Shown here piece by piece: positions 1 to 64,000 of a stretch of 64,000 nucleotides of DNA. The notes under the pieces were generated by a model. It was not told the origin of the DNA. It saw nothing but the letters and a program-made list of their open reading frames with translations, and ran no database searches. The DNA comes from Alcaligenaceae bacterium (GTDB lineage Bacteria; Pseudomonadota; Gammaproteobacteria; Burkholderiales; Burkholderiaceae_B): assembly GCA_013416395.1 (NCBI GenBank), contig JACCEP010000003.1:496001-560000 (forward strand), written 5' to 3'. Within the stretch, counting starts at the first letter, position 1. Every line of letters starts with the position of its first letter. A program made the position numbers and the translations under genes.

Positions 1-1279
1 TGTTGGCAGCCGCGGCTGCGGGTTTGTCGGCAGGTGCCTGCTTGCCCGGCTCTGCCGGCGCTTCCCCTGCCTGGGCGTTAGCGCCCTGGCCCGGTTTGGC
101 GGCTGCGCCGGCGCCCGGCTTAGCTGGCTTTTTGCCAGGCTGCCATGGCATAGGCTGGACCTGGGCTCCCGGACCAATCTTCTGGAAGCCTTCTACAATA
201 ACAACGTCTCCGGCAGCAAGCCCTTTATAGATGACATACCCGCCATTAACCAAGGGGCCAAGCGCTACCGTCATGGGAGCAACCTTACCGTCTTTGATCA
301 CCATGACACTGTTCAAGCCATCGGCTGTGCGCTGAACGGCCTGTTCTGGAACGATAAGGGCTTTTTCATCTGTGCCCTGCTCAAGACGGACCCGCACATA
401 CATGCCAGGCAGCAGAATCTGATCAGGGTTATCAAACAGTGCGCGTAAATTTACTTGCCCCGTTGTTGGGTCAACGCTAACACCTGAAAACAAAAGCTTG
501 CCTTTGTGCTCATACTCGGAACCGTCCTCAAGCAGCACCTGAGCGAGCGCCGAGCCGTCTTCCGACTGCGTGAGTTCCCCACTGGCGAGCGCCTTGCGCA
601 GGTTCGCCAGCTGCATGGTTGAACGGGTGATATCCACATAGACGCGATCAAGCTGCTGCACGACGGCCAATTGCGTGGCTTCAGTAGCACTGACCAAAGC
701 ACCTTCGGTCACCATCGATTTGCCGATGCGCCCGTCAATCGGCGACTGAATTTTGGTGTAGTCCAGATTGATTGTGGCTGACTGCAGATCAGCCTTCGCT
801 GCAGCCACGGACGCCTCTGCCTGCGCTGCGCGTGCCGCCGCATCGTCATACTCTTGGCGGCTGACGGCATTTGCCTTGATTAACTTGGTATAGCGATCGG
901 CAAGCAGACGTGCGCTACGCACATTGGCTTCAGCATTTTTGAGCTGGGCGGCAGCCTGATCACGCACTGCAGTGTAAGGTGCAGGGTCAATGGTAAACAG
1001 CAACTGCCCTTCTTTTATATCGCTGCCTTGCTCGAAATTAATCTCTTGAACAATACCGGTGACCCGCGCGCGAATCTGCGCATCTTTGACCGCTTCAACA
1101 CGACCTGGCAATTCGACAAAAATTTCAGTTTTGCGCGGCTCAACGGTGACGACGCTAACCGGAACTTTCATCCCTCCTGGGGCTGGTTGGCTTTTCTCAC
1201 CGCACGCAGCAAGCAAAAAGAGAGATGAAAACAATACTACGCGCGCTTGCTGCCAGGTAGGCAGGCGAAGATTCGGCAT
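1..1279 (-). CDS. RND efflux pump periplasmic adaptor (MFP/AcrA family), 3' end outside window
   Basis: This is the periplasmic adaptor that links an inner-membrane RND pump to an outer-membrane channel in a tripartite multidrug exporter. Translation from the ATG at 1279 gives a lipoprotein signal with lipobox LAAC (Cys26), then a first beta-barrel and lipoyl segment (EPRKTEIFVELPGRVEAV), a coiled-coil hairpin at about residues 100-170, the return motif TKIQSPIDGRIGKS, and the C-terminal barrel domains. After about residue 380 the visible tail is rich in Ala, Pro, Gly and Lys and has no stop before the left edge, so the gene is partial. The pump gene would be expected further left, outside the window. 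Substrate cannot be read from the sequence. The family call is strong. Confidence 0.9.
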   Translation of the reverse strand, partial: MPNLRLPTWQQARVVLFSSLFLLAACGEKSQPAPGGMKVPVSVVTVEPRKTEIFVELPGRVEAVKDAQIRARVTGIVQEINFEQGSDIKEGQLLFTIDPAPYTAVRDQAAAQLKNAEANVRSARLLADRYTKLIKANAVSRQEYDDAAARAAQAEASVAAAKADLQSATINLDYTKIQSPIDGRIGKSMVTEGALVSATEATQLAVVQQLDRVYVDITRSTMQLANLRKALASGELTQSEDGSALAQVLLEDGSEYEHKGKLLFSGVSVDPTTGQVNLRALFDNPDQILLPGMYVRVRLEQGTDEKALIVPEQAVQRTADGLNSVMVIKDGKVAPMTVALGPLVNGGYVIYKGLAAGDVVIVEGFQKIGPGAQVQPMPWQPGKKPAKPGAGAAAKPGQGANAQAGEAPAEPGKQAPADKPAAAAAN

Positions 1280-1481
1280 CAGGGACTCCCGGTCGACCAC
1301 AGCGCCGATGCCGACGCCATTGTCTATTTCTTAGTGTTTTATAAGGGGTAAAGTATATAGGTAATCTCCAGATGTAAGTAGTGATACCTATTTCGTTGTG
1401 TTTCAAACTCTGCTTAGGCACGCAATTTGCCGCCCTGTTATTGTCACTGTTGACTACTCAATTTAAAACCAAGGAGGTAGC

Positions 1482-1802
1482 ATGATTAAATCCAGGACCG
1501 CCCAGCTTTTGCTCGCCATTGCTGCGGCCATGACACTTGGTGCCTGCGCTCATCAACAACCCGAGCAGCGCAGCGCCACCGAATACAGCGATGACACGAC
1601 CATAAACGCTCAGGTTCAGGCCGCTGTACTTGGCGTGCCTGGTGTTCATGCCAATAATATCCAGATTGATACGTACGAAGGCGTGGTCAAGTTGCGCGGC
1701 AAGGTCGACACCCAGGCGGCAGCGCAAAATGCCATTCAGGCAGCACGTCAGGTCGCTGGCGTTAAGTCAGTGGATTATGACATTGACGTAGTACCAAAAT
1801 AA
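1482..1802 (+). CDS. BON-domain lipoprotein (OsmY-like)
   Basis: A 106-residue envelope lipoprotein. Residues 1-22 are a signal peptide ending in lipobox LGAC (Cys22). The rest is one BON domain (about residues 38-104), with the typical pattern of a short helix, the turn GVHANNIQIDTYEGVVKLRG, and a second helix ending in GVKSVDYDIDVV. BON domains are thought to bind phospholipid membranes or other envelope components, and OsmY-type proteins respond to osmotic or envelope stress. The start is supported by an AAGGAGG ribosome-binding site about 7 nt upstream. It stands alone, transcribed away from the efflux gene, and ends at a strong hairpin. Its exact role is inferred only from the domain. 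Confidence 0.88.
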   Translation: MIKSRTAQLLLAIAAAMTLGACAHQQPEQRSATEYSDDTTINAQVQAAVLGVPGVHANNIQIDTYEGVVKLRGKVDTQAAAQNAIQAARQVAGVKSVDYDIDVVPK

Positions 1803-1881
1803 ACAATGTTTCTTCGCTTTGAACAGTAGGCTATGTCGCGCTCCCGATCAACCCCGCCAAAACTTGTCGGCGCCCTTTACT

Positions 1882-1922
1882 GCCTGCTTACTCCGCTTTC
1901 AGCGTAGGCGGAGTAAGCAGGC
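1882..1922. terminator. Bidirectional 15-bp hairpin between convergent genes
   Basis: A perfect 15-bp inverted repeat (GCCTGCTTACTCCGC and its complement) around an 11-nt loop sits between the BON gene and the convergent gene at 1929. There is no clear T-run on either side, so termination is inferred from position and stem strength. Confidence 0.65.
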
Positions 1923-1928
1923 CAAGTG

Positions 1929-2507
1929 CTAAGGCTTGACTTCCAGATTGGGACTAATCAAAGGATCAAAATCTTGCCATTGTCCATCGCGCCATTGGCC
2001 GCGAGCTCTTTCTACCTCAACACCACCGGCATCACGCAGCAATACTGACACACGCTCCACCTGATCAGCTTCGACATGCACGGCCAGCATCACGCCTGAC
2101 GGCCGTCCTTCATGTTCTTGGGCAAGTCGGCTTTGCGCCCGGCTGCGTTCTGGATGAGCTCGACCCAGTTTATAAACGGCGCCAAGCAACGAACCAACGT
2201 AGGCACCTATCCCTGCACCACCAGCAATGAACAGGGCGGATACGCCAAAGCTGTAAGTAACTGCCATCCCTATCCCTGCGCCCAGCAGGCCGAAAATGGC
2301 CGCACCACCAACAGCACCGTACTGCCCTCCTTCAGAACCAGGGTCAGCGACACTATCACCCCCACCTGGAAACGCATCATGAGTGCCTGCTGGATTCACA
2401 TAGAAAGTATGCAACGCATCAGATGATATCCCCGCGTTCATCAGCGAGATTGCAGCTGCCTTAGCGGCCTCGAAAGTCTCGAAACGAGCTGCTACGATTA
2501 ACGCCAT
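1929..2507 (-). CDS. Glycine-rich membrane protein of unknown function
   Basis: A 192-residue protein I cannot name. The N-terminus (VAARFETFEAAKAAAISLMN) looks like a small alpha-beta module. It is followed by a Gly-rich membrane segment at about residues 65-115 with GxxxG-type spacing (glycine zipper), then an Arg-rich stretch and a second alpha-beta module near residues 135-170 (VMLAVHVEADQVERVSVLLR). The layout resembles stress-related proteins in which ferredoxin-like modules flank a glycine zipper. The start at 2507 is chosen over an ATG at 2546 because AAGGAG lies about 8 nt upstream of it. It is convergent with the BON gene across a shared hairpin. Function is not assigned. Confidence 0.75.
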   Translation of the reverse strand: MALIVAARFETFEAAKAAAISLMNAGISSDALHTFYVNPAGTHDAFPGGGDSVADPGSEGGQYGAVGGAAIFGLLGAGIGMAVTYSFGVSALFIAGGAGIGAYVGSLLGAVYKLGRAHPERSRAQSRLAQEHEGRPSGVMLAVHVEADQVERVSVLLRDAGGVEVERARGQWRDGQWQDFDPLISPNLEVKP

Positions 2508-2556
2508 AACTTGCTCCTTAAACGCATCAAGTCCGGTCATCACCATGACACCAGAC

Positions 2557-2583
2557 TAGTTGCACCCGTGTCGGGCGCAACTA
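2557..2583 (-). terminator. Hairpin after the ybhN-like gene
   Basis: A 7-bp outer stem (TAGTTGC/GCAACTA), one A-C mismatch and a 4-bp inner stem with a 3-nt loop begin directly after the stop codon of the gene ending at 2584. There is no T-run, so this is a weak candidate. Confidence 0.4.
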
Positions 2584-3582
2584 CTAACTTCGTGCCTTTA
2601 CGTTAGGCTCCTGAAAAGCGGACGCACGGTTGCGTTGCGTCATTTCGGTCAACAAATAAATAACGCCCGCGATAAAAAGTGGGACAAGGTAATAGACAGC
2701 GCGATACACCAACGCACCCGCAAGCACTTCGCTACGCGACATATCGGGTGATGTCAGCAGCGCAATAACTACCGCTTCCAGCACCCCAAGCCCCGCTGGG
2801 ACGCGAGCGACTAACCCAGCAACAGCACTTAGCAGCACGGCGCCGAGCACCATGGGGTAGGCTACTCGCTGTTGCAGCAACACCCACAACACCGAACCCA
2901 TAAGTGCCCAATTGCACGTTGCCACAAAGACTTGAAATAATGACAACACGCCAGAAGGCAGCTCAAGTTGCTGCCCGCGGACAGACCATGATCGTGTGCC
3001 TGAAAAAAAACACATACTCACATACGCAAGCGCGACCACGGCCATGATGACACCGATAATCCGCAACGTGCCTGTGCCCAGCCACCAATCTGCAGGCAAG
3101 TCGACTGCCCCCAATGCAAATACCACGCCGGCAAGCAACAGGTACCCGACCCAGTTGGTAACGACCGCAAGCCCAAAGACGCGCGTAGCCGTGCCGGGCG
3201 AGATGCCTTGCTGCGTATACAGGCGCAGACGCAGGCCTAAACCGCCCACAGACGATCCCAGACTCATGATAAAGGCGTAAACCATCATGCCCGACAGATA
3301 CGTTCTGAGCGACGACAGTTTGTGCCCGACATACCGTTTTCCGATCAGGTCAAAGGTCGCGTACACAAGATAACTGGCCAGCGTGAGCACGCCGCCCAGC
3401 GCAAGTGCGCGTACGGGAACCTGCGCCATCGCCTTCAGCACCTCACCCCATTCCACTTGCCACGCCGCCATGCCGATCAAAAGCACTATCAGTATCAGAA
3501 ATACCGTGGTCAATACTGTTCGCAATCTGGACCAGTTTTCCTTGCCCCAGTTTATGCACGACGAGACCCATGATGATTTCAT
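2584..3582 (-). CDS. YbhN-like integral membrane protein (UPF0104 / LPG synthase TM domain family)
   Basis: A 332-residue polytopic membrane protein. Several hydrophobic helices begin near residue 20, and the conserved segment SLGSSVGGLGLRLRLYTQQG is typical of the UPF0104 family, which shares the flippase-like fold of the lysylphosphatidylglycerol synthase membrane domain. The lysyl-transferase domain is absent. It is the third gene of an operon in the order endonuclease/phosphatase-like, cardiolipin synthase-like, YbhN-like. That is the order of E. coli ybhP-clsB-ybhN. Its start overlaps the previous stop by 4 bp, so translational coupling is likely. A role in phospholipid handling at the inner membrane is inferred from context. 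Confidence 0.85.
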   Translation of the reverse strand: MKSSWVSSCINWGKENWSRLRTVLTTVFLILIVLLIGMAAWQVEWGEVLKAMAQVPVRALALGGVLTLASYLVYATFDLIGKRYVGHKLSSLRTYLSGMMVYAFIMSLGSSVGGLGLRLRLYTQQGISPGTATRVFGLAVVTNWVGYLLLAGVVFALGAVDLPADWWLGTGTLRIIGVIMAVVALAYVSMCFFSGTRSWSVRGQQLELPSGVLSLFQVFVATCNWALMGSVLWVLLQQRVAYPMVLGAVLLSAVAGLVARVPAGLGVLEAVVIALLTSPDMSRSEVLAGALVYRAVYYLVPLFIAGVIYLLTEMTQRNRASAFQEPNVKARS

Positions 3583-5057
3583 GTGGACTCCTTGGTTCTT
3601 GGACCCGAGTCTAGGTATTCATGCGAATAAGATTGTTGCCCCAGGTCGGCACCGTCTGGTGCAAGAGCTTCACTGGATTCTTTTACGCGATCTGAAGCAC
3701 TCCTGTCGCCTGGTCTGGCTGTATCCACGACGGGACGCACAATGTTAGGGGTAGCCGATGCCGGGTCTCCGTCTGTTCCGAGCTCTATTGGCTTAGAGTC
3801 AGATTCATTTAGGTGACCCCGGCCGCTATCGGTCGCCGCTTCACCGACAGGCATGCCATCGATAAGTTTGTCATCCTCAACCGATATGGACTTGAGTGCT
3901 GGCTGGCGCGCAGGCAGACGCGCCAGCCACGACGGAAAATTACGCAGAAAGTGAAAAACAAAAACGCCCAGGAAAACGCGCTGAATTTTTCTGCGCGGTT
4001 GTGTATCCGGGCTCATGCGTTTGCAGTGATTATCAACAAGCTTTTGTAGATTTTCATGGAGCTGCGTACTGAATGCGCGATCCTGGATAAGCACGTTGGC
4101 CTCCAGGTTCAGCGCCAGGCTCAGCGGGTCGAGATTGCTCGACCCGACGGTTGACCAGGCGTTATCGACCACAGCCACTTTGCCGTGCAAAGGCCGTTCA
4201 CAATACTCATAAATTTCAACACCAGCAGACAGCAGATAGTCATACAACATGGTGGCGACAAAGCGCGCGAACGGCATGTCTGGCTGCCCCTGCAAAATCA
4301 GGCGCACGTTGACACCCCGCTTCGCAGCGCGACGCAGGTCACGCAAAAACCGGTAGCCCGGAAAAAAATAGGCATTAGCTATGGTGATCTGATGTTGTGC
4401 CGCACGTATGCCCAGCCTGTAGTGCCGCTCTATGTCATTTTTATGTCGGTCATTATCGCGAACCACCAGGGCTGCTGAACTATCGCCCGGCGGCTCCATC
4501 TGGCGATGTTTGTTGCGGCGCAGTTGTCGCCATGAAAAACGTGGTTTTACCGGCGCCAGTACTTCAGCCTCGAAACGTACAATCTCGTCAACAAGCGGGC
4601 CACGTATCGCGATGGCATAGTCCTGCTTGGCCTCTGGCCCATAGTCTGCCAGATGATCAGCGCCAAAGTTGATACCGCCCACAAACGCCAGCGTATCGTC
4701 AACCACAATAATTTTTCGATGCAGGCGCCTGAATAAGTTGGTACGCATTCCAAACCGCTTGGGCTGAGGGTCAAAAAGATGAAACCCCACGCCCACAGAT
4801 GTCATGGCCTCAATAAAGGCTGGTGACAAGTCTGCTGTGCCATAGCCATCTGCTGCAATATCCACCTTAACGCCACGCTTGGCAGCAGCGATAACTACTT
4901 CCTGCAGCTGATTGCCCACTTTGTCAGCAAATATGATAAATGTTTCGATCACCACGCTGCGCTGGGCCTTCCCGATGGCCTCAAACACTGCCGGGAAAAA
5001 ATCTTCGCCGTTCTCCAACAAGGTAATGGCGTTTCCAGTTGTCCAAGTGACTGTCAT
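3579..5057 (-). CDS. clsB: Cardiolipin synthase B-like phospholipase D enzyme
   Basis: This enzyme is predicted to make cardiolipin by phosphatidyl transfer in the PLD superfamily. Both HKD catalytic motifs are intact: H113-x-K115-(x4)-D120 followed by GGIN, and H291-x-K293-(x4)-D298 followed by GSSN. There is no N-terminal pair of membrane helices as in ClsA, which fits ClsB. The protein is 492 residues against about 413 for E. coli ClsB. The extra part is a C-terminal tail from about residue 395 that is rich in acidic and polar residues and looks disordered. The gene overlaps both neighbours by 4 bp (ATGA) within the ybhP-clsB-ybhN-like operon. Donor lipid specificity is not visible. Confidence 0.88.
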   Translation of the reverse strand: MTVTWTTGNAITLLENGEDFFPAVFEAIGKAQRSVVIETFIIFADKVGNQLQEVVIAAAKRGVKVDIAADGYGTADLSPAFIEAMTSVGVGFHLFDPQPKRFGMRTNLFRRLHRKIIVVDDTLAFVGGINFGADHLADYGPEAKQDYAIAIRGPLVDEIVRFEAEVLAPVKPRFSWRQLRRNKHRQMEPPGDSSAALVVRDNDRHKNDIERHYRLGIRAAQHQITIANAYFFPGYRFLRDLRRAAKRGVNVRLILQGQPDMPFARFVATMLYDYLLSAGVEIYEYCERPLHGKVAVVDNAWSTVGSSNLDPLSLALNLEANVLIQDRAFSTQLHENLQKLVDNHCKRMSPDTQPRRKIQRVFLGVFVFHFLRNFPSWLARLPARQPALKSISVEDDKLIDGMPVGEAATDSGRGHLNESDSKPIELGTDGDPASATPNIVRPVVDTARPGDRSASDRVKESSEALAPDGADLGQQSYSHEYLDSGPRTKEST

Positions 5058-5818
5058 AACTCAATCTCCACAGCCAGAGGTGCGTGATCCGACAAGCGCG
5101 ACCAAGGACGGTAGCGCAGCGAAATCGGCTCGAAATTCAGCAAATTGCGCACATAGATGCGATCAAGCCTGAGCAAGGGAAAATGAGCCGGAAACGTACG
5201 GGCAACCCGCCCTCGTCGTTCACAGAACACCTCACGAAGATTAGCGCTGCGTGCAAGCAGGCGCTGGCCACGTTCTCGCCAGTCATTGAAATCACCCGCC
5301 ACCACAAGCGGCGCCTGCTGCGGCACCTCGTTGCCTATGTACTTGCACAGCTCGCCCATTTGGGTCGTTCTATGGCCTTCACGCAAGCCCAAATGCACGC
5401 ACACCACATGCACCTCTCCGTCATAGCCTGGCGGCTTGACCACGCAGTGCAGCATGCCGCGCTTTTCCTTTTCACCCACTGAGATATCAATATTCTCGTG
5501 ATAGGTAATTGGAAACTTCGACAGCACCGCGTTGCCGTGATGGCCATTTGGGTAGACGGCATTGCGCCCATACGCAAACTGGGGCCAGATGGAGTCGGCA
5601 AGAAACTCATATTGACTCGTAGTAGGCCAGGTAGCCAGTTTTTCAGCATGCAGCTGATGCGCGCCCAGTACCTCTTGAAGAAAAACAATATCTGCACCGG
5701 TCGAACGGATGGCTTCACGCAGCTCATGCAGGATGAAGCGGCGGTTAAACACCGTAAACCCCTTGTGCGTGTTTACGGTCAGAATTTTGAGTGTGAGTGA
5801 TGCGTCCTTGTTGGCCAT
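5054..5818 (-). CDS. Endonuclease/exonuclease/phosphatase family protein (YbhP-like)
   Basis: A 254-residue member of the EEP fold, a Mg-dependent phosphodiesterase superfamily that includes exonuclease III and lipid phosphatases. Visible family motifs are LTVNTHKG near the N-terminus, the metal-binding Glu in IVFLQEV, VVAGDFNDW, and the C-terminal SDHAPL. It is the first gene of the operon that continues with clsB and the YbhN-like gene, and its stop overlaps the clsB start by 4 bp. Position next to a cardiolipin synthase suggests a lipid or envelope substrate rather than DNA, but this is inference. No signal peptide is present. Confidence 0.85.
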   Translation of the reverse strand: MANKDASLTLKILTVNTHKGFTVFNRRFILHELREAIRSTGADIVFLQEVLGAHQLHAEKLATWPTTSQYEFLADSIWPQFAYGRNAVYPNGHHGNAVLSKFPITYHENIDISVGEKEKRGMLHCVVKPPGYDGEVHVVCVHLGLREGHRTTQMGELCKYIGNEVPQQAPLVVAGDFNDWRERGQRLLARSANLREVFCERRGRVARTFPAHFPLLRLDRIYVRNLLNFEPISLRYRPWSRLSDHAPLAVEIEL

Positions 5819-6007
5819 GGAACCCAGCGAAAGTTATATATGGCAGATTCCCCAGCAAGTGGCGTGCCACTCATGCTCCATGTTGCCAGCTCCAGGCAAA
5901 CCCAAAGCAACAACAGCCAACAGCTCTTTTGTCACATTCACGGTTTACAGTCGAACAAGTGTCCGTCTGAAAACTTGGCAATATTGCAGTAGCGGTAGCG
6001 CTTTTCA

Positions 6008-6096
6008 GCCGAAAGAGGTCGTTGCATCGCTTATACGCCGAAAAGAGGTAGTCACAGCGTTTTTTAGCCGAAAGAGTAGGCGCAACCGTAAACGAA
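6008..6096. repeat. Three imperfect 29-30 bp tandem units
   Basis: The core GCCGAAA recurs at 6008, 6037 and 6067, with related sequence around it (CAGCCGAAAGAGG, CGCCGAAAAGAGG, TAGCCGAAAGAG). Spacing is 29 and 30 bp. The units are imperfect and lie in non-coding DNA. Confidence 0.6.
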
Positions 6097-6212
6097 ACTG
6101 CAAGGCTCAGCAGATAGTGCGTGTCAATATCTTCGATCAGCTGAACATTTTGCAAATCCGCTCACTGCAGCCGTGTGCGTGGTAACCAGCACCGGGCATG
6201 CGAACGGGCTAT

Positions 6213-6332
6213 GGTAAGTGTGGCAGTAAGTGCAATGGCCGTTGCAATGGCAGTTGCTGTGTGAGGAGCAATGGGAGGTGCGGTGACAGGTGCAGTGGTA
6301 GACGCGGTGGAAGGTGCATTGGGAGGTATTTG
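6213..6332. repeat. Ten imperfect 12-bp tandem units
   Basis: Ten consecutive blocks of exactly 12 bp share a consensus close to GGNAGGTGCAAT. Because 12 is a multiple of 3, open frames through it show four-residue periodicity on both strands. I read that as a consequence of the repeat and not as evidence for a protein. Confidence 0.75.
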
Positions 6333-6573
6333 GACCGAGCCGTAGTACGGGTGGCTCACCCACCATTGGCTGTACCTAAGCGGATTCGTCGAAATATGGG
6401 CATGAGCCCCTTGGACGAGCCACTTCACGGAACATTTTTAAGCATAGCCGATATTTATTTAGCAGGTGCGAATATAGCTTCAGATTACCTCAGTATTAAG
6501 CTCATGAAAAATAGACTGTGGTAACACTCATATTAATCAAGGTGCTTGAAAATCAGGGCGAAAGGAGGAAAAC

Positions 6574-7113
6574 ATGAATAACTCACCGGATTCTCTTTCC
6601 AAGAAAGATGAGCTGACTCAACGCTCTCATAACCATCAAGAGAAGAAAGAAAACCTTAGCGATCTCATAACCCAAAAACGGGAATACAAAATTGATGGAG
6701 TGATCAATCAGGCTTATAAACGAGTATTTTCGCCCGAGCAATTTACGCTTGTAGGTGTCTTGAAAAATATTACAGCGTCGTCAGCACAATTTTCAGCCGG
6801 AGATTTCACCGATTGGCTCACACTGCCCACGCACCTAATCGAAGAGACCACACTGCTGGGCGTATTGAAGGAGGTCGAGGTAAAACGAGGGACGACATTA
6901 CCGCTTTATTCTATTTTGCTAGCCAGACCGCAGACCCAAAGCGAGCACTTTTTTTTCAACTTGGTTATTCCGCCCTTTTTTCATGCTGCCAAAAACTCAA
7001 ACTGGGCGGATGTTAATTACAAACTGAGCGCAACCGAAAAATCAGACCCACCCCATCCCGCAGACGTGAGCCAGCCATTACGAAAAAGAATAGATCACCA
7101 ACGGCGAAAATAA
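6574..7113 (+). CDS. Orphan hypothetical protein, 179 residues
   Basis: I do not recognise this gene. The start has a good ribosome-binding site (AAAGGAGG about 6 nt upstream). The first 40 residues are charged and polar (DELTQRSHNHQEKKENLSD). The middle, about residues 45-145, looks like a folded alpha-beta domain with hydrophobic strands (QFTLVGVLKN, TLPLYSILLA, HFFFNLVIPPFF). The tail is Pro- and Arg-rich. There is no signal peptide or membrane helix. Base composition is visibly more A/T-rich than its neighbours, and it sits alone between two repeat-rich intergenic stretches. Both facts are compatible with acquisition by transfer. No function is proposed. Confidence 0.65.
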   Translation: MNNSPDSLSKKDELTQRSHNHQEKKENLSDLITQKREYKIDGVINQAYKRVFSPEQFTLVGVLKNITASSAQFSAGDFTDWLTLPTHLIEETTLLGVLKEVEVKRGTTLPLYSILLARPQTQSEHFFFNLVIPPFFHAAKNSNWADVNYKLSATEKSDPPHPADVSQPLRKRIDHQRRK

Positions 7114-7168
7114 CGATACACGCTTCAATTAGTGTATCGCGAGCACATCTTTTCGATTAGTGCATCGC
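7114..7168. repeat. Hairpin and short direct repeat after the orphan gene
   Basis: Directly after the stop codon lies an 8-bp inverted repeat (CGATACAC/GTGTATCG, 10-nt loop). Its right half begins a direct repeat TTCRATTAGTGYATCGC, seen at 7125-7141 and again at 7152-7168. It may act as a terminator, but no T-run follows. Confidence 0.45.
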
Positions 7169-7284
7169 CGGCAAAGTTAAGTGCATGCAATCAAGCTGCA
7201 AAGGCTTCGCTGCAAAGGCCTTACCACAAGGCTGAAGAACCGCCGTAGCCTACCAAACGCGTGGATCCCAGGAACGCGCAGCCC

Positions 7285-7420
7285 TAGCATGGTATTAGCG
7301 CCATGAACGCATCGCCCTATTAACCCAGCAGCCCTATCAACGTACTAACCCTAGGAACGTATTAGCCGGAGAAGCGCTTCAATCGTATTAACGCATCAAC
7401 CGTAGATGCGCATCAGCCCA
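7285..7420. repeat. Degenerate ~25-bp units starting TATTA
   Basis: Several loosely similar segments begin with TATTA or TATCA and contain AACG and GCCC. They fill the 314-bp gap between the orphan gene and the ABC ATPase. The period is irregular (about 17-26 bp). No gene is supported here. Confidence 0.4.
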
Positions 7421-7427
7421 GGTCACC

Positions 7428-8222
7428 TCAACTTAACAACAAACCGTCATCAGCCAGTTCTTCGCCACGTACCCGCTCAAACATATGCAACAAATCGGCC
7501 ACTTCCATACCCTTGCGCTGTTCGCCCGATACATCAAGCACAACCTTGCCCTGATGCAGCATAACGGTGCGCTCACCCACATCAAGCGCCTGACGCATGC
7601 TGTGTGTCACCATCATGGTGGTCAATTTGCTCTCACCCACAATACGGTCGGTAAGCTCAAGTACAAACTGCGCGGTTCGTGGGTCAAGCGCTGCCGTATG
7701 CTCATCAAGCAGCAAAATCCGCGAAGGCTGCAATGCCGCCATAAGCAGGCTAACCGCCTGGCGTTGGCCCCCTGATAACAGGCCGATACGGTCGGAGAGC
7801 CTGTTTTCCAGGCCCAGGCCCAATATGGATACACGTTCACGAAACTCATCGCGCATGGCGTTTTTGACCGCTCTTGAAAAGCCGCGCCGCTTGCCACGCC
7901 CATAAGCCAAGGCCAGATTTTCTTCAATGCTCAGGTCTTCGCACGTGCCTGCCATGGGGTCTTGAAACACCCTCGCCACCCTTTGTGCTCGGGTCCAGAC
8001 GGGCTGGCGGGTAACGTCTTGCCCATCAATAGCGATGGTGCCGGTGTCCACTTCCAGCTCGCCCGAAACGGCATTTAAAAACGTAGATTTTCCAGCCCCG
8101 TTAGACCCGATTACCGTCACAAACTGCCCCGACGGAATTTCTAGTGAAAGGCCTTGTAGTGCACGGGTTTCAATCGGTGTGCCTACGTTGAAGGTTATAT
8201 AAAGATCTTTTGCGCTCAGCAT
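7428..8222 (-). CDS. ABC transporter ATPase, TrpXYZ-type importer
   Basis: The 264-residue cytoplasmic ATPase of a three-gene ABC importer. Walker A is GSNGAGKST at residues 39-47, the signature LSGGQ at 149-153, and Walker B ILLLDEHTAALD at about 169-180; the His after the catalytic Glu is common in this subfamily. The permease gene ends 1 bp upstream and the solute-binding protein gene precedes that, so all three form one operon read leftward. In Gram-positive bacteria this type takes up aromatic amino acids such as tryptophan. The substrate here is not known. There is no clear terminator after it, only the degenerate repeat stretch at 7285-7420. Confidence 0.88.
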   Translation of the reverse strand: MLSAKDLYITFNVGTPIETRALQGLSLEIPSGQFVTVIGSNGAGKSTFLNAVSGELEVDTGTIAIDGQDVTRQPVWTRAQRVARVFQDPMAGTCEDLSIEENLALAYGRGKRRGFSRAVKNAMRDEFRERVSILGLGLENRLSDRIGLLSGGQRQAVSLLMAALQPSRILLLDEHTAALDPRTAQFVLELTDRIVGESKLTTMMVTHSMRQALDVGERTVMLHQGKVVLDVSGEQRKGMEVADLLHMFERVRGEELADDGLLLS

Positions 8223-8223
8223 A

Positions 8224-9117
8224 TCAACGCCTCTTTTTGTTGCCGCGCAGGCGCTGCTTTATTAGCGGTATGACCAGCGCAATCGTGACGAGCACGGCTG
8301 TAACGAGATTAAGGTCTTGTGCCTTCAGACCGATAAAGTCAGCATTAAGCGCCAGGGCAATGAAAAAGCGGTACAGCACGGCGCCCAAAATAACCGCCAG
8401 CGTGGCATATGCCATGCGCCGCGACGGCAATATGCTTTCACCAACAATCACCGCAGCCAGACCAATAACAATCGTGCCTATGCCCATGGAGATATCGGCC
8501 CCGCCCTGCGATTGTGCAAACAATGCACCTGCCAGCGCACAGAGCGCATTTGATATACCCATGCCAGCCAGAATACGCCCACCCGTCGCGACGCCCTGCG
8601 AGCGCGCCATGCGTGGATTGGAACCCGTAGCGCGCATAGCCAGGCCGGTTTCGGTTGAAAAATACCAGTCAAGCCCGAATTTGATCACTATCACCAAAAT
8701 TAGCAGCATTATGGGTCGTGCCACATAGTCGACCACGCCATCAGGCTGCAATACCGAAAAAACCGTGGGTTCCATGATTAGCGGCACATTGGGTGCGCCC
8801 ATGACACGCAGATTAATGGAATACAGGGCAATCATCATAAGAATGCTGGCCAGCAAATCCATAATCTTTAGCTTTACATTGAGCCATCCCGTAATCATGC
8901 CTGCCAAGGCGCCTGCAAATGTAGCCAGTAGGGTAGACGAGAAAGGGTCCATACCCGCATGAATTAGCGTCGCGGCCGCCGCTCCCCCCAAAGGGAAGCT
9001 CCCGTCAACGGTAAGATCGGGAAACCGCAATATCCGGAAGGATATCAGTACGCCCAGCGCGACCAGCCCGAAGATCAGCCCGATTTCGAGTGCGCCCCAT
9101 AAAGAGTAAATAGACAT
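8224..9117 (-). CDS. ABC transporter permease, TrpXYZ-type importer
   Basis: A 297-residue inner-membrane permease with about eight hydrophobic helices. The N-terminal segment GLVALGVLISFRILRFPDLT followed by VDGSFPLGGAAAA is characteristic of this permease family, which is related to branched-chain amino acid permeases. The start at 9117 (MSIYSLWGALEIG) is preferred over an ATG at 9168 because it begins in line with family members; neither start has a strong ribosome-binding site. It lies between the binding-protein gene and the ATPase gene and is 1 bp from the latter, so the three are co-transcribed. Confidence 0.87.
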   Translation of the reverse strand: MSIYSLWGALEIGLIFGLVALGVLISFRILRFPDLTVDGSFPLGGAAAATLIHAGMDPFSSTLLATFAGALAGMITGWLNVKLKIMDLLASILMMIALYSINLRVMGAPNVPLIMEPTVFSVLQPDGVVDYVARPIMLLILVIVIKFGLDWYFSTETGLAMRATGSNPRMARSQGVATGGRILAGMGISNALCALAGALFAQSQGGADISMGIGTIVIGLAAVIVGESILPSRRMAYATLAVILGAVLYRFFIALALNADFIGLKAQDLNLVTAVLVTIALVIPLIKQRLRGNKKRR

Positions 9118-9214
9118 TGATGCAGCTCGTGCAAGAGAAAAAAGAAACAGGCAGGCCGCCTTGTGCAACCCACCTGTTTTGTGCCGCCAATAAGTTTAAA
9201 CCAACTCGTCGCGT

Positions 9215-10183
9215 TTACTGGACAACTTCAGTCGCTGACTTGATGAACGCTTCGGTCAGCGTCACGCCCTGAGCCTTGGCAGCGGCCGGATTAACGTACA
9301 GCTCAAGCTTGCTACTGGTTTCGGACGGGATGTCGCCAGGCTTTTCACCCTTGAGAATGCGTACCACCATTTTGCCAGTTTGCATGCCCAGGTCACGATA
9401 GTTGACACCCAGTGCAGCGATGGCGCCGCGCTTGACGCTATCTGTGTCAGAGGCAATAAGTGGCAGCTTGGTGTCATTACCCACTTTGACCAGCGCTTCG
9501 TATGCTGACACCACGTTGTTGTCGGTGTTGGTGTAAATGACATCGACCTTGCCCACCAGGCTGCGTGCGGCGGCACCAACGTCTACCGTGCGAGCGGCGG
9601 TCGCTTCAACCAGCGTCATGCCTGCTTGAGGCAGCAGCTCGCGCAGGCGTTTGACCACAACGACGGAGTTGGCTTCACCCGGGTTGTAGACCATACCTAC
9701 TCGCTTGGCCTCTGGCACCACCTTCTTGATCAGCTCGATCTGCTTTTCAAGCACAAGTGCGTCGGAGACACCGGTAACATTGGTGCCCGAGGCGTCCATG
9801 GTGCTTACCAGTTGGGCCGCGATGGGGTCAGTAACCGCTGAGTACACCACAGGTATGGTTTTGGTAGCCGCCACGACGGCTTGCGCCGAAGGCGTGGCGA
9901 TGGCCACGATTACATCGGGGTTGTCGCCAACATATTTGCGCGCAATCTGCGCCGCAATGGCTGTATTGCCCTGAGCTGTCTGAAACTGCCACTTTAAGCC
10001 CTTGGCGTCGGTATAGCCTGCGTCAGTGAGCGCCTGTCTAACGCCGTCTTTGACGGCATCCAGTGCGGGGTGCTCAACAATGGACGTTACCGCAACCGAC
10101 TGCGCGATCGCAGGAGCTTGCGCCATTGCGCCCATTAAAGCTGCGGCACCCAGGATCAGCCTGGCCGAACTGCTCAACCTCAT
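9215..10183 (-). CDS. ABC transporter substrate-binding protein (ABC_sub_bind family)
   Basis: A 322-residue periplasmic binding protein. It has a classic signal peptide (MRLSSSARLILGAAALMGAM, cleavage after AIAQ) and the family pattern VTSIVEHPALDAVKDGVRQAL, then IPVVYSAVTDPIAA and GVSDALVLEKQIELIKKV. The start at 10183 is preferred over 10270 because AAGGAG lies 6 nt upstream and the signal peptide begins there. It is the first gene of the importer operon. Homologues bind tryptophan or related aromatic amino acids; the ligand here is inferred only at that level. Confidence 0.88.
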   Translation of the reverse strand: MRLSSSARLILGAAALMGAMAQAPAIAQSVAVTSIVEHPALDAVKDGVRQALTDAGYTDAKGLKWQFQTAQGNTAIAAQIARKYVGDNPDVIVAIATPSAQAVVAATKTIPVVYSAVTDPIAAQLVSTMDASGTNVTGVSDALVLEKQIELIKKVVPEAKRVGMVYNPGEANSVVVVKRLRELLPQAGMTLVEATAARTVDVGAAARSLVGKVDVIYTNTDNNVVSAYEALVKVGNDTKLPLIASDTDSVKRGAIAALGVNYRDLGMQTGKMVVRILKGEKPGDIPSETSSKLELYVNPAAAKAQGVTLTEAFIKSATEVVQ

Positions 10184-10311
10184 GTAGAACTCCTTGTAAA
10201 TAACTGCGCAGCGCATCGCGCGCGCGGTGGGTGGGCGTAGCTTACCCTTTTGATCGTTTTTTTTCCGCAAGGGATATCCCTGCCACTATCGCAAAATCGA
10301 TTGAATACGCA

Positions 10312-11103
10312 CTATATAGCCATAGATAAACTTGAACCTTGCTGCGCCAGCAACGCCCTGGCCCAGCGTCGGGCCGGCAAGCCGTACGTGGCCTCCACCT
10401 GCTCTGCCCGCTGCAAGAACCGCCCCACTGACACGTCAAGCAGCGGCCCCTTGAAGGCCAGCACGACCCGATTGCCGGCATCAACTTCGGGCAACTCCAG
10501 CACACGCCCGTCGAAAGCGCTGCGGATATTGTCCAGATTGCGCGGGAAGCTGGCGTGATCGCCAAAAAGATTGACCGTCATGATGCCGGTCTCGGCCAAC
10601 GCATTGCGACAACCTTGATAAAACTCGAGGGAGTCGCGCACGGGGCCCTGAGCCCCAGCATCGTAGAGATCAACCATGAGCGCCATAAAACGGCCCACAT
10701 TGCTGCCATCTTCGACCCAAATGCCTGCGTCACAATGCTCGATCGTAGAGCGTGATGCGCCCGGCAGCCGAAAATACATCCTACAGGCTGCGGTGACGGC
10801 CGGGTTCCATTCGACGGTATGTACCGAGGCCGGCGTGTGCTTAAGGGTATAACGCAACAATGAGCCCGCCCCTAAACCCAGAATACCGACCTCATCGTGC
10901 CGACCGGGCTCCAGAAACAGCAACCAGCCCATCATTTGCTGCGTATAGGCCAATACCAGATCGGCCGGCCGGGCGGTACGCATGGCGCCCTGTACCCAAC
11001 GTGTGCCGAAATGCAAATAGCGGATGCCGTCCTCTTCAGAAAGGGTGGGCTCATCATCCACATGATGAGCCACAGCCTCAGACACGTTCGAAGATGGCGG
11101 CAA
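10312..11103 (-). CDS. Spermidine synthase-like methyltransferase-fold protein
   Basis: A 263-residue protein with the Rossmann fold of the spermine/spermidine synthase family. The SAM-type glycine motif is ILGLGAGSLLRY (about residues 73-84), followed by HTVEWNPAVTAACRMYF and the acidic loop ALMVDLYDAGAQGP, where polyamine synthases carry catalytic Asp residues. It is shorter and more divergent than SpeE and lacks its N-terminal beta-sheet domain, so real aminopropyl transfer is uncertain. Its start lies 26 bp inside the 3' end of the thiolase gene, so the two are probably coupled. Many such stand-alone paralogues have no known function. Confidence 0.75.
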   Translation of the reverse strand: MPPSSNVSEAVAHHVDDEPTLSEEDGIRYLHFGTRWVQGAMRTARPADLVLAYTQQMMGWLLFLEPGRHDEVGILGLGAGSLLRYTLKHTPASVHTVEWNPAVTAACRMYFRLPGASRSTIEHCDAGIWVEDGSNVGRFMALMVDLYDAGAQGPVRDSLEFYQGCRNALAETGIMTVNLFGDHASFPRNLDNIRSAFDGRVLELPEVDAGNRVVLAFKGPLLDVSVGRFLQRAEQVEATYGLPARRWARALLAQQGSSLSMAI

Positions 11104-12259
11104 TACCTTGCCCGCCGCCTATGCACATGGTTACCAGCGCGTAGCGCCCGCCGATGCGTTCAAGCTCATGCAGCGCCTTGACCGTGATGATGGCGCCCGT
11201 TGCGCCGATGGGGTGGCCAAGACTAATACCACTACCATTAGGGTTAACTTTGGCCGGATCAAAACCCAGCTCTTTGCTTACGGCGCAGGCCTGAGCCGCA
11301 AAAGCCTCATTGGCTTCAATGACATCAATCTGGCTAATGTCTAGCCCCGCCTTTTTAAGTGCGATACGTGTGGCAGGCACCGGGCCAATACCCATGTATT
11401 TGGGATCGACCCCAGCGTGCCCGTACGAAACCAGACGCGCCATGGGCTTGATGCCACGGGCCTCTGCAGCGCTGGCGGTCATGAGCAGTACGGCACCGGC
11501 ACCATCATTTAGCCCTGACGCATTACCGGCGGTGACCGTGCCGCCCTCTTTCTTGAATACAGGTCGAAGCGCTTGGAATGTTTCGGCAGTAGCGCCCATG
11601 CGCACGTGTTCGTCAGTATCGAATACGACATCGCCCTTGCGCGTCTTGCGCACTACGGGGACAATCTGCGCCGAAAAATGGCCTTGGGAAATGGCAGCTT
11701 CAGCACGCTGATGCGACGTTAGCGCCAGTGCATCCTGGTCTTCGCGACTAATGCCGTATTTTTCAGCCACATTTTCGGCGGTAACACCCATGTGCATTTT
11801 ATCGAAGGGGTCTGAAAGCGCCCCTGTCATCATGTCGAGCATGACACTGTCGCCCATGCGCGCACCCCAGCGCTGGCCCAGCGCAACATAAGGCGCCCTG
11901 CTCATGCTTTCAGCGCCCGCGCCGATGGCGACTTCAGCGTCGCCTAGCTTAAGCGCCTGCGCTGCCGAAATAATGGCTTGCAGGCCCGACCCACAAAGCC
12001 GGTTAACGTTGAAAGCGGGGGTTTCATGGCTAATGCCCGCATTAATGGAAGCAACCCTCGACAAATACATGTCGCGCGGTTCTGTGTTGATGACATGCCC
12101 AAAAACAACGTGGCCGACGTCGGCGGCCTGTACATTGCTGCGCTCCAGTACGGCTTTGACAACGGTTGAGCCCAGATCGCACGGCGCCACTTCTTTGAGC
12201 GCGCCTCCGAAATCACCAATGGCGGTGCGGCAGGCACCAACAACAACTACGTCTTCCAT
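11078..12259 (-). CDS. Acetyl-CoA C-acyltransferase (thiolase)
   Basis: A 393-residue thiolase that condenses two acyl-CoA units or cleaves beta-ketoacyl-CoA. The nucleophilic Cys89 is in NRLCGSGLQAI, the catalytic His is in GHPIGATGA, and the second Cys is in MCIGGGQGIA. The length fits biosynthetic or degradative thiolases such as PhaA, AtoB or PcaF. The start at 12259 (MEDVVVVGACRTAIGDFGG) has AGGAG about 9 nt upstream; the longer frame to 12481 has no support. No polyhydroxyalkanoate or beta-oxidation partner is adjacent, so the pathway cannot be fixed. It overlaps the next gene by 26 bp. Confidence 0.92.
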   Translation of the reverse strand: MEDVVVVGACRTAIGDFGGALKEVAPCDLGSTVVKAVLERSNVQAADVGHVVFGHVINTEPRDMYLSRVASINAGISHETPAFNVNRLCGSGLQAIISAAQALKLGDAEVAIGAGAESMSRAPYVALGQRWGARMGDSVMLDMMTGALSDPFDKMHMGVTAENVAEKYGISREDQDALALTSHQRAEAAISQGHFSAQIVPVVRKTRKGDVVFDTDEHVRMGATAETFQALRPVFKKEGGTVTAGNASGLNDGAGAVLLMTASAAEARGIKPMARLVSYGHAGVDPKYMGIGPVPATRIALKKAGLDISQIDVIEANEAFAAQACAVSKELGFDPAKVNPNGSGISLGHPIGATGAIITVKALHELERIGGRYALVTMCIGGGQGIAAIFERV

Positions 12260-12312
12260 CCCAGTCTCCTGAATATTCAGCCGTGGCAAAGAGGCAATAG
12301 TAACGTCAAAAT

Positions 12313-12345
12313 AAAAAAAATGCGGCAGTGCAATACACTGCCGCA
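12313..12345 (-). terminator. Intrinsic terminator of the small Lys-rich gene
   Basis: Read on the minus strand this is a 10-bp perfect stem (TGCGGCAGTG/CACTGCCGCA) with a 5-nt loop, followed at once by eight T. It is a textbook Rho-independent terminator for the gene ending at 12375. Confidence 0.92.
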
Positions 12346-12374
12346 TACATCTAATAGCCAGAAACCGAGACGGC

Positions 12375-12515
12375 CTAGTCTTGGGATTCTTTTGCTGGCT
12401 TGGCCTTCTTGCTGTCATCGGAGCCGTCTGTGTTGCTATCACGCTGGTCTGGAGCGACCCATTTGAGGGGCTCGATAACAAAAGGCTGCTTCTTGGCCGT
12501 CTTCTTTGTTGCCAT
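12375..12515 (-). CDS. Small Lys-rich hypothetical protein, 46 residues
   Basis: A very small protein starting MATKKTAKKQPFVIEPLKW and ending in a run of Asp, Ser and Lys. It has a basic head, one short hydrophobic core motif (PFVIEPLKWVAP) and a charged tail, with no signal peptide. The start at 12515 is supported by AGGAG about 8 nt upstream, while the longer frame to 12614 is not. It has its own strong terminator, which supports expression as an independent unit. I do not recognise the family. A nucleic-acid-associated role would fit the composition, but that is a guess. Confidence 0.7.
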   Translation of the reverse strand: MATKKTAKKQPFVIEPLKWVAPDQRDSNTDGSDDSKKAKPAKESQD

Positions 12516-13117
12516 GTGATGATCTCCTAAAGGCACGACAAAGGGCGCCCCGTGCGCCCTTGACACCTTATAGGGTAACACACAATATGAAAAAAAACCA
12601 ATTACTACAAACACTTACGCAAACAAAGAGCTACTCGCCGGGGTAAAGCACTTTATTTTAGACCTAAAAGACAGGGCATTTCTGGCCTGCTTCGCGCCAT
12701 ACCCGTTTTCTTCGATATACCCGTTTTCTTCGATATACCCGTTTTCTTCGATATACCCGTTTTCTTCGATATACCCGTTTTCTTCGATATACCCGTTTTC
12801 TTCGATATACCCGTTTTCTTCGATATACCCGTTTTCTTCGCTATATCCGTTTCTTCGCTATATCTTCTACATAGATCCGTCGCTCTACTGCTCTCATGGC
12901 TATGTTTCCTTTGTCACCATGCTCACTTCGTCGTTATGCTTGCCTCGTCGCTATACCCGCCCTCCGTTATGCCCGCGCCATCGTTCAACCTTATCCCGTC
13001 TACGCAGGGCCCACTGCCACCACTACGGCCGGTGGCCAGACAGGCCACCTGTACAATGACTTTATCTCGTGTACGCCGTGTGTACGCCCCTCGAACCTGC
13101 AAAATAAAATGGATCAC
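12516..13117. other. 602-bp intergenic region holding an 18-bp array
   Basis: This lies between two divergent genes. Nearest the small gene is A/T-rich sequence that probably holds its promoter. From 12702 it carries the 18-bp tandem array, which fades into related T/C-rich sequence to about 12965. The open frame that reaches back from xth to 12896 covers only the decaying array and has no supported start. Confidence 0.6.
12702..12862. repeat. 18-bp tandem array, seven perfect units plus two variants
   Basis: The unit CCCGTTTTCTTCGATATA is repeated without change seven times (12702-12827). An eighth copy has one base changed (GCTATA), and a ninth has a base change and a 1-bp deletion. There are no spacers, so it is not a CRISPR array. 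It is the best-preserved repeat in the window and likely varies in copy number. Confidence 0.97.
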
Positions 13118-13909
13118 ATGAAACTTGCAACGTGGAACGTAAACTCACTCAGGGTGCGCCTGCCTCAGGTGCTAGACTGGCTACAGGCCAACCCAGTGCA
13201 TGCCCTCTGCCTGCAAGAACTTAAGCTTGCCGACGACAAATTCCCACTCGAGGCCTTTACCGAAATCGGCTATCAGGCACAATGGGCAGGCCAAAAAACC
13301 TATAACGGCGTGGCGATTATTGGCCCGGCCGAAAGCACAAATGTCCAGCGCAACATCCCCGGGTTTGATGACCCGCAACAGCGTATCGTGGCCGTCACCG
13401 TAGAAAGCCCGATCGGTGACATTCGCGTCATCAGTGCTTACTGCCCCAACGGCCAAAGCGTGGGCAGCGACAAATACGAATACAAGCTTGCCTGGTACGC
13501 CGCCTTGCAAAACTGGCTGGCCGATGAACTCAAAGAAAACCCCAGGCTGGCCATTCTTGGCGACTACAACGTTGCCCCCACCGACGAAGACGTCCATGAT
13601 CCGGCTAAATGGGAAGGCGACATACTGGTTTCGCCCGCCGAACGGGAGGCGCTCTCATCGCTGCTTGGGCTTGGCCTCACAGATGCCTTCCGCATGTTTC
13701 CTCAAGAAGAGAAATCATTTACCTGGTGGGACTATCGCCGCTTTGCGTATCGTCGCAATGCAGGCCTGCGCATTGATCATATATTGCTCTCCGACGCGCT
13801 CGTTCCTTACTGCACCAGCTGCGTCATCGACAAGCAGCCACGCGGCAACGAGCAACCTTCTGATCACACACCCGTCGTGGCCACGCTCGACTTCACCCAA
13901 AAAATTTGA
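13118..13909 (+). CDS. xth: Exodeoxyribonuclease III
   Basis: A 263-residue AP endonuclease and 3'-5' exonuclease acting in base-excision repair. Motifs of the EEP fold are all present: KLATWNVNSLRVR at the start, the metal-binding Glu in LCLQELK, ISAYCPNGQ, LGDYNVAPTDEDVHDP, GLRIDHILLSD and the C-terminal catalytic SDHTPV. The start is set at 13118 (MKLATWNVNS), which matches the family start. An in-frame ATG nine bases earlier is possible; no clear ribosome-binding site precedes either. The gene stands alone downstream of the 18-bp repeat array. Confidence 0.93.
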   Translation: MKLATWNVNSLRVRLPQVLDWLQANPVHALCLQELKLADDKFPLEAFTEIGYQAQWAGQKTYNGVAIIGPAESTNVQRNIPGFDDPQQRIVAVTVESPIGDIRVISAYCPNGQSVGSDKYEYKLAWYAALQNWLADELKENPRLAILGDYNVAPTDEDVHDPAKWEGDILVSPAEREALSSLLGLGLTDAFRMFPQEEKSFTWWDYRRFAYRRNAGLRIDHILLSDALVPYCTSCVIDKQPRGNEQPSDHTPVVATLDFTQKI

Positions 13910-14031
13910 TGTCCTGCGAAGTTAACCGTTCTCTCTTATCATTATGTCCACAAGATTACGCCCTCTCCAAAGGCCGGCCTGCTCACGCTAACTGGTAAAA
14001 TCTGCGCTTTAATCTGTTATTTTTTCTGATC

Positions 14032-14667
14032 ATGTCATCTGACTCCGGTAATATCTTCCTCGTAGTTGCCCCCAGCGGCGCTGGCAAATCCAGCCTCGTC
14101 AACGGGCTGCTGCAGCAAGACCCCTCAATCGTCCTGTCAATTTCGTGCACCACGCGCGAGCCCAGGCCTGGCGAAGAGGCCAATAAGCACTATCGGTTCG
14201 TCACCCATGAACAGTTTGAGGTACTTCGCGAAAACAACGCGCTGCTCGAATGGGCCGAAGTGCACGGCAACTTTTACGGCACGCCACGTGACCGCATTGA
14301 TGAAGCCTTAAAAAACGGCCAGGATGTAGTGCTCGAAATCGACTGGCAAGGAGCACGTCAGGTGCGCGAACGCTTTCCTCAGGCCATCGGCATTTTTATT
14401 TTGCCTCCCTCCATTGAGGCGCTCGAAGCCAGGCTCACCAAGCGTGGGCAAGACGCACCCAATGTCATTGCGCGGCGGTTGCTTGCAGCGGGCAGTGAAA
14501 TCGCCCATGCTCCAGAGTGTCAATATGTTATTATTAATCAAGAATTTAGCACCGCATTAAAGCAGATGGTGGCTGTTGTCACCGCAACGCGATTGCGCTA
14601 TGCAACGCAAGCTGCCCGTCATGCAGATCTTTTCTCCCAATTGGGCATCAGCAAAACCACCGCCTGA
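14032..14667 (+). CDS. gmk: Guanylate kinase
   Basis: Phosphorylates GMP to GDP with ATP, an essential step in guanine nucleotide supply. The P-loop APSGAGKSS is at residues 13-21, followed by the GMP-binding region [11 protein letters not shown], the segment [16 protein letters not shown], and the Walker B-like [14 protein letters not shown]. Length (211 residues) fits the family. It is the first gene of gmk-rpoZ-spoT, the conserved arrangement that places ppGpp control next to guanine nucleotide synthesis. The intergenic gap to rpoZ is 34 bp, so they are probably co-transcribed. Confidence 0.97.
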
Positions 14668-14701
14668 AGCCCTTCCGTTAGCAACTCATACAAGGTAAAA
14701 C

Positions 14702-14905
14702 ATGGCGCGCATTACCGTCGAAGACTGTCTTGATCGAATCCCCAACCGCTTCAACCTCACCCTGGTTGCCGCATACCGGGCACGTGAGCTGGCGCAAGGC
14801 CACGAGCCCCGCCTTGATACCAAAGACAAACCCACCGTCACCGCTTTGCGTGAAATCGCTGCAGGCGTGACCGGCCTCGAAATGCTGCGCAAGGTTCCGA
14901 CCTAA
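14702..14905 (+). CDS. rpoZ: RNA polymerase omega subunit
   Basis: A 67-residue omega subunit that helps assemble RNA polymerase and forms part of a ppGpp binding site. The start [20 protein letters not shown] and the segment [13 protein letters not shown] are characteristic. It lies between gmk and spoT, 18 bp before the latter, as in most proteobacteria. Confidence 0.97.
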
Positions 14906-14923
14906 TTCAGCAGGGGGGCGGCC

Positions 14924-17218
14924 ATGGCATTTTCTGCACTACGAGGCGCATCGTCAGGCCTGATCGCTGCCCTGAAAAAAGGCCCGCGCCTGCGCCGCCG
15001 CAAGGCTGGCCGCAACCCGCAGCATGGTGCCTCTGCCCAGGGTGCTGCTGACGAGTCAGGCAGCACCAAGGCCAACACCATCGCCTCACTGGCACCGCTT
15101 ACCGAAATTATTAGCGAGTACCTCGCGCCCAAAGAGATCGAAAGGGTTAAAGAAGCCTATCGCTTTTCAGACCAAGCTCATCTGGGCCAGTTCAGGGCAA
15201 GTGGCGAACCGTACATTTCGCACCCCATCGCGGTTACCGAAATATGCGCCGGCTGGAAGCTGGATGCCGACTCGCTCATGGCCGCTCTGCTGCATGACGT
15301 CATCGAAGATCAAAACGTCAGCAAGCAAGAGCTCGCCGAAAAATTCGGCCCCGACGTCGCCGAGATCGTCGATGGCGTGTCCAAGCTTGATCGCCTCGAA
15401 TTTGCCACCAAGGCCGAGCAGCAGGCCGAAAGCTTTCGCAAAATGCTTCTGGCCATGGCGCGCGACGTACGCGTCATTCTCATAAAGCTGGCTGACCGTT
15501 TGCACAATATGCGCACCCTGGGCGCAGTAAGCATAGAAAAACGGCGACGTGTAGCGCGCGAAACTCTCGACATCTACACGCCTATTGCGCACCGACTGGG
15601 GCTCAACGCCCTGTTTCGCGAGCTACAAGACCTTTGCTTTCAGGCCATACACCCCAACCGCTACGATGTTCTACATAAAGCGCTGTTGGCGGCACGTGGC
15701 AACCGCCGTGAGGTACTAGGCAGAATTTCCGATGCGGTACGCGTAGCGCTGCCGGCCGCCGGTATTGAAGCCGACGTCAGCGGTCGCGAAAAATCCTTGT
15801 TTAGCATCTACACCAAGATGCAAGAACAAAAAAAGTCATTTTCCGATGTACTTGATATCTATGGGTTTCGGGTTATCGTGCACACGCTGCCCGAATGCTA
15901 CCTGGCTCTTGGCACCCTGCACCAACTTTACCGGCCCGTTCCCGGTAAATTCAAAGACTACATCGCCATCCCAAAAATTAATGGCTACCAGTCGTTGCAC
16001 ACCACGGTTGTAGGGCCTTACGGTACACCCGTCGAATTTCAGTTTCGTACGCACGACATGGACCACGTCGCTGAAGAAGGCGTTGCCTCGCACTGGCTAT
16101 ACAAAGAAGAAGACGTGTCGCTCAACGATCTGCAAAAGCGCACGCACCAGTGGCTGCAATCATTGCTCGACATCCAGAGCCAAACCGGCGACTCAGGTGA
16201 ATTTCTTGAACACGTCAAGGTTGATCTATTCCCCGACGCCGTTTATGTGTTTACGCCACAGGGCAAAATATTGTCGCTGCCACGTGGTGCCACACCCGTC
16301 GATTTCGCTTACGCGATTCACACCGATATTGGCAACCAGGCCGTCGCGTCCAAGATCAACGGCGAATTCGCGCCCCTGCGCACCGAACTCAAAAGTGGCG
16401 ATGCTATAGAAATCGTCACGTCGCCGGCATCGCGACCCAGTGCGCAATGGCTTAACTATGTACGCACTGGCCGTGCCCGCTCTGAAATCCGCCATTATTT
16501 ACGCACAGTCAAGTATGAAGAGTCTGTCGCCTTCGGCCAGCGCTTGCTAAACCAGGCGTTTGATCAGTTGCATCTGCCCCACCCTGCCAGCGATGATCCC
16601 GAATGGGAAAAACTGGCCAAAGGCTCAGGTGCCATCTCACGAGAAGAGATCCTGGCTGACATTGGCCTGGGCAAAAGGCTTGCCGCCGTTGTTGCGCGCC
16701 GATTCGCTCCTGAAAACCCCATTTTGGCCACCACGGCAGCGGCAGTCGATGAGTTTAGCTCTTCAACCAGCAGCCCTATTGTCATCCACGGCAACGAGGG
16801 CCAGGCAGTGCAGTTGGCCCCCTGCTGCGGCCCGCTGCCAGGTGATGCCATTATCGGCGGTATACGGCTGGGTCACGGCTTGGTCGTGCACATGGAAGAA
16901 TGTTCGGTAGCGCAACGTCAGCGGGCCAAAGAACCCGAGCGCTGGATCCCCGTCATTTGGGACATCAACACCGCGCGCCACCTGTCCACACGGCTTGATG
17001 TAACCACCATCAACGAACGCGGTGTGCTGGGCCGCCTGGCCGCTGAAATTACCGAGGCTGACTCCAACATCATGCACCTGACCATGCAAGATGATGCGGG
17101 CGCAACAACATTGCTGCACTTGACCATACAAGTAGACAGCCGCAAACATCTGGCTCAGGTGATTCGTGCCATGCGCCATGTACCGCAGGTACAAAAGATT
17201 GTTCGGTTAAAAGGCTAA
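14924..17218 (+). CDS. spoT: Bifunctional (p)ppGpp synthetase/hydrolase
   Basis: A 764-residue long RSH enzyme that makes and degrades the alarmone (p)ppGpp. It carries an N-terminal HD hydrolase domain (His100, His124-Asp125 in LLHDVIED), a synthetase domain with YGFRVIVHTLPECY and KDYIAIPKINGYQSLHTTV, a TGS domain (YVFTPQGKILSLPRGATPVD), and a C-terminal ACT domain (NERGVLGRLAAEITEADSNI). Both active sites look intact, so it is bifunctional. A basic N-terminal extension of about 50 residues (KKGPRLRRRKAGR) precedes the HD domain. Its stop codon overlaps that of the convergent azlD gene. Confidence 0.96.
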   Translation: MAFSALRGASSGLIAALKKGPRLRRRKAGRNPQHGASAQGAADESGSTKANTIASLAPLTEIISEYLAPKEIERVKEAYRFSDQAHLGQFRASGEPYISHPIAVTEICAGWKLDADSLMAALLHDVIEDQNVSKQELAEKFGPDVAEIVDGVSKLDRLEFATKAEQQAESFRKMLLAMARDVRVILIKLADRLHNMRTLGAVSIEKRRRVARETLDIYTPIAHRLGLNALFRELQDLCFQAIHPNRYDVLHKALLAARGNRREVLGRISDAVRVALPAAGIEADVSGREKSLFSIYTKMQEQKKSFSDVLDIYGFRVIVHTLPECYLALGTLHQLYRPVPGKFKDYIAIPKINGYQSLHTTVVGPYGTPVEFQFRTHDMDHVAEEGVASHWLYKEEDVSLNDLQKRTHQWLQSLLDIQSQTGDSGEFLEHVKVDLFPDAVYVFTPQGKILSLPRGATPVDFAYAIHTDIGNQAVASKINGEFAPLRTELKSGDAIEIVTSPASRPSAQWLNYVRTGRARSEIRHYLRTVKYEESVAFGQRLLNQAFDQLHLPHPASDDPEWEKLAKGSGAISREEILADIGLGKRLAAVVARRFAPENPILATTAAAVDEFSSSTSSPIVIHGNEGQAVQLAPCCGPLPGDAIIGGIRLGHGLVVHMEECSVAQRQRAKEPERWIPVIWDINTARHLSTRLDVTTINERGVLGRLAAEITEADSNIMHLTMQDDAGATTLLHLTIQVDSRKHLAQVIRAMRHVPQVQKIVRLKG

Positions 17219-17568
17219 AGAATTTTCGCCAAAGCCCACACCGTTGCACCGTAGGCCAGCACACCAGCAAGTGTGCCCCAGGCAATGGTCTTTAGCCACG
17301 CCTTGCCGGCCACCACGCCAAGCACCCCAGCCACCACGGGCACCACGGTAGCAACAACGTCTTCACGCACATTAACCAGATCCCAGAACGAAACCACCAG
17401 CAACGCCACAATGGCGGCTGGGCCAATGGCATCGAGAGCGCGACGCAGGCGGCCATGGCGCGCAGTGTTCATACTGCCACGATCCTGCCATATCATGGGA
17501 ATAAGGCGGATCAAGAACGTGCCTACACCGCTGAACAGCACGACCCACAGCAAGGTTGACGTATTCAT
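17215..17568 (-). CDS. azlD: AzlD family branched-chain amino acid export subunit
   Basis: A 117-residue membrane protein with four predicted helices, the small partner of AzlC in branched-chain amino acid export. The segments LFSGVGTFLIRLIPM and RALDAIGPAAIVALLVVSF are typical of AzlD. The start at 17568 overlaps the azlC stop by 4 bp, which indicates coupling; the longer upstream frame is a shadow of azlC. Its stop codon (TAG) shares bases with the spoT stop on the other strand, so no terminator lies between them. Confidence 0.88.
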   Translation of the reverse strand: MNTSTLLWVVLFSGVGTFLIRLIPMIWQDRGSMNTARHGRLRRALDAIGPAAIVALLVVSFWDLVNVREDVVATVVPVVAGVLGVVAGKAWLKTIAWGTLAGVLAYGATVWALAKIL

Positions 17569-18242
17569 GACCGAAGCGCCATAAGAATGCCTGCACCCAT
17601 GCCCACCAGAATGGCTGCATAGCCTGGCAGCATTGTTAGCGCGAGCAACGATACAAGCGCTGCTCCCACCAGCACAGACGATCGCACCAGTGTGCGAATT
17701 TCGAGCAGCAACGCCAGAAACAAGGCAGGCAGCACAAAACCCAAAGTCTGCGTTAACACCGCAGAGTTGCTGAGCCAGTCTCGCCCGAACCAGGCACCCA
17801 CCGCCGTCCCGGCAACCCACGAGGCATAGGCTCCGAGTTGCAGGCCAGCGTACCAAAGCTCACGCTCCTGTGCAGGCTGCTCGCGCAGTTTGCCCACAGA
17901 CGTTGCAAAAACCTCATCAGTAAGGCCAGCGGCCAGCGCAACCAAAGGCAGCTTGCGCGTTGAACCATCTAACCGCGACAAAATGGCGGGGCCATAAAAA
18001 AGATGGCGTAGATTCATTAACAGCACCACACCAACAATACTAAAGGCTGCCCCGCCGCCCACAACCAGACTAATGAGTACAAACTGGGCAGCCCCCGCAT
18101 ACACCAGCACCGAGATCAGTACGGCCATATAAGGTGGAATATCGGCATAGACCGCAGCCAGGCCGAACGAGATAGCCACAGGCACGTAGCCGACAGCAAT
18201 GGAAAGACTGGCGCCCAGCCCCCGTAACAATGCAGAACGCAT
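17565..18242 (-). CDS. azlC: AzlC family branched-chain amino acid exporter
   Basis: A 225-residue inner-membrane protein, the large subunit of the AzlCD (YgaZH-like) exporter for valine, leucine and related compounds. Family motifs include GYVPVAISFGLAAVYAD, VYAGAAQFVLISLV and the conserved LMNLRHLFYGPAI. ATG at 18242 is used; a GTG immediately upstream is the alternative. It begins 3 bp from the stop of the M23 peptidase gene, so the three genes may be one transcript. Confidence 0.9.
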   Translation of the reverse strand: MRSALLRGLGASLSIAVGYVPVAISFGLAAVYADIPPYMAVLISVLVYAGAAQFVLISLVVGGGAAFSIVGVVLLMNLRHLFYGPAILSRLDGSTRKLPLVALAAGLTDEVFATSVGKLREQPAQERELWYAGLQLGAYASWVAGTAVGAWFGRDWLSNSAVLTQTLGFVLPALFLALLLEIRTLVRSSVLVGAALVSLLALTMLPGYAAILVGMGAGILMALRS

Positions 18243-18245
18243 CAC

Positions 18246-19091
18246 TCAGGGCTGGTAAGCGTTGATAAAAATGGCGGGGTCAACTCGATTACCGTTCATG
18301 CTTACGTTCCAGTGCAAGTGCGGACCTGTGGCCCGACCGGTAGCGCCGACGCGCGCAATGACTTGCCCACGGCTAACTGTCTGACCTGGCTTCACTTCTG
18401 AAGCGGATAAGTGACAGTACATGGTGACCAGGCCTTGCCCATGATCAACAAATACGGTTTTGCCATTGAAAAAATAATCAGCCACTATGGTGATCACACC
18501 ATCGGCAGGCGCTTTGACGGGGGTGCCAGCAGGAACGGCAAAGTCTAACCCCGAGTGCGCATTGCGCTCTTCGCCGTTAAAGAAGCGGCGCAGACCGAAA
18601 CGGCTGGAAAGACGCCCGCCGTCTACAGGCCGGTCGAGCACGATGTTGCTGGGCCCATTAGGACGAAAGCTGGCATAGGCGTCGATCTGCTGTTTATATT
18701 CGCGCTCGTAGCGTTTGACCTGCTCGGGGTTGGGGTTGACGTGCTGTTTGTTCTTGAGGGTTATGTGTTGCGACGGGTACGTACGCGCGTCCACATTGAA
18801 ATTGACCGTGCGAGCTTCGCTTGCTGTTTTTATGCTGATCTGGTGCGGACCAGTTTGCGTTTTAAGATCAAGCCCAACCAGGGCGATCCATTGCTCGTCA
18901 CTGTCTTGAAGCACCATAACAGGCTTGTTCGCAAAAGCCGCTGAAGGGGTGGCCGCGCTGTTGCCCAGGCCAACCACCGCCACGCCCCCAGGCACGGGGT
19001 GATTCAGCGACCGCGCCATATACCCCTGGGCCCATGCAGGCGTCCACGCTGTCAGTGTGAGGGCAAGCGTAAAAAGTACAGCGCGCATCAT
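18246..19091 (-). CDS. M23 family peptidoglycan peptidase
   Basis: A 281-residue secreted metalloendopeptidase of the lysostaphin/LytM type. A signal peptide (MMRAVLFTLALTLTAWTPAWAQG) precedes a beta-rich domain (about residues 25-115) and the peptidase domain. The zinc ligands are present: HSGLDFAVPAG (His-x3-Asp) and HLHWN, with MYCHLS between them, so it should be catalytically active, unlike the NlpD homologue in this window. GGAG lies 8 nt upstream of 19091. It reads into azlCD. A role in cell wall remodelling is the family expectation. Confidence 0.9.
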   Translation of the reverse strand: MMRAVLFTLALTLTAWTPAWAQGYMARSLNHPVPGGVAVVGLGNSAATPSAAFANKPVMVLQDSDEQWIALVGLDLKTQTGPHQISIKTASEARTVNFNVDARTYPSQHITLKNKQHVNPNPEQVKRYEREYKQQIDAYASFRPNGPSNIVLDRPVDGGRLSSRFGLRRFFNGEERNAHSGLDFAVPAGTPVKAPADGVITIVADYFFNGKTVFVDHGQGLVTMYCHLSASEVKPGQTVSRGQVIARVGATGRATGPHLHWNVSMNGNRVDPAIFINAYQP

Positions 19092-19461
19092 GAAAAAAGC
19101 TCCGTAATCTGAAAAAAAGTCAATGTCTCTGCCGACAAGACTAAGAGACAAACGTATGGATCAAACCATTGATAACCGAACCGGGCCGGTAGCGATATCA
19201 CCCATAAGCAGCGGTTGCAGCCCCGCCGGCAGCCACCGGGCTTGCGGATAAAGCGTGTAACTCGCTGGCAGTGCGCCAAACGCCTAGGATTTACCCCTAA
19301 ATTACCCGTTAAGGCAAGGGAAAGACGACCGGGCACACTACAATCAAGCCGCCGTGCGAAACGGATATGCATTATCTCATGCCCTGTTTCGCTTGCTTTA
19401 AACGTTAGGACGCGGCAGGGTCATGACCCTGCGCCCTTTCAACATGTAAAGGACCGACTTC
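19092..19461. other. Divergent promoter region between the M23 peptidase and dctP
   Basis: This 370-bp region should hold promoters for both directions. Apart from the 18-bp palindrome at 19415 I see no clear gene or named regulatory element. Confidence 0.5.
19415..19432. promoter_or_regulatory. 18-bp perfect palindrome upstream of dctP
   Basis: GCAGGGTCATGACCCTGC is a perfect dyad with no spacer, 29 bp before the dctP start. A dimeric regulator binding near the transcription or translation start would fit; an RNA hairpin would need some pairs to open. The regulator is not identified. Confidence 0.4.
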
Positions 19462-20439
19462 ATGAATAAAATGCTCGCTATCATTACCGCAACCAGTGCA
19501 GCAGCGTTTACGCTCAATGCCCAGGCCGTCACAAAATGGGATCTTCCCAGCGCCTACCCGGCTTCCAATCTTCATACCAAGAACCTTGAACAGTTTGTCA
19601 AAGACGTTAAAGAATACTCGGGTGGTGAACTTGATATCACGTTGCACGCCAACGCATCGCTGTACAAAGCACCTGAAATTAAACGTGCAGTACAAGGCAA
19701 CCAGGCCCAGATCGGTGAAATTCTGCTCACCAACTTTGCCAATGACGACCCTATTTATGCACTAGACGGCCTGCCTTTTTTGGCAACCGGCTACGATGCC
19801 GCCTGGAAGCTATACCAGGCCCAGAAAGGGCTTCTGGACAAGAAGCTTGGGCAGCAGGGTATGAAACTGCTTTATACCGTGGCATGGCCCCCCCAAGGCA
19901 TTTTCTCCAATAAAGAAATCAACTCGGTTGACGACCTTAAAGGCGTCAAATGGCGTGCATACAGCCCCGTCACTGCACGAATTGCGGAGCTTGTTGGCGC
20001 ACAGCCCGTTACCATCCAGCAAGCCGAACTGGCCCAGGCCATGGCCACAGGCGTCGTTCAGGCATTCATGACTTCGGGCTCCACCGGCTGGGACACCAAA
20101 GCATATGAGTACATCAAGCGCTTTTACGACACCCAGGCCTGGTTGCCCAAGAACGCCCTCATCATGAATAAAAAGGCCTACGACGCATTGGATGACAAAT
20201 CCAAAGAAGCGTTGAACAAGGCTGGCGACGAGGCCGAGAAGCGTGGCTGGAAAGACTCCCAGGAAAAAACCAAGTGGTATCTGGAGCAGCTGTCGAAAAA
20301 CGGCATGGAAATCATCAAGCCTTCCGATGCGCTGATGCAAGGTCTGGATAAAGTCGGCGACACCATGCTGACCGAATGGCTTGAGAAGGCCGGCCCTGAA
20401 GGCAAGCAAGTGATCGACACTTACCGCGCTAATAAGTAA
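19462..20439 (+). CDS. dctP: TRAP transporter solute-binding protein, DctP family
   Basis: The 325-residue periplasmic receptor of a tripartite TRAP importer. A signal peptide (cleavage near LNAQA) is followed by the DctP fold: LHTKNLEQFVKDVKEYSGGE, the segment QIGEILLTNFANDDPIYALDG, and GVKWRAYSPVTARIAELVGA with the conserved Arg that binds the substrate carboxylate. AAAGGA lies about 7 nt before the ATG. It starts the dctPQM operon, 8 bp before dctQ. TRAP receptors of this type usually bind carboxylic acids; the specific ligand is unknown. Confidence 0.92.
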   Translation: MNKMLAIITATSAAAFTLNAQAVTKWDLPSAYPASNLHTKNLEQFVKDVKEYSGGELDITLHANASLYKAPEIKRAVQGNQAQIGEILLTNFANDDPIYALDGLPFLATGYDAAWKLYQAQKGLLDKKLGQQGMKLLYTVAWPPQGIFSNKEINSVDDLKGVKWRAYSPVTARIAELVGAQPVTIQQAELAQAMATGVVQAFMTSGSTGWDTKAYEYIKRFYDTQAWLPKNALIMNKKAYDALDDKSKEALNKAGDEAEKRGWKDSQEKTKWYLEQLSKNGMEIIKPSDALMQGLDKVGDTMLTEWLEKAGPEGKQVIDTYRANK

Positions 20440-20447
20440 GAGTCACT

Positions 20448-20954
20448 ATGCGACGGTTTCTCGACAGGTTGTATCTGGTGTCGGGTGGGCTGGCCGCCGT
20501 GTTTATGGTCGCATTGCTGGTGGCAATTCTTATGTTGATTGTCACCCGCCAAATCGGCGTCCATATCAGCGGTCTTGATGCCTACGCGGGTTATTTCATG
20601 GCGGCAGCAGGGTTTCTTGCGCTGGCCCATACGTTCAGCCGGGGCGAACACATCCGCGTAACCTTGCTTTTGTCTGCCCTGCCCGCCAAGGGCAGGCTCA
20701 GACTGGATATCTTTGCCTTGCTCGTAGCCTGTGCCATTACAGCCAATCTGGCCTGGTTCAGCTGCAAGCTGGTGCTCGACTCGTACGCGTTTAACGATAT
20801 CTCCACTGGCGACGATGCAACGCCATTATGGATCCCACAGGTCGCCATGGCCGTGGGCACGATAATTTTCTTTATTGCCATACTGGACGAGACGATTCGC
20901 CGGTGCAAAGGCATTCCACCGGCTTCAGAAAGCGACGAGCAACGTTATGAGTGA
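20448..20954 (+). CDS. dctQ: TRAP transporter small permease, DctQ family
   Basis: A 168-residue membrane protein with four helices, the small subunit that pairs with DctM. The helix segments LVSGGLAAVFMVALLVAILM and DAYAGYFMAAAGFLALAHTF followed by GEHIRVTLLL are typical of DctQ. The stop overlaps the dctM start by 8 bp, which indicates coupling. Confidence 0.9.
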   Translation: MRRFLDRLYLVSGGLAAVFMVALLVAILMLIVTRQIGVHISGLDAYAGYFMAAAGFLALAHTFSRGEHIRVTLLLSALPAKGRLRLDIFALLVACAITANLAWFSCKLVLDSYAFNDISTGDDATPLWIPQVAMAVGTIIFFIAILDETIRRCKGIPPASESDEQRYE

Positions 20955-22248
20955 AGTAGTAATCATCGGCCTGCTCGTCTTGTCGATTTTCGGCTTTCTG
21001 GCGGGCGGCGTCTGGGTAGGCCTGACGCTCGCGGGCACGGCCTGGCTGGGCATGGAGCTTTTTTCCAATCGCCCGGCCGGCGACGCCATGGCCATCACGA
21101 TTTGGGGTGCGGCATCGAGTTGGACACTCACCGCGCTACCTCTTTTTCTGTGGATGGGCGAAATATTGTTCCGTTCGCGCTTGTCCGAAGACCTGTTCAA
21201 AGGCCTGGCTCCATGGCTAGATGGCATACCAGGTCGACTGTTACACACCAATATTGTCGGCTGTGCCATATTTGCCGCTGTATCGGGCTCTTCTGCCGCC
21301 ACGTGCGCCACCATCGGTAAGATGACAATTCCTGAACTCACACGCCGGGGTTACCCAGAAGAAAAAATCTTGGGCACGCTTGCAGGCGCTGGCACCTTAG
21401 GTCTGTTAATCCCCCCTTCAATCATCATGATTGTGTATGGGGTGGCTGCCGATGTATCCATCTCCAAGCTGTTTATAGCCGGTATTTTTCCTGGCATGCT
21501 GTTGGCCGCCTTGTTTATGGGCTACATCATCGTTTGGTCGCTGATGCACCCAGATCAGATCCCGAAAGCCGGTGAGCCCATGACCTTCATACAAAAGGTC
21601 TATCAATCGCGTCATCTCATACCCGTCATTCTGCTGATTGCCGCCGTGCTTGGTGCTATTTACACCGGGTTCGCCACAGCAACCGAAGCGGCCGTACTTG
21701 GCGTGGTGGGTGCCCTGTTACTGTCTCTTGTGCAGGGGTCTCTGAACTGGAAGGTTTTCAAAGACGCGCTCATGGGGGCAACACGGCTTTATTGCATGAT
21801 CGCCCTCATATTGGCGGGTGCGCAGTTTTTAACGCTGTCTATGGGCTATATCGGCCTTCCCAGAGCCTTGGCTGAATGGATTGCATCCATGGGGTTGTCA
21901 CAGTTCGGTCTGGTTGTCGCCCTGATGATTTTCTTTGTGGTGCTGGGGTGCTTTCTGGACGGCATTTCTATTGTCGTACTGACCATGGGCGTGCTTTTGC
22001 CCACCGTCAACGCCGCAGGCATCGACCTGATCTGGTTTGGCATTTTTCTGGTCTTTGTCATAGAAATGGCGCAGATTACCCCGCCGGTGGGCTTCAACTT
22101 GTTTGTGTTGTCAGGCATGACCAAGAAAGAACTCCCTTACCTGGCACGTGCAGCTTTCCCCATGTTTGCGCTTATGATTGTGGGCATTCTTCTTTTGTAC
22201 TTCATACCCGAGATCGCCACCTGGTTGCCCCGTAATATGAAGCTATAA
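20947..22248 (+). CDS. dctM: TRAP transporter large permease, DctM family
   Basis: A 433-residue membrane protein with about 12 helices, the ion-coupled transport subunit (sodium in characterised cases). Signature segments are HTNIVGCAIFAAVSGSSAAT, GAGTLGLLIPPSIIMIVYG and ITPPVGFNLFVLSGM. The start at 20947 is chosen because it lies in the dctQ overlap and matches the family start MSEVVIIGLLVLSIFG. The last codons and stop form part of a short direct repeat that continues downstream (22242-22304). Confidence 0.93.
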   Translation: MSEVVIIGLLVLSIFGFLAGGVWVGLTLAGTAWLGMELFSNRPAGDAMAITIWGAASSWTLTALPLFLWMGEILFRSRLSEDLFKGLAPWLDGIPGRLLHTNIVGCAIFAAVSGSSAATCATIGKMTIPELTRRGYPEEKILGTLAGAGTLGLLIPPSIIMIVYGVAADVSISKLFIAGIFPGMLLAALFMGYIIVWSLMHPDQIPKAGEPMTFIQKVYQSRHLIPVILLIAAVLGAIYTGFATATEAAVLGVVGALLLSLVQGSLNWKVFKDALMGATRLYCMIALILAGAQFLTLSMGYIGLPRALAEWIASMGLSQFGLVVALMIFFVVLGCFLDGISIVVLTMGVLLPTVNAAGIDLIWFGIFLVFVIEMAQITPPVGFNLFVLSGMTKKELPYLARAAFPMFALMIVGILLLYFIPEIATWLPRNMKL

Positions 22249-22304
22249 AAAGCGCATCCTGATTACTCCGGGTAAAACGACGCTATAAAGCTCCTCCTGA
22301 TTAC
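22242..22304. repeat. Direct repeat copying the dctM 3' end
   Basis: The segment 22242-22266 (GCTATAAAAAGC, then TCCTGATTAC), which contains the dctM stop, recurs as 22282-22304 (GCTATAAAGC, then TCCTGATTAC). The copies are 40 bp apart. Confidence 0.6.
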
Positions 22305-22382
22305 AAGCCCACTGTCGTATACAACGGCAATGGGTTTGCTGAACAGCCGAAACGCTGCGAAGCGTGATCACTACCCGGAGTA
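22264..22382 (+). ncRNA. Candidate structured RNA (three-way junction) downstream of dctM
   Basis: On paper the transcript closes with an 11-bp perfect stem (TACTCCGGGTA at 22264-22274 with TACCCGGAGTA at 22372-22382). It encloses a 15-position hairpin (22304-22318 with 22324-22338; two G-U pairs and one C-A mismatch) and a 5-bp hairpin with a GCGA tetraloop (22352-22365). An intrinsic terminator follows 21 nt later. I match it to no known riboswitch or ribozyme. It could be a small RNA from the operon 3' end or chance pairing. Confidence 0.4.
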
Positions 22383-22403
22383 TTTGTTAACCGAACATTT
22401 TCG

Positions 22404-22430
22404 GCCCGATCTTTCGATCGGGCTTTTTTA
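22404..22430 (+). terminator. Intrinsic terminator of the dctPQM operon
   Basis: An 8-bp perfect stem (GCCCGATC/GATCGGGC) with a TTTC tetraloop is followed directly by a T-run. It lies about 155 bp after the dctM stop. Confidence 0.9.
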
Positions 22431-22712
22431 TGGTGCCGATAATCAGCGCGGTTCGCAGGCAACGCTTGGCACCGTATTGCGCTCCATTAGAAATCGTTCG
22501 AAGCTCTATGCCCAGCCCTACGATTATCTTTAGGCAAGCAACTCATCACGCGAAAACAATGGAAGCTAGGACTGGGGTGTTAAGGGCACGATAGCAACCC
22601 TGCTACACGTCTCGGGCAGCGCATTCCTTGCCGGCATCTTTCACTTGCAAACGAACCCTATAGGCGTTTGTTTCACGGCCTGCATGGCAATGCAACAGAT
22701 TGCCAGGGCTAT

Positions 22713-22741
22713 AAAAAAGCCCGCGCCCTGTGCGCGACAGG
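22713..22741 (-). terminator. Probable terminator of ppiD
   Basis: On the minus strand a short G/C stem (CGCGC/GCGCG or CCTGT/ACAGG, alternatives) is followed by GGGC and six T, about 40 bp after the ppiD stop. Confidence 0.5.
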
Positions 22742-22782
22742 ACCCGGACCTTTTTGTTAGGCAGCGACGAACGTCGCGCAAC

Positions 22783-24753
22783 CTATTTGTCGGTGGATTC
22801 GCCCTCGCCAGCAATTGCCGCTTCGCCTTCAGGAAGCACCTTGACACCCAATTGTTCCCGCATGGCCTCGAGTACAGCCTGACGCTCCTTATGCCCCCAG
22901 GCAGCTGACAAATCATTTTTGAGCGATGCCAGCATGGGCGTACCAAAAGTACCCGGAGTGGCTTGCTCTATACGTACCAACGTATAGCCCTGAGCACCTT
23001 CCACGCCAACATAAGTTGGCAAAGAGGATGTGGCAGCGGTGAACGCGGCATCAATAACCGGCTTTTCAACATTTTGCGTGTTGATGCGGCTGATTTCCAA
23101 CGGTGAACCGAACCCTTCAGGGATATCGCTAGGCTGAGCAGCCTTGTAGGTGGTTAGCGCTGCTTCACCCGCCTTGGCTGCTGCCTCAAGTGCACGCTCA
23201 TGGCGAAGTGTTTCGCGAATATGATCCGAAACCTGAGCCAGCTCGGGCACGTGAGCTGGCGTAAGCTTGTCGACACGCAACACCAACATGGCGGACGGAG
23301 AGATCTCGATAACGCCGGTATTGGCCTTGTCATTGAGCGATTGCGCACTGAACAGCGAGCGTCGTACACGTACATCGCTGAGTATGCCCGCGTCTTCGCT
23401 GGCGGATGCAGCGTCACCAGACACCTGATCGGAGGGCAGCAGTTGGTCACGTGCAATACCGTCGACTTTCTTGATCTTGAGACCCAGGGCCTCAGCAGCT
23501 GGCTGCAGGGAGGTGGGGTTGTCGTAAACCAGATCGGTGAGCTTGGTGGCCATTTCGGCAAATCGGTCGGCACCTAACTGACGACGCACCTCGGCTTCGA
23601 CCTTGTCATGAGCCTCTTCGAATGTTTCACCGTGCTCGGGCTGGATTTCGTTGACCTGGAAGATATGGAAGCCGCCTGGGCCATCAATAACGCCCGACAC
23701 AGCGCCCTGCTTTAACGCAAAAACGGCATCTTCAAGATTTGCGGGCCATGAGCCCTTGGTAACCCAACCAAGCTTGCCACCGCTCTTAGCCGTGCCTGCG
23801 TCTTCGGACTGAGCTTTGGCAACATCGGCAAACGATGCCGGATCTGCCTTGAGCTTGCGGGCAATTTCACTGGCCTTTTCGTGTGCACTCTGGCGCTGGC
23901 CGCCTGAGGCGCCGGCAGGAACGTTGATCTGGATATGGCTGACGTTTACGCGGGCAGGTTGTATATATTTGCCCTTGTTCTGCTCGTAATAAGCGTGCAG
24001 ATCTGCATCGCTCACGGTGGGCAGATTGCTCATTGCCGCCTTCTCATTAAGCAGCAAATACTCGGCGCTAACCTGATCTGGCAATTGCAGTGTCTGCTTG
24101 TTCTTGTCATACCAGGCCTGGATATCGGCGTCGGTGATGTTAAGTGCTTGCTCGTAATCGGCGGATGGAAACACCTGCAGGCGTATTTTGCGTTGCTCGG
24201 TGAGTACCTGTTCGATGCGTTGGGCCACCTGATCAGGCACGGCTGCCGTCGTTGCTACAGGCTGCAGCACGCGATCAAGAGCAAGCTCAGCGCGACGGCC
24301 TTCTTCAAAGTCGCGGGATTTCATCCCGACAGAAGCAAGTATCTGACTGTAGCGCTCAGGAGAAAACTGACCGTTTTCTTGCAGCTCGGGCATTGAGGCA
24401 ATGGCTTGTCGCAACGCGGTGTCAGAGACGCTGAAACGCTCTGCCGTCGCCGTTTCGACCAGTACGCGCTGATCGACAAGCGACTGCAGCAACGCACTGC
24501 GTGTCTGCGGGTTGTCAAGCACAGAAGGGTCAAAGCCACCAGGGTTGCTTTGTTGGAGCTGACGCAATTGATTGCTGCGCGCCTGATCAAACTCTTGCTG
24601 CGTGATGGCCCCGTCACCGACCTTGATCAACTCTTGGTCGCCCGAAACATACGTGCTATAGCCACTTACACCGATAAGCACAAAGGACGGCACAATCAAT
24701 ATCAGCAGGATGAACTGCATCAAACGCTGATGCGTACGAATAAAATCGAACAT
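22783..24753 (-). CDS. ppiD: Periplasmic folding chaperone with PPIase domain, PpiD/SurA type
   Basis: A 656-residue inner-membrane-anchored chaperone that helps newly exported outer-membrane and periplasmic proteins fold. It has a short cytoplasmic start (MFDFIRTHQRLMQ), one membrane helix at about residues 13-31, a SurA-like N-terminal region (residues 38-190), a parvulin domain (about 268-365, NVSHIQINVPAG to GPGGFHIFQVNEI), and a long C-terminal chaperone region. Length and order match PpiD. The parvulin domain looks reasonably conserved, though this domain is often inactive in PpiD proteins. It is transcribed alone, with a probable terminator about 40 bp downstream. Confidence 0.92.
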   Translation of the reverse strand: MFDFIRTHQRLMQFILLILIVPSFVLIGVSGYSTYVSGDQELIKVGDGAITQQEFDQARSNQLRQLQQSNPGGFDPSVLDNPQTRSALLQSLVDQRVLVETATAERFSVSDTALRQAIASMPELQENGQFSPERYSQILASVGMKSRDFEEGRRAELALDRVLQPVATTAAVPDQVAQRIEQVLTEQRKIRLQVFPSADYEQALNITDADIQAWYDKNKQTLQLPDQVSAEYLLLNEKAAMSNLPTVSDADLHAYYEQNKGKYIQPARVNVSHIQINVPAGASGGQRQSAHEKASEIARKLKADPASFADVAKAQSEDAGTAKSGGKLGWVTKGSWPANLEDAVFALKQGAVSGVIDGPGGFHIFQVNEIQPEHGETFEEAHDKVEAEVRRQLGADRFAEMATKLTDLVYDNPTSLQPAAEALGLKIKKVDGIARDQLLPSDQVSGDAASASEDAGILSDVRVRRSLFSAQSLNDKANTGVIEISPSAMLVLRVDKLTPAHVPELAQVSDHIRETLRHERALEAAAKAGEAALTTYKAAQPSDIPEGFGSPLEISRINTQNVEKPVIDAAFTAATSSLPTYVGVEGAQGYTLVRIEQATPGTFGTPMLASLKNDLSAAWGHKERQAVLEAMREQLGVKVLPEGEAAIAGEGESTDK

Positions 24754-24930
24754 TAATCACTCACTGTGCGCAGGCCGTCGACCATACGCCACGGTTGTAT
24801 CGAAAAATTTTACGCAGTTTACCATTACAGCGCTCAACTCCGGTCAGGCAATCGTCGCAGGGACGATTACAATCATTATTCTGCACCCATTAATCAAAGC
24901 GGGCCAATCCCAAAGCACCCACTGCAACTC

Positions 24931-25695
24931 ATGACTAAACTGCATAATCCCTGGCCTTACCCACAGCTGGTGGCTCATCGCGGCGCAGGCCGCCAGGCAC
25001 CCGAAAATACATTGGCAGCCTTCCGGCTCGGCGCGAGCCGGGGCTTTTTAATGATGGAATATGATGTCAAGCTAAGCAAAGACGGCGTCGCCGTGCTGCT
25101 TCATGACGATACCGTAGATCGCACATCAAATGCGACAGGCATCGCGGGTGACAGAACGCTGGCCGAGTTGGCTGACATCGATTTTGGCGCATGGCACTCG
25201 CCCCAATACGCTGGCGAGCCTATTCCTACACTCTACAGTATCGCGGCATATACGCTAGCAAATGGCATACGCAGCAACATCGAGATCAAACCCACCACGG
25301 GGCTCGAAGCAGAAACTGGCACGCAGGTTGCACGATTGGCACAAAAGCTTTGGGCGCACGCCGATGTACCGCCGTTAATTTCTTCGTTTTCTGAAGAGGC
25401 CCTTGAAGCAGCCCTGCAAGAGGCACCCATGCTGCCAAGAGCCTTGCTCATTGAAGACGAAGTGCCCGCCGACTGGCAACAGCGGCTTGAGAAACTACAA
25501 TGCATAGGCATCAACCCCAGCAATCGCCACATCACCCGCGAACTGATCAACGCCATGTGCGCCGCTGGCTATCACGTGGCGGTATGGACTGTTAATGACG
25601 CCGACCGCGCGCGCGACCTGCTCAACTGGGGCTGCAGTGCCGTCATTACCGACGAAATCAACACCATGGCACCAGGCAAGTTCCATTTGGGCTGA
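24931..25695 (+). CDS. ugpQ: Glycerophosphodiester phosphodiesterase
   Basis: A 254-residue cytoplasmic enzyme that hydrolyses glycerophosphodiesters to glycerol-3-phosphate and an alcohol. The GDPD motifs are clear: VAHRGAGRQAPENTLAAF with the catalytic His, EYDVKLSKDGVAVLLHDDTVDRT cut here by motif (EYDVKLSKDG, LLHDDTVDRT) with the metal-binding Glu-x-Asp and second His, and NIEIKPTTG. The C-terminus VAVWTVNDADRARDLL and ITDEIN complete the barrel. No signal peptide is present, which fits UgpQ rather than periplasmic GlpQ. The start at 24931 matches the family; the longer frame to 24766 is unsupported. No ugp transporter genes are nearby. Confidence 0.92.
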   Translation: MTKLHNPWPYPQLVAHRGAGRQAPENTLAAFRLGASRGFLMMEYDVKLSKDGVAVLLHDDTVDRTSNATGIAGDRTLAELADIDFGAWHSPQYAGEPIPTLYSIAAYTLANGIRSNIEIKPTTGLEAETGTQVARLAQKLWAHADVPPLISSFSEEALEAALQEAPMLPRALLIEDEVPADWQQRLEKLQCIGINPSNRHITRELINAMCAAGYHVAVWTVNDADRARDLLNWGCSAVITDEINTMAPGKFHLG

Positions 25696-25804
25696 CGGTC
25701 TGCACATAAACACACGCCCGTTCCCTCGATTCGGTCGGGCGTCTCAAGCAGGTTGGATACGATTAATCGACCACAGCCGCCCCTTTTTACCTCCAGGAGC
25801 CGTC

Positions 25805-26659
25805 TTGTTTAGTTACCGACACGCATTTCACGCAGGCAACCACGCCGACGTGCTCAAGCATGCCATCTTTGTACAGATTCTTGATTACTTCAATCGCAAA
25901 GACACGCCGTACTGGGTTATCGACACACATGCGGGTGCCGGCATCTACGACTTGCGCAGTGAGTGGGCACTTAAAAACGGCGAATTCTCCGAGGGCCTGG
26001 ATCTCATTCTGGCAGCACAAACCCCGCCACCCATGATCCAGCGCTACGTACAAGCGATTGAGCAATGCAACCCCGACGGTATGGCCAATTACTACCCCGG
26101 CTCGCCCTGGCTGGCGCTACGAGCCTTGCGCCGTGGCGATCGCCTGCGTCTGTTCGAAATGCACCCCAGCGAAAACGAAGTACTTCAGCAAAACCTTGCT
26201 CTAGAAGAACGGCAGGCGCAGCGGCAAACTACCGTTTATATGGAAGACGGGTTTAATGGTCTTAAAGGCCAATTGCCGCCGGCACCCCGGCGTGGCATTA
26301 CCATTATTGACCCTTCGTATGAAGACAAACATGATTACCGTGACACCCTAAAAGCCTTGCGCGAAGGCCTTAAGCGCTTCGCCACCGGCTGTTTTGTCAT
26401 CTGGTACCCACTGGTGCAGCGGCCCGAGGCAAAAGAGCTTCAGCGCACCCTCACGCGTCTTGCTGTCGATGGCCTTAACGCGACACTTACGGTGCGCAAA
26501 CCTGCCGAAGACGGCTTTGGCCTGCACGGCAGCGGCATGTTTATCGTCAACCCACCGTGGACACTGCACGCTGAGCTTGAAGCCACCCTGCCCTGGCTGG
26601 TCAAAACGCTGAAACAAGACGAACACGGTAGCTTTACGCTGACCCGTAATCAAAAATAA
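25805..26659 (+). CDS. rlmJ: 23S rRNA (adenine(2030)-N6)-methyltransferase
   Basis: A 284-residue SAM-dependent enzyme that methylates A2030 of 23S rRNA. It begins FSYRHAFHAGNHADVLKH, nearly identical to the start of E. coli RlmJ, with the SAM loop DTHAGAGIYDL and the lid helix segment YPGSPWLALRALR. The start codon is TTG at 25805, preceded by AGGAG at 25795-25799; no ATG fits. The catalytic tetrad reads DPSY (IIDPSYEDKHDY), where most N6-adenine methyltransferases have DPPY. The rest of the motif is intact, so activity is still likely. It follows ugpQ by about 110 bp. Confidence 0.93.
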   Translation: MFSYRHAFHAGNHADVLKHAIFVQILDYFNRKDTPYWVIDTHAGAGIYDLRSEWALKNGEFSEGLDLILAAQTPPPMIQRYVQAIEQCNPDGMANYYPGSPWLALRALRRGDRLRLFEMHPSENEVLQQNLALEERQAQRQTTVYMEDGFNGLKGQLPPAPRRGITIIDPSYEDKHDYRDTLKALREGLKRFATGCFVIWYPLVQRPEAKELQRTLTRLAVDGLNATLTVRKPAEDGFGLHGSGMFIVNPPWTLHAELEATLPWLVKTLKQDEHGSFTLTRNQK

Positions 26660-26667
26660 ACCACACA

Positions 26668-26700
26668 GTGCCAGCTCGCGACATACCCTGCGGCTGGCAC
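26668..26700 (+). terminator. Hairpin after rlmJ
   Basis: An 8-bp stem (GTGCCAGC/GCTGGCAC) with a 17-nt loop begins 8 bp after the rlmJ stop and is followed by CTTTATCT. It is a moderate terminator candidate. Confidence 0.55.
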
Positions 26701-26878
26701 CTTTATCTCATCTGGCTTGTTGCCGCCATTAGCGCCAAAGAAAAAAACAAGGCTGCAGCATGCTGGCGCCAGACTCAGCAGTCTTGACCGCCCAGGCTTG
26801 CTGCGCATCGGTTCTCAACACATGTAGTCGGATTTTGGTAGGCTAGAGGTGCCCTCCTCAACACAGAGCACGTACGCC

Positions 26879-28810
26879 ATGACCGAATCCGTTACATCCC
26901 CCACAGACCGTGCCGCGCTCGGGCAAAACAGCCAGGCCATTCTGGCCTTCCTTTTGCAGTTTGCCCCCTTTCAGCATATGGAAGCTGCGCACTGCATGTA
27001 CATAATTGAAAAGGGTTTGCTGCGCTTTTATGCTGCGGGCGACATTATCACGCAGGCCTCAGATGGGCCCGCCTCGCACTGGTTTCTGATCCGGCAAGGG
27101 CTGGTTACGGGCCGGCGCAGTGATCCGCACAACAACACCCATACCGAAGAACTTTTGCTGTCGGCAGGCGATAGTTTTCCGATGGCTGCTCTGGTGGGCG
27201 AACGCCCCACCCGCACCACCTATCTGGCCAGCGAAGATACGTTCTGCCTGGTGCTTGATCGCAATGCCTTCGCACAGTTGCTGAAAGTATCAGAACCGTT
27301 TCGCGCCTTTGCCCTGCACGGCGTAAGCAGCCTTCTCGGTGAACTGCAACTGCAAGTACAGGCACAAGCCCAAGCCAGCCTTGGCGCGCACTATTCGCTG
27401 ACAGCCCCTGTGTCCGAGTTGGCGCTGCGCAACCCCGTCACCTGCACGCCCGATGAATCGCTGCGGCAGGCTGTGCAAACCATGCATGCCCATCAGGTCG
27501 GCAGCGTGGTTATTGTCGATCATCGTCACGCACCCGTCGGTATCTTTACCTTGCGCGACCTGCGGCGGGTGATTGCGGACAGCACGCTGTCGCTAAATAC
27601 ACCTGTCTCTTCGCTGATGACGCCAGATCCTATCGCAGTGGCCCCCGACGCAAGCCTGTTTGACGCCGCCCTGACCATGGCCGAACACCATATTGCCCAC
27701 GTGTGTGTCACCAACAACGGCTTACTGGTGGGCGTGCTGTCTGAGCGCGATCTGTTTGCGCTGCAGCGGGTTGATCTTGTGCACCTGGCGCGCGCCATAC
27801 GTCAGGCAGATAGCCTGGATGCGCTTGAGCGCCATCGTGCGGGGCTGCCACGCCTGGTCGATTCCATGCTGGCACATGGTGCTGACGCTGGTCAGATTAC
27901 ACGCATGATTACCCAACTGAACGATCACACGACCTCGCGGGTGATCGAGTTGGTGCTCAAAGAACAAGGCGACCCGGGGTTTGACTTTGCATGGCTTGTA
28001 TTCGGCAGCCAGGCAAGGGGCGAGCAAGCCTTGGTAACCGATCAGGACAACGCCATCATTTTTCAGGCCGACTCCGACGACGACGCCAATGCAAAACGAA
28101 ATATCCTGCTGCCTATTGCGCAGGCCATAAACCAGGCGCTTGACCGCTGTGGGCTGACATTGTGTCGTGGCAACATCATGGCAGGCAACCCAGACCTGTG
28201 TCTGTCCGCAACGGAGTGGCGTCGCCGCTTTGACGGCATTATCCGCTCACCCAAACCTGCCCAAATTCTAGAAGCTTCAATATTTTTTGACCTGCGGCGT
28301 CTGTGGGGAAAAGATTGTGGTTTTGAGGGGCTGCAACAGCACCTGCTGGCCGAGGTCGCCGACCACCCTGATTTTCAGCGCTTGCTGGCGCAGGCCGCCT
28401 TCCAGTACCCGCCTGCGCCAGGCGCCATGCGCACATGGTTGGCCAAAGCCATGGGCGGGCCGGGCCCTGAACTTGACCTTAAACGTCACGGTTTAGCTCC
28501 CTTTACCGATGCCATTCGTGTACTGGCACTTGCCGCAGGTATTCCGAACGCGTGCACCCACGAGCGCCTGCAAAGGCTGGCCGCCTTTAAGATCATTAAA
28601 CCTGACGATGCTACGGCGTGGTCTGAAGCCTGCCGCTACTTGCAACTAATACGGCTGCAACTGCATCAACGGCAGGCAAAACAGCAGGAAGCTCCCAGCA
28701 ACATCTTGCAGGTAGACCACCTCAACAACCTTCAGCGCCGCATGTTGCGCGAAGCCTTGCGTCAGGTGCGTCATGCTCAAGCCCTGTTGGCCTACAGATA
28801 TCGCCTGTAA
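26879..28810 (+). CDS. cNMP-binding / CBS / DUF294 nucleotidyltransferase-like protein
   Basis: A 643-residue cytoplasmic multi-domain protein. In order it has a cyclic-nucleotide-binding-like domain (about residues 15-135), two CBS motifs (about 175-285; VGSVVIVDHRHAPVGIFTLR and HIAHVCVTNNGLLVGVLSER), a nucleotidyltransferase-like DUF294 domain with FGSQARGEQALVTDQDN, and a C-terminal helical substrate-binding domain. The GS-x-ARGE motif and nearby Asp suggest an intact nucleotidyltransferase site. Such proteins are usually treated as signal-sensing nucleotidyltransferases, often near acetate metabolism genes, but their substrate is unknown. A GTG at 26849 is an alternative start. The exonuclease gene follows 12 bp later, so the two form an operon. 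Confidence 0.85.
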   Translation: MTESVTSPTDRAALGQNSQAILAFLLQFAPFQHMEAAHCMYIIEKGLLRFYAAGDIITQASDGPASHWFLIRQGLVTGRRSDPHNNTHTEELLLSAGDSFPMAALVGERPTRTTYLASEDTFCLVLDRNAFAQLLKVSEPFRAFALHGVSSLLGELQLQVQAQAQASLGAHYSLTAPVSELALRNPVTCTPDESLRQAVQTMHAHQVGSVVIVDHRHAPVGIFTLRDLRRVIADSTLSLNTPVSSLMTPDPIAVAPDASLFDAALTMAEHHIAHVCVTNNGLLVGVLSERDLFALQRVDLVHLARAIRQADSLDALERHRAGLPRLVDSMLAHGADAGQITRMITQLNDHTTSRVIELVLKEQGDPGFDFAWLVFGSQARGEQALVTDQDNAIIFQADSDDDANAKRNILLPIAQAINQALDRCGLTLCRGNIMAGNPDLCLSATEWRRRFDGIIRSPKPAQILEASIFFDLRRLWGKDCGFEGLQQHLLAEVADHPDFQRLLAQAAFQYPPAPGAMRTWLAKAMGGPGPELDLKRHGLAPFTDAIRVLALAAGIPNACTHERLQRLAAFKIIKPDDATAWSEACRYLQLIRLQLHQRQAKQQEAPSNILQVDHLNNLQRRMLREALRQVRHAQALLAYRYRL

Positions 28811-28822
28811 TGGAGCTTTGAG

Positions 28823-29587
28823 ATGAGTGTATGGAACCGCTTGCGCAATCGACTGTGGCGCCCTGCCCCCCACGCTGATACCAGTGCAGAGGCGGTCCAA
28901 CAACGCGACATGACACTTATGCTCAAGCAGTTGGCACGTGAAGCGGCGCCCGCCCGTCTGGGGCCGGGCAGCACCCTGTCAGGGCAAGGCCTGATCGTGT
29001 TTGATCTGGAGACTACGGGGCTTGATACGCGCCGCGATGAAGTTTTGTCCGTCGGTGCCGTCACGCTCGATAATCAGGCTATTTGCCTGGGCGATACATT
29101 CAGCCGTATTCTGGCGACACCAACGGCGCTTGACCCCGACAACCAACTGATACACGGTCTTACCCGCCACGATCTGGAGCACGGAACACCACCGCAGCAG
29201 GCTCTTGTCGATTTACTGCGCTACGCCTCGGGCAGGGTGTGGCTGGCCTACCACGCAGAATTTGACCGACGCATGCTGCGAAGAGCCATGATGCAATGGC
29301 TCGGCATTCGCTTTGACCCAGCCCCGCTTGATCTCGCCGAATTGGCTCCCATGTTGTGCCCGGGCATGGTCGCGCCAGCTGATGGCCTGGATGGCTGGCT
29401 ACACGCGTTCAAAATAGATGTTTGCGCACGGCATGACGCCGCCGTCGATGCAATGGTTACTGCTGAGCTTGCGCTGATACTGCTGACGCGCGCCAGGCAG
29501 CAAGGTTATGAGAATTGGGGCCAGCTAAATCAGGCGCGCCAGCGCTGGCGGCGGCAACAATTACACCCGGACGGCCCCATGGGCTGA
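28823..29587 (+). CDS. DEDDh 3'-5' exonuclease (DNA polymerase III epsilon-like)
   Basis: A 254-residue exonuclease of the DnaQ superfamily. Catalytic residues are visible: Asp61 and Glu63 in IVFDLETTGLD, the second motif VWLAYHAEFDRRML, and the third motif HDAAVDA near residue 207. The first 50 residues are basic and have no assigned fold. It is coupled to the DUF294 protein gene (12-bp gap), a pairing seen in other proteobacteria. It is not the replicative epsilon subunit: the N-terminal extension and operon partner differ. Substrate is unknown. Confidence 0.87.
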   Translation: MSVWNRLRNRLWRPAPHADTSAEAVQQRDMTLMLKQLAREAAPARLGPGSTLSGQGLIVFDLETTGLDTRRDEVLSVGAVTLDNQAICLGDTFSRILATPTALDPDNQLIHGLTRHDLEHGTPPQQALVDLLRYASGRVWLAYHAEFDRRMLRRAMMQWLGIRFDPAPLDLAELAPMLCPGMVAPADGLDGWLHAFKIDVCARHDAAVDAMVTAELALILLTRARQQGYENWGQLNQARQRWRRQQLHPDGPMG

Positions 29588-29651
29588 CCGGGTTGCGACG
29601 GATTATATTGTTGTTAAACAGGCAAGTTGCTACACAAGCAAATGCCGCCCT

Positions 29652-29820
29652 GATCAAAGCACAGCATTACTTGCGCACGCACGCGCAACCCGATCAGAGC
29701 AAGCGCTCAATTTCTCATAAAGCCCGGGCAACGTGATCAGAGTAAGTGCTCGTTTTTTCACAAAGCCCACCCTCTATGATCAGAGAAAGCGCTCGTTTTC
29801 TTTCATGTAGCGCCACTTGC
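29652..29820. repeat. 43-bp tandem units in register with the 3' end of the RluF-like gene
   Basis: GATCA anchors occur at 29652, 29692, 29735 and 29778. The unit at 29778 lies over the last codons and stop of the pseudouridine synthase gene (GATCAGAGAAAGCGCTCG). Units at 29735 and 29692 repeat it with few changes (GATCAGAGTAAGTGCTCG, GATCAGAGCAAGCGCTCA) and share TCAYAAAGCCC further along. The unit at 29652 is strongly decayed. Confidence 0.85.
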
Positions 29821-30514
29821 CCGGAGGTAAGTCACCCAGCACCACATTGCCCATGCGTACGCGCTTAAGGCCCACAACCTTGAGCCCCACCATCTCGCAC
29901 ATACGGCGGATCTGGCGTTTTTTGCCTTCGCGCAACAGAAAATGCAACTGATCTTCGTTTTGCCAGCTTACCTTTGCCGGACGCAATGTCGAGCCATCCA
30001 TAGAAAGACCATGGTGAAGAAGTGCCAGACCATTATGGGCAATTTTGCCCTGCACCCTCACCAGATATTCTTTTTCGACCTCGGAGTCTTCACCCACCAG
30101 TTGCCGTGCAATACGCCCGTCTTGGGTTAGCACCAGTAAGCCAGTGGAATCGATATCAAGCCGCCCTGCTGGGGCCAGGCCGCGCAAATGCATGGGCTCA
30201 AACGAAATGGGCGCATGATCGCCACGGTAGCGGGTGGCTGCCGAGATCAGCGACGCCGCATTGCGGTAGCCCTGCTCGGCTTGGCCCGACACGTAGCCCA
30301 CGGGCTTATGCAGCAAGATGGTAACGCGTGCAGTCTGGCGGCGCTGAGCCTGTCGTTCGAGGGTGATTTTTTGGTTTGGCCAGGCTTTGCTGCCCAGTTC
30401 AGACACCACCTCACCGTCGACCCGCACCCAGCCTCGTTCGATATAGCTGTCGGCTTCGCGACGTGAGCACAGCCCTTGTTGGGCCATAATTTTTGAAATT
30501 CGGATTTTTTCCAT
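29780..30514 (-). CDS. RNA pseudouridine synthase, RsuA/RluB/RluF family
   Basis: A 244-residue enzyme that isomerises a specific uridine in rRNA. An N-terminal S4 RNA-binding domain (RISKIMAQQGLCSRREADSY) precedes the catalytic domain with motif GRLDIDSTGLLVLTQDG, whose first Asp is the nucleophile, and the C-terminal GKKRQIRRMCEMVGLKVVGL. The last part, GNVVLGDLPPGKWR, is closest to RluF as I recall it, so U2604 of 23S rRNA is the likeliest target, but RluB-type or RsuA-type specificity is not excluded. Its 3' end is the apparent source of a tandem repeat downstream. Confidence 0.85.
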   Translation of the reverse strand: MEKIRISKIMAQQGLCSRREADSYIERGWVRVDGEVVSELGSKAWPNQKITLERQAQRRQTARVTILLHKPVGYVSGQAEQGYRNAASLISAATRYRGDHAPISFEPMHLRGLAPAGRLDIDSTGLLVLTQDGRIARQLVGEDSEVEKEYLVRVQGKIAHNGLALLHHGLSMDGSTLRPAKVSWQNEDQLHFLLREGKKRQIRRMCEMVGLKVVGLKRVRMGNVVLGDLPPGKWRYMKENERFL

Positions 30515-30558
30515 GACGAGATTTTAGTCTTTCTTCGCGATACGCGATAATACGGCTC

Positions 30559-31155
30559 ATGCAATTACACCCGCCGCCCAATAGCGACTGGCACGAACTG
30601 CCATCGCCTTCATTTACTCACCAGCAAAAACACTGGCTGTTTCGTCCCGGCGCGCTAACCGCCGGCCTTCGTCGCCTCGGAAGCGTACAACTGCGCGTTT
30701 CACGCGAGTTTTCCGAAGGTTTACGCCCCGAAGAGGCATGGATGCTGCAGGTACCAGCCCACACACCCATATGGGTGCGAGAGATCATTATGTCGGTCAA
30801 CGGTATCGACAGTGTATTCGCCCGCAGCTTTACGCCGCTACCGGCATCGCACGGCCTGTGGCAAGGCATGCGGCGCCTGCGCACTCGGCCGCTGGCCGAC
30901 ATGCTATACCACGACCCGCAAATATTGCGTTCCCCGTTTTTTGCCTGCCGCCTGCGCGAACAAGCCCCGCTTTATCACACAGCGCGCCATATTCTTGGGC
31001 CCGATTGCCCGCCAGCCCAAAAAACACTGGCTCGATGTTCTGTTTTTTGGCGGGCCGGCAGCCCTTTATTGGTCGCCGAGGGGTTTTTGCCCGAATTCTG
31101 GGCGTTGGCTGCCAAAGCAACCTACCACCAGGGCCTGACTAAGCGTTCAGTGTAA
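30559..31155 (+). CDS. ubiC: Chorismate--pyruvate lyase
   Basis: A 198-residue enzyme that removes pyruvate from chorismate to give 4-hydroxybenzoate, the first committed step of ubiquinone synthesis. Family features are WVREIIMSVNG, the segment ARSFTPLPASHGLWQGMRRL with RTRPLADMLYHDP, and the C-terminal RCSVFWRAGSPLLVAEGFLP containing the conserved Glu. It diverges from the RluF-like gene with a 44-bp gap and converges on glnB. No ubiA follows. Confidence 0.88.
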   Translation: MQLHPPPNSDWHELPSPSFTHQQKHWLFRPGALTAGLRRLGSVQLRVSREFSEGLRPEEAWMLQVPAHTPIWVREIIMSVNGIDSVFARSFTPLPASHGLWQGMRRLRTRPLADMLYHDPQILRSPFFACRLREQAPLYHTARHILGPDCPPAQKTLARCSVFWRAGSPLLVAEGFLPEFWALAAKATYHQGLTKRSV

Positions 31156-31204
31156 ACAGCCCGAGCGCGGCATCTGGACGAACGGGGCCTCGCCACGCTG
31201 TATT

Positions 31205-32886
<1,682 letters not shown>

Positions 32887-32983
32887 AATCCAGATAGAGA
32901 AAGCTACCGTGAAGCAGCCAAAACAGCCTTGTAAATCAATGGCCCATACTATAACTGAGCGTGTCCCTTATAATTTCAGCACT

Positions 32984-34417
32984 ATGGAAAAAAATACGTC
33001 TTCAGACCTGCAAAATCAATTTGCAAACAAGGCGCAGGCCTGGTCCGCCCGCTTTTCAGAACCCGTCTCCGATCTGGTCAAACGCTATACCGCGTCAGTT
33101 AACTTTGATCAGCGCATGGCGGCCGTCGATATCCAGGGCTCACTCGCCCACGCCGAAATGCTGGCGGCGGTCGGCGTTATCAGCGAAGAAGACAGGGCTT
33201 CCATTGAAAAAGGCATGGTCACTGTCTTGCAAGAAATTGAAGCGGGCAACTTTGAGTGGTCTATAGACCTCGAAGACGTACACCTCAATATTGAAAAACG
33301 CCTGGTCGAGCTTATCGGCGATGCCGGCAAACGGCTGCACACAGGCCGCTCGCGCAATGATCAGGTTGCCACCGATATCCGTCTCTGGCTGCGCGGCGAA
33401 ATCGACATTACCATCGATTTGCTGCGCCAACTGCGTCAAAAGCTGGCCGGGCTCGCGCTTGAGCACGCCGACACGATCATGCCCGGCTTCACGCACCTGC
33501 AGGTGGCACAGCCTGTAACCTTCGGGCACCATGTGCTTGCCTATGCCGAAATGTTTGGCCGCGACGCAGAGCGCCTGGCTGACTGCCGCAAGCGGGTAAA
33601 CCGCCTGCCACTTGGCGCTGCCGCGCTGGCGGGTACTTCATACCCTATTGATCGTGAGCGCGTGGCTCGTACCCTGGGCTTTGACGGCGTGTGCCGCAAC
33701 TCGCTCGATGCCGTGTCCGACCGCGATTTCGCCATCGAATTCTGCGCAGCGGCTGCGCTTGTCATGGTGCATATATCGCGTCTGTCAGAAGAACTGGTGC
33801 TGTGGATGAGCCCACGTGTGGGCTTTATTGATCTGGCCGACCGTTTCTGCACGGGCAGTTCCATCATGCCGCAAAAAAAGAACCCCGATGTTCCCGAGCT
33901 TGCACGTGGCAAGACAGGCCGCGTTAACGGCCATCTTATCGCCCTGCTTACCCTCATGAAGGGCCAGCCTCTTGCCTACAACAAAGACAACCAAGAAGAT
34001 AAAGAGGGTCTGTTCGATGCCGCCGACACCATACGCGACACGCTGACTATTTTTGTAGACATGGTTGGCGGCATACGCGTCAAGGCCGACGCCATGCGCG
34101 CGGCTGCATTGCAGGGCTTTGCCACGGCCACCGACCTCGCCGACTACCTGGTAAAAAAAGGTACGCCATTTCGCGATGCCCACGAAACAGTGGCGCACGC
34201 CGTGCGCGCCTGCGAAGAAAAAGGCTGTGATCTGGCTGACCTGTCTTTGCCCGAGCTTCAGGCTTTTCACCCTGCCATCGAGGATGACATCTACGGTGTT
34301 CTTACACTCGAAGGCTCAGTGGCTGCCCGCAAACATATAGGTGGCACGGCCCCCGAACGAGTGCGCATTGAAGCGGGGCGCCTTCTGGCCGAGACCGCAG
34401 CCCAAGCAAACTTGTAG
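32984..34417 (+). CDS. argH: Argininosuccinate lyase
   Basis: A 477-residue enzyme that splits argininosuccinate into arginine and fumarate, the last step of arginine synthesis. The superfamily signature [16 protein letters not shown] is present, as are [13 protein letters not shown] and the catalytic-region [11 protein letters not shown]. The start at 32984 ([16 protein letters not shown]) gives normal family length; the longer frame to 32849 overlaps the divergent promoter. The promoter region is shared with the YbdG-like gene. It is followed by a hairpin and a repeat region. Confidence 0.96.
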
Positions 34418-34539
34418 TCTTATGGCCTGACAGCCCGGCCCCTGCAAGCAACATTCCAACGTGTGAGACCACTGTCCAACACTAAGGAAGTGCTTAAAGG
34501 GGCCAAGTTTTAACTATTTAAGTTGCTGCCGCGACAACC

Positions 34540-34576
34540 GCTGAAATTATTAATTTCAGCGTTACAGTTTTTTCAG
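34540..34576 (+). terminator. Candidate terminator of argH
   Basis: GCTGAAATTA and its complement form a 10-bp inverted repeat around a single base (about 8 bp usable with a 5-nt loop). A T-run follows about 7 nt later, 123 bp after the argH stop. Confidence 0.5.
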
Positions 34577-34700
34577 TTTCAGTTTCAGTTTCAGTTTCAA
34601 TTACCGCTACTGTTCCTGTTCCCGTACCTGGTCCCGTACCTGGTCCCGTAGCTGTACCTATTGCTCTTGCTGCTGTTCCTGCTGCTACCCCATTGCTGCA
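34571..34700. repeat. Hexamer array TTTCAG grading into 12-bp units
   Basis: TTTCAG occurs four times in tandem (34571-34594), then TTTCAA. After that come GTTCCTGTTCCC-like and GTACCTGGTCCC units (the last twice exactly), then GCTGCTGTTCCT-like sequence. Every step keeps a period of 6 or 12 bp. Confidence 0.75.
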
Positions 34701-34810
34701 GCGCCCGCCATACTTTTCATGCCATGCGGCGCCGCTTTCCTGCTCGTCTGACGGTATGCACTCATGGCAAAATGCCCGCAGGCATGCACTATTTTCCGAG
34801 CCACACTACG

Positions 34811-36124
34811 TCAGGCTTCAAATACAGCGATCGACTCCACATGCCCTGTGTGCGGAAACATATTGATCACGCCTGCACCTCGCAAACGGTACCCTCCCTC
34901 GTGCACGAGTATGCCAGCATCACGCGCAAGCGTCGCAGGGCTGCAGGAGACGTACACAATGCGACTGGGGCGCTCATCTGCACGCAGGGCTGACAATGCC
35001 CGCGCAACGGCTTCAGCGCCGTCTCGCGGTGGGTCAATAAGCATACGGTCAAAGTGCCCGAGATCCCGCAACCATTGCACGTCAACTTCAAACAGATTGA
35101 GTGTGGCAAAGCGCATTTTTTCTTCAAGGCCATTCTGGCGGGCAGCTTCAAGCGCACGCTCCGTCAATTGATCGCTGCCCTCAATGCCCACAACTTGCGC
35201 TGCTCGTGTAGCCAGAGGCAATGAAAAATTACCGAGGCCACAGAACAGATCGGCCACGCGATCCGTGGGCTGGACGTCGAGCAGACCCAACGCCCGTGAA
35301 ATCAGCAATCGGTTGATATGGTAATTAACCTGGGTGAAGTCGGTAGGTCGATAGGCCATGCGCAGGCCAAATTCTGGCAAGGTATACGCCAGCCTGTCGG
35401 CATCTGCCCTCTCGAGCGGGTGTACGGTTTCAGGGCCTTTGGCCTGCAACCACCAGCTTACGCCATGGCCTTGGCCAAAGGCACGCAGCAAAGTAATGTC
35501 GTCGGCCGTTAGCGGCTCCATATGGCGCAACACCAGGGCGATGGTCTCGTCTCCGACCGCAACCTCAATTTGCGGAATGCGCTCAGGTTGCGACAAGGCA
35601 CCAACCAGCTCGCGCAAAGGCATTAATAGCGCCGAAACCTGAGGTGGCAACACCAGGCACTGCTCCATGTCGGTCACATAGCTGCCGCGTTTTTCACGAA
35701 AGCCGACAAGCACTTTGCCTTTTTTACGCACACTGCGTACCGAGAGACGTGCACGATAGCGATAACCGAAGTTGGGCCCGCGCATGGGCGGAAATATTTG
35801 AGCCGCGCGCACTTTGCCGATATGCCCCAGAGCATCTTCAAGTACTCGCTGCTTAACGGCCACCTGGGCCGCCGGTTCGAGATGCTGCATGGCACAGCCA
35901 CCACATATGCCAAAATACGGACAGGGAGGCGTTACACGCTGAGAAGAAGGCCTGAGAATCCTCTCGACCCTGGCCGTATCATACGACGGCTTGCTGCGCA
36001 CTGTATGCGCCAGCACCCGCTCGCCGGGCAAAGCACCATCAACAAAAACGACCTTGCCGTCACGGTGGCTAACACCGCGACCATCAAGGTCAAGCGATTC
36101 AATTTCAAGTACATCGAGTGTCAT
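34811..36124 (-). CDS. rlmD: 23S rRNA (uracil(1939)-C5)-methyltransferase
   Basis: A 437-residue SAM-dependent enzyme that methylates U1939 of 23S rRNA. It has an N-terminal TRAM domain ([20 protein letters not shown]), the iron-sulfur cysteines in [16 protein letters not shown] plus a fourth Cys in DMEQCLVLP, the SAM motif [16 protein letters not shown], and the catalytic Cys in [13 protein letters not shown]. All features of RlmD/RumA are intact. It lies beyond a Spy-like gene and an exonuclease gene from the nlpD-pcm-surE cluster, on the same strand. Confidence 0.94.
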
Positions 36125-36237
36125 GGTTAGGGAGTCCGCAAATCAAGGGACGAATTTTGACACCGTATGCCAGGCAAGTCGAGTCAGGAACGTTATTTGA
36201 CGTGCTTGCGGGCGTAATATAACTGTTGCCTGCTGAA

Positions 36238-36275
36238 CCAAAACCCGGCTCGCTGTGACACGAGCCGGGTTTTGG
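36238..36275. terminator. 15-bp hairpin terminator between the Spy-like gene and rlmD
   Basis: CCAAAACCCGGCTCG and its exact complement flank an 8-nt loop. Because the stem ends in A/T runs it can act in either direction. It lies 85 bp after the Spy-like gene and before the rlmD start. Confidence 0.8.
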
Positions 36276-36359
36276 TCTGATCTGGTACGGAGCAAGCCGC
36301 ACCAGGATGTCAGAAACGATTAGCGCTCAACCGAATTCTGGCTAAACAGCCAAAAGCAC

Positions 36360-37034
36360 TTAGCTCTGAGCTGATTTCGGGCTAGATTGCGTTGCACCGT
36401 CTTTGTTCTTCATATGCTCGGCCCTCTTTTCTTTGTGACGCTCTGAGCGCTGTGCAAACTTCTCGGCACGCTCGCTAAAATGAGCAGTAACTTTCTGCTG
36501 CTGGGTCGTGTCCAGCGCATCCCATACCTTTAACCACTTCTGGCTGGCGTCTTGACGTGCAGCAATTGCCTGCTCTCCAGCCTTTTCTGAAGCCTGCATG
36601 GCAGCCTTCGGGTCCATCTTGCCTTCCTTAAGCTGCTCCATCTGGGTCTGGCGCTGGGTTTTCATGGCGTCGTGGCGAGTTTTCCGGCTCTGCTTCTGCT
36701 CTGTTTGTACTTCGTTAAGCAGCTTGGTCTGGTCAGCAGTCAGGTCAAGCGAGTCAACGACTGTTTTATTCAGTGGGCCATAGCCTGGCACCCACATGGC
36801 GACATCGTGTTTGGCACCACGGCGATGATGGCCATGACGATGCGCCTCACCCTTGCGGCCCCAAGTATGATCTTTCTGCTGAGCCGCCCCGAGCGTTGAC
36901 TGTGTCGTCACGCCTTGGCTTGCGTTTGCATCAACCGGCGCCGTGCTCGAAGCAGCGTAAGCAACGCCACCCAGTGCCATAGCGGCCGATACTGCGGCGA
37001 GTTTCAGGGAGATGGAAAGATTGGTGGCTTTCAT
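36360..37034 (-). CDS. Spy/CpxP-like periplasmic protein
   Basis: A 224-residue secreted protein. The signal peptide (MKATNLSISLKLAAVSAAMA, cleavage near AYAAS) is preceded by AAGGAAG. A His/Arg-rich patch (HRHGHHRRGAKH) follows at about residues 65-76. The rest is helical, with an LTxxQ-like motif (LDLTADQTKLLNEVQTEQ) and many Lys, Arg and Gln, as in the Spy/CpxP chaperone family of the Cpx stress response. The match is by pattern and composition, so the family call is moderate. The His patch may bind metal. It has its own strong terminator. Confidence 0.72.
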   Translation of the reverse strand: MKATNLSISLKLAAVSAAMALGGVAYAASSTAPVDANASQGVTTQSTLGAAQQKDHTWGRKGEAHRHGHHRRGAKHDVAMWVPGYGPLNKTVVDSLDLTADQTKLLNEVQTEQKQSRKTRHDAMKTQRQTQMEQLKEGKMDPKAAMQASEKAGEQAIAARQDASQKWLKVWDALDTTQQQKVTAHFSERAEKFAQRSERHKEKRAEHMKNKDGATQSSPKSAQS

Positions 37035-37244
37035 AAGACTTCCTTTATTGCTTGGATGAGGAGACTTAATTGTGCAAGCCAAACGGTTTCGACTCTGTTA
37101 CAGCACCCACCGTAATCCTTTCAATCGATTACAGCCATTCTTCTGTTATTTTTATTTTTCTGTAGGCGTTGGACATGCGCACTGTCTTGTCCGGCCCGGC
37201 CTAACCTTGGGCGGGTTGGCGCACAGCCGACTAAAACCCAGCGC

Positions 37245-38027
37245 TCAAGTAGCCGCCCATGCCGCCATGTATTCTTTCCAGTGCGGGGCATCGCTGGCGT
37301 TCAGCGTGTCTTGTACCAGGCGCACTTCTGCGTCATAGGCGGTCTGATCGAGCTCACCACGCAGAAAACGAAAGCGGCAATACACGAGCCAGGTATTGAC
37401 GACGTCGGTTTCACAATATGCGCGCACTTCATCAGCCTTACCTTCGGACCACGCCCTCCAGACCTGACTGCCGTCCATGCCCAGCTTGCCTGGAAACCCG
37501 CATAGCTTGGCGAGCTCGTCAAGCGGGGCATTGGCCCGGCCATTGTATTTGGCAAGCAAATCCATCAGATCGATGTGGCGATGATGGTAACGGCTAATGT
37601 AGTTATTAAACTTGAAGTCGCGATCATCGTCGCCCATATCCCAATAACGAGGCGCGGGCACGCCGTGAATGAGCGTGCGGTAATGCAGCACGGGCAGGTC
37701 AAAACCAGAGCCGTTCCAGCTAACCAGACGCGGCGTATAGTGCTCGATGGTTTTGAAAAAAGCCGCCAGCAACACCGGCTCGGGGTCGCTGGCGTTACCC
37801 AGTGTTTTAACGCGAAAACCCCTGTCATCACGAAATACACAGCCTACCACCGCCACTTTGTGCAGGTGCAAAGGCAGGAAATCGTTTCCGTGAGACTCGC
37901 GCCTGGCAGCCAACGCCATTTCGATGACGTCGGTGTCTGACATACCCTGGTCCCAGCTGGGGTTTAGCCTGCGCAAGCCCTCGGCATCTGGAATGGTTTC
38001 GAGGTCAAAGACCAGGGTTGGGATCAT
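37245..38027 (-). CDS. Predicted 3'-5' exonuclease, PolB-like (DNA_pol_B_exo2)
   Basis: A 260-residue DEDDy-type exonuclease of the family once linked to polysaccharide biosynthesis genes. The first motif is LVFDLETIPD (Asp8, Glu10), the second LVSWNGSGFDLPVL, and the third near RAYCETDVVNTWLVY. Its start overlaps the nlpD stop by 4 bp, so it is translated with nlpD. In many proteobacteria the gene after nlpD is rpoS; here this exonuclease takes that place. Biological substrate is unknown. Confidence 0.87.
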   Translation of the reverse strand: MIPTLVFDLETIPDAEGLRRLNPSWDQGMSDTDVIEMALAARRESHGNDFLPLHLHKVAVVGCVFRDDRGFRVKTLGNASDPEPVLLAAFFKTIEHYTPRLVSWNGSGFDLPVLHYRTLIHGVPAPRYWDMGDDDRDFKFNNYISRYHHRHIDLMDLLAKYNGRANAPLDELAKLCGFPGKLGMDGSQVWRAWSEGKADEVRAYCETDVVNTWLVYCRFRFLRGELDQTAYDAEVRLVQDTLNASDAPHWKEYMAAWAAT

Positions 38028-38833
38028 CGTTTGGGCAGATACGACATTGGATTAACCGGTGTCCCGCCACGACGGATCTCGAAATGCAAGCGTGGCGAAC
38101 TGGTGTCAGTTTGCCCCAGCGTGGCAATCTGATCGCCCTTCTTGACCTTTTGCCCAGTCTTGACTTTAAGCTCATGGTTATGCGCGTAGGCCGTAACAAA
38201 ACTGTTGCCATGCCCCAGCAGTATTAGGTTACCCAGCCCGCGTACCCCGTTTCCGGCGTACATCACATCGCCATCGGCCGCCGCATAAACAGGATCACCT
38301 ATGGCGCCCGAAATATCAATGCCCTTGGTGTTGGCATTGAAATCTTGGATGATTTTGCCGGATGTCGATGCCGGCCACCCCCAGTTAATGGTGGCAGCGT
38401 CGCTGGCGCGAGGTACGTCAACGGGTTCTGCAGGCGTTACGGGCTGCACAGGGGTTACCGGTATGGTTTGTGCAGGGCCGGCGGATGTCGACGCTGCGGG
38501 TGCCGCTTTGCCTGTAACGCGCAGTACTTGCCCAGGCTTGAGCTGGCTGGGGTCGGTAATATTGTTGATGCGTGCCAGGTCAGCGTAAGTCATGCTGTGC
38601 GCCTGAGCGATCTGGTACAGCGTGTCACCCGGCTTTACAACATAGGTACCGGTGGCGGATGATGTGGTCGCCTTGCCACCTGTCATGTCTGTAATGGGCG
38701 CCTGTGTTTCAGCCGCACAGCCAGCAAGCAGCGCTGCGGCGACAGCCACGGCAACTAGAGCAAGCCGGCCGGTTTCGGGCCTGGCAGTGCGGAAAGAAGC
38801 GTTTTGACCTGACTGTTGTATCTCTGTATGCAT
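38024..38833 (-). CDS. nlpD: NlpD-like LysM/M23 lipoprotein, amidase activator
   Basis: A 269-residue outer-membrane lipoprotein. The signal ends at lipobox LAGC, followed by a LysM peptidoglycan-binding domain (YVVKPGDTLYQIAQAHSMTY) and a degenerate M23 domain. The first zinc His is absent (KGIDISGAIGDP in place of His-x3-Asp), while SSPRLHFEIRRGG is kept, as in E. coli NlpD, which activates the amidase AmiC without being a peptidase. The start at 38833 is chosen because GGAG lies 6 nt upstream. It follows pcm by 14 bp and surE before it, the classic surE-pcm-nlpD order. Confidence 0.9.
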   Translation of the reverse strand: MHTEIQQSGQNASFRTARPETGRLALVAVAVAAALLAGCAAETQAPITDMTGGKATTSSATGTYVVKPGDTLYQIAQAHSMTYADLARINNITDPSQLKPGQVLRVTGKAAPAASTSAGPAQTIPVTPVQPVTPAEPVDVPRASDAATINWGWPASTSGKIIQDFNANTKGIDISGAIGDPVYAAADGDVMYAGNGVRGLGNLILLGHGNSFVTAYAHNHELKVKTGQKVKKGDQIATLGQTDTSSPRLHFEIRRGGTPVNPMSYLPKR

Positions 38834-38847
38834 AGAGGTCTCCATTT

Positions 38848-39753
38848 TTAATACGGCTGTGTACCTGAACGCAATGGAACGAAACGCACTGACTCGAGCT
38901 CTTCGCGGCGCCATGATGCGGCACCGGTGCGCTCAATGAGAATCAGCCGTTGCGCAGTCGTTCCTTCAGGCGCGATTAGACGGCCCCCAACGGCGAGCTG
39001 TTCTAGCAGCGCCTGGGGAATTTTAATACCGGCAGCGGCAACGACGATACCGTCGAAAGGCGCTAAACCGGGTAACCCTGCCATGCCGTCTCCAAAAACC
39101 AGACGAACGCGTGACATGAGCTTGAGCGATCGCAGCGTTTCGCGGGCTGATTCGAAAAGGCCACGAATGCGCTCGATAGCATGAACTTCTTTGACAAAAT
39201 GTGCCAGCACGGCGGTCTGGTAACCACACCCAGCGCCAACCTCAAGAATGCGCATGGGTTCGCGGTTTTCACACATGGCGGAAATCATGCGTGCCACGAC
39301 CCAGGGCTGCGAAATAGTCTGGCTGTGGCCAATGGGTAGCGCAGCGTCTTCATAGGCACGACTGGCCAGACCTTCATCGACAAAAATATGCCGCGGCACC
39401 TGCATCATGGCATTAAGCACACGCTCGTCCTGGATGCCTTGATTGCGCAAGCGCTGAACCATGATGGCGCGTGATCGTTCAGAGTTCAAACCCAGATTGA
39501 CTTGCGGAGCACGCGCCCCCGCGCTTGCCAGCAAAGACTGACCTTTACCCGGCGTACCGGTGTTTAGGGGTGCAGCCCCGCTACGACCCGGAAAGGCGCG
39601 TGTCGGCGCCTGCCCGGCCGTTACGCCAGCGCCTGCAGCCGTGACAATCCGTGTGTTGCTGTTGGCTGCCGATACGCCGCCGCCCAGACTGGACCGCCCG
39701 AAACGGTTGGTGGTACCGCGCTCGAAGGTAAAAGGCGCTACCGGTTTACGCAT
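38848..39753 (-). CDS. pcm: Protein-L-isoaspartate O-methyltransferase
   Basis: A 301-residue SAM-dependent repair enzyme that methylates isoaspartyl residues in damaged proteins. The core covers about residues 90-301 with [31 protein letters not shown], the SAM motif [16 protein letters not shown] and AIERIRGL. The first ~90 residues are an extra, Gly- and Ala-rich, low-complexity extension not present in E. coli Pcm (about 208 residues). It overlaps surE by 16 bp and precedes nlpD. Confidence 0.92.
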
Positions 39754-40496
39754 AGAGGATCTGCCCAGGTACGTACCTGATCGAGTTGGGTGTAGTGCGT
39801 TAAATCAAACCGTAATGGCGTGATCGACACCGCATTTTGCTCGATGGCACCGAAGTCGGTGTCATCGGCCGAGTCAGAAACACGTCCGACCGGCCCTATC
39901 CAGTACACCGGCTCGCCGTAGGGCGTACTGCTTTTGACCACGGGTTCCGAAGGATGACGCTTGCCCAGACGGGTAACCCGGATCTCCTGAATGGCCTCGT
40001 AGGGCACAGCCGGAATATTAACGTTGAGAAGGATTTGGCCTGCCAGCGGCGAGCGGGTTTGTTGTTCAACCACCTGACGGGCTATGCGCGCCGCCGTATC
40101 GAGGTGATCCCAGCCTTTGCGCACAATTGAGAAGGCAATGGCGGGAATGCCAAACAGATAGCCCTCGGTGGCTGCCGCGACGGTGCCGGAGTACAGCGTG
40201 TCTTCACCCATGTTGGCGCCGTTATTGATGCCGGAAACCACCAGATCAGGCCGGAAATCGAGCAAACCCGTAAGCGCGATGTGAACGCAATCGGATGGTG
40301 TACCGTTGACAAAATAAAAGCCATTTTTTGCCTGCCGCACAGACAAGGGGCGGTTGAGCGTCAGCGAGTTGGATGAACCGCTGCAGTTGGTTTCAGGCGC
40401 CACTACAGTGAGGTCGCCCAGGCCATCAAGCGCTTTGACCAGCGCTTCGAGCCCGGGAGCGTTATAACCATCATCATTGGATACTAGTATGCGCAT
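39738..40496 (-). CDS. surE: 5'/3'-nucleotidase SurE
   Basis: A 252-residue metal-dependent nucleoside monophosphatase of survival operons. The N-terminal [18 protein letters not shown] carries the metal-binding Asp pair, and [20 protein letters not shown] with [10 protein letters not shown] completes the active site. ATG at 40496 is chosen because it begins the family motif directly. It starts surE-pcm-nlpD and diverges from plsY across 110 bp. Confidence 0.95.
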
Positions 40497-40606
40497 TGCT
40501 TTCCACATAAACTCAACCGAACGTAGCGAATTGTACCCGGTCGTTTTGGTAATTTGGGCGACACTAGGTAGAATCGCGTGCAGCAGCCAACGGAGCCAGC
40601 CTTTCT

Positions 40607-41269
40607 ATGTCTATGATTTCAGCCACCCTCATCGCCGTTCTTCTTATTGTCGCATCGTACCTCATAGGGTCGATACCGTTTGCTGTCGTCGTCAGTCGGG
40701 CCATGGGCCTGGCCGATCCGCGCAGCTTCGGCTCCAAAAACCCCGGGGCCACCAACGTCTTGCGCACAGGCAACAAAACCGCGGCAGCGTTAACGCTGCT
40801 TGGTGATGCCGCCAAAGGGTGGGCAGCCGTAGTGCTGTCCGTCTGGATCACCCAGCGTTTGGGGCTGTCTTTCAGCGTGGTCGCGGGTTGTGCTGTAGCC
40901 GTATTCTTGGGGCATGTCTACCCCTTGTTTATCGGGTTTAAAGGCGGCAAAGGTGTTGCCACTGCCCTGGGGGTTCTGCTGGGGCTCAACCCTTGGCTGG
41001 CACTGGCAACCGTAGGCACATGGCTAATTATTGCCTGGGTGTCGCGGTATTCTTCACTCGCGTCCATCGTAGCGGCCATTTTTGCGCCGTTCTATTATCT
41101 TCTGGGCGGCAATGTTGCCTGGCGCATGGATGGCTCCGTGGCCATAGCCATTGTCGTCATCAGTGTGGTGCTGCTTTACCGCCACCAAGCCAATATCAGC
41201 CGCCTCATGACAGGCAAAGAAACCCGTATTGGCAGCGACAAGAAAAAACCGGGTCAGCGACGTCGCTAG
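40607..41269 (+). CDS. plsY: Glycerol-3-phosphate acyltransferase PlsY
   Basis: A 220-residue membrane enzyme that moves the acyl group from acyl-phosphate to glycerol-3-phosphate, the first step of phospholipid synthesis. The conserved loops are visible: [32 protein letters not shown] and [20 protein letters not shown]. Its TAG stop shares bases with the tsaD TAG on the other strand (CTAG, 41266-41269). plsY and tsaD are neighbours in many proteobacteria. Confidence 0.95.
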
Positions 41270-42327
41270 GCCTGAACAACCACGTTGTCTGCGGGAAGAC
41301 AAACGTCGCGCAGATCCCAACGGGGTTTTACCGTAAACGCATGGTGCCCTGCAGATAGATCAGCCAGGCCGGCGTTGACGCGGCAAGCGCCCGCAAAGGC
41401 AATCATGGCGCCGTTATCGGTGCAGAACTCTAACGGCGGGAAAAACACCTCGCCGCCCAGGCCTTTCATGGTGGTTACCAAACGCTCGCGCAGCAACCGA
41501 TTGGCGCCTACCCCGCCCGCCACCACAAGCCGCTTCAGGCCTGTCTGTTTCATGGCTTTAATGGATTTGGCCGCCAGCACGTCCACAATGGCCGCCTCAG
41601 TAGCCGCAGCCAGGTCGGTTCGGTCTTGCTCACTAAGCCCGCCGTCTTTGTCGGCAGCCTTGATACGCGTAAGCACCGCTGTTTTGAGCCCACTAAAACT
41701 AAAATCAAGATCGCGGCTATGCAGCATAGGTCGGGGCAACGCAAAACGTTGCGGGTCACCCTTGCGTGCCAACGCAGAAAGCGCCGGGCCACCCGGGTAA
41801 CCCAGCCCCATCAGCTTGGCCGATTTGTCGAAAGCCTCGCCTGCTGCGTCGTCAAGGGTTTCGCCGAGCAGCGAATACGCCCCCACGCCATCGACCCTCA
41901 TCAGCTGCGTGTGCCCACCTGAGACCAATAGCGCGACAAAAGGAAAGTCAGGACGAGGCTGGGCCAGCAGCGGCGAAAGCAGATGCCCCTCAAGGTGATG
42001 AATAGGTATGGCAGGCAAACCCCGCGCCCACGCGAACGACTGGGCCACGCTGGCGCCCACCAGCAGGGCTCCTGCAAGGCCGGGCCCGGCGGTATAGGCG
42101 ACCGCGCCGATGTCGTCCATGGACACCCCGGCCTTATGCAGTACTTCTCGCGTCAGCGGCAAGACTCGCCGGATGTGATCACGCGACGCCAACTCAGGCA
42201 CGACACCACCGTATTCGCGATGCATGGCAATCTGGCTGTGCAGGGCGTGTGCCAGCAAGCCGCGCTGGGTATCGACCAGGGCAACGCCAGTTTCATCGCA
42301 TGAACTTTCAAAACCTATAATTATCAT
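41266..42327 (-). CDS. tsaD: tRNA N6-threonylcarbamoyladenosine synthase subunit TsaD
   Basis: A 353-residue ATPase-fold protein that transfers threonylcarbamoyl to A37 of tRNAs reading ANN codons, working with TsaB and TsaE. It starts [18 protein letters not shown], has the metal-binding [14 protein letters not shown] and the later [10 protein letters not shown] and [17 protein letters not shown]. The start at 42327 matches the family; a longer frame to 42354 is unsupported. It diverges from the purine permease gene across about 108 bp. Confidence 0.96.
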
Positions 42328-42435
42328 GATTGCTAGTGTACAACCCGCAGACAAACCGCCGTAGAATTCTAGCTATCAATACTGCAATAACGACCAGCCT
42401 GCAATAACGACCAGCTATCTGCCACGGGAATCATT

Positions 42436-43728
42436 ATGCTAGAACGTTTTTTCCAGTTGCGTGAGCACAATACCACCGCTCGCACAGAGATCCTTGCCGG
42501 GATCACTACGTTTCTTACCATGTCGTACATTATCTTCGTCAACCCAGAGATTCTGTCGACGACGGGCATGGATAAAAGCGCAGTGTTTGTCGCCACCTGT
42601 CTGGCCGCCGCACTTGGCACGTTTATTATGGCTTTCGTGGCCAACTGGCCTATCGGCATGGCCCCAGGCATGGGGCTTAACGCCTTTTTTGCGTTCACCG
42701 TGGTAGGAACCCTGGGATACACCTGGCAGCAGGCGTTGGGGGCTGTATTCATCTCTGGCGTTATCTTTGTATTGCTGACTGTCTCGGGCGTCCGAACGTG
42801 GCTGGTCGCAGGCATACCCCATTCTTTACGCTCGGCCATTGCTGCAGGTATTGGGCTGTTTCTCGCGCTCATTGCATTCAGCAGTTCAGGCATAGTGGTG
42901 GCCAACGAAGCCACCAAAGTTGGCCTCGGCGACCTGACCTCTGCCCCCCCACTGTTCGCCATACTTGGGTTTTTTATAATTGCCGGGCTCGACGCCCTCA
43001 AGGTGCGTGGAGCCATTCTTATCGGCATTCTGGTTGTCACGGTGCTGTCCATGGCTACGGGCAACAGCCAGTTTTATGGTGTTTTTTCCACACCACCCAG
43101 TCTGGCACCCACCTTTATGCAACTCGACATCATGGGCGCGTTGCACACCGGGTTTGTCCATGTCATTCTGGTGCTCGTTTTGGTCGAAGTGTTTGATGCC
43201 ACCGGCACCATGATCGGCGTGGCCACCCGCGCCGGCCTCATCGAAGAAGGCAAGCCCAACCGCCTTGGCCGGGCCTTGCTGGCTGACAGTACAGCGATTG
43301 TCGCGGGTTCGTTTCTGGGAACCAGTAGCACCACCGCTTACGCCGAAAGCGCTTCTGGCGTGCAGGCTGGCGGGCGCACCGGCCTTACTGCCCTGACCAT
43401 AGGCGTATTGTTCTTGCTGTCGCTGTTCCTGGCACCGCTGGCAGGTGCCGTACCTGCCTACGCCACCGCACCAGCCCTGCTCTACGTGGCCGGTCTCATG
43501 CTTCGCGAGATCGTCAATGTTGACTGGAAAGACGTCACCGAAGCCACGCCAGCTGCTCTCACTGCCATGGCCATGCCTTTTACGTATTCCATTGCCAATG
43601 GCCTGGCCTTTGGCTTTATAAGCTATGTCGTGCTCAAGGCCGTGACGGGTCGCTTCCGCGACATCCACATGGCAACCCTGCTCGTCGCTATTCTGTTCGT
43701 CATCAAATACGGATTTTTCGCCGAATAA
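42436..43728 (+). CDS. NCS2 family purine permease (AzgA/Ghx type)
   Basis: A 430-residue inner-membrane proton symporter with about 13 helices. The AzgA-like subfamily is recognised by HNTTARTEILAGITTFLTMS near the start, the conserved IGMAPGMGLNAFF, VEVFDATGTMIGVA and TSSTTAYAESASGV. Members carry adenine, guanine or hypoxanthine; which of these is not decided here. It stands alone, diverging from tsaD, and is followed by a terminator-like hairpin. Confidence 0.92.
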   Translation: MLERFFQLREHNTTARTEILAGITTFLTMSYIIFVNPEILSTTGMDKSAVFVATCLAAALGTFIMAFVANWPIGMAPGMGLNAFFAFTVVGTLGYTWQQALGAVFISGVIFVLLTVSGVRTWLVAGIPHSLRSAIAAGIGLFLALIAFSSSGIVVANEATKVGLGDLTSAPPLFAILGFFIIAGLDALKVRGAILIGILVVTVLSMATGNSQFYGVFSTPPSLAPTFMQLDIMGALHTGFVHVILVLVLVEVFDATGTMIGVATRAGLIEEGKPNRLGRALLADSTAIVAGSFLGTSSTTAYAESASGVQAGGRTGLTALTIGVLFLLSLFLAPLAGAVPAYATAPALLYVAGLMLREIVNVDWKDVTEATPAALTAMAMPFTYSIANGLAFGFISYVVLKAVTGRFRDIHMATLLVAILFVIKYGFFAE

Positions 43729-43839
43729 AAATCAACGAAATGGCTGCCGGAACAGGCCTCTTTCAAGCAGAGGTCAGTCTGCGGCCTCTGCAACGGCCTC
43801 GCAAAGGCGTTACACTGGAAGCTCAAACTATCCAGAACA

Positions 43840-43866
43840 AGCGGCTTTCTAGAGGCCGCTTTTTTA
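43840..43866 (+). terminator. Intrinsic hairpin 16 nt before the thioredoxin start
   Basis: AGCGGC/GCCGCT with inner pairs forms a stem followed by a T-run ending at 43866. It should end the permease transcript. The thioredoxin ATG follows only 16 nt later, so its own promoter must lie upstream of the hairpin or read-through must occur. Confidence 0.75.
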
Positions 43867-43881
43867 TTTTTAGGGGTATCT

Positions 43882-44265
43882 ATGAGCACCATCGAACTGG
43901 ACAAAGACACTTTTCAGACAGCCATCCAGGACACCAAGCCACTCATCGTGGACTTCTGGGCACCGTGGTGCGGGCCTTGCAATAACTTTGCGCCAATTTT
44001 TGAGGCTGCCGCCGAGAAAAACGACGACATCACATTCGCCAAGATCAATACAGAAGTCGAGCAGGAGCTGGCCACCACGCTATCCATCCGCTCAATTCCG
44101 ACACTTATGGTGTTTCGTGAGCAGGTTTTGCTGTTCTCGCAACCCGGCGCTCTGTCGGCCTCGCAGCTCGATGAGCTGATTGCGCAAATACGCGACCTCG
44201 ACATGGAGCAAGTGCACGCCGAGATTGCCGCCCAGCAAAACGGTGCTGGCGAAGAACAGGCCTGA
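43882..44265 (+). CDS. Thioredoxin family protein
   Basis: A 127-residue cytoplasmic thioredoxin-like protein. The active site WCGPC is at residues 29-33 and the cis-Pro is in SIRSIPTLMVF. After the fold it has a ~20-residue polar tail (HAEIAAQQNGAGEEQA) not found in TrxA. It probably acts as a secondary thiol reductase; the partner is unknown. The start is preceded by a weak GGGG site and an intrinsic terminator-like hairpin. Confidence 0.9.
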   Translation: MSTIELDKDTFQTAIQDTKPLIVDFWAPWCGPCNNFAPIFEAAAEKNDDITFAKINTEVEQELATTLSIRSIPTLMVFREQVLLFSQPGALSASQLDELIAQIRDLDMEQVHAEIAAQQNGAGEEQA

Positions 44266-44562
44266 TTCGGGCCGCGTGTGACCTGCTGGCGACACCACGC
44301 CTGGCAGGCGCGCGCAAGTAAAAACCACGCACCGCCAAACGCGTAACGCGCCGCACATCAGCTCGATGCTTGATTCGCTCTAATTAGCTTTTTAATGCCA
44401 GTGGGATGCGCTGACTGATTAGCTTCTTACTGCCCGACATGTAAGCTGAATGCGGCATGTTGCATAGTGGGGCATGGTGCTAATGCGCGCTGGCAAGTTG
44501 TGCGCCGTCAGAGCGGCCCTGCCCGGCAGGATCGCGTTACAGAGCGTAAATGTCCCGCCCTG
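44266..44562. other. 297-bp gap between convergent genes
   Basis: No gene is supported. A 19-bp segment TAATTAGCTTTTTAATGCC (44381-44399) recurs with three changes 35 bp later (44416-44434), a short two-copy direct repeat of the same type as others in this window. Confidence 0.5.
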
Positions 44563-45156
44563 TTACTCTTTCGGCTCCCACATGCCTTTGCCGCGCGTCA
44601 GGTTGGTATACAGGGCCTGCAGCGCTGCAGCCTGGGTGCGGGGCACGGCAAGCACCCAGCGCGCACCCGTATCGGTAAACTGCTCATCAAGCACCCGTAC
44701 ATCAAAGCCAGGCAGGCGCGCCCGCAAAATGGCGATGTCGGCAAAATCGCAGGCGCAGCTTACCTGCACTTCGTCCACAAGCTCGGTTTTGGCGGCCAGA
44801 CGCAGACATTGCGCCGCCGCACCGCCATAGGCGCGCATCAAGCCGCCCGTCCCCAGCTTTACACCACCAAACCAGCGTATGACCAATACGGCAACGCGGT
44901 CGCACTGCTGACCTTCTATGGCCTGCAGAATCGGGCGCCCGGCTGTGCCGCCAGGCTCACCATCATCATTAAAACGGTATTCAGCGCCAATGCGGTATGC
45001 CCAGCAATTATGCGTGGCATCGACAACGCTGTTTGCAGCAAAAAACGCCATCGCCTCTTCGGGCGTTTGCACAGCGTCTGCCAACGCCAGAAACCGGCTC
45101 TTTTTAATGTCTTCTTCGTAAGACGCCGGTGCGCTCAGAGTATACGAAACAGGCAC
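44563..45156 (-). CDS. yigZ: YigZ/IMPACT family protein
   Basis: A 197-residue cytoplasmic protein of the YigZ (UPF0029/IMPACT) family. The conserved N-terminal domain is clear (KKSRFLALADAVQTPEEAMA, NCWAYRIGAEYRFNDDGEPG with GTAGRPIL, VIRWFGGVKLGTGGLMRAYG) and is followed by a C-terminal ferredoxin-like domain. Eukaryotic IMPACT acts in translation control; the bacterial role is not established. It lies 8 bp after the ybiT-like gene on the same strand, a link to the ribosome that fits the family. Confidence 0.9.
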   Translation of the reverse strand: MPVSYTLSAPASYEEDIKKSRFLALADAVQTPEEAMAFFAANSVVDATHNCWAYRIGAEYRFNDDGEPGGTAGRPILQAIEGQQCDRVAVLVIRWFGGVKLGTGGLMRAYGGAAAQCLRLAAKTELVDEVQVSCACDFADIAILRARLPGFDVRVLDEQFTDTGARWVLAVPRTQAAALQALYTNLTRGKGMWEPKE

Positions 45157-45164
45157 TCGTTACA

Positions 45165-46766
45165 TCAGGCGGCGATTCCGCGCGAAGCGAGGTAATCGTC
45201 GTAGCTGCCTGTGTAATCAATGATCTGGCCGTCAGGCATAATTTCGATGATACGGGTAGCAAGGCCTGATACGAACTCGCGGTCATGCGACACGAAAAAC
45301 AGCGTGCCTTCGAACAGTTCCAGCGCAAACTGCAACGACTCGATGGATTCCATATCCAGATGGTTGGTGGGCTCATCGAGCAGCATGACGTTATGACGAC
45401 CCAGCATTAGCCGCCCAAAACTCATGCGGTTTTTTTCGCCACCAGAAAGCACATTTACCTCTTTGCTGATGTCGTCACCCGAAAACAACAAACGCCCCAT
45501 GACTGAACGCAATGACTGGTCGTCATCGCCCGGCTGCCGGTAATCACCCAGCCAGTCAAACAGGTTTTTGGTGGAATCGAACTGATGGGATACGTCTTGC
45601 GCCATATAGCCTATGTCAGCCGTATCAGACCACTTTACCGCACCTGTATCAGGTTTCAGATCATTGGCCAGCATCCTGAGCAGTGTTGTTTTACCGACGC
45701 CGTTGGCACCAATAATGGCCACTTTCTGGCCTGCCTCGACCATGGCTGAGTAATTGCGGATAACGGGCTGATCAAAGGCCTTGCTGATGCCATCGATGGT
45801 GACGGCGAGGCGGTGCAGGACTTTGTTCTGCTCGAACCGAATGTATGGATTCTGGCGCGACGACGGCTTAACCTGGACGGATTCTGACTTAATGCGGTCT
45901 ATTTGCTTTAACCGTGAGGTTGCCTGGCGCGCCTTGGATTTGTTGGCTGAAAAGCGACGGACAAAGTCTTGCAGCTCGGCCACGCGTTCTTTAGCCTTGG
46001 CGTTGGCGTTTGTCAGGCGTTCACGCGCCTGGGTTGACGCAAGCATGTAGTCATCATAGTTGCCCGGGTAGATACGCAATTCGCGGTAGTCAAGATCGGC
46101 CATATGCGTACACACCTGATTCAGGAAGTGACGATCATGGCTAATGATGATCATGGTGCTTTGATAGCTGTTCAGCACGTCTTCCAGCCAGCGTATGGTG
46201 TTGATGTCGAGGTTGTTGGTCGGTTCGTCGAGCAGCAAGACATCAGGGTTGGAAAACAGAGCCTGGGCCAGCAGCACCCGCAACTTCCAGCCCGGAGCGA
46301 CTTCACGCATGGGCAGCTCGTGCTGATCTACTGTCAGTTCGAGGCCCAGCAGCAGTTCGCCTGCGCGTGACTCGGCCGTATACCCGTCGTACTCCGCAAA
46401 CTTGGCCTCAAGCTCGGCCGCGCGCATGTAGTCGTCTTCAGTGGCCTCGGGGTTGTCGTAAATTGCATCACGCTCAGCCATAACCTGCCACATTTCTTCG
46501 TGGCCCATCATGACCACGTCGAGAACACGCACATCTTCATAGGCAAACTGGTCTTGCCGCAGCTTACCCAGGCGCACGCCTGGCTCAAGCGAGACGTTAC
46601 CCGCACTGGGCTCCAGATCATCGCCAATAATCTTCATGAAGGTAGATTTGCCGGAACCATTGGCCCCAATGAGGCCGTATCGGTTTCCTTCACCAAACTT
46701 GACGCTGACGTTTTCAAAAAGCGGCTTGGAGCCGAACTGGATAGTTAGATTGGCAGTTGAGATCAC
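45165..46766 (-). CDS. ybiT: ABC-F family ribosome-associated ATPase, YbiT-like
   Basis: A 533-residue protein with two ABC ATPase domains and no membrane part. Walker A motifs are GANGSGKST (about 34-42) and GANGVGKTT, and signature regions are followed by [12 protein letters not shown] and [12 protein letters not shown]. The linker carries [18 protein letters not shown]. Length and sequence (start [20 protein letters not shown]) are close to E. coli YbiT rather than EttA or Uup. ABC-F proteins bind the ribosomal E site and relieve stalled translation. The yigZ gene follows 8 bp later. Confidence 0.9.
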
Positions 46767-46872
46767 GGGGTGGGGTTCGCAGTAAGTAATTCAGAACACA
46801 GAACAACCCACTAGTTTAACAAGCCCCACGCATGCATGCTTGCCGCCAGGCCAAGAGGCCCGGCGAGCCCAC

Positions 46873-48153
46873 TTAGTGGCGCTCTTCGAGCACCAGATGC
46901 GCCAGGCCAGGCTCGGTGGCGATGCCAACCTTGCGGCCTATGGGCAATGTTGCCTTTACTTTGGCATGCCCGTAGGGCAACCCAGTAATCACCGGCACTT
47001 TGACATGCTCGCGCAACCAGGCAACGACGGCAGGCAAATCATAGCCATTATCGATGGCGCCCAGCCGATATTCGGTGAAGCGACCCAACAGAATGGCCTT
47101 CTGCTGGCCCAGTATGCCCGCATGCCACAACTGCGTGAGCATGCGCTCGACACGGAACGGATGCTCGCTGATATCTTCGAGAAACAGGATACCGCCCCGT
47201 ATCTTGGGCATATAAGGCGTGCCTACCAGCGATGCCACCATGGCCAGATTGCCGCCCCACAGCACGCCGCGCGCATCGACCGGGTCAGCGTCTTCGGTTT
47301 CAAAGCCCAGCACCTCGAGCTCACCGTGCATGGCTTCCACAAACAGCGCGGCCGTAAGGTCGTCCATACGTGGAGCGCCGAAATCATAAATTGCTGTGGG
47401 CCCGGCATAGCTACATGCCCCAGTTTTGGCCAGCAGGGCCAGATTAAATGCCGTGAAATCACTTTGCCCAATGAAGGTTTTGCCACTGTCTGCGACAGCC
47501 TGCCAGTCAATAAAGGGCAACAGCCTGGACAAACCATAACCACCCCGCGTTGCCATGACCACAGGATGCTTTTGTTTCAAGGAGCGGGTAATGGCCGCCA
47601 GACGCTGTTTATCGGTACCAGCAAAACGCTCATGCACAGCCAGCGCCGTGCGGTCAACAGCCGTACGAAACCCCAGCGAGCTCAAGCGGGTACGTGCTTT
47701 CTCAAGCGCGGCCGCATCCGTTACAGCCCCCGAAGGTGAAAACAGATAAATGCCGCCGGGCGCCGGATGGCTGTGCGCATGATCATGGTCGTGTTCGCCA
47801 TAATGCGCGTGAATAATGGCCTCGCCGGCGCTCTTGGCTTGGCTTTTGCTCTTGGTCTGCTGGCTTGCGCTCTTGACCTGGTTTTTGCTCTTAGGCTCGG
47901 TTTTGTTCTTGGTCTGGCTTGTGCTCTTAGCCTGGCCTTTGCTCTCGCCCTGGCTTTTGCTCTTAGCTTCGCTCTGGCTCTGGCTAGGACTAGGACTCTG
48001 ATCAGCATCATGTGCCTGGCCCGCTTTTACCCCCTTCTTGACCCCGGCGGCTGTGCGCTTGGCACGTTTGGCGGGTTTGCCCGCGCTGTGTTCTTGATTC
48101 TCGACGACGTCGTTTGCCGTGTCGGGGTGAGCGTGGGTACGAGCCTTGGCCAT
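46873..48153 (-). CDS. LD-carboxypeptidase (S66) with long Lys/Ser/Gln- and His-rich N-terminal extension
   Basis: A 426-residue relative of LdcA, the cytoplasmic enzyme that trims muropeptide tetrapeptides to tripeptides in cell wall recycling. The peptidase spans about residues 134-426 with the nucleophile Ser231 in FIGQSDFTA, Glu326 in FLEDISE and His396 in GLPYGHA. LdcA proteins are about 305 residues. The extra 133 residues here are a basic start, a repetitive Lys/Ser/Gln region (52-110) and a His/Asp cluster (HAHYGEHDHDHAHSHP, 115-130). The repetitive DNA behind the linker echoes the tandem arrays elsewhere in this window. No signal peptide is present. The start at 48153 has AGGA 10 nt upstream; 48186 is an alternative. 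Confidence 0.88.
   Translation of the reverse strand: MAKARTHAHPDTANDVVENQEHSAGKPAKRAKRTAAGVKKGVKAGQAHDADQSPSPSQSQSEAKSKSQGESKGQAKSTSQTKNKTEPKSKNQVKSASQQTKSKSQAKSAGEAIIHAHYGEHDHDHAHSHPAPGGIYLFSPSGAVTDAAALEKARTRLSSLGFRTAVDRTALAVHERFAGTDKQRLAAITRSLKQKHPVVMATRGGYGLSRLLPFIDWQAVADSGKTFIGQSDFTAFNLALLAKTGACSYAGPTAIYDFGAPRMDDLTAALFVEAMHGELEVLGFETEDADPVDARGVLWGGNLAMVASLVGTPYMPKIRGGILFLEDISEHPFRVERMLTQLWHAGILGQQKAILLGRFTEYRLGAIDNGYDLPAVVAWLREHVKVPVITGLPYGHAKVKATLPIGRKVGIATEPGLAHLVLEERH
47820..48000. repeat. In-frame degenerate repeat inside the LD-carboxypeptidase gene
   Basis: Short units such as KSKSQ, KSTSQ, KSASQ and KSKNQ recur every four to nine residues at about residues 52-110. On the DNA this is a purine-rich (minus strand), loosely periodic stretch. 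Confidence 0.7.
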
Positions 48154-48334
48154 GAGAGCGAGTTCCTGCTGAATGTTGACAGACATAATGGTAATACACC
48201 CGGGCAACACACGTACAAAACATCGCGCGCAGTGATTGCCTCATATGCACTGCTTGCACGTCCTGGTGTGCCAATCTCAGTCGACGCACCCACTTACAGG
48301 CCTGTGCAGGCCAGGGCAAATAACCACCTCTAAC

Positions 48335-49739
<1,405 letters not shown>

Positions 49740-49819
49740 GGGCACATACCTTGAGTGATACGCCGGGCTTGAGCGATGATGCCCAGCGGGATCGATAGTG
49801 TTAAGTTTACCGCGAGCAC

Positions 49820-51295
49820 CTAACCGTGGTGCCTGAGCCGCCGCAGTACGCGAGGCAGCATGCCCGGCAGATCTTCTGAGATAAGACCGATGCCATACAG
49901 GCGTGCCGCCTCGCCGTGCAACCATACGGCCGCCGCAGCTGCATCAAAGAGAGGCATGCCCTGCGCAATAAGGCCAGCCGTCATGCCTGCCAGAACGTCG
50001 CCGGTGCCACCCGTGGCAAGTTGAGGCGGTGCATTGCGATTAATAACAGCCCGCCCGTCTGGTGCGGCAATAACGGTGTCAGCGCCCTTTAACACGACGA
50101 CCGCGCCGCTGAGTCGCGCGGCATTGAGCGCGCGCTCCAGCCTGCTACCCTCGCCCGGAAAGATGCGACTGAACTCGCCATCATGCGGCGTTAGCACACA
50201 CGGCCCCTCAATAGCGTCAAAAAACACCTGGGGGTCATTGCCAAACACACTAATGGCGTCGGCGTCGAGCACCGTCGCCCGTTCTCCTTGCAGCACCTGC
50301 AACGCCTGACGCCGCGTGAGCTCAGAAATACCCGCACCCGGCCCCAGTACGACGACATTGATACGGGCATCAGCCAGGATGTCGCCCAACGACCCTGATT
50401 CGCGTATGGGGTGCACCATAATGCTGGTAAGGGCCGACGCATAGATGGGCCAAGACAGTAACGGTGCCGCGACCGTAACCAGCCCGGCGCCCATGCGTGC
50501 ACAGGCCGTCGCCGCCAGACGGGCAGCGCCGGTCATAATACGCCCGCCTACAACCAGCACATGCCCACGCTGATACTTGTGTGTATCGACACGCGGCCAA
50601 GGAAACGCGTGCAGCCACAGCGCAGGGTTGTTTTCAAAAACCAGTGGCTCGATAGTAGTGAGCACGGCGTCAGGAATGCCAATATCAGCCACCACCACAT
50701 CGCCACACATTTGCCGGCCCGGCAAAAGCAAATGACCGGGTTTTTTACGAAAAAACGTAACGGTTAAACACGCTGAAGCCACAGAGCCCGGTGCTGCGCC
50801 GCTGCCACCGTCAAGGCCGCTGGGCACGTCAACCGCACACACGGGTAGTCCGCTGCCTGCCAGCGCCGAAACGGTATCAGCCGCCACGCCATCAAGCGGC
50901 CGCGAAAGCCCGGCGCCGAACAACGCATCAATGACGAGACCGGCCCCCTCGAGCAAAGCGGGAGACATGGGCTCCACCACGCCTGCCCACAAACGGGCAT
51001 GATGGGCGGCGTCGCCCGACAGCGCATCGGGTGCGCCAAGCAGCCCGAGCCGTACAGGCCAACCCGCATTCTGCAAATGACGAGCGACAACAAAGCCGTC
51101 GCCACCGTTATTGCCGGGGCCGCACAGCACTGACACCGGGCGGGGGGACCAGCGCGCGATAACGGCCTGGGCAACAGCCGCGCCAGCTGCCTCCATAAGC
51201 GCCTGACCCGACACGCCCGCCTTCATGGCGGCCTTGTCGGCTGCATACATTTGGCTGGGAGTAAGCAACGCGTGCGCGTAAGCGGCTGTATCCAT
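49820..51295 (-). CDS. nnrD: Bifunctional NAD(P)H-hydrate epimerase / ADP-dependent dehydratase
   Basis: A 491-residue metabolite repair enzyme that restores hydrated NAD(P)H. The N-terminal epimerase domain (YjeF_N, to about residue 215) has CGPGNNGGDGFVVARHL and DALFGAGLSRPLDG. The C-terminal dehydratase domain (about 225-490) has YQRGHVLVVGG, VLTPHDGEFSRIFP and NAPPQLATGGTGDVLAGM, with the catalytic Asp in the last motif. The fused layout is that of E. coli Nnr (YjeF). It lies about 80 bp upstream of the HAD gene, same strand. It diverges from yadG-like across 168 bp. Confidence 0.94.
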   Translation of the reverse strand: MDTAAYAHALLTPSQMYAADKAAMKAGVSGQALMEAAGAAVAQAVIARWSPRPVSVLCGPGNNGGDGFVVARHLQNAGWPVRLGLLGAPDALSGDAAHHARLWAGVVEPMSPALLEGAGLVIDALFGAGLSRPLDGVAADTVSALAGSGLPVCAVDVPSGLDGGSGAAPGSVASACLTVTFFRKKPGHLLLPGRQMCGDVVVADIGIPDAVLTTIEPLVFENNPALWLHAFPWPRVDTHKYQRGHVLVVGGRIMTGAARLAATACARMGAGLVTVAAPLLSWPIYASALTSIMVHPIRESGSLGDILADARINVVVLGPGAGISELTRRQALQVLQGERATVLDADAISVFGNDPQVFFDAIEGPCVLTPHDGEFSRIFPGEGSRLERALNAARLSGAVVVLKGADTVIAAPDGRAVINRNAPPQLATGGTGDVLAGMTAGLIAQGMPLFDAAAAAVWLHGEAARLYGIGLISEDLPGMLPRVLRRLRHHG

Positions 51296-51463
51296 GTAAG
51301 AACACCCTCGCCCACCTTGTAGCGGGCAACTTCTGCGGCATTACTGCGCAGCAGAATAAGACTAATATCCGCCCTGCACAGCATGGCGTCTGGAGCGATG
51401 AGCCGACGCTGAACTTAAGGCTTTGAATATGCTATTGTGCCCGAGTGTCATCGGAAAATCATT

Positions 51464-52393
51464 ATGCAGCCAGTCATCTCAATAGCAGGCCTGAACAAAA
51501 CCTACGCAGGCGGCTTCCAGGCACTTAAAGACATTAACCTGGATATTCGCCGCGGTGAAATCTTTGCATTACTTGGGCCCAACGGGGCGGGCAAAACCAC
51601 GCTGATCAGCGTCATCTGCGGCCTGATCAACGCGAGCAGTGGCACCGTGCTGGCCGATGGGCACGACATTGTCAAAAACTATCGTGAGGCGCGCGCAAAA
51701 ATCGGCCTGGTTCCCCAAGAACTTACTACCGACGCGTTTGAAACGGTTTGGGCTACCGTCAGCTTTAGTCGTGGCCTGTTTGGCAAGCCACGCGACCCCG
51801 CACATATCGAAAAAGTGCTGCGATCGCTTTCGCTCTGGGATAAAAAAGACAATAAGCTCATCACGCTGTCTGGTGGCATGAAGCGCCGTGTACTTATCGC
51901 CAAGGCACTGTCGCATGAGCCGCAAATACTCTTTCTGGACGAACCCACAGCCGGAGTAGACGTTTCATTGCGCAAAGACATGTGGGCGCTGGTGCGCACG
52001 CTGCGTAGCACGGGTGTCACCATTATTCTCACAACACACTATATCGAAGAAGCCGAAGACATGGCTGACCGCGTCGGCGTCATCAACAACGGGGAAATCG
52101 TACTGGTTGAGAACAAGGTTGAGCTGATGCAAAAGTTGGGCAAAAAACAATTGCTGTTGCAATTGCAGCAGCCTTTGCCGACCATACCGGCATCGCTGGC
52201 CGCATTCAAGCTAGAAACGTCGCCAAACGACCCCTGCGAGCTGGTCTACACCTACGATATACACGCAGGTCAAAACGCCATCACCCAACTGTTTGACGCA
52301 TTGCGACATGCGGATGTCCACTTCAAAGACCTGCGCACCAAGCAAAGCTCACTGGAAGAAATCTTCGTTCAATTACTGCAGGAAGCAAAATGA
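51464..52393 (+). CDS. yadG: ABC transporter ATPase, YadG-like
   Basis: A 309-residue cytoplasmic ATPase of an ABC-2 type exporter. Walker A is [14 protein letters not shown], the Q-loop LVPQE, the signature LSGGMKRRV and Walker [17 protein letters not shown], followed by the switch His in [12 protein letters not shown]. Length and sequence match E. coli YadG. The start at 51464 ([20 protein letters not shown]) fits the family. The permease gene overlaps by 4 bp. The exported substrate is unknown. Confidence 0.92.
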
Positions 52394-53151
52394 ACGTTCA
52401 TGCTATGCGTGCCATTTATCTGTTCGAAATGGCCCGAAGCTGGCGCACCCTGCTGCAAAGCCTGGTTGCGCCGGTGCTCTCAACGTCGCTGTATTTCGTG
52501 GTGTTTGGCGCAGCCATTGGTAACCGCATTACAGAAATAGAAGGCATTAGCTATGGTGCCTTCATCGTACCCGGCCTGGTCATGCTTTCATTGCTTACGC
52601 AAAGTATCTCCAACGCCTCATTCGGTATTTATTTTCCGAAGTTTACGGGCACTATTTATGAGATTCTGTCGGCACCTGTGTCACACATGGAAATCGTGGT
52701 CAGCTATGTGGGTGCTGCAGCCACCAAGTCTATTGTGCTGGCAACCATTATTCTTTTGACGGCAGAGTTTTTTGTACCGCTGCATATAGACCACCCGGTA
52801 TGGATGCTAACGTTTTTGGTGCTTACCTCAATAACCTTCAGTCTTTTTGGGTTCATCATCGGCATCTGGGCCGATGGCTTTGAAAAGCTGCAACTGGTGC
52901 CGCTGCTTATCGTTACCCCGCTCACCTTTCTGGGTGGCAGTTTTTATTCTATTGATATGCTGCCGCCATTCTGGCAAAAAGTTACCCTGCTTAACCCGGT
53001 GGTGTATCTGGTAAGCGGCTTTCGCTGGAGCTTTTACGGCATTGCCGACGTTAACGTATACGTTAGCCTGGGCATGACGCTGTTTTTCTTGTTGTTATGC
53101 GCGCTGTTGCTGGCCAGAATCTTCAAGACAGGCTACCGCCTGAAACCCTGA
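52390..53151 (+). CDS. yadH: ABC-2 type transporter permease, YadH-like
   Basis: A 253-residue inner-membrane protein with six helices, the partner of the YadG-like ATPase. The segments [39 protein letters not shown] and [17 protein letters not shown] are characteristic of ABC-2 permeases. Its ATG overlaps the ATPase stop (ATGA). It is followed by a 275-bp gap that contains a 19-bp tandem array. Confidence 0.92.
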
Positions 53152-53253
53152 AGCGCCACATCAAACGCGCCTATCTTAAGCAAGGTGGCTGGTCTGGACT
53201 ACGTGACAGCGCGCCGAAGCGCTGCCACGTCTAATTCAAACCACACAAATGCA

Positions 53254-53443
53254 TTTCGATCAGGCAGCTGCGCTTTAGTCACATACATGTTTTTCGAACA
53301 GGCATCCGCGTTTCAATCAGGTACCTGCTTTTCAATCAAACATCCACGTTTCCATCACGTAACAGCTTTTCAATCAGACACCCACACTTCCATCACGTGA
53401 CTGTATTTCGACCAGGAATCTGCCCTTCAATCACGAAAGTTGT
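53254..53443. repeat. 19-bp tandem array ending on the yajQ stop codon
   Basis: Units beginning TTTCRAYCA or CTTCMATCA start at 53292, 53311, 53330, 53349, 53368, 53387, 53406 and 53425, exactly 19 bp apart; two earlier, weaker units start at 53254 and 53274. The last unit (53425) contains the yajQ stop and last codons. Confidence 0.88.
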
Positions 53444-53909
53444 TGAACTGCAGCGGCAGGTCGACATCTGTTTTACGCAGCAAAGCCATGGCAGCCTGAA
53501 GGTCATCGCGTTTTTTGCCGGTAACGCGCAGCTTGTCGCCATTGATCTGTGACTCAACCTTGAGCTTGGCCGCTTTCATTGCAGCAATAAGCTTTTTGGA
53601 CTGCGCCTGTTCAATGCCCTGACGTACGGTGACCTTGCGCCGCGCACCCGAAACGTTTTCGAGCGGATCACCGATCTCCATGCAACGTATATCAATACTG
53701 CGCGCTGTTAACCGGCCACGCAAAATATCTAGCATTTGATTAAGCTGAAAAACACTGGGGGCAGACTGGGTTACCACATACCCTTCCAGCTCGAACACGG
53801 CGCCCGTACCCTTAAAGTCAAAACGGGTTTCGATCTCGCGATTGGCTTGATCAACCGCGTTGCTAAGTTCGTGTTTATCTACCTCTGAAACCACATCAAA
53901 AGATGGCAT
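53427..53909 (-). CDS. yajQ: YajQ family cyclic-di-GMP/nucleotide-binding protein
   Basis: A 160-residue cytoplasmic protein with two alpha-beta repeats. It begins PSFDVVSEVDKHELSNAVDQ, contains FDFKGTGAVFELEG and ends QAAMALLRKTDVDLPLQFNN. Members bind nucleotides, and in Xanthomonas a homologue is a cyclic-di-GMP effector. It stands alone. Its final codons form the last unit of the 19-bp array that fills the gap towards yadH. Confidence 0.93.
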   Translation of the reverse strand: MPSFDVVSEVDKHELSNAVDQANREIETRFDFKGTGAVFELEGYVVTQSAPSVFQLNQMLDILRGRLTARSIDIRCMEIGDPLENVSGARRKVTVRQGIEQAQSKKLIAAMKAAKLKVESQINGDKLRVTGKKRDDLQAAMALLRKTDVDLPLQFNNFRD

Positions 53910-53957
53910 GCATCAACCTCTGTATGACAACGGGCCACGCCCGTATGAAAATTGTTG

Positions 53958-53985
53958 GCAAGAGGCCATTAATTAATGGCTCTTG
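53958..53985 (-). terminator. Terminator of the acyl-CoA synthetase gene
   Basis: GCAAGAG and CCATTAAT pair with ATTAATGG and CTCTTGC, leaving a single bulged G. On the minus strand the hairpin is followed by CAACAATTTTC. It lies about 35 bp after the gene that ends at 54020. Confidence 0.6.
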
Positions 53986-54019
53986 CACAGTAACGATTAT
54001 GCCGTAAATAGGGCAACAA

Positions 54020-55681
54020 CTACTGGGCCACCGCCGCGTTCAGCGCTTCGGCGCGTTTGCGCAACTCAAATTTCTGGATTTTGCCGGTAGACGTTTTGGG
54101 CAACTCGCAAAACAACACGGTTTTGGGCACCTTGAAATTGGCCATGTGCTTCTTGCAATGCGCAATAATTTCGTCAGACGTAACCTCGGCATCAGCCTTG
54201 AGTTCTAGAAAGGCGCACGGCGTTTCACCCCATTTATCATCGGGCCGTGCCACTACGGCAGCTGCCAGTACAGCCGGGTGGCGATAAAGCACATCTTCAA
54301 TTTCGATAGAAGAAATATTTTCACCGCCTGAAATAATAATGTCTTTATTTCGATCTTTGATTTTGACGTAACCGTCGGGGTACATGACAGCCAGATCACC
54401 GCTATGAAACCACCCCCCTCGCAACGCTTCTTGTGTAGCCTCGGGGTTTTTAAGATACCCCTTCATGGCAATATTGCCCCGAAACATGATCTCGCCCATG
54501 GTTTCTCCATCTGCAGGCACAGGCTGCATGGTTTCGCCATCCATGACGGCAATGCCACGCTCAAGATGATAGGCCACGCCCTGACGCGAATTAAGCCGCG
54601 CACGTTCACCAATGTCGAGATCGTTCCAGCTGTCGTGCTTTGGGCACACCGTGGCCGGGCCGTATGTTTCGGTCAGGCCGTAAACATGTAAAAGATCGAA
54701 GCCCAGGCGTTCCATGCCTTCTATCATGGAAGCGGGTGGCGCTGCACCAGCCACCATGGCCTTGACCCCTGAAGGAATGCCTTCCTTCATGCTCTGCGGC
54801 GCATTGACCAGCAGGCTATGAACTATCGGCGCGCCGCAATAGTGCGTAACACCATGCTCACGCATGGCGTCACAGATGGCTTGAACCTCAACCCGGCGCA
54901 GGCACACATTGACCCCTGCACGCGCAGCAACTGCCCATGGAAAGCACCACCCATTACAGTGGAACATAGGCAAAGTCCAAAGATAGACGGCGTGGTGCGG
55001 CATGTCCCATTCGAGAATATTTGAAATGGCGGCCGCTGCAGCGCCCCGATGGTGGTAAACCACCCCTTTTGGCTTGCCTGTCGTGCCGCTGGTGTAGTTA
55101 AGCGCGATGGCATCCCATTCGTCAGCGGGCAGTTCCCATGCATAATCAGGGTCGCCGCCAGCGATGTAATCTTCGTATTCGATTTCACCTGCAGTGTCGT
55201 TGCCGCCGGTGTACAGCACGTCTGAGGCATCAATAACCTTAATGGGCTGCGTATTGGTACGCAAACCAATTGCCTTGCTGACCACGGACGCAAACTCGGT
55301 GTCAACGATAATGACTTTGGCCTCGCCGTGATCCAGCATATAGGCGATCATTTCAGGGTCTAGCCGTGTGTTCAATGTATTGAGCACTGCCCCCGTCATG
55401 GGAACACCAAAATGTGCTTCAACCATGGGTGGGGTGTTGGGCATCATGACGGCGACCGTATCACCCTTGCCAATGCCGTCTTTGCTGAGTGCACTGGCAA
55501 GCTGCCTGCAACGGGCGTAAACCTCGGCCCAGGTACGGCGCAACGCAGAGGGGCCCGTACCGTGAATTACAGCGAGTTGGTCTGGATAAACACTGGCACT
55601 GCGTTCGATAAATGACAGCGGAGAAATGGGCGCGTAATTGGCGGGAGTTTTAGGTAAACCTTGATCGTAAATACTGGACAT
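54020..55681 (-). CDS. AMP-dependent acyl-CoA synthetase
   Basis: A 553-residue adenylate-forming enzyme that activates a carboxylic acid to its CoA thioester. The ATP loop is LNYTSGTTGKPKGVVYHH, then VYGLTETYGPATVCPKHDSW, the hinge WFHSGDLAVMYPDGYVKIKD and RNKDIIISGGENISSIEIED, and the C-terminal catalytic Lys in LPKTSTGKIQKFELRK. Sequence and length fit medium- to long-chain fatty acid synthetases of the AlkK type. No beta-oxidation genes are adjacent. Chain length preference is unknown. Confidence 0.92.
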   Translation of the reverse strand: MSSIYDQGLPKTPANYAPISPLSFIERSASVYPDQLAVIHGTGPSALRRTWAEVYARCRQLASALSKDGIGKGDTVAVMMPNTPPMVEAHFGVPMTGAVLNTLNTRLDPEMIAYMLDHGEAKVIIVDTEFASVVSKAIGLRTNTQPIKVIDASDVLYTGGNDTAGEIEYEDYIAGGDPDYAWELPADEWDAIALNYTSGTTGKPKGVVYHHRGAAAAAISNILEWDMPHHAVYLWTLPMFHCNGWCFPWAVAARAGVNVCLRRVEVQAICDAMREHGVTHYCGAPIVHSLLVNAPQSMKEGIPSGVKAMVAGAAPPASMIEGMERLGFDLLHVYGLTETYGPATVCPKHDSWNDLDIGERARLNSRQGVAYHLERGIAVMDGETMQPVPADGETMGEIMFRGNIAMKGYLKNPEATQEALRGGWFHSGDLAVMYPDGYVKIKDRNKDIIISGGENISSIEIEDVLYRHPAVLAAAVVARPDDKWGETPCAFLELKADAEVTSDEIIAHCKKHMANFKVPKTVLFCELPKTSTGKIQKFELRKRAEALNAAVAQ

Positions 55682-55775
55682 CTTGCGTCTCCTTAGCCTT
55701 GTAATTCATAGTTTGAGGGCGCCCCTTTACCGCCACGCGGAAGCGCTCAGTTCTTGCAAAATCATAGCTTCCGGC

Positions 55776-56501
55776 TCACAAAAGCGCCAGTAGATAGATC
55801 AAAAAGGGTAGCACTACTGCCGTCGCGATGCCGTTTAACCCCATGCCCAGGGCAGCAAAGGCAGCGGTCGTTTCGCTAACCTGGTAGGCCCGGGCCACAC
55901 CGATTGCGTGTGCGCTCAGCCCCAGTGCAAACCCTTGCGTCGCATCATCGGTAATGCGAAGGTAGCGAAATAGGCCACCTGCCATAACTACGCCTGCCAC
56001 ACCTGTAATAGCCACGGCCACTGTAACCAGCGACGACACGCCCCCATTGAGCGCCGCCGCCTCCATGGCAATAGGCATGGTGACCGACTTAGGCGCCAGA
56101 GAAACCAGCGTTGACCAACTGGCACCAAATACCCACGCAATGCCCACCGCAGAGACAATGCCAGTTATGCAACCAACAGCCAGCGACACCAGCACTGGCA
56201 ATGCAACACGCTTGAGCCGGGCGATCTGGCTATATAAAGGTATGGCCAGCGCCACAGTAGCGGGCCCAATCAGATAACGCAAAGGCAAGGTATGCACGGC
56301 ATAGGTATCGTAACTGGTACCACTGGCATATAGCGCGACGATAACCATGACAACCGCCACCAGCACGGGGGTAAGAAAAGGATGGCGCCCCGCCCGCACA
56401 TACAACCTGATGGCCAGCAGATAGGCCGCCACCGTCAGTGCCAGCCAGAGTAATGCCGGCAACGTAAACCAGGACACGACCTGCTCAAACATACTGGTCA
56501 T
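55776..56501 (-). CDS. lrgB: LrgB/CidB family protein
   Basis: A 241-residue membrane protein with about eight helices, partner of LrgA. Family segments are YLIGPATVALAIPLYSQIAR, LAPKSVTMPIAMEAAALNGG and LSAHAIGVARAYQVSETTAA. In Gram-positive bacteria LrgAB was linked to holin/antiholin control of autolysis; in proteobacteria, pyruvate or glycolate transport or osmotic roles have been proposed. The start at 56501 overlaps the lrgA stop by 4 bp. Confidence 0.9.
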   Translation of the reverse strand: MTSMFEQVVSWFTLPALLWLALTVAAYLLAIRLYVRAGRHPFLTPVLVAVVMVIVALYASGTSYDTYAVHTLPLRYLIGPATVALAIPLYSQIARLKRVALPVLVSLAVGCITGIVSAVGIAWVFGASWSTLVSLAPKSVTMPIAMEAAALNGGVSSLVTVAVAITGVAGVVMAGGLFRYLRITDDATQGFALGLSAHAIGVARAYQVSETTAAFAALGMGLNGIATAVVLPFLIYLLALL

Positions 56502-56860
56502 GGTTTTTTCCCCGTCGTACGCTGCATCATCCAGCGAAATACCAGCGCCGTCACCACAATCGTGATCGCCGTGCCCACAATGCATGACAGCAGAAAAGGA
56601 ATCCATTCAAGGCCAAGCACCCCAAACTGGGTCATGACACCCGCGATCAGCGGCACAAACAGAAGCGGCATATTGCCCAGCAAATAGCGACAGATTGTGC
56701 CCAGGCCCTCAGGCACACGACGCAACAGCATAAGCACCGGCAGCATGAATACCATGCCCAGCAACGGACCTGGAAGTGGTACCCCCATAAGGCGCACGAC
56801 GGCGTCACCAAGAAATTGCATGGCTACCAACAAAGCGGCGCCGAATAAAACTGACAACAC
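56498..56860 (-). CDS. lrgA: LrgA/CidA family protein
   Basis: A 120-residue membrane protein with four helices. The segments LGDAVVRLMGVPLPGPLLGM and LLFVPLIAGVMTQF are typical of CidA/LrgA holin-like proteins. It precedes lrgB with a 4-bp overlap, so they form one unit. Confidence 0.9.
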   Translation of the reverse strand: MLSVLFGAALLVAMQFLGDAVVRLMGVPLPGPLLGMVFMLPVLMLLRRVPEGLGTICRYLLGNMPLLFVPLIAGVMTQFGVLGLEWIPFLLSCIVGTAITIVVTALVFRWMMQRTTGKKP

Positions 56861-57184
56861 AAAGTACTCGCGAGAAGACGGGAAGCGGGAAACACTAGCA
56901 CAGGCCCATTAATTTACCAACTGAAAACAGGCCGTGACCACATTGTAAATATGCAACATATTACGCGTCTGGAATGAACAGCCCTACTACACAGAGTGGC
57001 AGTAGCTGGCATTCACATGGTGAGCCGTTGCTGCGGTGTGACGCGGTGTGATGTAGCGCGCCGTGCCCTGGTGTACCGAACCGTGATGAGACTTCGCATG
57101 GCATGGCTGGGCTGGGCTGGGCTTAGCTTGGCTTAGCTGGCTTAGCTGACGTGGCGCGGTGTGACTTGGCTTCGCGTGCGCCCC
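56861..57184. other. 324-bp gap between lrgA and the EamA gene, with a 5-bp array
   Basis: The gap carries the lrgAB promoter on its left side and low-complexity DNA on its right side (see the repeat at 57015-57175). No gene is supported. Confidence 0.55.
57015..57175. repeat. Pentamer-based repeat (GGCTG/GGCTT/AGCTT) with 10-bp GCGGTGTGAC units
   Basis: GCGGTGTGAC and GCGGTGTGAT stand side by side near 57033. From 57100 a run of pentamers follows (GGCAT, GGCTG three times, GGCTT, AGCTT, GGCTT, AGCTG) and then decays to 57175. Confidence 0.7.
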
Positions 57185-58111
57185 TCAGGCGCGCCCGCTC
57201 TGTGCCATGCGGCGCCGCAACGCTCTGAGCCACGTCTGCGGCCGCCAACCCTGACGCATGGCACCCGCTGCAAACAGAATGGCGGCCACTCCCACCCATT
57301 GCAGCCATCCCAGCACATGATCAAAAGCGAACCAATCGACCAAAATGGCGACAATGGGGTAGATAAACGACAAGGCCCCCGTTACTGCTGTAGGCAGACG
57401 CTGTATTGCGCTGTAAAGCAACACATAAACAAGGCCGGTGTGGATGACACCCATGGCAGCCAGGCACATCCAGGCGGTGGACGGCAAGCTGGGCCATGCT
57501 GCAACATTGGCAAAAGGTGCAATCAGCACAATACCGGTGCAAACCTGTATAAGCGCAATGAGGTGCGGCGACGTGCCTGTGAGACGTTTAACCAGTAGAG
57601 CGGCCACGGCATAACAAAACGCGGCGCCCAGCGAAAGACCAATGCCGACCAGATAGCTGCCTTGCCCATATTGAGGGGCACCCTGCTCTTGGGTAATGGC
57701 CAACATGCCCACAAAAGCCAGGCTCAGCCAGGCGATTTTGTCGAACGTAATGCGCTCACCCAAAAACAACGCGCCCAGACCGACCAGCATGAAGGGTTGG
57801 GTGTTGTACACGGCAGTAGCCACACCGATTGAAGCGCCTGAATACGCAGCAAACAACAATACCCAGTTGGCGACAATGGCCGCACCACTGACCACGGCCC
57901 AGGCCAACCCCTTTGCCGTGATACTGCCCGGCCGGAGAAACCCCATGGCAAAACAAATGACCAGTAACGTACCAGCACCGAATACACAACGCCAAAAAAC
58001 AACGTCAAGCACACTCTGGCCTGACATCAGTACAAACCACCCCACGGTTCCTGATACCAGCATGGCAGCCGTCATCTCAAGCGAACCGCGCCTGATTGCG
58101 TAATCCTTCAC
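57185..58111 (-). CDS. EamA family (DMT) transporter
   Basis: A 308-residue inner-membrane protein with ten helices in two EamA repeats (about residues 12-140 and 155-290). Segments such as ANWVLLFAAYSGASIGVATA and SFIYPIVAILVDWFAFDHVL are typical. The start is taken as GTG at 58111 because GAGGAG lies 5-9 nt upstream; the ATG at 58135 has no ribosome-binding site, and the frame extends only as a shadow beyond that. EamA proteins export amino acids or other metabolites; the substrate is unknown. It diverges from the DUF808 gene by 85 bp. Confidence 0.87.
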   Translation of the reverse strand: MKDYAIRRGSLEMTAAMLVSGTVGWFVLMSGQSVLDVVFWRCVFGAGTLLVICFAMGFLRPGSITAKGLAWAVVSGAAIVANWVLLFAAYSGASIGVATAVYNTQPFMLVGLGALFLGERITFDKIAWLSLAFVGMLAITQEQGAPQYGQGSYLVGIGLSLGAAFCYAVAALLVKRLTGTSPHLIALIQVCTGIVLIAPFANVAAWPSLPSTAWMCLAAMGVIHTGLVYVLLYSAIQRLPTAVTGALSFIYPIVAILVDWFAFDHVLGWLQWVGVAAILFAAGAMRQGWRPQTWLRALRRRMAQSGRA

Positions 58112-58196
58112 ATATTCTCCTCGCAAAGAAATCATTGCACATTCACAAGCGATGACATAAAACAGCAAGTCCATCTGAATAGCAAGGACTCCCAAC

Positions 58197-59126
58197 ATGG
58201 CCGGCAGCTTTTTCGCATTATTCGACGATATTGCCACGTTACTCGACGACGTGTCGATGATGACTAAAGTTGCCATGCGCAAGACGGCGGGTGTACTGGG
58301 CGACGACCTTGCTCTCAATGCGCAGCAAGTTACCGGCGTAGCCGCTAACCGCGAATTGCCTGTTGTGGCAGCTGTCGCCAAGGGCTCACTGATCAACAAA
58401 CTGATTCTGGTGCCCTCTGCATTGCTCATCAGTGCCTTCGTGCCAGCAGCAATTACCCCACTGCTTATGCTTGGCGGCGCCTATTTATGCTACGAGGGCT
58501 TTGAGAAGCTTGCGCATAAATTTTTGCATGGGCACGATGTTAAAAGCATTGAGCATGAGGCACGCCAGCAGGCCCTAAATAACCCGAGCACAGACCCTGT
58601 GGCTTACGAGAAAAAGAAAATCCGAGGCGCCATACGCACTGATTTTATTCTTTCTGCCGAAATCATTGCCATCACCCTAGGTGCAGTGGCTCAGGCCTCA
58701 TTGGTGCAACAAGTGGTCGTCATGAGTGCTATTGCGCTGGCTGTCACGGTCGGCGTCTATGCCTTGGTGGGCTGCATCGTCAAGCTAGACGACCTTGGTT
58801 TGTATTTATGCCGCAAACGTCAGGCCCTCGCGCGCACCACAGGTCGTGCCCTCATCAGCAGTGCCCCCTATTTGATGAAGACGCTGTCTGTCGTAGGCAC
58901 TGCTGCCATGTTCATGGTGGGTGGCTCGATATTGGTGCACGGCATAGGGCCTGTGCACCACCTGTTCGAACACTGGTCGGCCAGTCTGGATACCCTGGCC
59001 GGGCCCGGCCCAATGCTAAGTATGGTGGCGCCCAGCTTGTTGGGTGCCCTCTTTGGCATCATTGCTGGAGGCGTCGTTGTAGCGTTGGTTTCGTTGGTGC
59101 AAAAACTGCGGTCTACCGCGCCCTAA
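58197..59126 (+). CDS. DUF808 (YedI-like) membrane protein
   Basis: A 309-residue membrane protein of the DUF808 family. It begins AGSFFALFDDIATLLDDVSM and MTKVAMRKTAGVLGDDLALN, which is highly characteristic, then has LGGAYLCYEGFEKLAHKF and about six helices. The function of the family is not known. It stands alone and ends at a hairpin. Confidence 0.9.
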   Translation: MAGSFFALFDDIATLLDDVSMMTKVAMRKTAGVLGDDLALNAQQVTGVAANRELPVVAAVAKGSLINKLILVPSALLISAFVPAAITPLLMLGGAYLCYEGFEKLAHKFLHGHDVKSIEHEARQQALNNPSTDPVAYEKKKIRGAIRTDFILSAEIIAITLGAVAQASLVQQVVVMSAIALAVTVGVYALVGCIVKLDDLGLYLCRKRQALARTTGRALISSAPYLMKTLSVVGTAAMFMVGGSILVHGIGPVHHLFEHWSASLDTLAGPGPMLSMVAPSLLGALFGIIAGGVVVALVSLVQKLRSTAP

Positions 59127-59156
59127 GGGTGCGCCCGCATACGCGGGCAAAACCCT
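59125..59156 (+). terminator. Nested hairpin after the DUF808 gene
   Basis: AAGGGT/ACCCTT encloses GCCCGC/GCGGGC with an ATAC loop, starting at the stop codon. The following sequence is only mildly T-rich (TATTC). Confidence 0.6.
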
Positions 59157-59239
59157 TATTCAACCGGCACGACCTCTAAATTGCGCTGCATAAGGTTGGG
59201 GCCATGCGAACATTCTGGAGCATGGGCGCCATGAGTGGT

Positions 59240-59443
59240 TTAATTAAGCGCGGCTTTGGCGGCTTCTGCCGGTGTCAGGCCTTCATAAAACATATCGGTA
59301 AACCACTCAGCCTCGTCTTCGATGTGCTGTTGCGCATCATTGCGTGAGGCGCCTGCCTGCACGAATAGCTCTTCGACTTCAGTGCACCACTGGATCAGGG
59401 CGACTTCGTCCGGATCGGGCTCTTCTGTGTTTTTTCTGGACAT
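59240..59443 (-). CDS. Small acidic hypothetical protein, 67 residues
   Basis: A short acidic protein (start MSRKNTEEPDPDEVALIQW, end GLTPAEAAKAALN). It is predicted helical, with no signal peptide or membrane segment. GGAAG lies 8 nt before the ATG. The pattern AQQHIEDEAEWFTDMFYEG looks like a folded helical hairpin rather than random sequence. I do not recognise the family. Confidence 0.65.
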   Translation of the reverse strand: MSRKNTEEPDPDEVALIQWCTEVEELFVQAGASRNDAQQHIEDEAEWFTDMFYEGLTPAEAAKAALN

Positions 59444-59828
59444 AATGTCGCTTCCATTGAGTTGTAAACAGAATAATAGCGCATGCTACAGAGATAGATT
59501 GCGATTGGCCGGGTTAATGCTAAGCCCGCCTATGGTCGCCGACATTGGGCAACGCCAACGGGCCAATCCTTCCGTGTAAATCGCATCGTGCAATATACTA
59601 TCGAGAATGGTTCGCGTTTCTGTTTGTGCGGTAACGCTTTACTACCCGCCTAGCCATCCAGTTTTAGCGTGCCCAAGTTCAACCGCATACATCTCAGCAG
59701 CTGAACACACTGTTAACAAGCATACTGCTCGAGGGCCGATCGGATACGGCAGCCACGATATTGCCGCTGTTGATCTTGCGTGCGAAGGTTTAGCGGGGCC
59801 ATGCCACCCATATCAGGAGCCCTGAGTT
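59444..59828. other. 385-bp region upstream of the esterase gene
   Basis: This holds the promoter of the small acidic gene and of the esterase. The only element seen is a Fur-box-like sequence at 59600-59618. The open frame 59607-59825 has no family-like sequence. Confidence 0.5.
59600..59618. promoter_or_regulatory. Fur-box-like sequence
   Basis: ATCGAGAATGGTTCGCGTT keeps the core GAGAATGGTTC of many iron-uptake Fur boxes and matches 14 of 19 positions of the pattern AATGAGAATGGTTCTCATT. It lies about 210 bp before the esterase gene, which is rather far. Confidence 0.4.
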
Positions 59829-60785
59829 TTGCGATTGTTTGCGTTCATCAAGTTTATGCTGTGCTGCCTGTGCTTGCTTGGCCCCACCCTTGCACTGGCC
59901 CAGGCTGTCTCTGCACCACCCAACAGAGCTGACAGAGTAGTTGGAGAAACCATCGCAAATCGTCCGTCAACGCTGTATCGGTTTGAACGGCACAGTCTTG
60001 GTTCGGCCGACGGTAAGCGCCACTACCGGATTGAAATTTCCATACCTCGCGCAGCAGCGCCAGATGCGGGATACCCGGTGCTGTATATGCTGGATGGCAA
60101 TGCGGCCATGGATACACTTACCGGCAACGACCTTGCCGCTGTGTCTGCTAGCAACCCGCCCGTACTCGTTGCCATTGGCTACGACACCGACTTTCGCAAC
60201 GATGTTGTCGCGCGCTCATATGACTACACACCCCCCGTTTATGACGACAACGGCACACTCATTGCCCAACCCATAGTGCGCGGACGGCTCGGCGGTGGTG
60301 CTGATATTTTCCTGCAATTTATTATTTCTCAGATTAAACCGTTGGTGCGTGAGCGTGCAGCCATCAACCCAAATCGCGAATACCTGTGGGGCCACTCTTA
60401 CGGCGGTCTCTTTACGTTGTATACGTTGTTTATGCAGCCAGACGCATTTTCCCGTTACATCGCCGGCGACCCTTCTGCCTGGTGGCATGATGGCGCCTTA
60501 ATGCACGGATGGCATGCCTTCAATAAAAGGCGTGCTGCGGGCAAACGCGTTGCCATCCTGGTAAGCGGCAGGTCGCGTGCAGCAACCAGAGCCTTGCCGT
60601 CTGATCCAGCGCCCGTACCCGCAAACAGCGCTGGCATAGACTCACGCGCAGCCGTGAAAGAAATCGCCAAAGGCTTGCGCCAAGGCGGCGCACTGGTTAC
60701 TTATGAAGCGTTTCCGCAATACGGGCATGGCGACATGATCCGTGTCTCGCTCGAACGTGCCCTGCAAATTGCGGTTGAGCCTTGA
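59829..60785 (+). CDS. Secreted alpha/beta hydrolase, siderophore-esterase-like (IroE/Fes type)
   Basis: A 318-residue secreted esterase. A signal peptide (hydrophobic to about residue 23, cleavage after ALAQA) precedes an esterase-D-type alpha/beta hydrolase fold: PVLYMLDGNAAMD, VLVAIGYDTD, the nucleophile in LWGHSYGGLFTLY and the catalytic His in YGHGDM. Family members hydrolyse trilactone siderophores such as enterobactin or their linear forms. The start is TTG at 59829 with AGGAG 9 nt before; ATG at 59856 would cut the signal peptide. A Fur-box-like sequence lies upstream. No siderophore receptor or synthesis gene is in the window. Confidence 0.85.
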   Translation: MRLFAFIKFMLCCLCLLGPTLALAQAVSAPPNRADRVVGETIANRPSTLYRFERHSLGSADGKRHYRIEISIPRAAAPDAGYPVLYMLDGNAAMDTLTGNDLAAVSASNPPVLVAIGYDTDFRNDVVARSYDYTPPVYDDNGTLIAQPIVRGRLGGGADIFLQFIISQIKPLVRERAAINPNREYLWGHSYGGLFTLYTLFMQPDAFSRYIAGDPSAWWHDGALMHGWHAFNKRRAAGKRVAILVSGRSRAATRALPSDPAPVPANSAGIDSRAAVKEIAKGLRQGGALVTYEAFPQYGHGDMIRVSLERALQIAVEP

Positions 60786-61244
60786 GGTCCTCTACCCAAA
60801 AACCGACTCATCGTGCAATCTGAATCATCTCTTCGCTGATGCGTAGCGTTAACGTTCAACAGGGGGCAATTCGTAGAAATACCAATGCTTGAATTCTGCG
60901 TGTCGTATATGCTCAGCCTCTTGCGACCCGCATTAATACTCTCGAAAACCTTGCGCATGACTCGCCCCCCGCAACATCTGGCATTTTCTGACAACATAAA
61001 GAACCAGAGCTGCAATGCCTGCCGTTTCACACGCAATTTCACCGCTGCGATGGCCAACAAGCCACACCTTCGCTTTGGGTCATATTGCAACCAAACACCC
61101 TTTTACATCGTCAATGACATTCTTCGTTGAGGGTGAATCGCAACCCTGATCATCGTCAAGCCACGTTGACACAGCAGCCATTTTTATCAACACGAAGTCG
61201 CAGCACCCCTTGCAGCAAAAACATACTAACAATTAGGAGACAGC
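60786..61244. other. 459-bp gap with no supported gene
   Basis: This should hold the promoter for the solute-binding protein and dehydrogenase genes. Open frames on both strands (60885-61130 plus, 60701-61090 minus) have no recognisable family or good ribosome-binding site. No sigma-54 site or repeat was seen. Confidence 0.5.
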
Positions 61245-62459
61245 ATGAAATATCGTTTTATCGCACTCGCCTGCGCATCTTTGGCAATTTCCGCCTCCGC
61301 ATTTGCACAAAACTCTGACGTCGTACGCATAGGCGTATCGAATGATCGCTCGGGAATTTATTCTGATCTTGGTGGTTTAGGCTCTGAAATTGCCGCGAGA
61401 ATGGCCGTCGAGGATTTCGGCGGCTCGGTGCTTGGCAAAAAGATAGAAGTAATCGGGGGTGACACACAGAACAAAGTAGACATCGCCTCAACAATGGTCA
61501 GAAACTGGTTCGACACAGAGAACATGGTAGCGATTGTTGACGGAGGGGCAAGCTCCACAGGCTTGGCCGCCATGCATATCGCCAAGGAAAAGAACAAAAC
61601 CGCCTTGATTAGCGGTGGCTTTGCGGGTGATTTCAGCGGCAAACAGTGCACAGACATATCCACGCAATGGGCGCCAGACACTTATGCGCTGGCCAATGCC
61701 GTTGTGCAAAACACCATTCAGGCTGGCGGTAAGAAATGGTTTGCCATCACCACCGATTACGTCTTCGGCAAAACAATGGAAGAGACCGCCGCAAAATTTA
61801 TTAAAAAGGGCGGCGGCGAGTTTCTTGGCAGCGTACGTCACCCGCTGGGCACATCGGATTTTGCCTCATACCTATTGCAGGCCCAGTCTTCTGGTGCAGA
61901 TATCGTCGCCCTCGCAAGTGCAGGCGGCGACTTGATCACATTGATCAAACAAGCGCAAGATTTCGGTATAACTGCCGGGAACCAGAAGTTGGTTACCTTT
62001 CTTGTCTTCATCAATGATGTGATGGGCATGGGGCTGAACTACGCCCAAGGCCTCACGTTTCCAACAGTGTTTTATTGGGACGCGAACGACGATACTCGCG
62101 CCTGGACAAAGCGCTGGCAAAAAACCACCGGTTTTGAACGCGCACCCTCCATGGTTCAGGCCTTGTCGTACGTCTCTACACTGCACTACCTGGAAGCCGT
62201 CAAGGCAGCCGGCACGTTTGATGGCCAAGCGGTGAACAAAAAATTGCGTGCCATGCCGGTCCAGTCGAAGCTGATTCAGAACGCGCGCGTACGCCCCGAA
62301 GATGGGCGCGTCATCATGGACGTTTACAAAGTACAGGTGAAGAAACCCGCCGAATCAAAATCACCTAATGATGTTTACAAGATTTTGGACATTGTGCCGG
62401 GCGACGAGTTGTTCGTACCCCTAGCCAGCAGTGAATGCCCTCTCGTCAAAAACAATTAA
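61245..62459 (+). CDS. ABC transporter substrate-binding protein, branched-chain amino acid type
   Basis: A 404-residue periplasmic binding protein (Peripla_BP_6, LivK-like). The signal peptide MKYRFIALACASLAISASAF is cleaved after FAQ. The domain has VVRIGVSNDRSGIYSDLGGL, MAVEDFGG, IVDGGASSTGLAAMHIAKEK and ITTDYVFGKTMEETAAKF. AGGAG lies 6 nt before the ATG. There is no permease or ATPase gene here; the next gene, 14 bp on, is an alcohol dehydrogenase. Relatives outside amino acid transport bind aromatic acids or alcohol-derived compounds, so a catabolic function with the dehydrogenase is a possible reading. Confidence 0.9.
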   Translation: MKYRFIALACASLAISASAFAQNSDVVRIGVSNDRSGIYSDLGGLGSEIAARMAVEDFGGSVLGKKIEVIGGDTQNKVDIASTMVRNWFDTENMVAIVDGGASSTGLAAMHIAKEKNKTALISGGFAGDFSGKQCTDISTQWAPDTYALANAVVQNTIQAGGKKWFAITTDYVFGKTMEETAAKFIKKGGGEFLGSVRHPLGTSDFASYLLQAQSSGADIVALASAGGDLITLIKQAQDFGITAGNQKLVTFLVFINDVMGMGLNYAQGLTFPTVFYWDANDDTRAWTKRWQKTTGFERAPSMVQALSYVSTLHYLEAVKAAGTFDGQAVNKKLRAMPVQSKLIQNARVRPEDGRVIMDVYKVQVKKPAESKSPNDVYKILDIVPGDELFVPLASSECPLVKNN

Positions 62460-62473
62460 ATCGGAGCCTAACG

Positions 62474-63532
62474 ATGAAATGTTATTGCGTTGTAAATTTT
62501 CGCGAGCCACTTCAAATGCTTGATATGGCCAAACCGACACCGAAACACGGCGAAGTACTCATTTCGGTAAGTGCCGCTGGCGTTTGCCATAGCGACATCC
62601 ATCTTTGGGAAGGTGGCTACGATCTGGGCAATGGCCGTACGCTGTCGCTTAAAGACCGGGGGGTAAAGCTTCCTTTGACCCCCGGGCACGAAACAGTGGG
62701 GGTCGCCGAAGCCTGCGGCCCAGACGCGACCGGTGTGCAGCTAGGTCACAAGTACTTGGTGTACCCGTGGATAGGTTGTGGCAACTGCCCTGCCTGCAAC
62801 TCGGGCGCAGAAAACCACTGCGGCGCACCGCGTTGTCTGGGCGTACATCGCCCTGGCGGGTATGCCGAATACATGATCGTGCCAGATGCCAAGTACCTCA
62901 TCGATATCGGCGATCTTGACCCATCGCAGATCGCACCTTATGCCTGCTCAGGCTTGACCACGTATTCTGCACTCAAGAAAATCGGCGCAGATATTTATCA
63001 GAACCATCCTATCGTCATCATGGGAGCAGGCGGCCTGGGCTTGATGTGTTTACAGCTTCTTTCTGCACTGGGTGGCGCGGGTGCTGTCATGGTAGACATT
63101 GACCCTGCCAAGCGAGAGGCGGCATTAAAGGCCGGCGCACTCGCAGCCATTGATGGCGCTGCCCCTGACGCGACCCAACAGATTATCAAAGCCCTTGGCG
63201 GCTCATCTGCATACGCTGCCATTGATCTGGTCGGCACACCAGCAACGACTTCCACCGCGTTCGACTGTCTGATCAAGGGAGGAAAACTGATTCTGATTGG
63301 CCTGTTCGGAGGCGCTTCGCAATGGCCACTGGCTCTGATTCCGATGAAAGCAGCCAGCATTATCGGAAGCTACGTGGGCAACCTGGAAGAACTGCGCGAA
63401 CTGATTGCACTGGTCAAAACAGGCAAAGTGGCTCCGATACCCATAACGACCTTTCCCATGGACGAGGCTGACAGCACCTTGTCATTATTGCGGCGAGGCG
63501 GGATTACAGGTCGGGCTGTTCTGGTGCGGTAA
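62474..63532 (+). CDS. Zinc-dependent alcohol dehydrogenase (MDR family)
   Basis: A 352-residue NAD(P)-linked dehydrogenase. The catalytic zinc site has CHSDIHLWEGGYD and GHETVGV, the structural zinc site has the four cysteines of GCGNCPACNSGAENHC, and the cofactor loop is IMGAGGLGLMCLQLL. Asp is found at the end of the second strand (MVDIDPAKREAAL), which favours NAD over NADP. The start at 62474 matches the family start. It follows the binding-protein gene by 14 bp, so both probably act on one substrate. Confidence 0.9.
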   Translation: MKCYCVVNFREPLQMLDMAKPTPKHGEVLISVSAAGVCHSDIHLWEGGYDLGNGRTLSLKDRGVKLPLTPGHETVGVAEACGPDATGVQLGHKYLVYPWIGCGNCPACNSGAENHCGAPRCLGVHRPGGYAEYMIVPDAKYLIDIGDLDPSQIAPYACSGLTTYSALKKIGADIYQNHPIVIMGAGGLGLMCLQLLSALGGAGAVMVDIDPAKREAALKAGALAAIDGAAPDATQQIIKALGGSSAYAAIDLVGTPATTSTAFDCLIKGGKLILIGLFGGASQWPLALIPMKAASIIGSYVGNLEELRELIALVKTGKVAPIPITTFPMDEADSTLSLLRRGGITGRAVLVR

Positions 63533-63765
63533 ATAGCAGCACTCAGACGTGCACTGTAGTTATTGCCGAAGCAGGCGCAATAACCTCAGAAGACGCTGCG
63601 CGTGCACGTCGTCGCGGTTAGCATTTTCTAAGACAGGCCGATATTTGCATGAGTCAAGTAGAGGGTCAGCACATACTGCAGGTTAGCCGTCAGGCCAGAA
63701 AGCGTGTAGATTGAGCCGTTCCGGTTGAGTAGCCTTACCGCCATCATTTTTAGGCCTATATCAGC

Positions 63766-64000
63766 ATGCTGCACGCTTTGCTAGCCGCACTCCCCGACAT
63801 CTCCTTGCAAGAGTTAGCCATTCGCATGCTAGCTACCACCTTCATCGTGATGGCTGTTATCTGGGCCGTCGGCGTGTTTGGCCCACTTATCGGTGGTGCC
63901 CTGGCTGGCCTGCCCATTACGCTGGGGCCTGGCTTCTTCTTTCTTAGCAAGCAGGCGACAGCGCCGTTCGTGTCTCAGGCGGCCTCCTACGCGCTGCTGT
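63766..64000 (+). CDS. Membrane protein, partial at right edge
   Basis: The first 78 codons are visible. A polar start (MLHALLAALPDISLQELAIR) is followed by a hydrophobic helix (MLATTFIVMAVIWAVGVFGP) and the loop GALAGLPITLGPGFFFLSKQ, then a second helix that runs off the edge. The 233-bp gap before it carries an 8-bp inverted repeat (GTTATTGC/GCAATAAC, 63559-63584) that may end the dehydrogenase transcript. The family is not recognised. Confidence 0.6.
   Translation, partial: MLHALLAALPDISLQELAIRMLATTFIVMAVIWAVGVFGPLIGGALAGLPITLGPGFFFLSKQATAPFVSQAASYALL

Follow-up and report, generated by a model that had tools for sequence, protein, structure and literature searches.

Why do the last codons of a pseudouridine synthase gene, together with its stop codon, recur in the DNA behind the gene? 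We addressed this question in the window (the whole 64-kb stretch of DNA analyzed), in wider samples of the 5.08-Mb genome that contains it, and in related genomes. The features at the locus are as follows.

28823-29587, forward strand: gene for an RNase_T / DnaQ-like 3'-5' exonuclease (PF00929, E 1.8e-17).
29588-29678, no strand: remainder of the convergent gap, with a large imperfect stem-loop; a fourth copy claimed here at 40 bp (best match 29649-29661) is not significant.
29679-29721, reverse strand: unit U3, identical to U2 at 33/43 positions and to U1 at 27/43.
29722-29764, reverse strand: unit U2, identical to U1 at 29/43 positions.
29765-29807, reverse strand: unit U1, comprising the last eight codons (MKENERFL), the TGA stop and 15 nt of 3' flank.
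29780-30514, reverse strand: pseudouridine synthase gene with S4 and PseudoU_synth_2 domains, RsuA/RluF-like, the source of the units (PF00849, E 4.3e-14; PF01479).

The synthase gene exceeds the cut-off of TIGR00093 and falls below those of the RluF, RsuA, RluB and RluE equivalogs. The initial annotation had placed the exonuclease gene upstream of it; in fact the two genes converge, which places the array between their 3' ends.

The repetition itself is well supported. A repeat search of the window recovered three 43-nt units in register at spacings of 43 and 43, with the stop codon (29780-29782) inside U1, and Tandem Repeats Finder (TRF) independently reported a period of 43 with a score of 112. 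At the array the best two-copy score reaches 40, whereas none of 1000 shuffles exceeded 13; the coding tail alone, compared with the intergenic DNA, scores 18, and the shuffle maximum is again 13 (0/1000). This bears out the original observation that the gene tail and stop are matched by two downstream units of exactly 43 bp. All three units agree at 24 of the 43 columns. The further, decayed copy described at 40 bp did not hold up: it aligns best with U3, at a score of 9 that 64/1000 shuffles equal, and its best alignments with U1 and U2 are equalled by 214 and 393 of 1000. It also falls inside the large imperfect hairpin. A proposed drop in similarity with distance from the gene depends on 29/43 versus 27/43 identities, a difference too small to carry it, and the accompanying suggestion that the outer copies are older is not supported by the sites uniting pairs of units, which number nine for U2 and U3, five for U1 and U2, and three for U1 and U3. 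If anything, the distal copies U2 and U3 would be the youngest pair, the difference being small.

Comparison with relatives identifies where the units came from. The closest relative compared, G004, is taken as Allopusillimonas ginsengisoli strain SBSA and is called the sister here. Its synthase ends in KENERFV, the last seven codons differing by a single base; it has the same convergent neighbor, but the array is absent. The gap between the flanking BLAST matches measures 93 bp in the sister versus 176 bp here, a difference of 83 bp or about two units, corresponding to one unit there and three here. The synthase genes of other relatives likewise have similar final codons and no array. Since the sister has a near-identical gene end, the same neighbor, a gap shorter by about two units and no array, the gene tail is the source of the array, as the initial annotation had proposed. 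The same array beside an unrelated gene end, the observation that would point to another source, was not encountered in the relatives.

A survey of 104 orthologous loci (our own included, some genomes represented twice; two more loci ended at contig edges) ranked the window's locus first with a score of 16, followed by 14, 14, 13 and 13. Among the 14 best loci listed, only L084 and L085 besides our own have a match across the stop. L072 and L081 (score 14, equalled by 0/200 shuffles) have the stop outside the match. L084 and L085 (score 13, equalled by 2 and 1 of 200 shuffles) include the stop but in a different context, and we did not treat them as further cases of the phenomenon. In these last two, one of them from a genome titled Malikia, a 23-mer similar to the end of the gene with its stop recurs 42 bp downstream, at about 2755-2819, and adjoins the start of the following gene.

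The array may be younger than the split between the two species. U2 and U3 differ at 10/43 positions (corrected divergence 0.28), and four-fold sites differ between this genome and the sister at 13120/35880 positions, or 36.6% (corrected 0.50; 192 orthologs), with 34/120 in the synthase gene itself. Because the divergence of the units lies below that of the species, these values are consistent with gain of the array after the split, with the wide error that 43 sites entail.

Could the units serve a purpose at the 3' end, as binding sites for a protein or small RNA or as a bidirectional terminator? The RNA of 29575-29790 folds better than its shuffles on both strands (z -3.49 on the reverse strand, -2.66 on the forward), and the 24 columns common to the three units would suit a conserved element. 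The longest predicted stem, however, pairs the end of U3 with the exonuclease stop region and not the units with one another: 29584-29597 is complementary to 29684-29697 at 93% of 14 positions (2/1000 shuffles as good). No terminator-like site was found in the gap between the convergent genes, and Rfam covariance models gave 0 matches at gathering score in the 64-kb window. Moreover, the array is missing in the sister, no comparable array occurs among the orthologous loci tested, and the arrays at other genes described below are unrelated in sequence. We therefore regard a functional 3'-UTR element as improbable. Separately, the stretch 29584-29697 forms a long imperfect palindrome between the convergent genes.

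A dispersed mobile repeat of REP or MITE type that landed at the gene end is harder still to credit. The 17-base core of the units occurs without mismatch only at the three array places in the 5.08-Mb genome; elsewhere it has no match at 0-1 mismatch, and it matches two sites at two mismatches and 42 at three. These 44 weak matches, which outnumber the 24 obtained in total with the reversed pattern, are the one point in its favor. BLAST aligned the region elsewhere only over 15-25 bp, with E values of 0.13 or worse, leaving no second place of note, and the unit includes coding sequence that is also present in array-free relatives. A dispersed family (REP, MIRU or MITE) was accordingly rejected, with no similar copies found elsewhere in the genome.

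At the locus itself, an ordinary two-step tandem duplication explains everything. Whether it is an isolated case depends on the ends of other genes, which the initial annotation had recommended searching. It had called this the clearest case in the window, but a second gene has a comparable array of about five units:

53237-53426, reverse strand: array of 38-bp units aligned in register with the DUF520 stop codon (TRF 53250-53435).
53427-53909, reverse strand: DUF520 (YajQ-type) gene (PF04461).

The sister shares this array (L220 16790-16946) and has one unit more. An initial tail test with looser criteria, applied to 494 kb of this genome, found 2/429 tails and 1/387 internal controls, and TRF on the same 494 kb revealed further arrays in register with stops in L149, L150, L151 and L155 as well as at the DUF520 gene. 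We then extended the sampling to 1.15 of the 5.08 Mb, made up of 40 evenly spaced stretches of three large contigs and a single 350-kb piece of a fourth, which is not a random draw of the genome. Genes were defined as the longest ORFs of at least 100 amino acids, so called starts may sit too far upstream. A tail was counted if a repeat with a lag of 15-119 covered the last nine coding bases and the stop; thresholds from 12 to 20 were computed, and the score of 15 used below was not set before all looking.

In this genome, 18/936 tails score at least 15 and 13/936 at least 20, compared with 2/936 and 1/936 mirrored starts and 5/936 and 3/936 mid-gene controls. When the 200 downstream bases were shuffled once per gene, 0/936 reached 14. 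The excess of tails over starts (p 0.0004) persists under a generous test of 3270 ATG/GTG candidates for the 936 genes, which raises the start count only to 4 (p 0.004). The 18 genes include the synthase and YajQ-type genes that prompted the test; 16 lie outside the window. Four other relatives pooled yielded 1/939 tails and 4/939 starts: G001 1/163 and 0, G002 0/317 and 1, G003 0/159 and 2, and G021 0/300 and 1. The single G001 case is a 15-bp repeat continuing from the coding end. Among the relatives, mid-gene controls were run for G002 (4), G021 (3) and the sister (1/374), the last having 3/374 tails and 3/374 starts. The difference between 18/936 here and 1/939 in the four relatives (p 3.6e-5) makes an isolated event without genome-wide meaning very improbable.

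The genes with repeated tails are unrelated, and nothing was seen that joins them. They include genes for enolase, an RsmI-type methylase, fumarase, a histidine kinase, a GlgE-type protein, 4-alpha-glucanotransferase, LysR, LysE and ABC proteins; two of the 18 ORFs have no Pfam match and one has a match below cut-off only. Tail periods range from 17 to 98 bp. As only 7/18 are multiples of three, the copied stops are in general not in-frame back-ups. Of the new events, the cleanest is at L252:2573-3016, where 76 bp of a gene tail are duplicated and the sister has one copy; a Pfam search of this ORF gave no match. The enolase tail is repeated with a 74-bp period.

Repeats are also abundant away from gene ends. 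Counting TRF arrays with a period of at least 15 in non-coding DNA, we found 40 per 122 kb of gaps in this genome, 7 per 44 kb in the sister and 2 per 116 kb in the four other relatives. The density here is about 19 times that of the four relatives (p 6e-10), with the sister intermediate (p 0.002 against the four; p 0.096 against this genome, not significant). This amounts to some 35 loci per megabase sampled, a quarter of them straddling stops. TRF reports 72-100% matches within these arrays. They share next to no sequence: among 66 arrays of this genome, coding ones included, only three pairs match at E<=0.01, and in two of these the partners are overlapping parts of a single array. In coding DNA this genome shows no such excess: it has 26 arrays in 1.15 Mb (22/26 with periods divisible by three), compared with 14 (G002) and 12 (G021) in samples of 0.4 Mb each, and 4 (G001) and 2 (G003) in samples of 0.2 Mb each. 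These counts do not demonstrate a genome-wide slippage mutator.

Arrays of this genome were also compared with the corresponding gaps of the sister. The 350-kb piece carries 30 arrays of all kinds, some overlapping, of which 23 have a resolvable sister gap. In five of these 23 gaps the sister has a repeat scoring at least 12 whose period is equal to, half or twice that found here (periods here 74, 108, 38, 18 and 21, the one of 38 being the YajQ-type array); among the remainder, one has the same period at noise level and one a repeat of different period. The window also contains a nearly perfect array of an 18-bp unit (12699-12862; 9.2 copies, 97%), which stands 34 bp before an ORF at 12896 and where the sister gap is 237 bp shorter.

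The position of the arrays raises the possibility of a process specific to gene ends, such as termination-coupled duplication, R-loops or reverse transcription of mRNA 3' ends, that copies the tail outward. Ten of the 40 non-coding arrays here span a stop and none a start, 15 of the 19 in codirectional gaps fall within the half nearer the stop (p 0.019), and repeats at gene junctions favor tails over starts by 18 to 2, or to 4 with generous starts. Yet 30/40 arrays span no stop, and divergent gaps are as densely populated (0.31 per kb) as codirectional (0.29) and convergent (0.37) ones. The bias is also absent from the sister, where one array spans a stop and two span starts, and the site patterns of the focal units give no outward succession of copies. 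Matches to reverse transcriptases number four in this genome (G000) and none in the array-bearing sister, and hence do not track the arrays. On balance, such a process seems unlikely, if less so than the alternatives weighed above.

We consider it probable that the array is a non-functional, decaying minisatellite that arose by tandem duplication across a stop codon, one of many lineage-specific duplications. A 43-bp segment with the gene tail and its 3' flank would first have been duplicated in tandem, by slippage or unequal exchange, and the new unit would then have been copied once more. With the gene's own end intact, the copies would escape selection and drift. The species, and apparently the sister to a lesser degree, would have accumulated short, locus-specific tandem duplications in non-coding DNA. 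Those straddling a stop would persist because they leave the gene whole and unchanged, and those straddling a start would be rarer, probably through disturbance of the 5' leader. Overall, the pattern suggests that harmless small duplications have built up across the lineage, not that the copies form a device.

Several findings sit less comfortably with this explanation. The similar densities in divergent and convergent gaps fit badly with strong selection near promoters. The sister has no stop-over-start bias, and its array density does not differ significantly from that of this genome (p 0.096). The species of the window is represented by a single strain. Mid-gene controls were not empty (5/936), the first tail test gave 2/429 versus 1/387, and the core of the units has its 44 matches at 2-3 mismatches against 24 backwards.

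What might underlie the excess was sought in repair and replication genes. Loss of SbcD was rejected as a cause: this genome and the sister have no match over cut-off, but the same is true of G003 and G021, whose samples yielded no non-coding array, and just 4/41 genomes have such a match. RecJ and MutS are present in 5/5 congeners and do not track the arrays, and the exonuclease I C-terminal family, found in 0/5, is uninformative. A candidate correlate, and a correlation only, is a pair of adjacent MutS domain V genes (L250:7535-10728; G000 C33:317535-320728) with no other Pfam match at E 0.001, located about 1 kb from the enolase gene. Of 41 genomes, only this one, the sister and G019 have a close relative of the first gene (E <= 1e-20). 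That the Allopusillimonas pair acquired an unusual DNA transaction which creates or preserves non-genic tandem duplications and favors gene ends is a speculative idea that we think unlikely to be correct.

Several known systems resemble these arrays in part. Bacterial VNTRs or minisatellites, including mycobacterial MIRUs, are tandem intergenic units of tens of bases whose copy number can vary, much as the YajQ-type array differs by one unit between two species. MIRUs are one dispersed family of similar sequence, unlike the arrays reported here. REP and BIME elements form a palindromic dispersed family in the gaps between genes, often behind them; the location is similar, but ours are locus-specific direct repeats of a gene's own tail. 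In the study of Borg elements, about half of the tandem repeat regions are described as intergenic or starting within gene ends, and the direct repeats as arising independently, in genes or between them; the units are perfect, A-rich and carried on extrachromosomal archaeal elements (PMC9879509). The likeness is a first unit within or partly within the gene end, since U1 holds the last codons and stop and 18/936 genes have repeats in this register. The focal units differ from perfect Borg units in being degenerate (63-77%) and in belonging to an ordinary bacterial genome assembly. With head-to-tail copies at a constant period and a copy number that differs between related genomes, the array has the features of a minisatellite. 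No report of stop-spanning tail arrays in bacteria was found among the listed titles and abstract openings of openly licensed papers.

Small tandem duplications are common bacterial mutations that seldom leave lasting traces. This lineage, with a sister that shows the single-copy state at some loci, offers natural examples of duplications arising, decaying and lengthening 3' flanks, and is a place to seek the repair or replication difference behind the arrays. For genome annotation, such arrays should not be taken as regulatory elements without further evidence.
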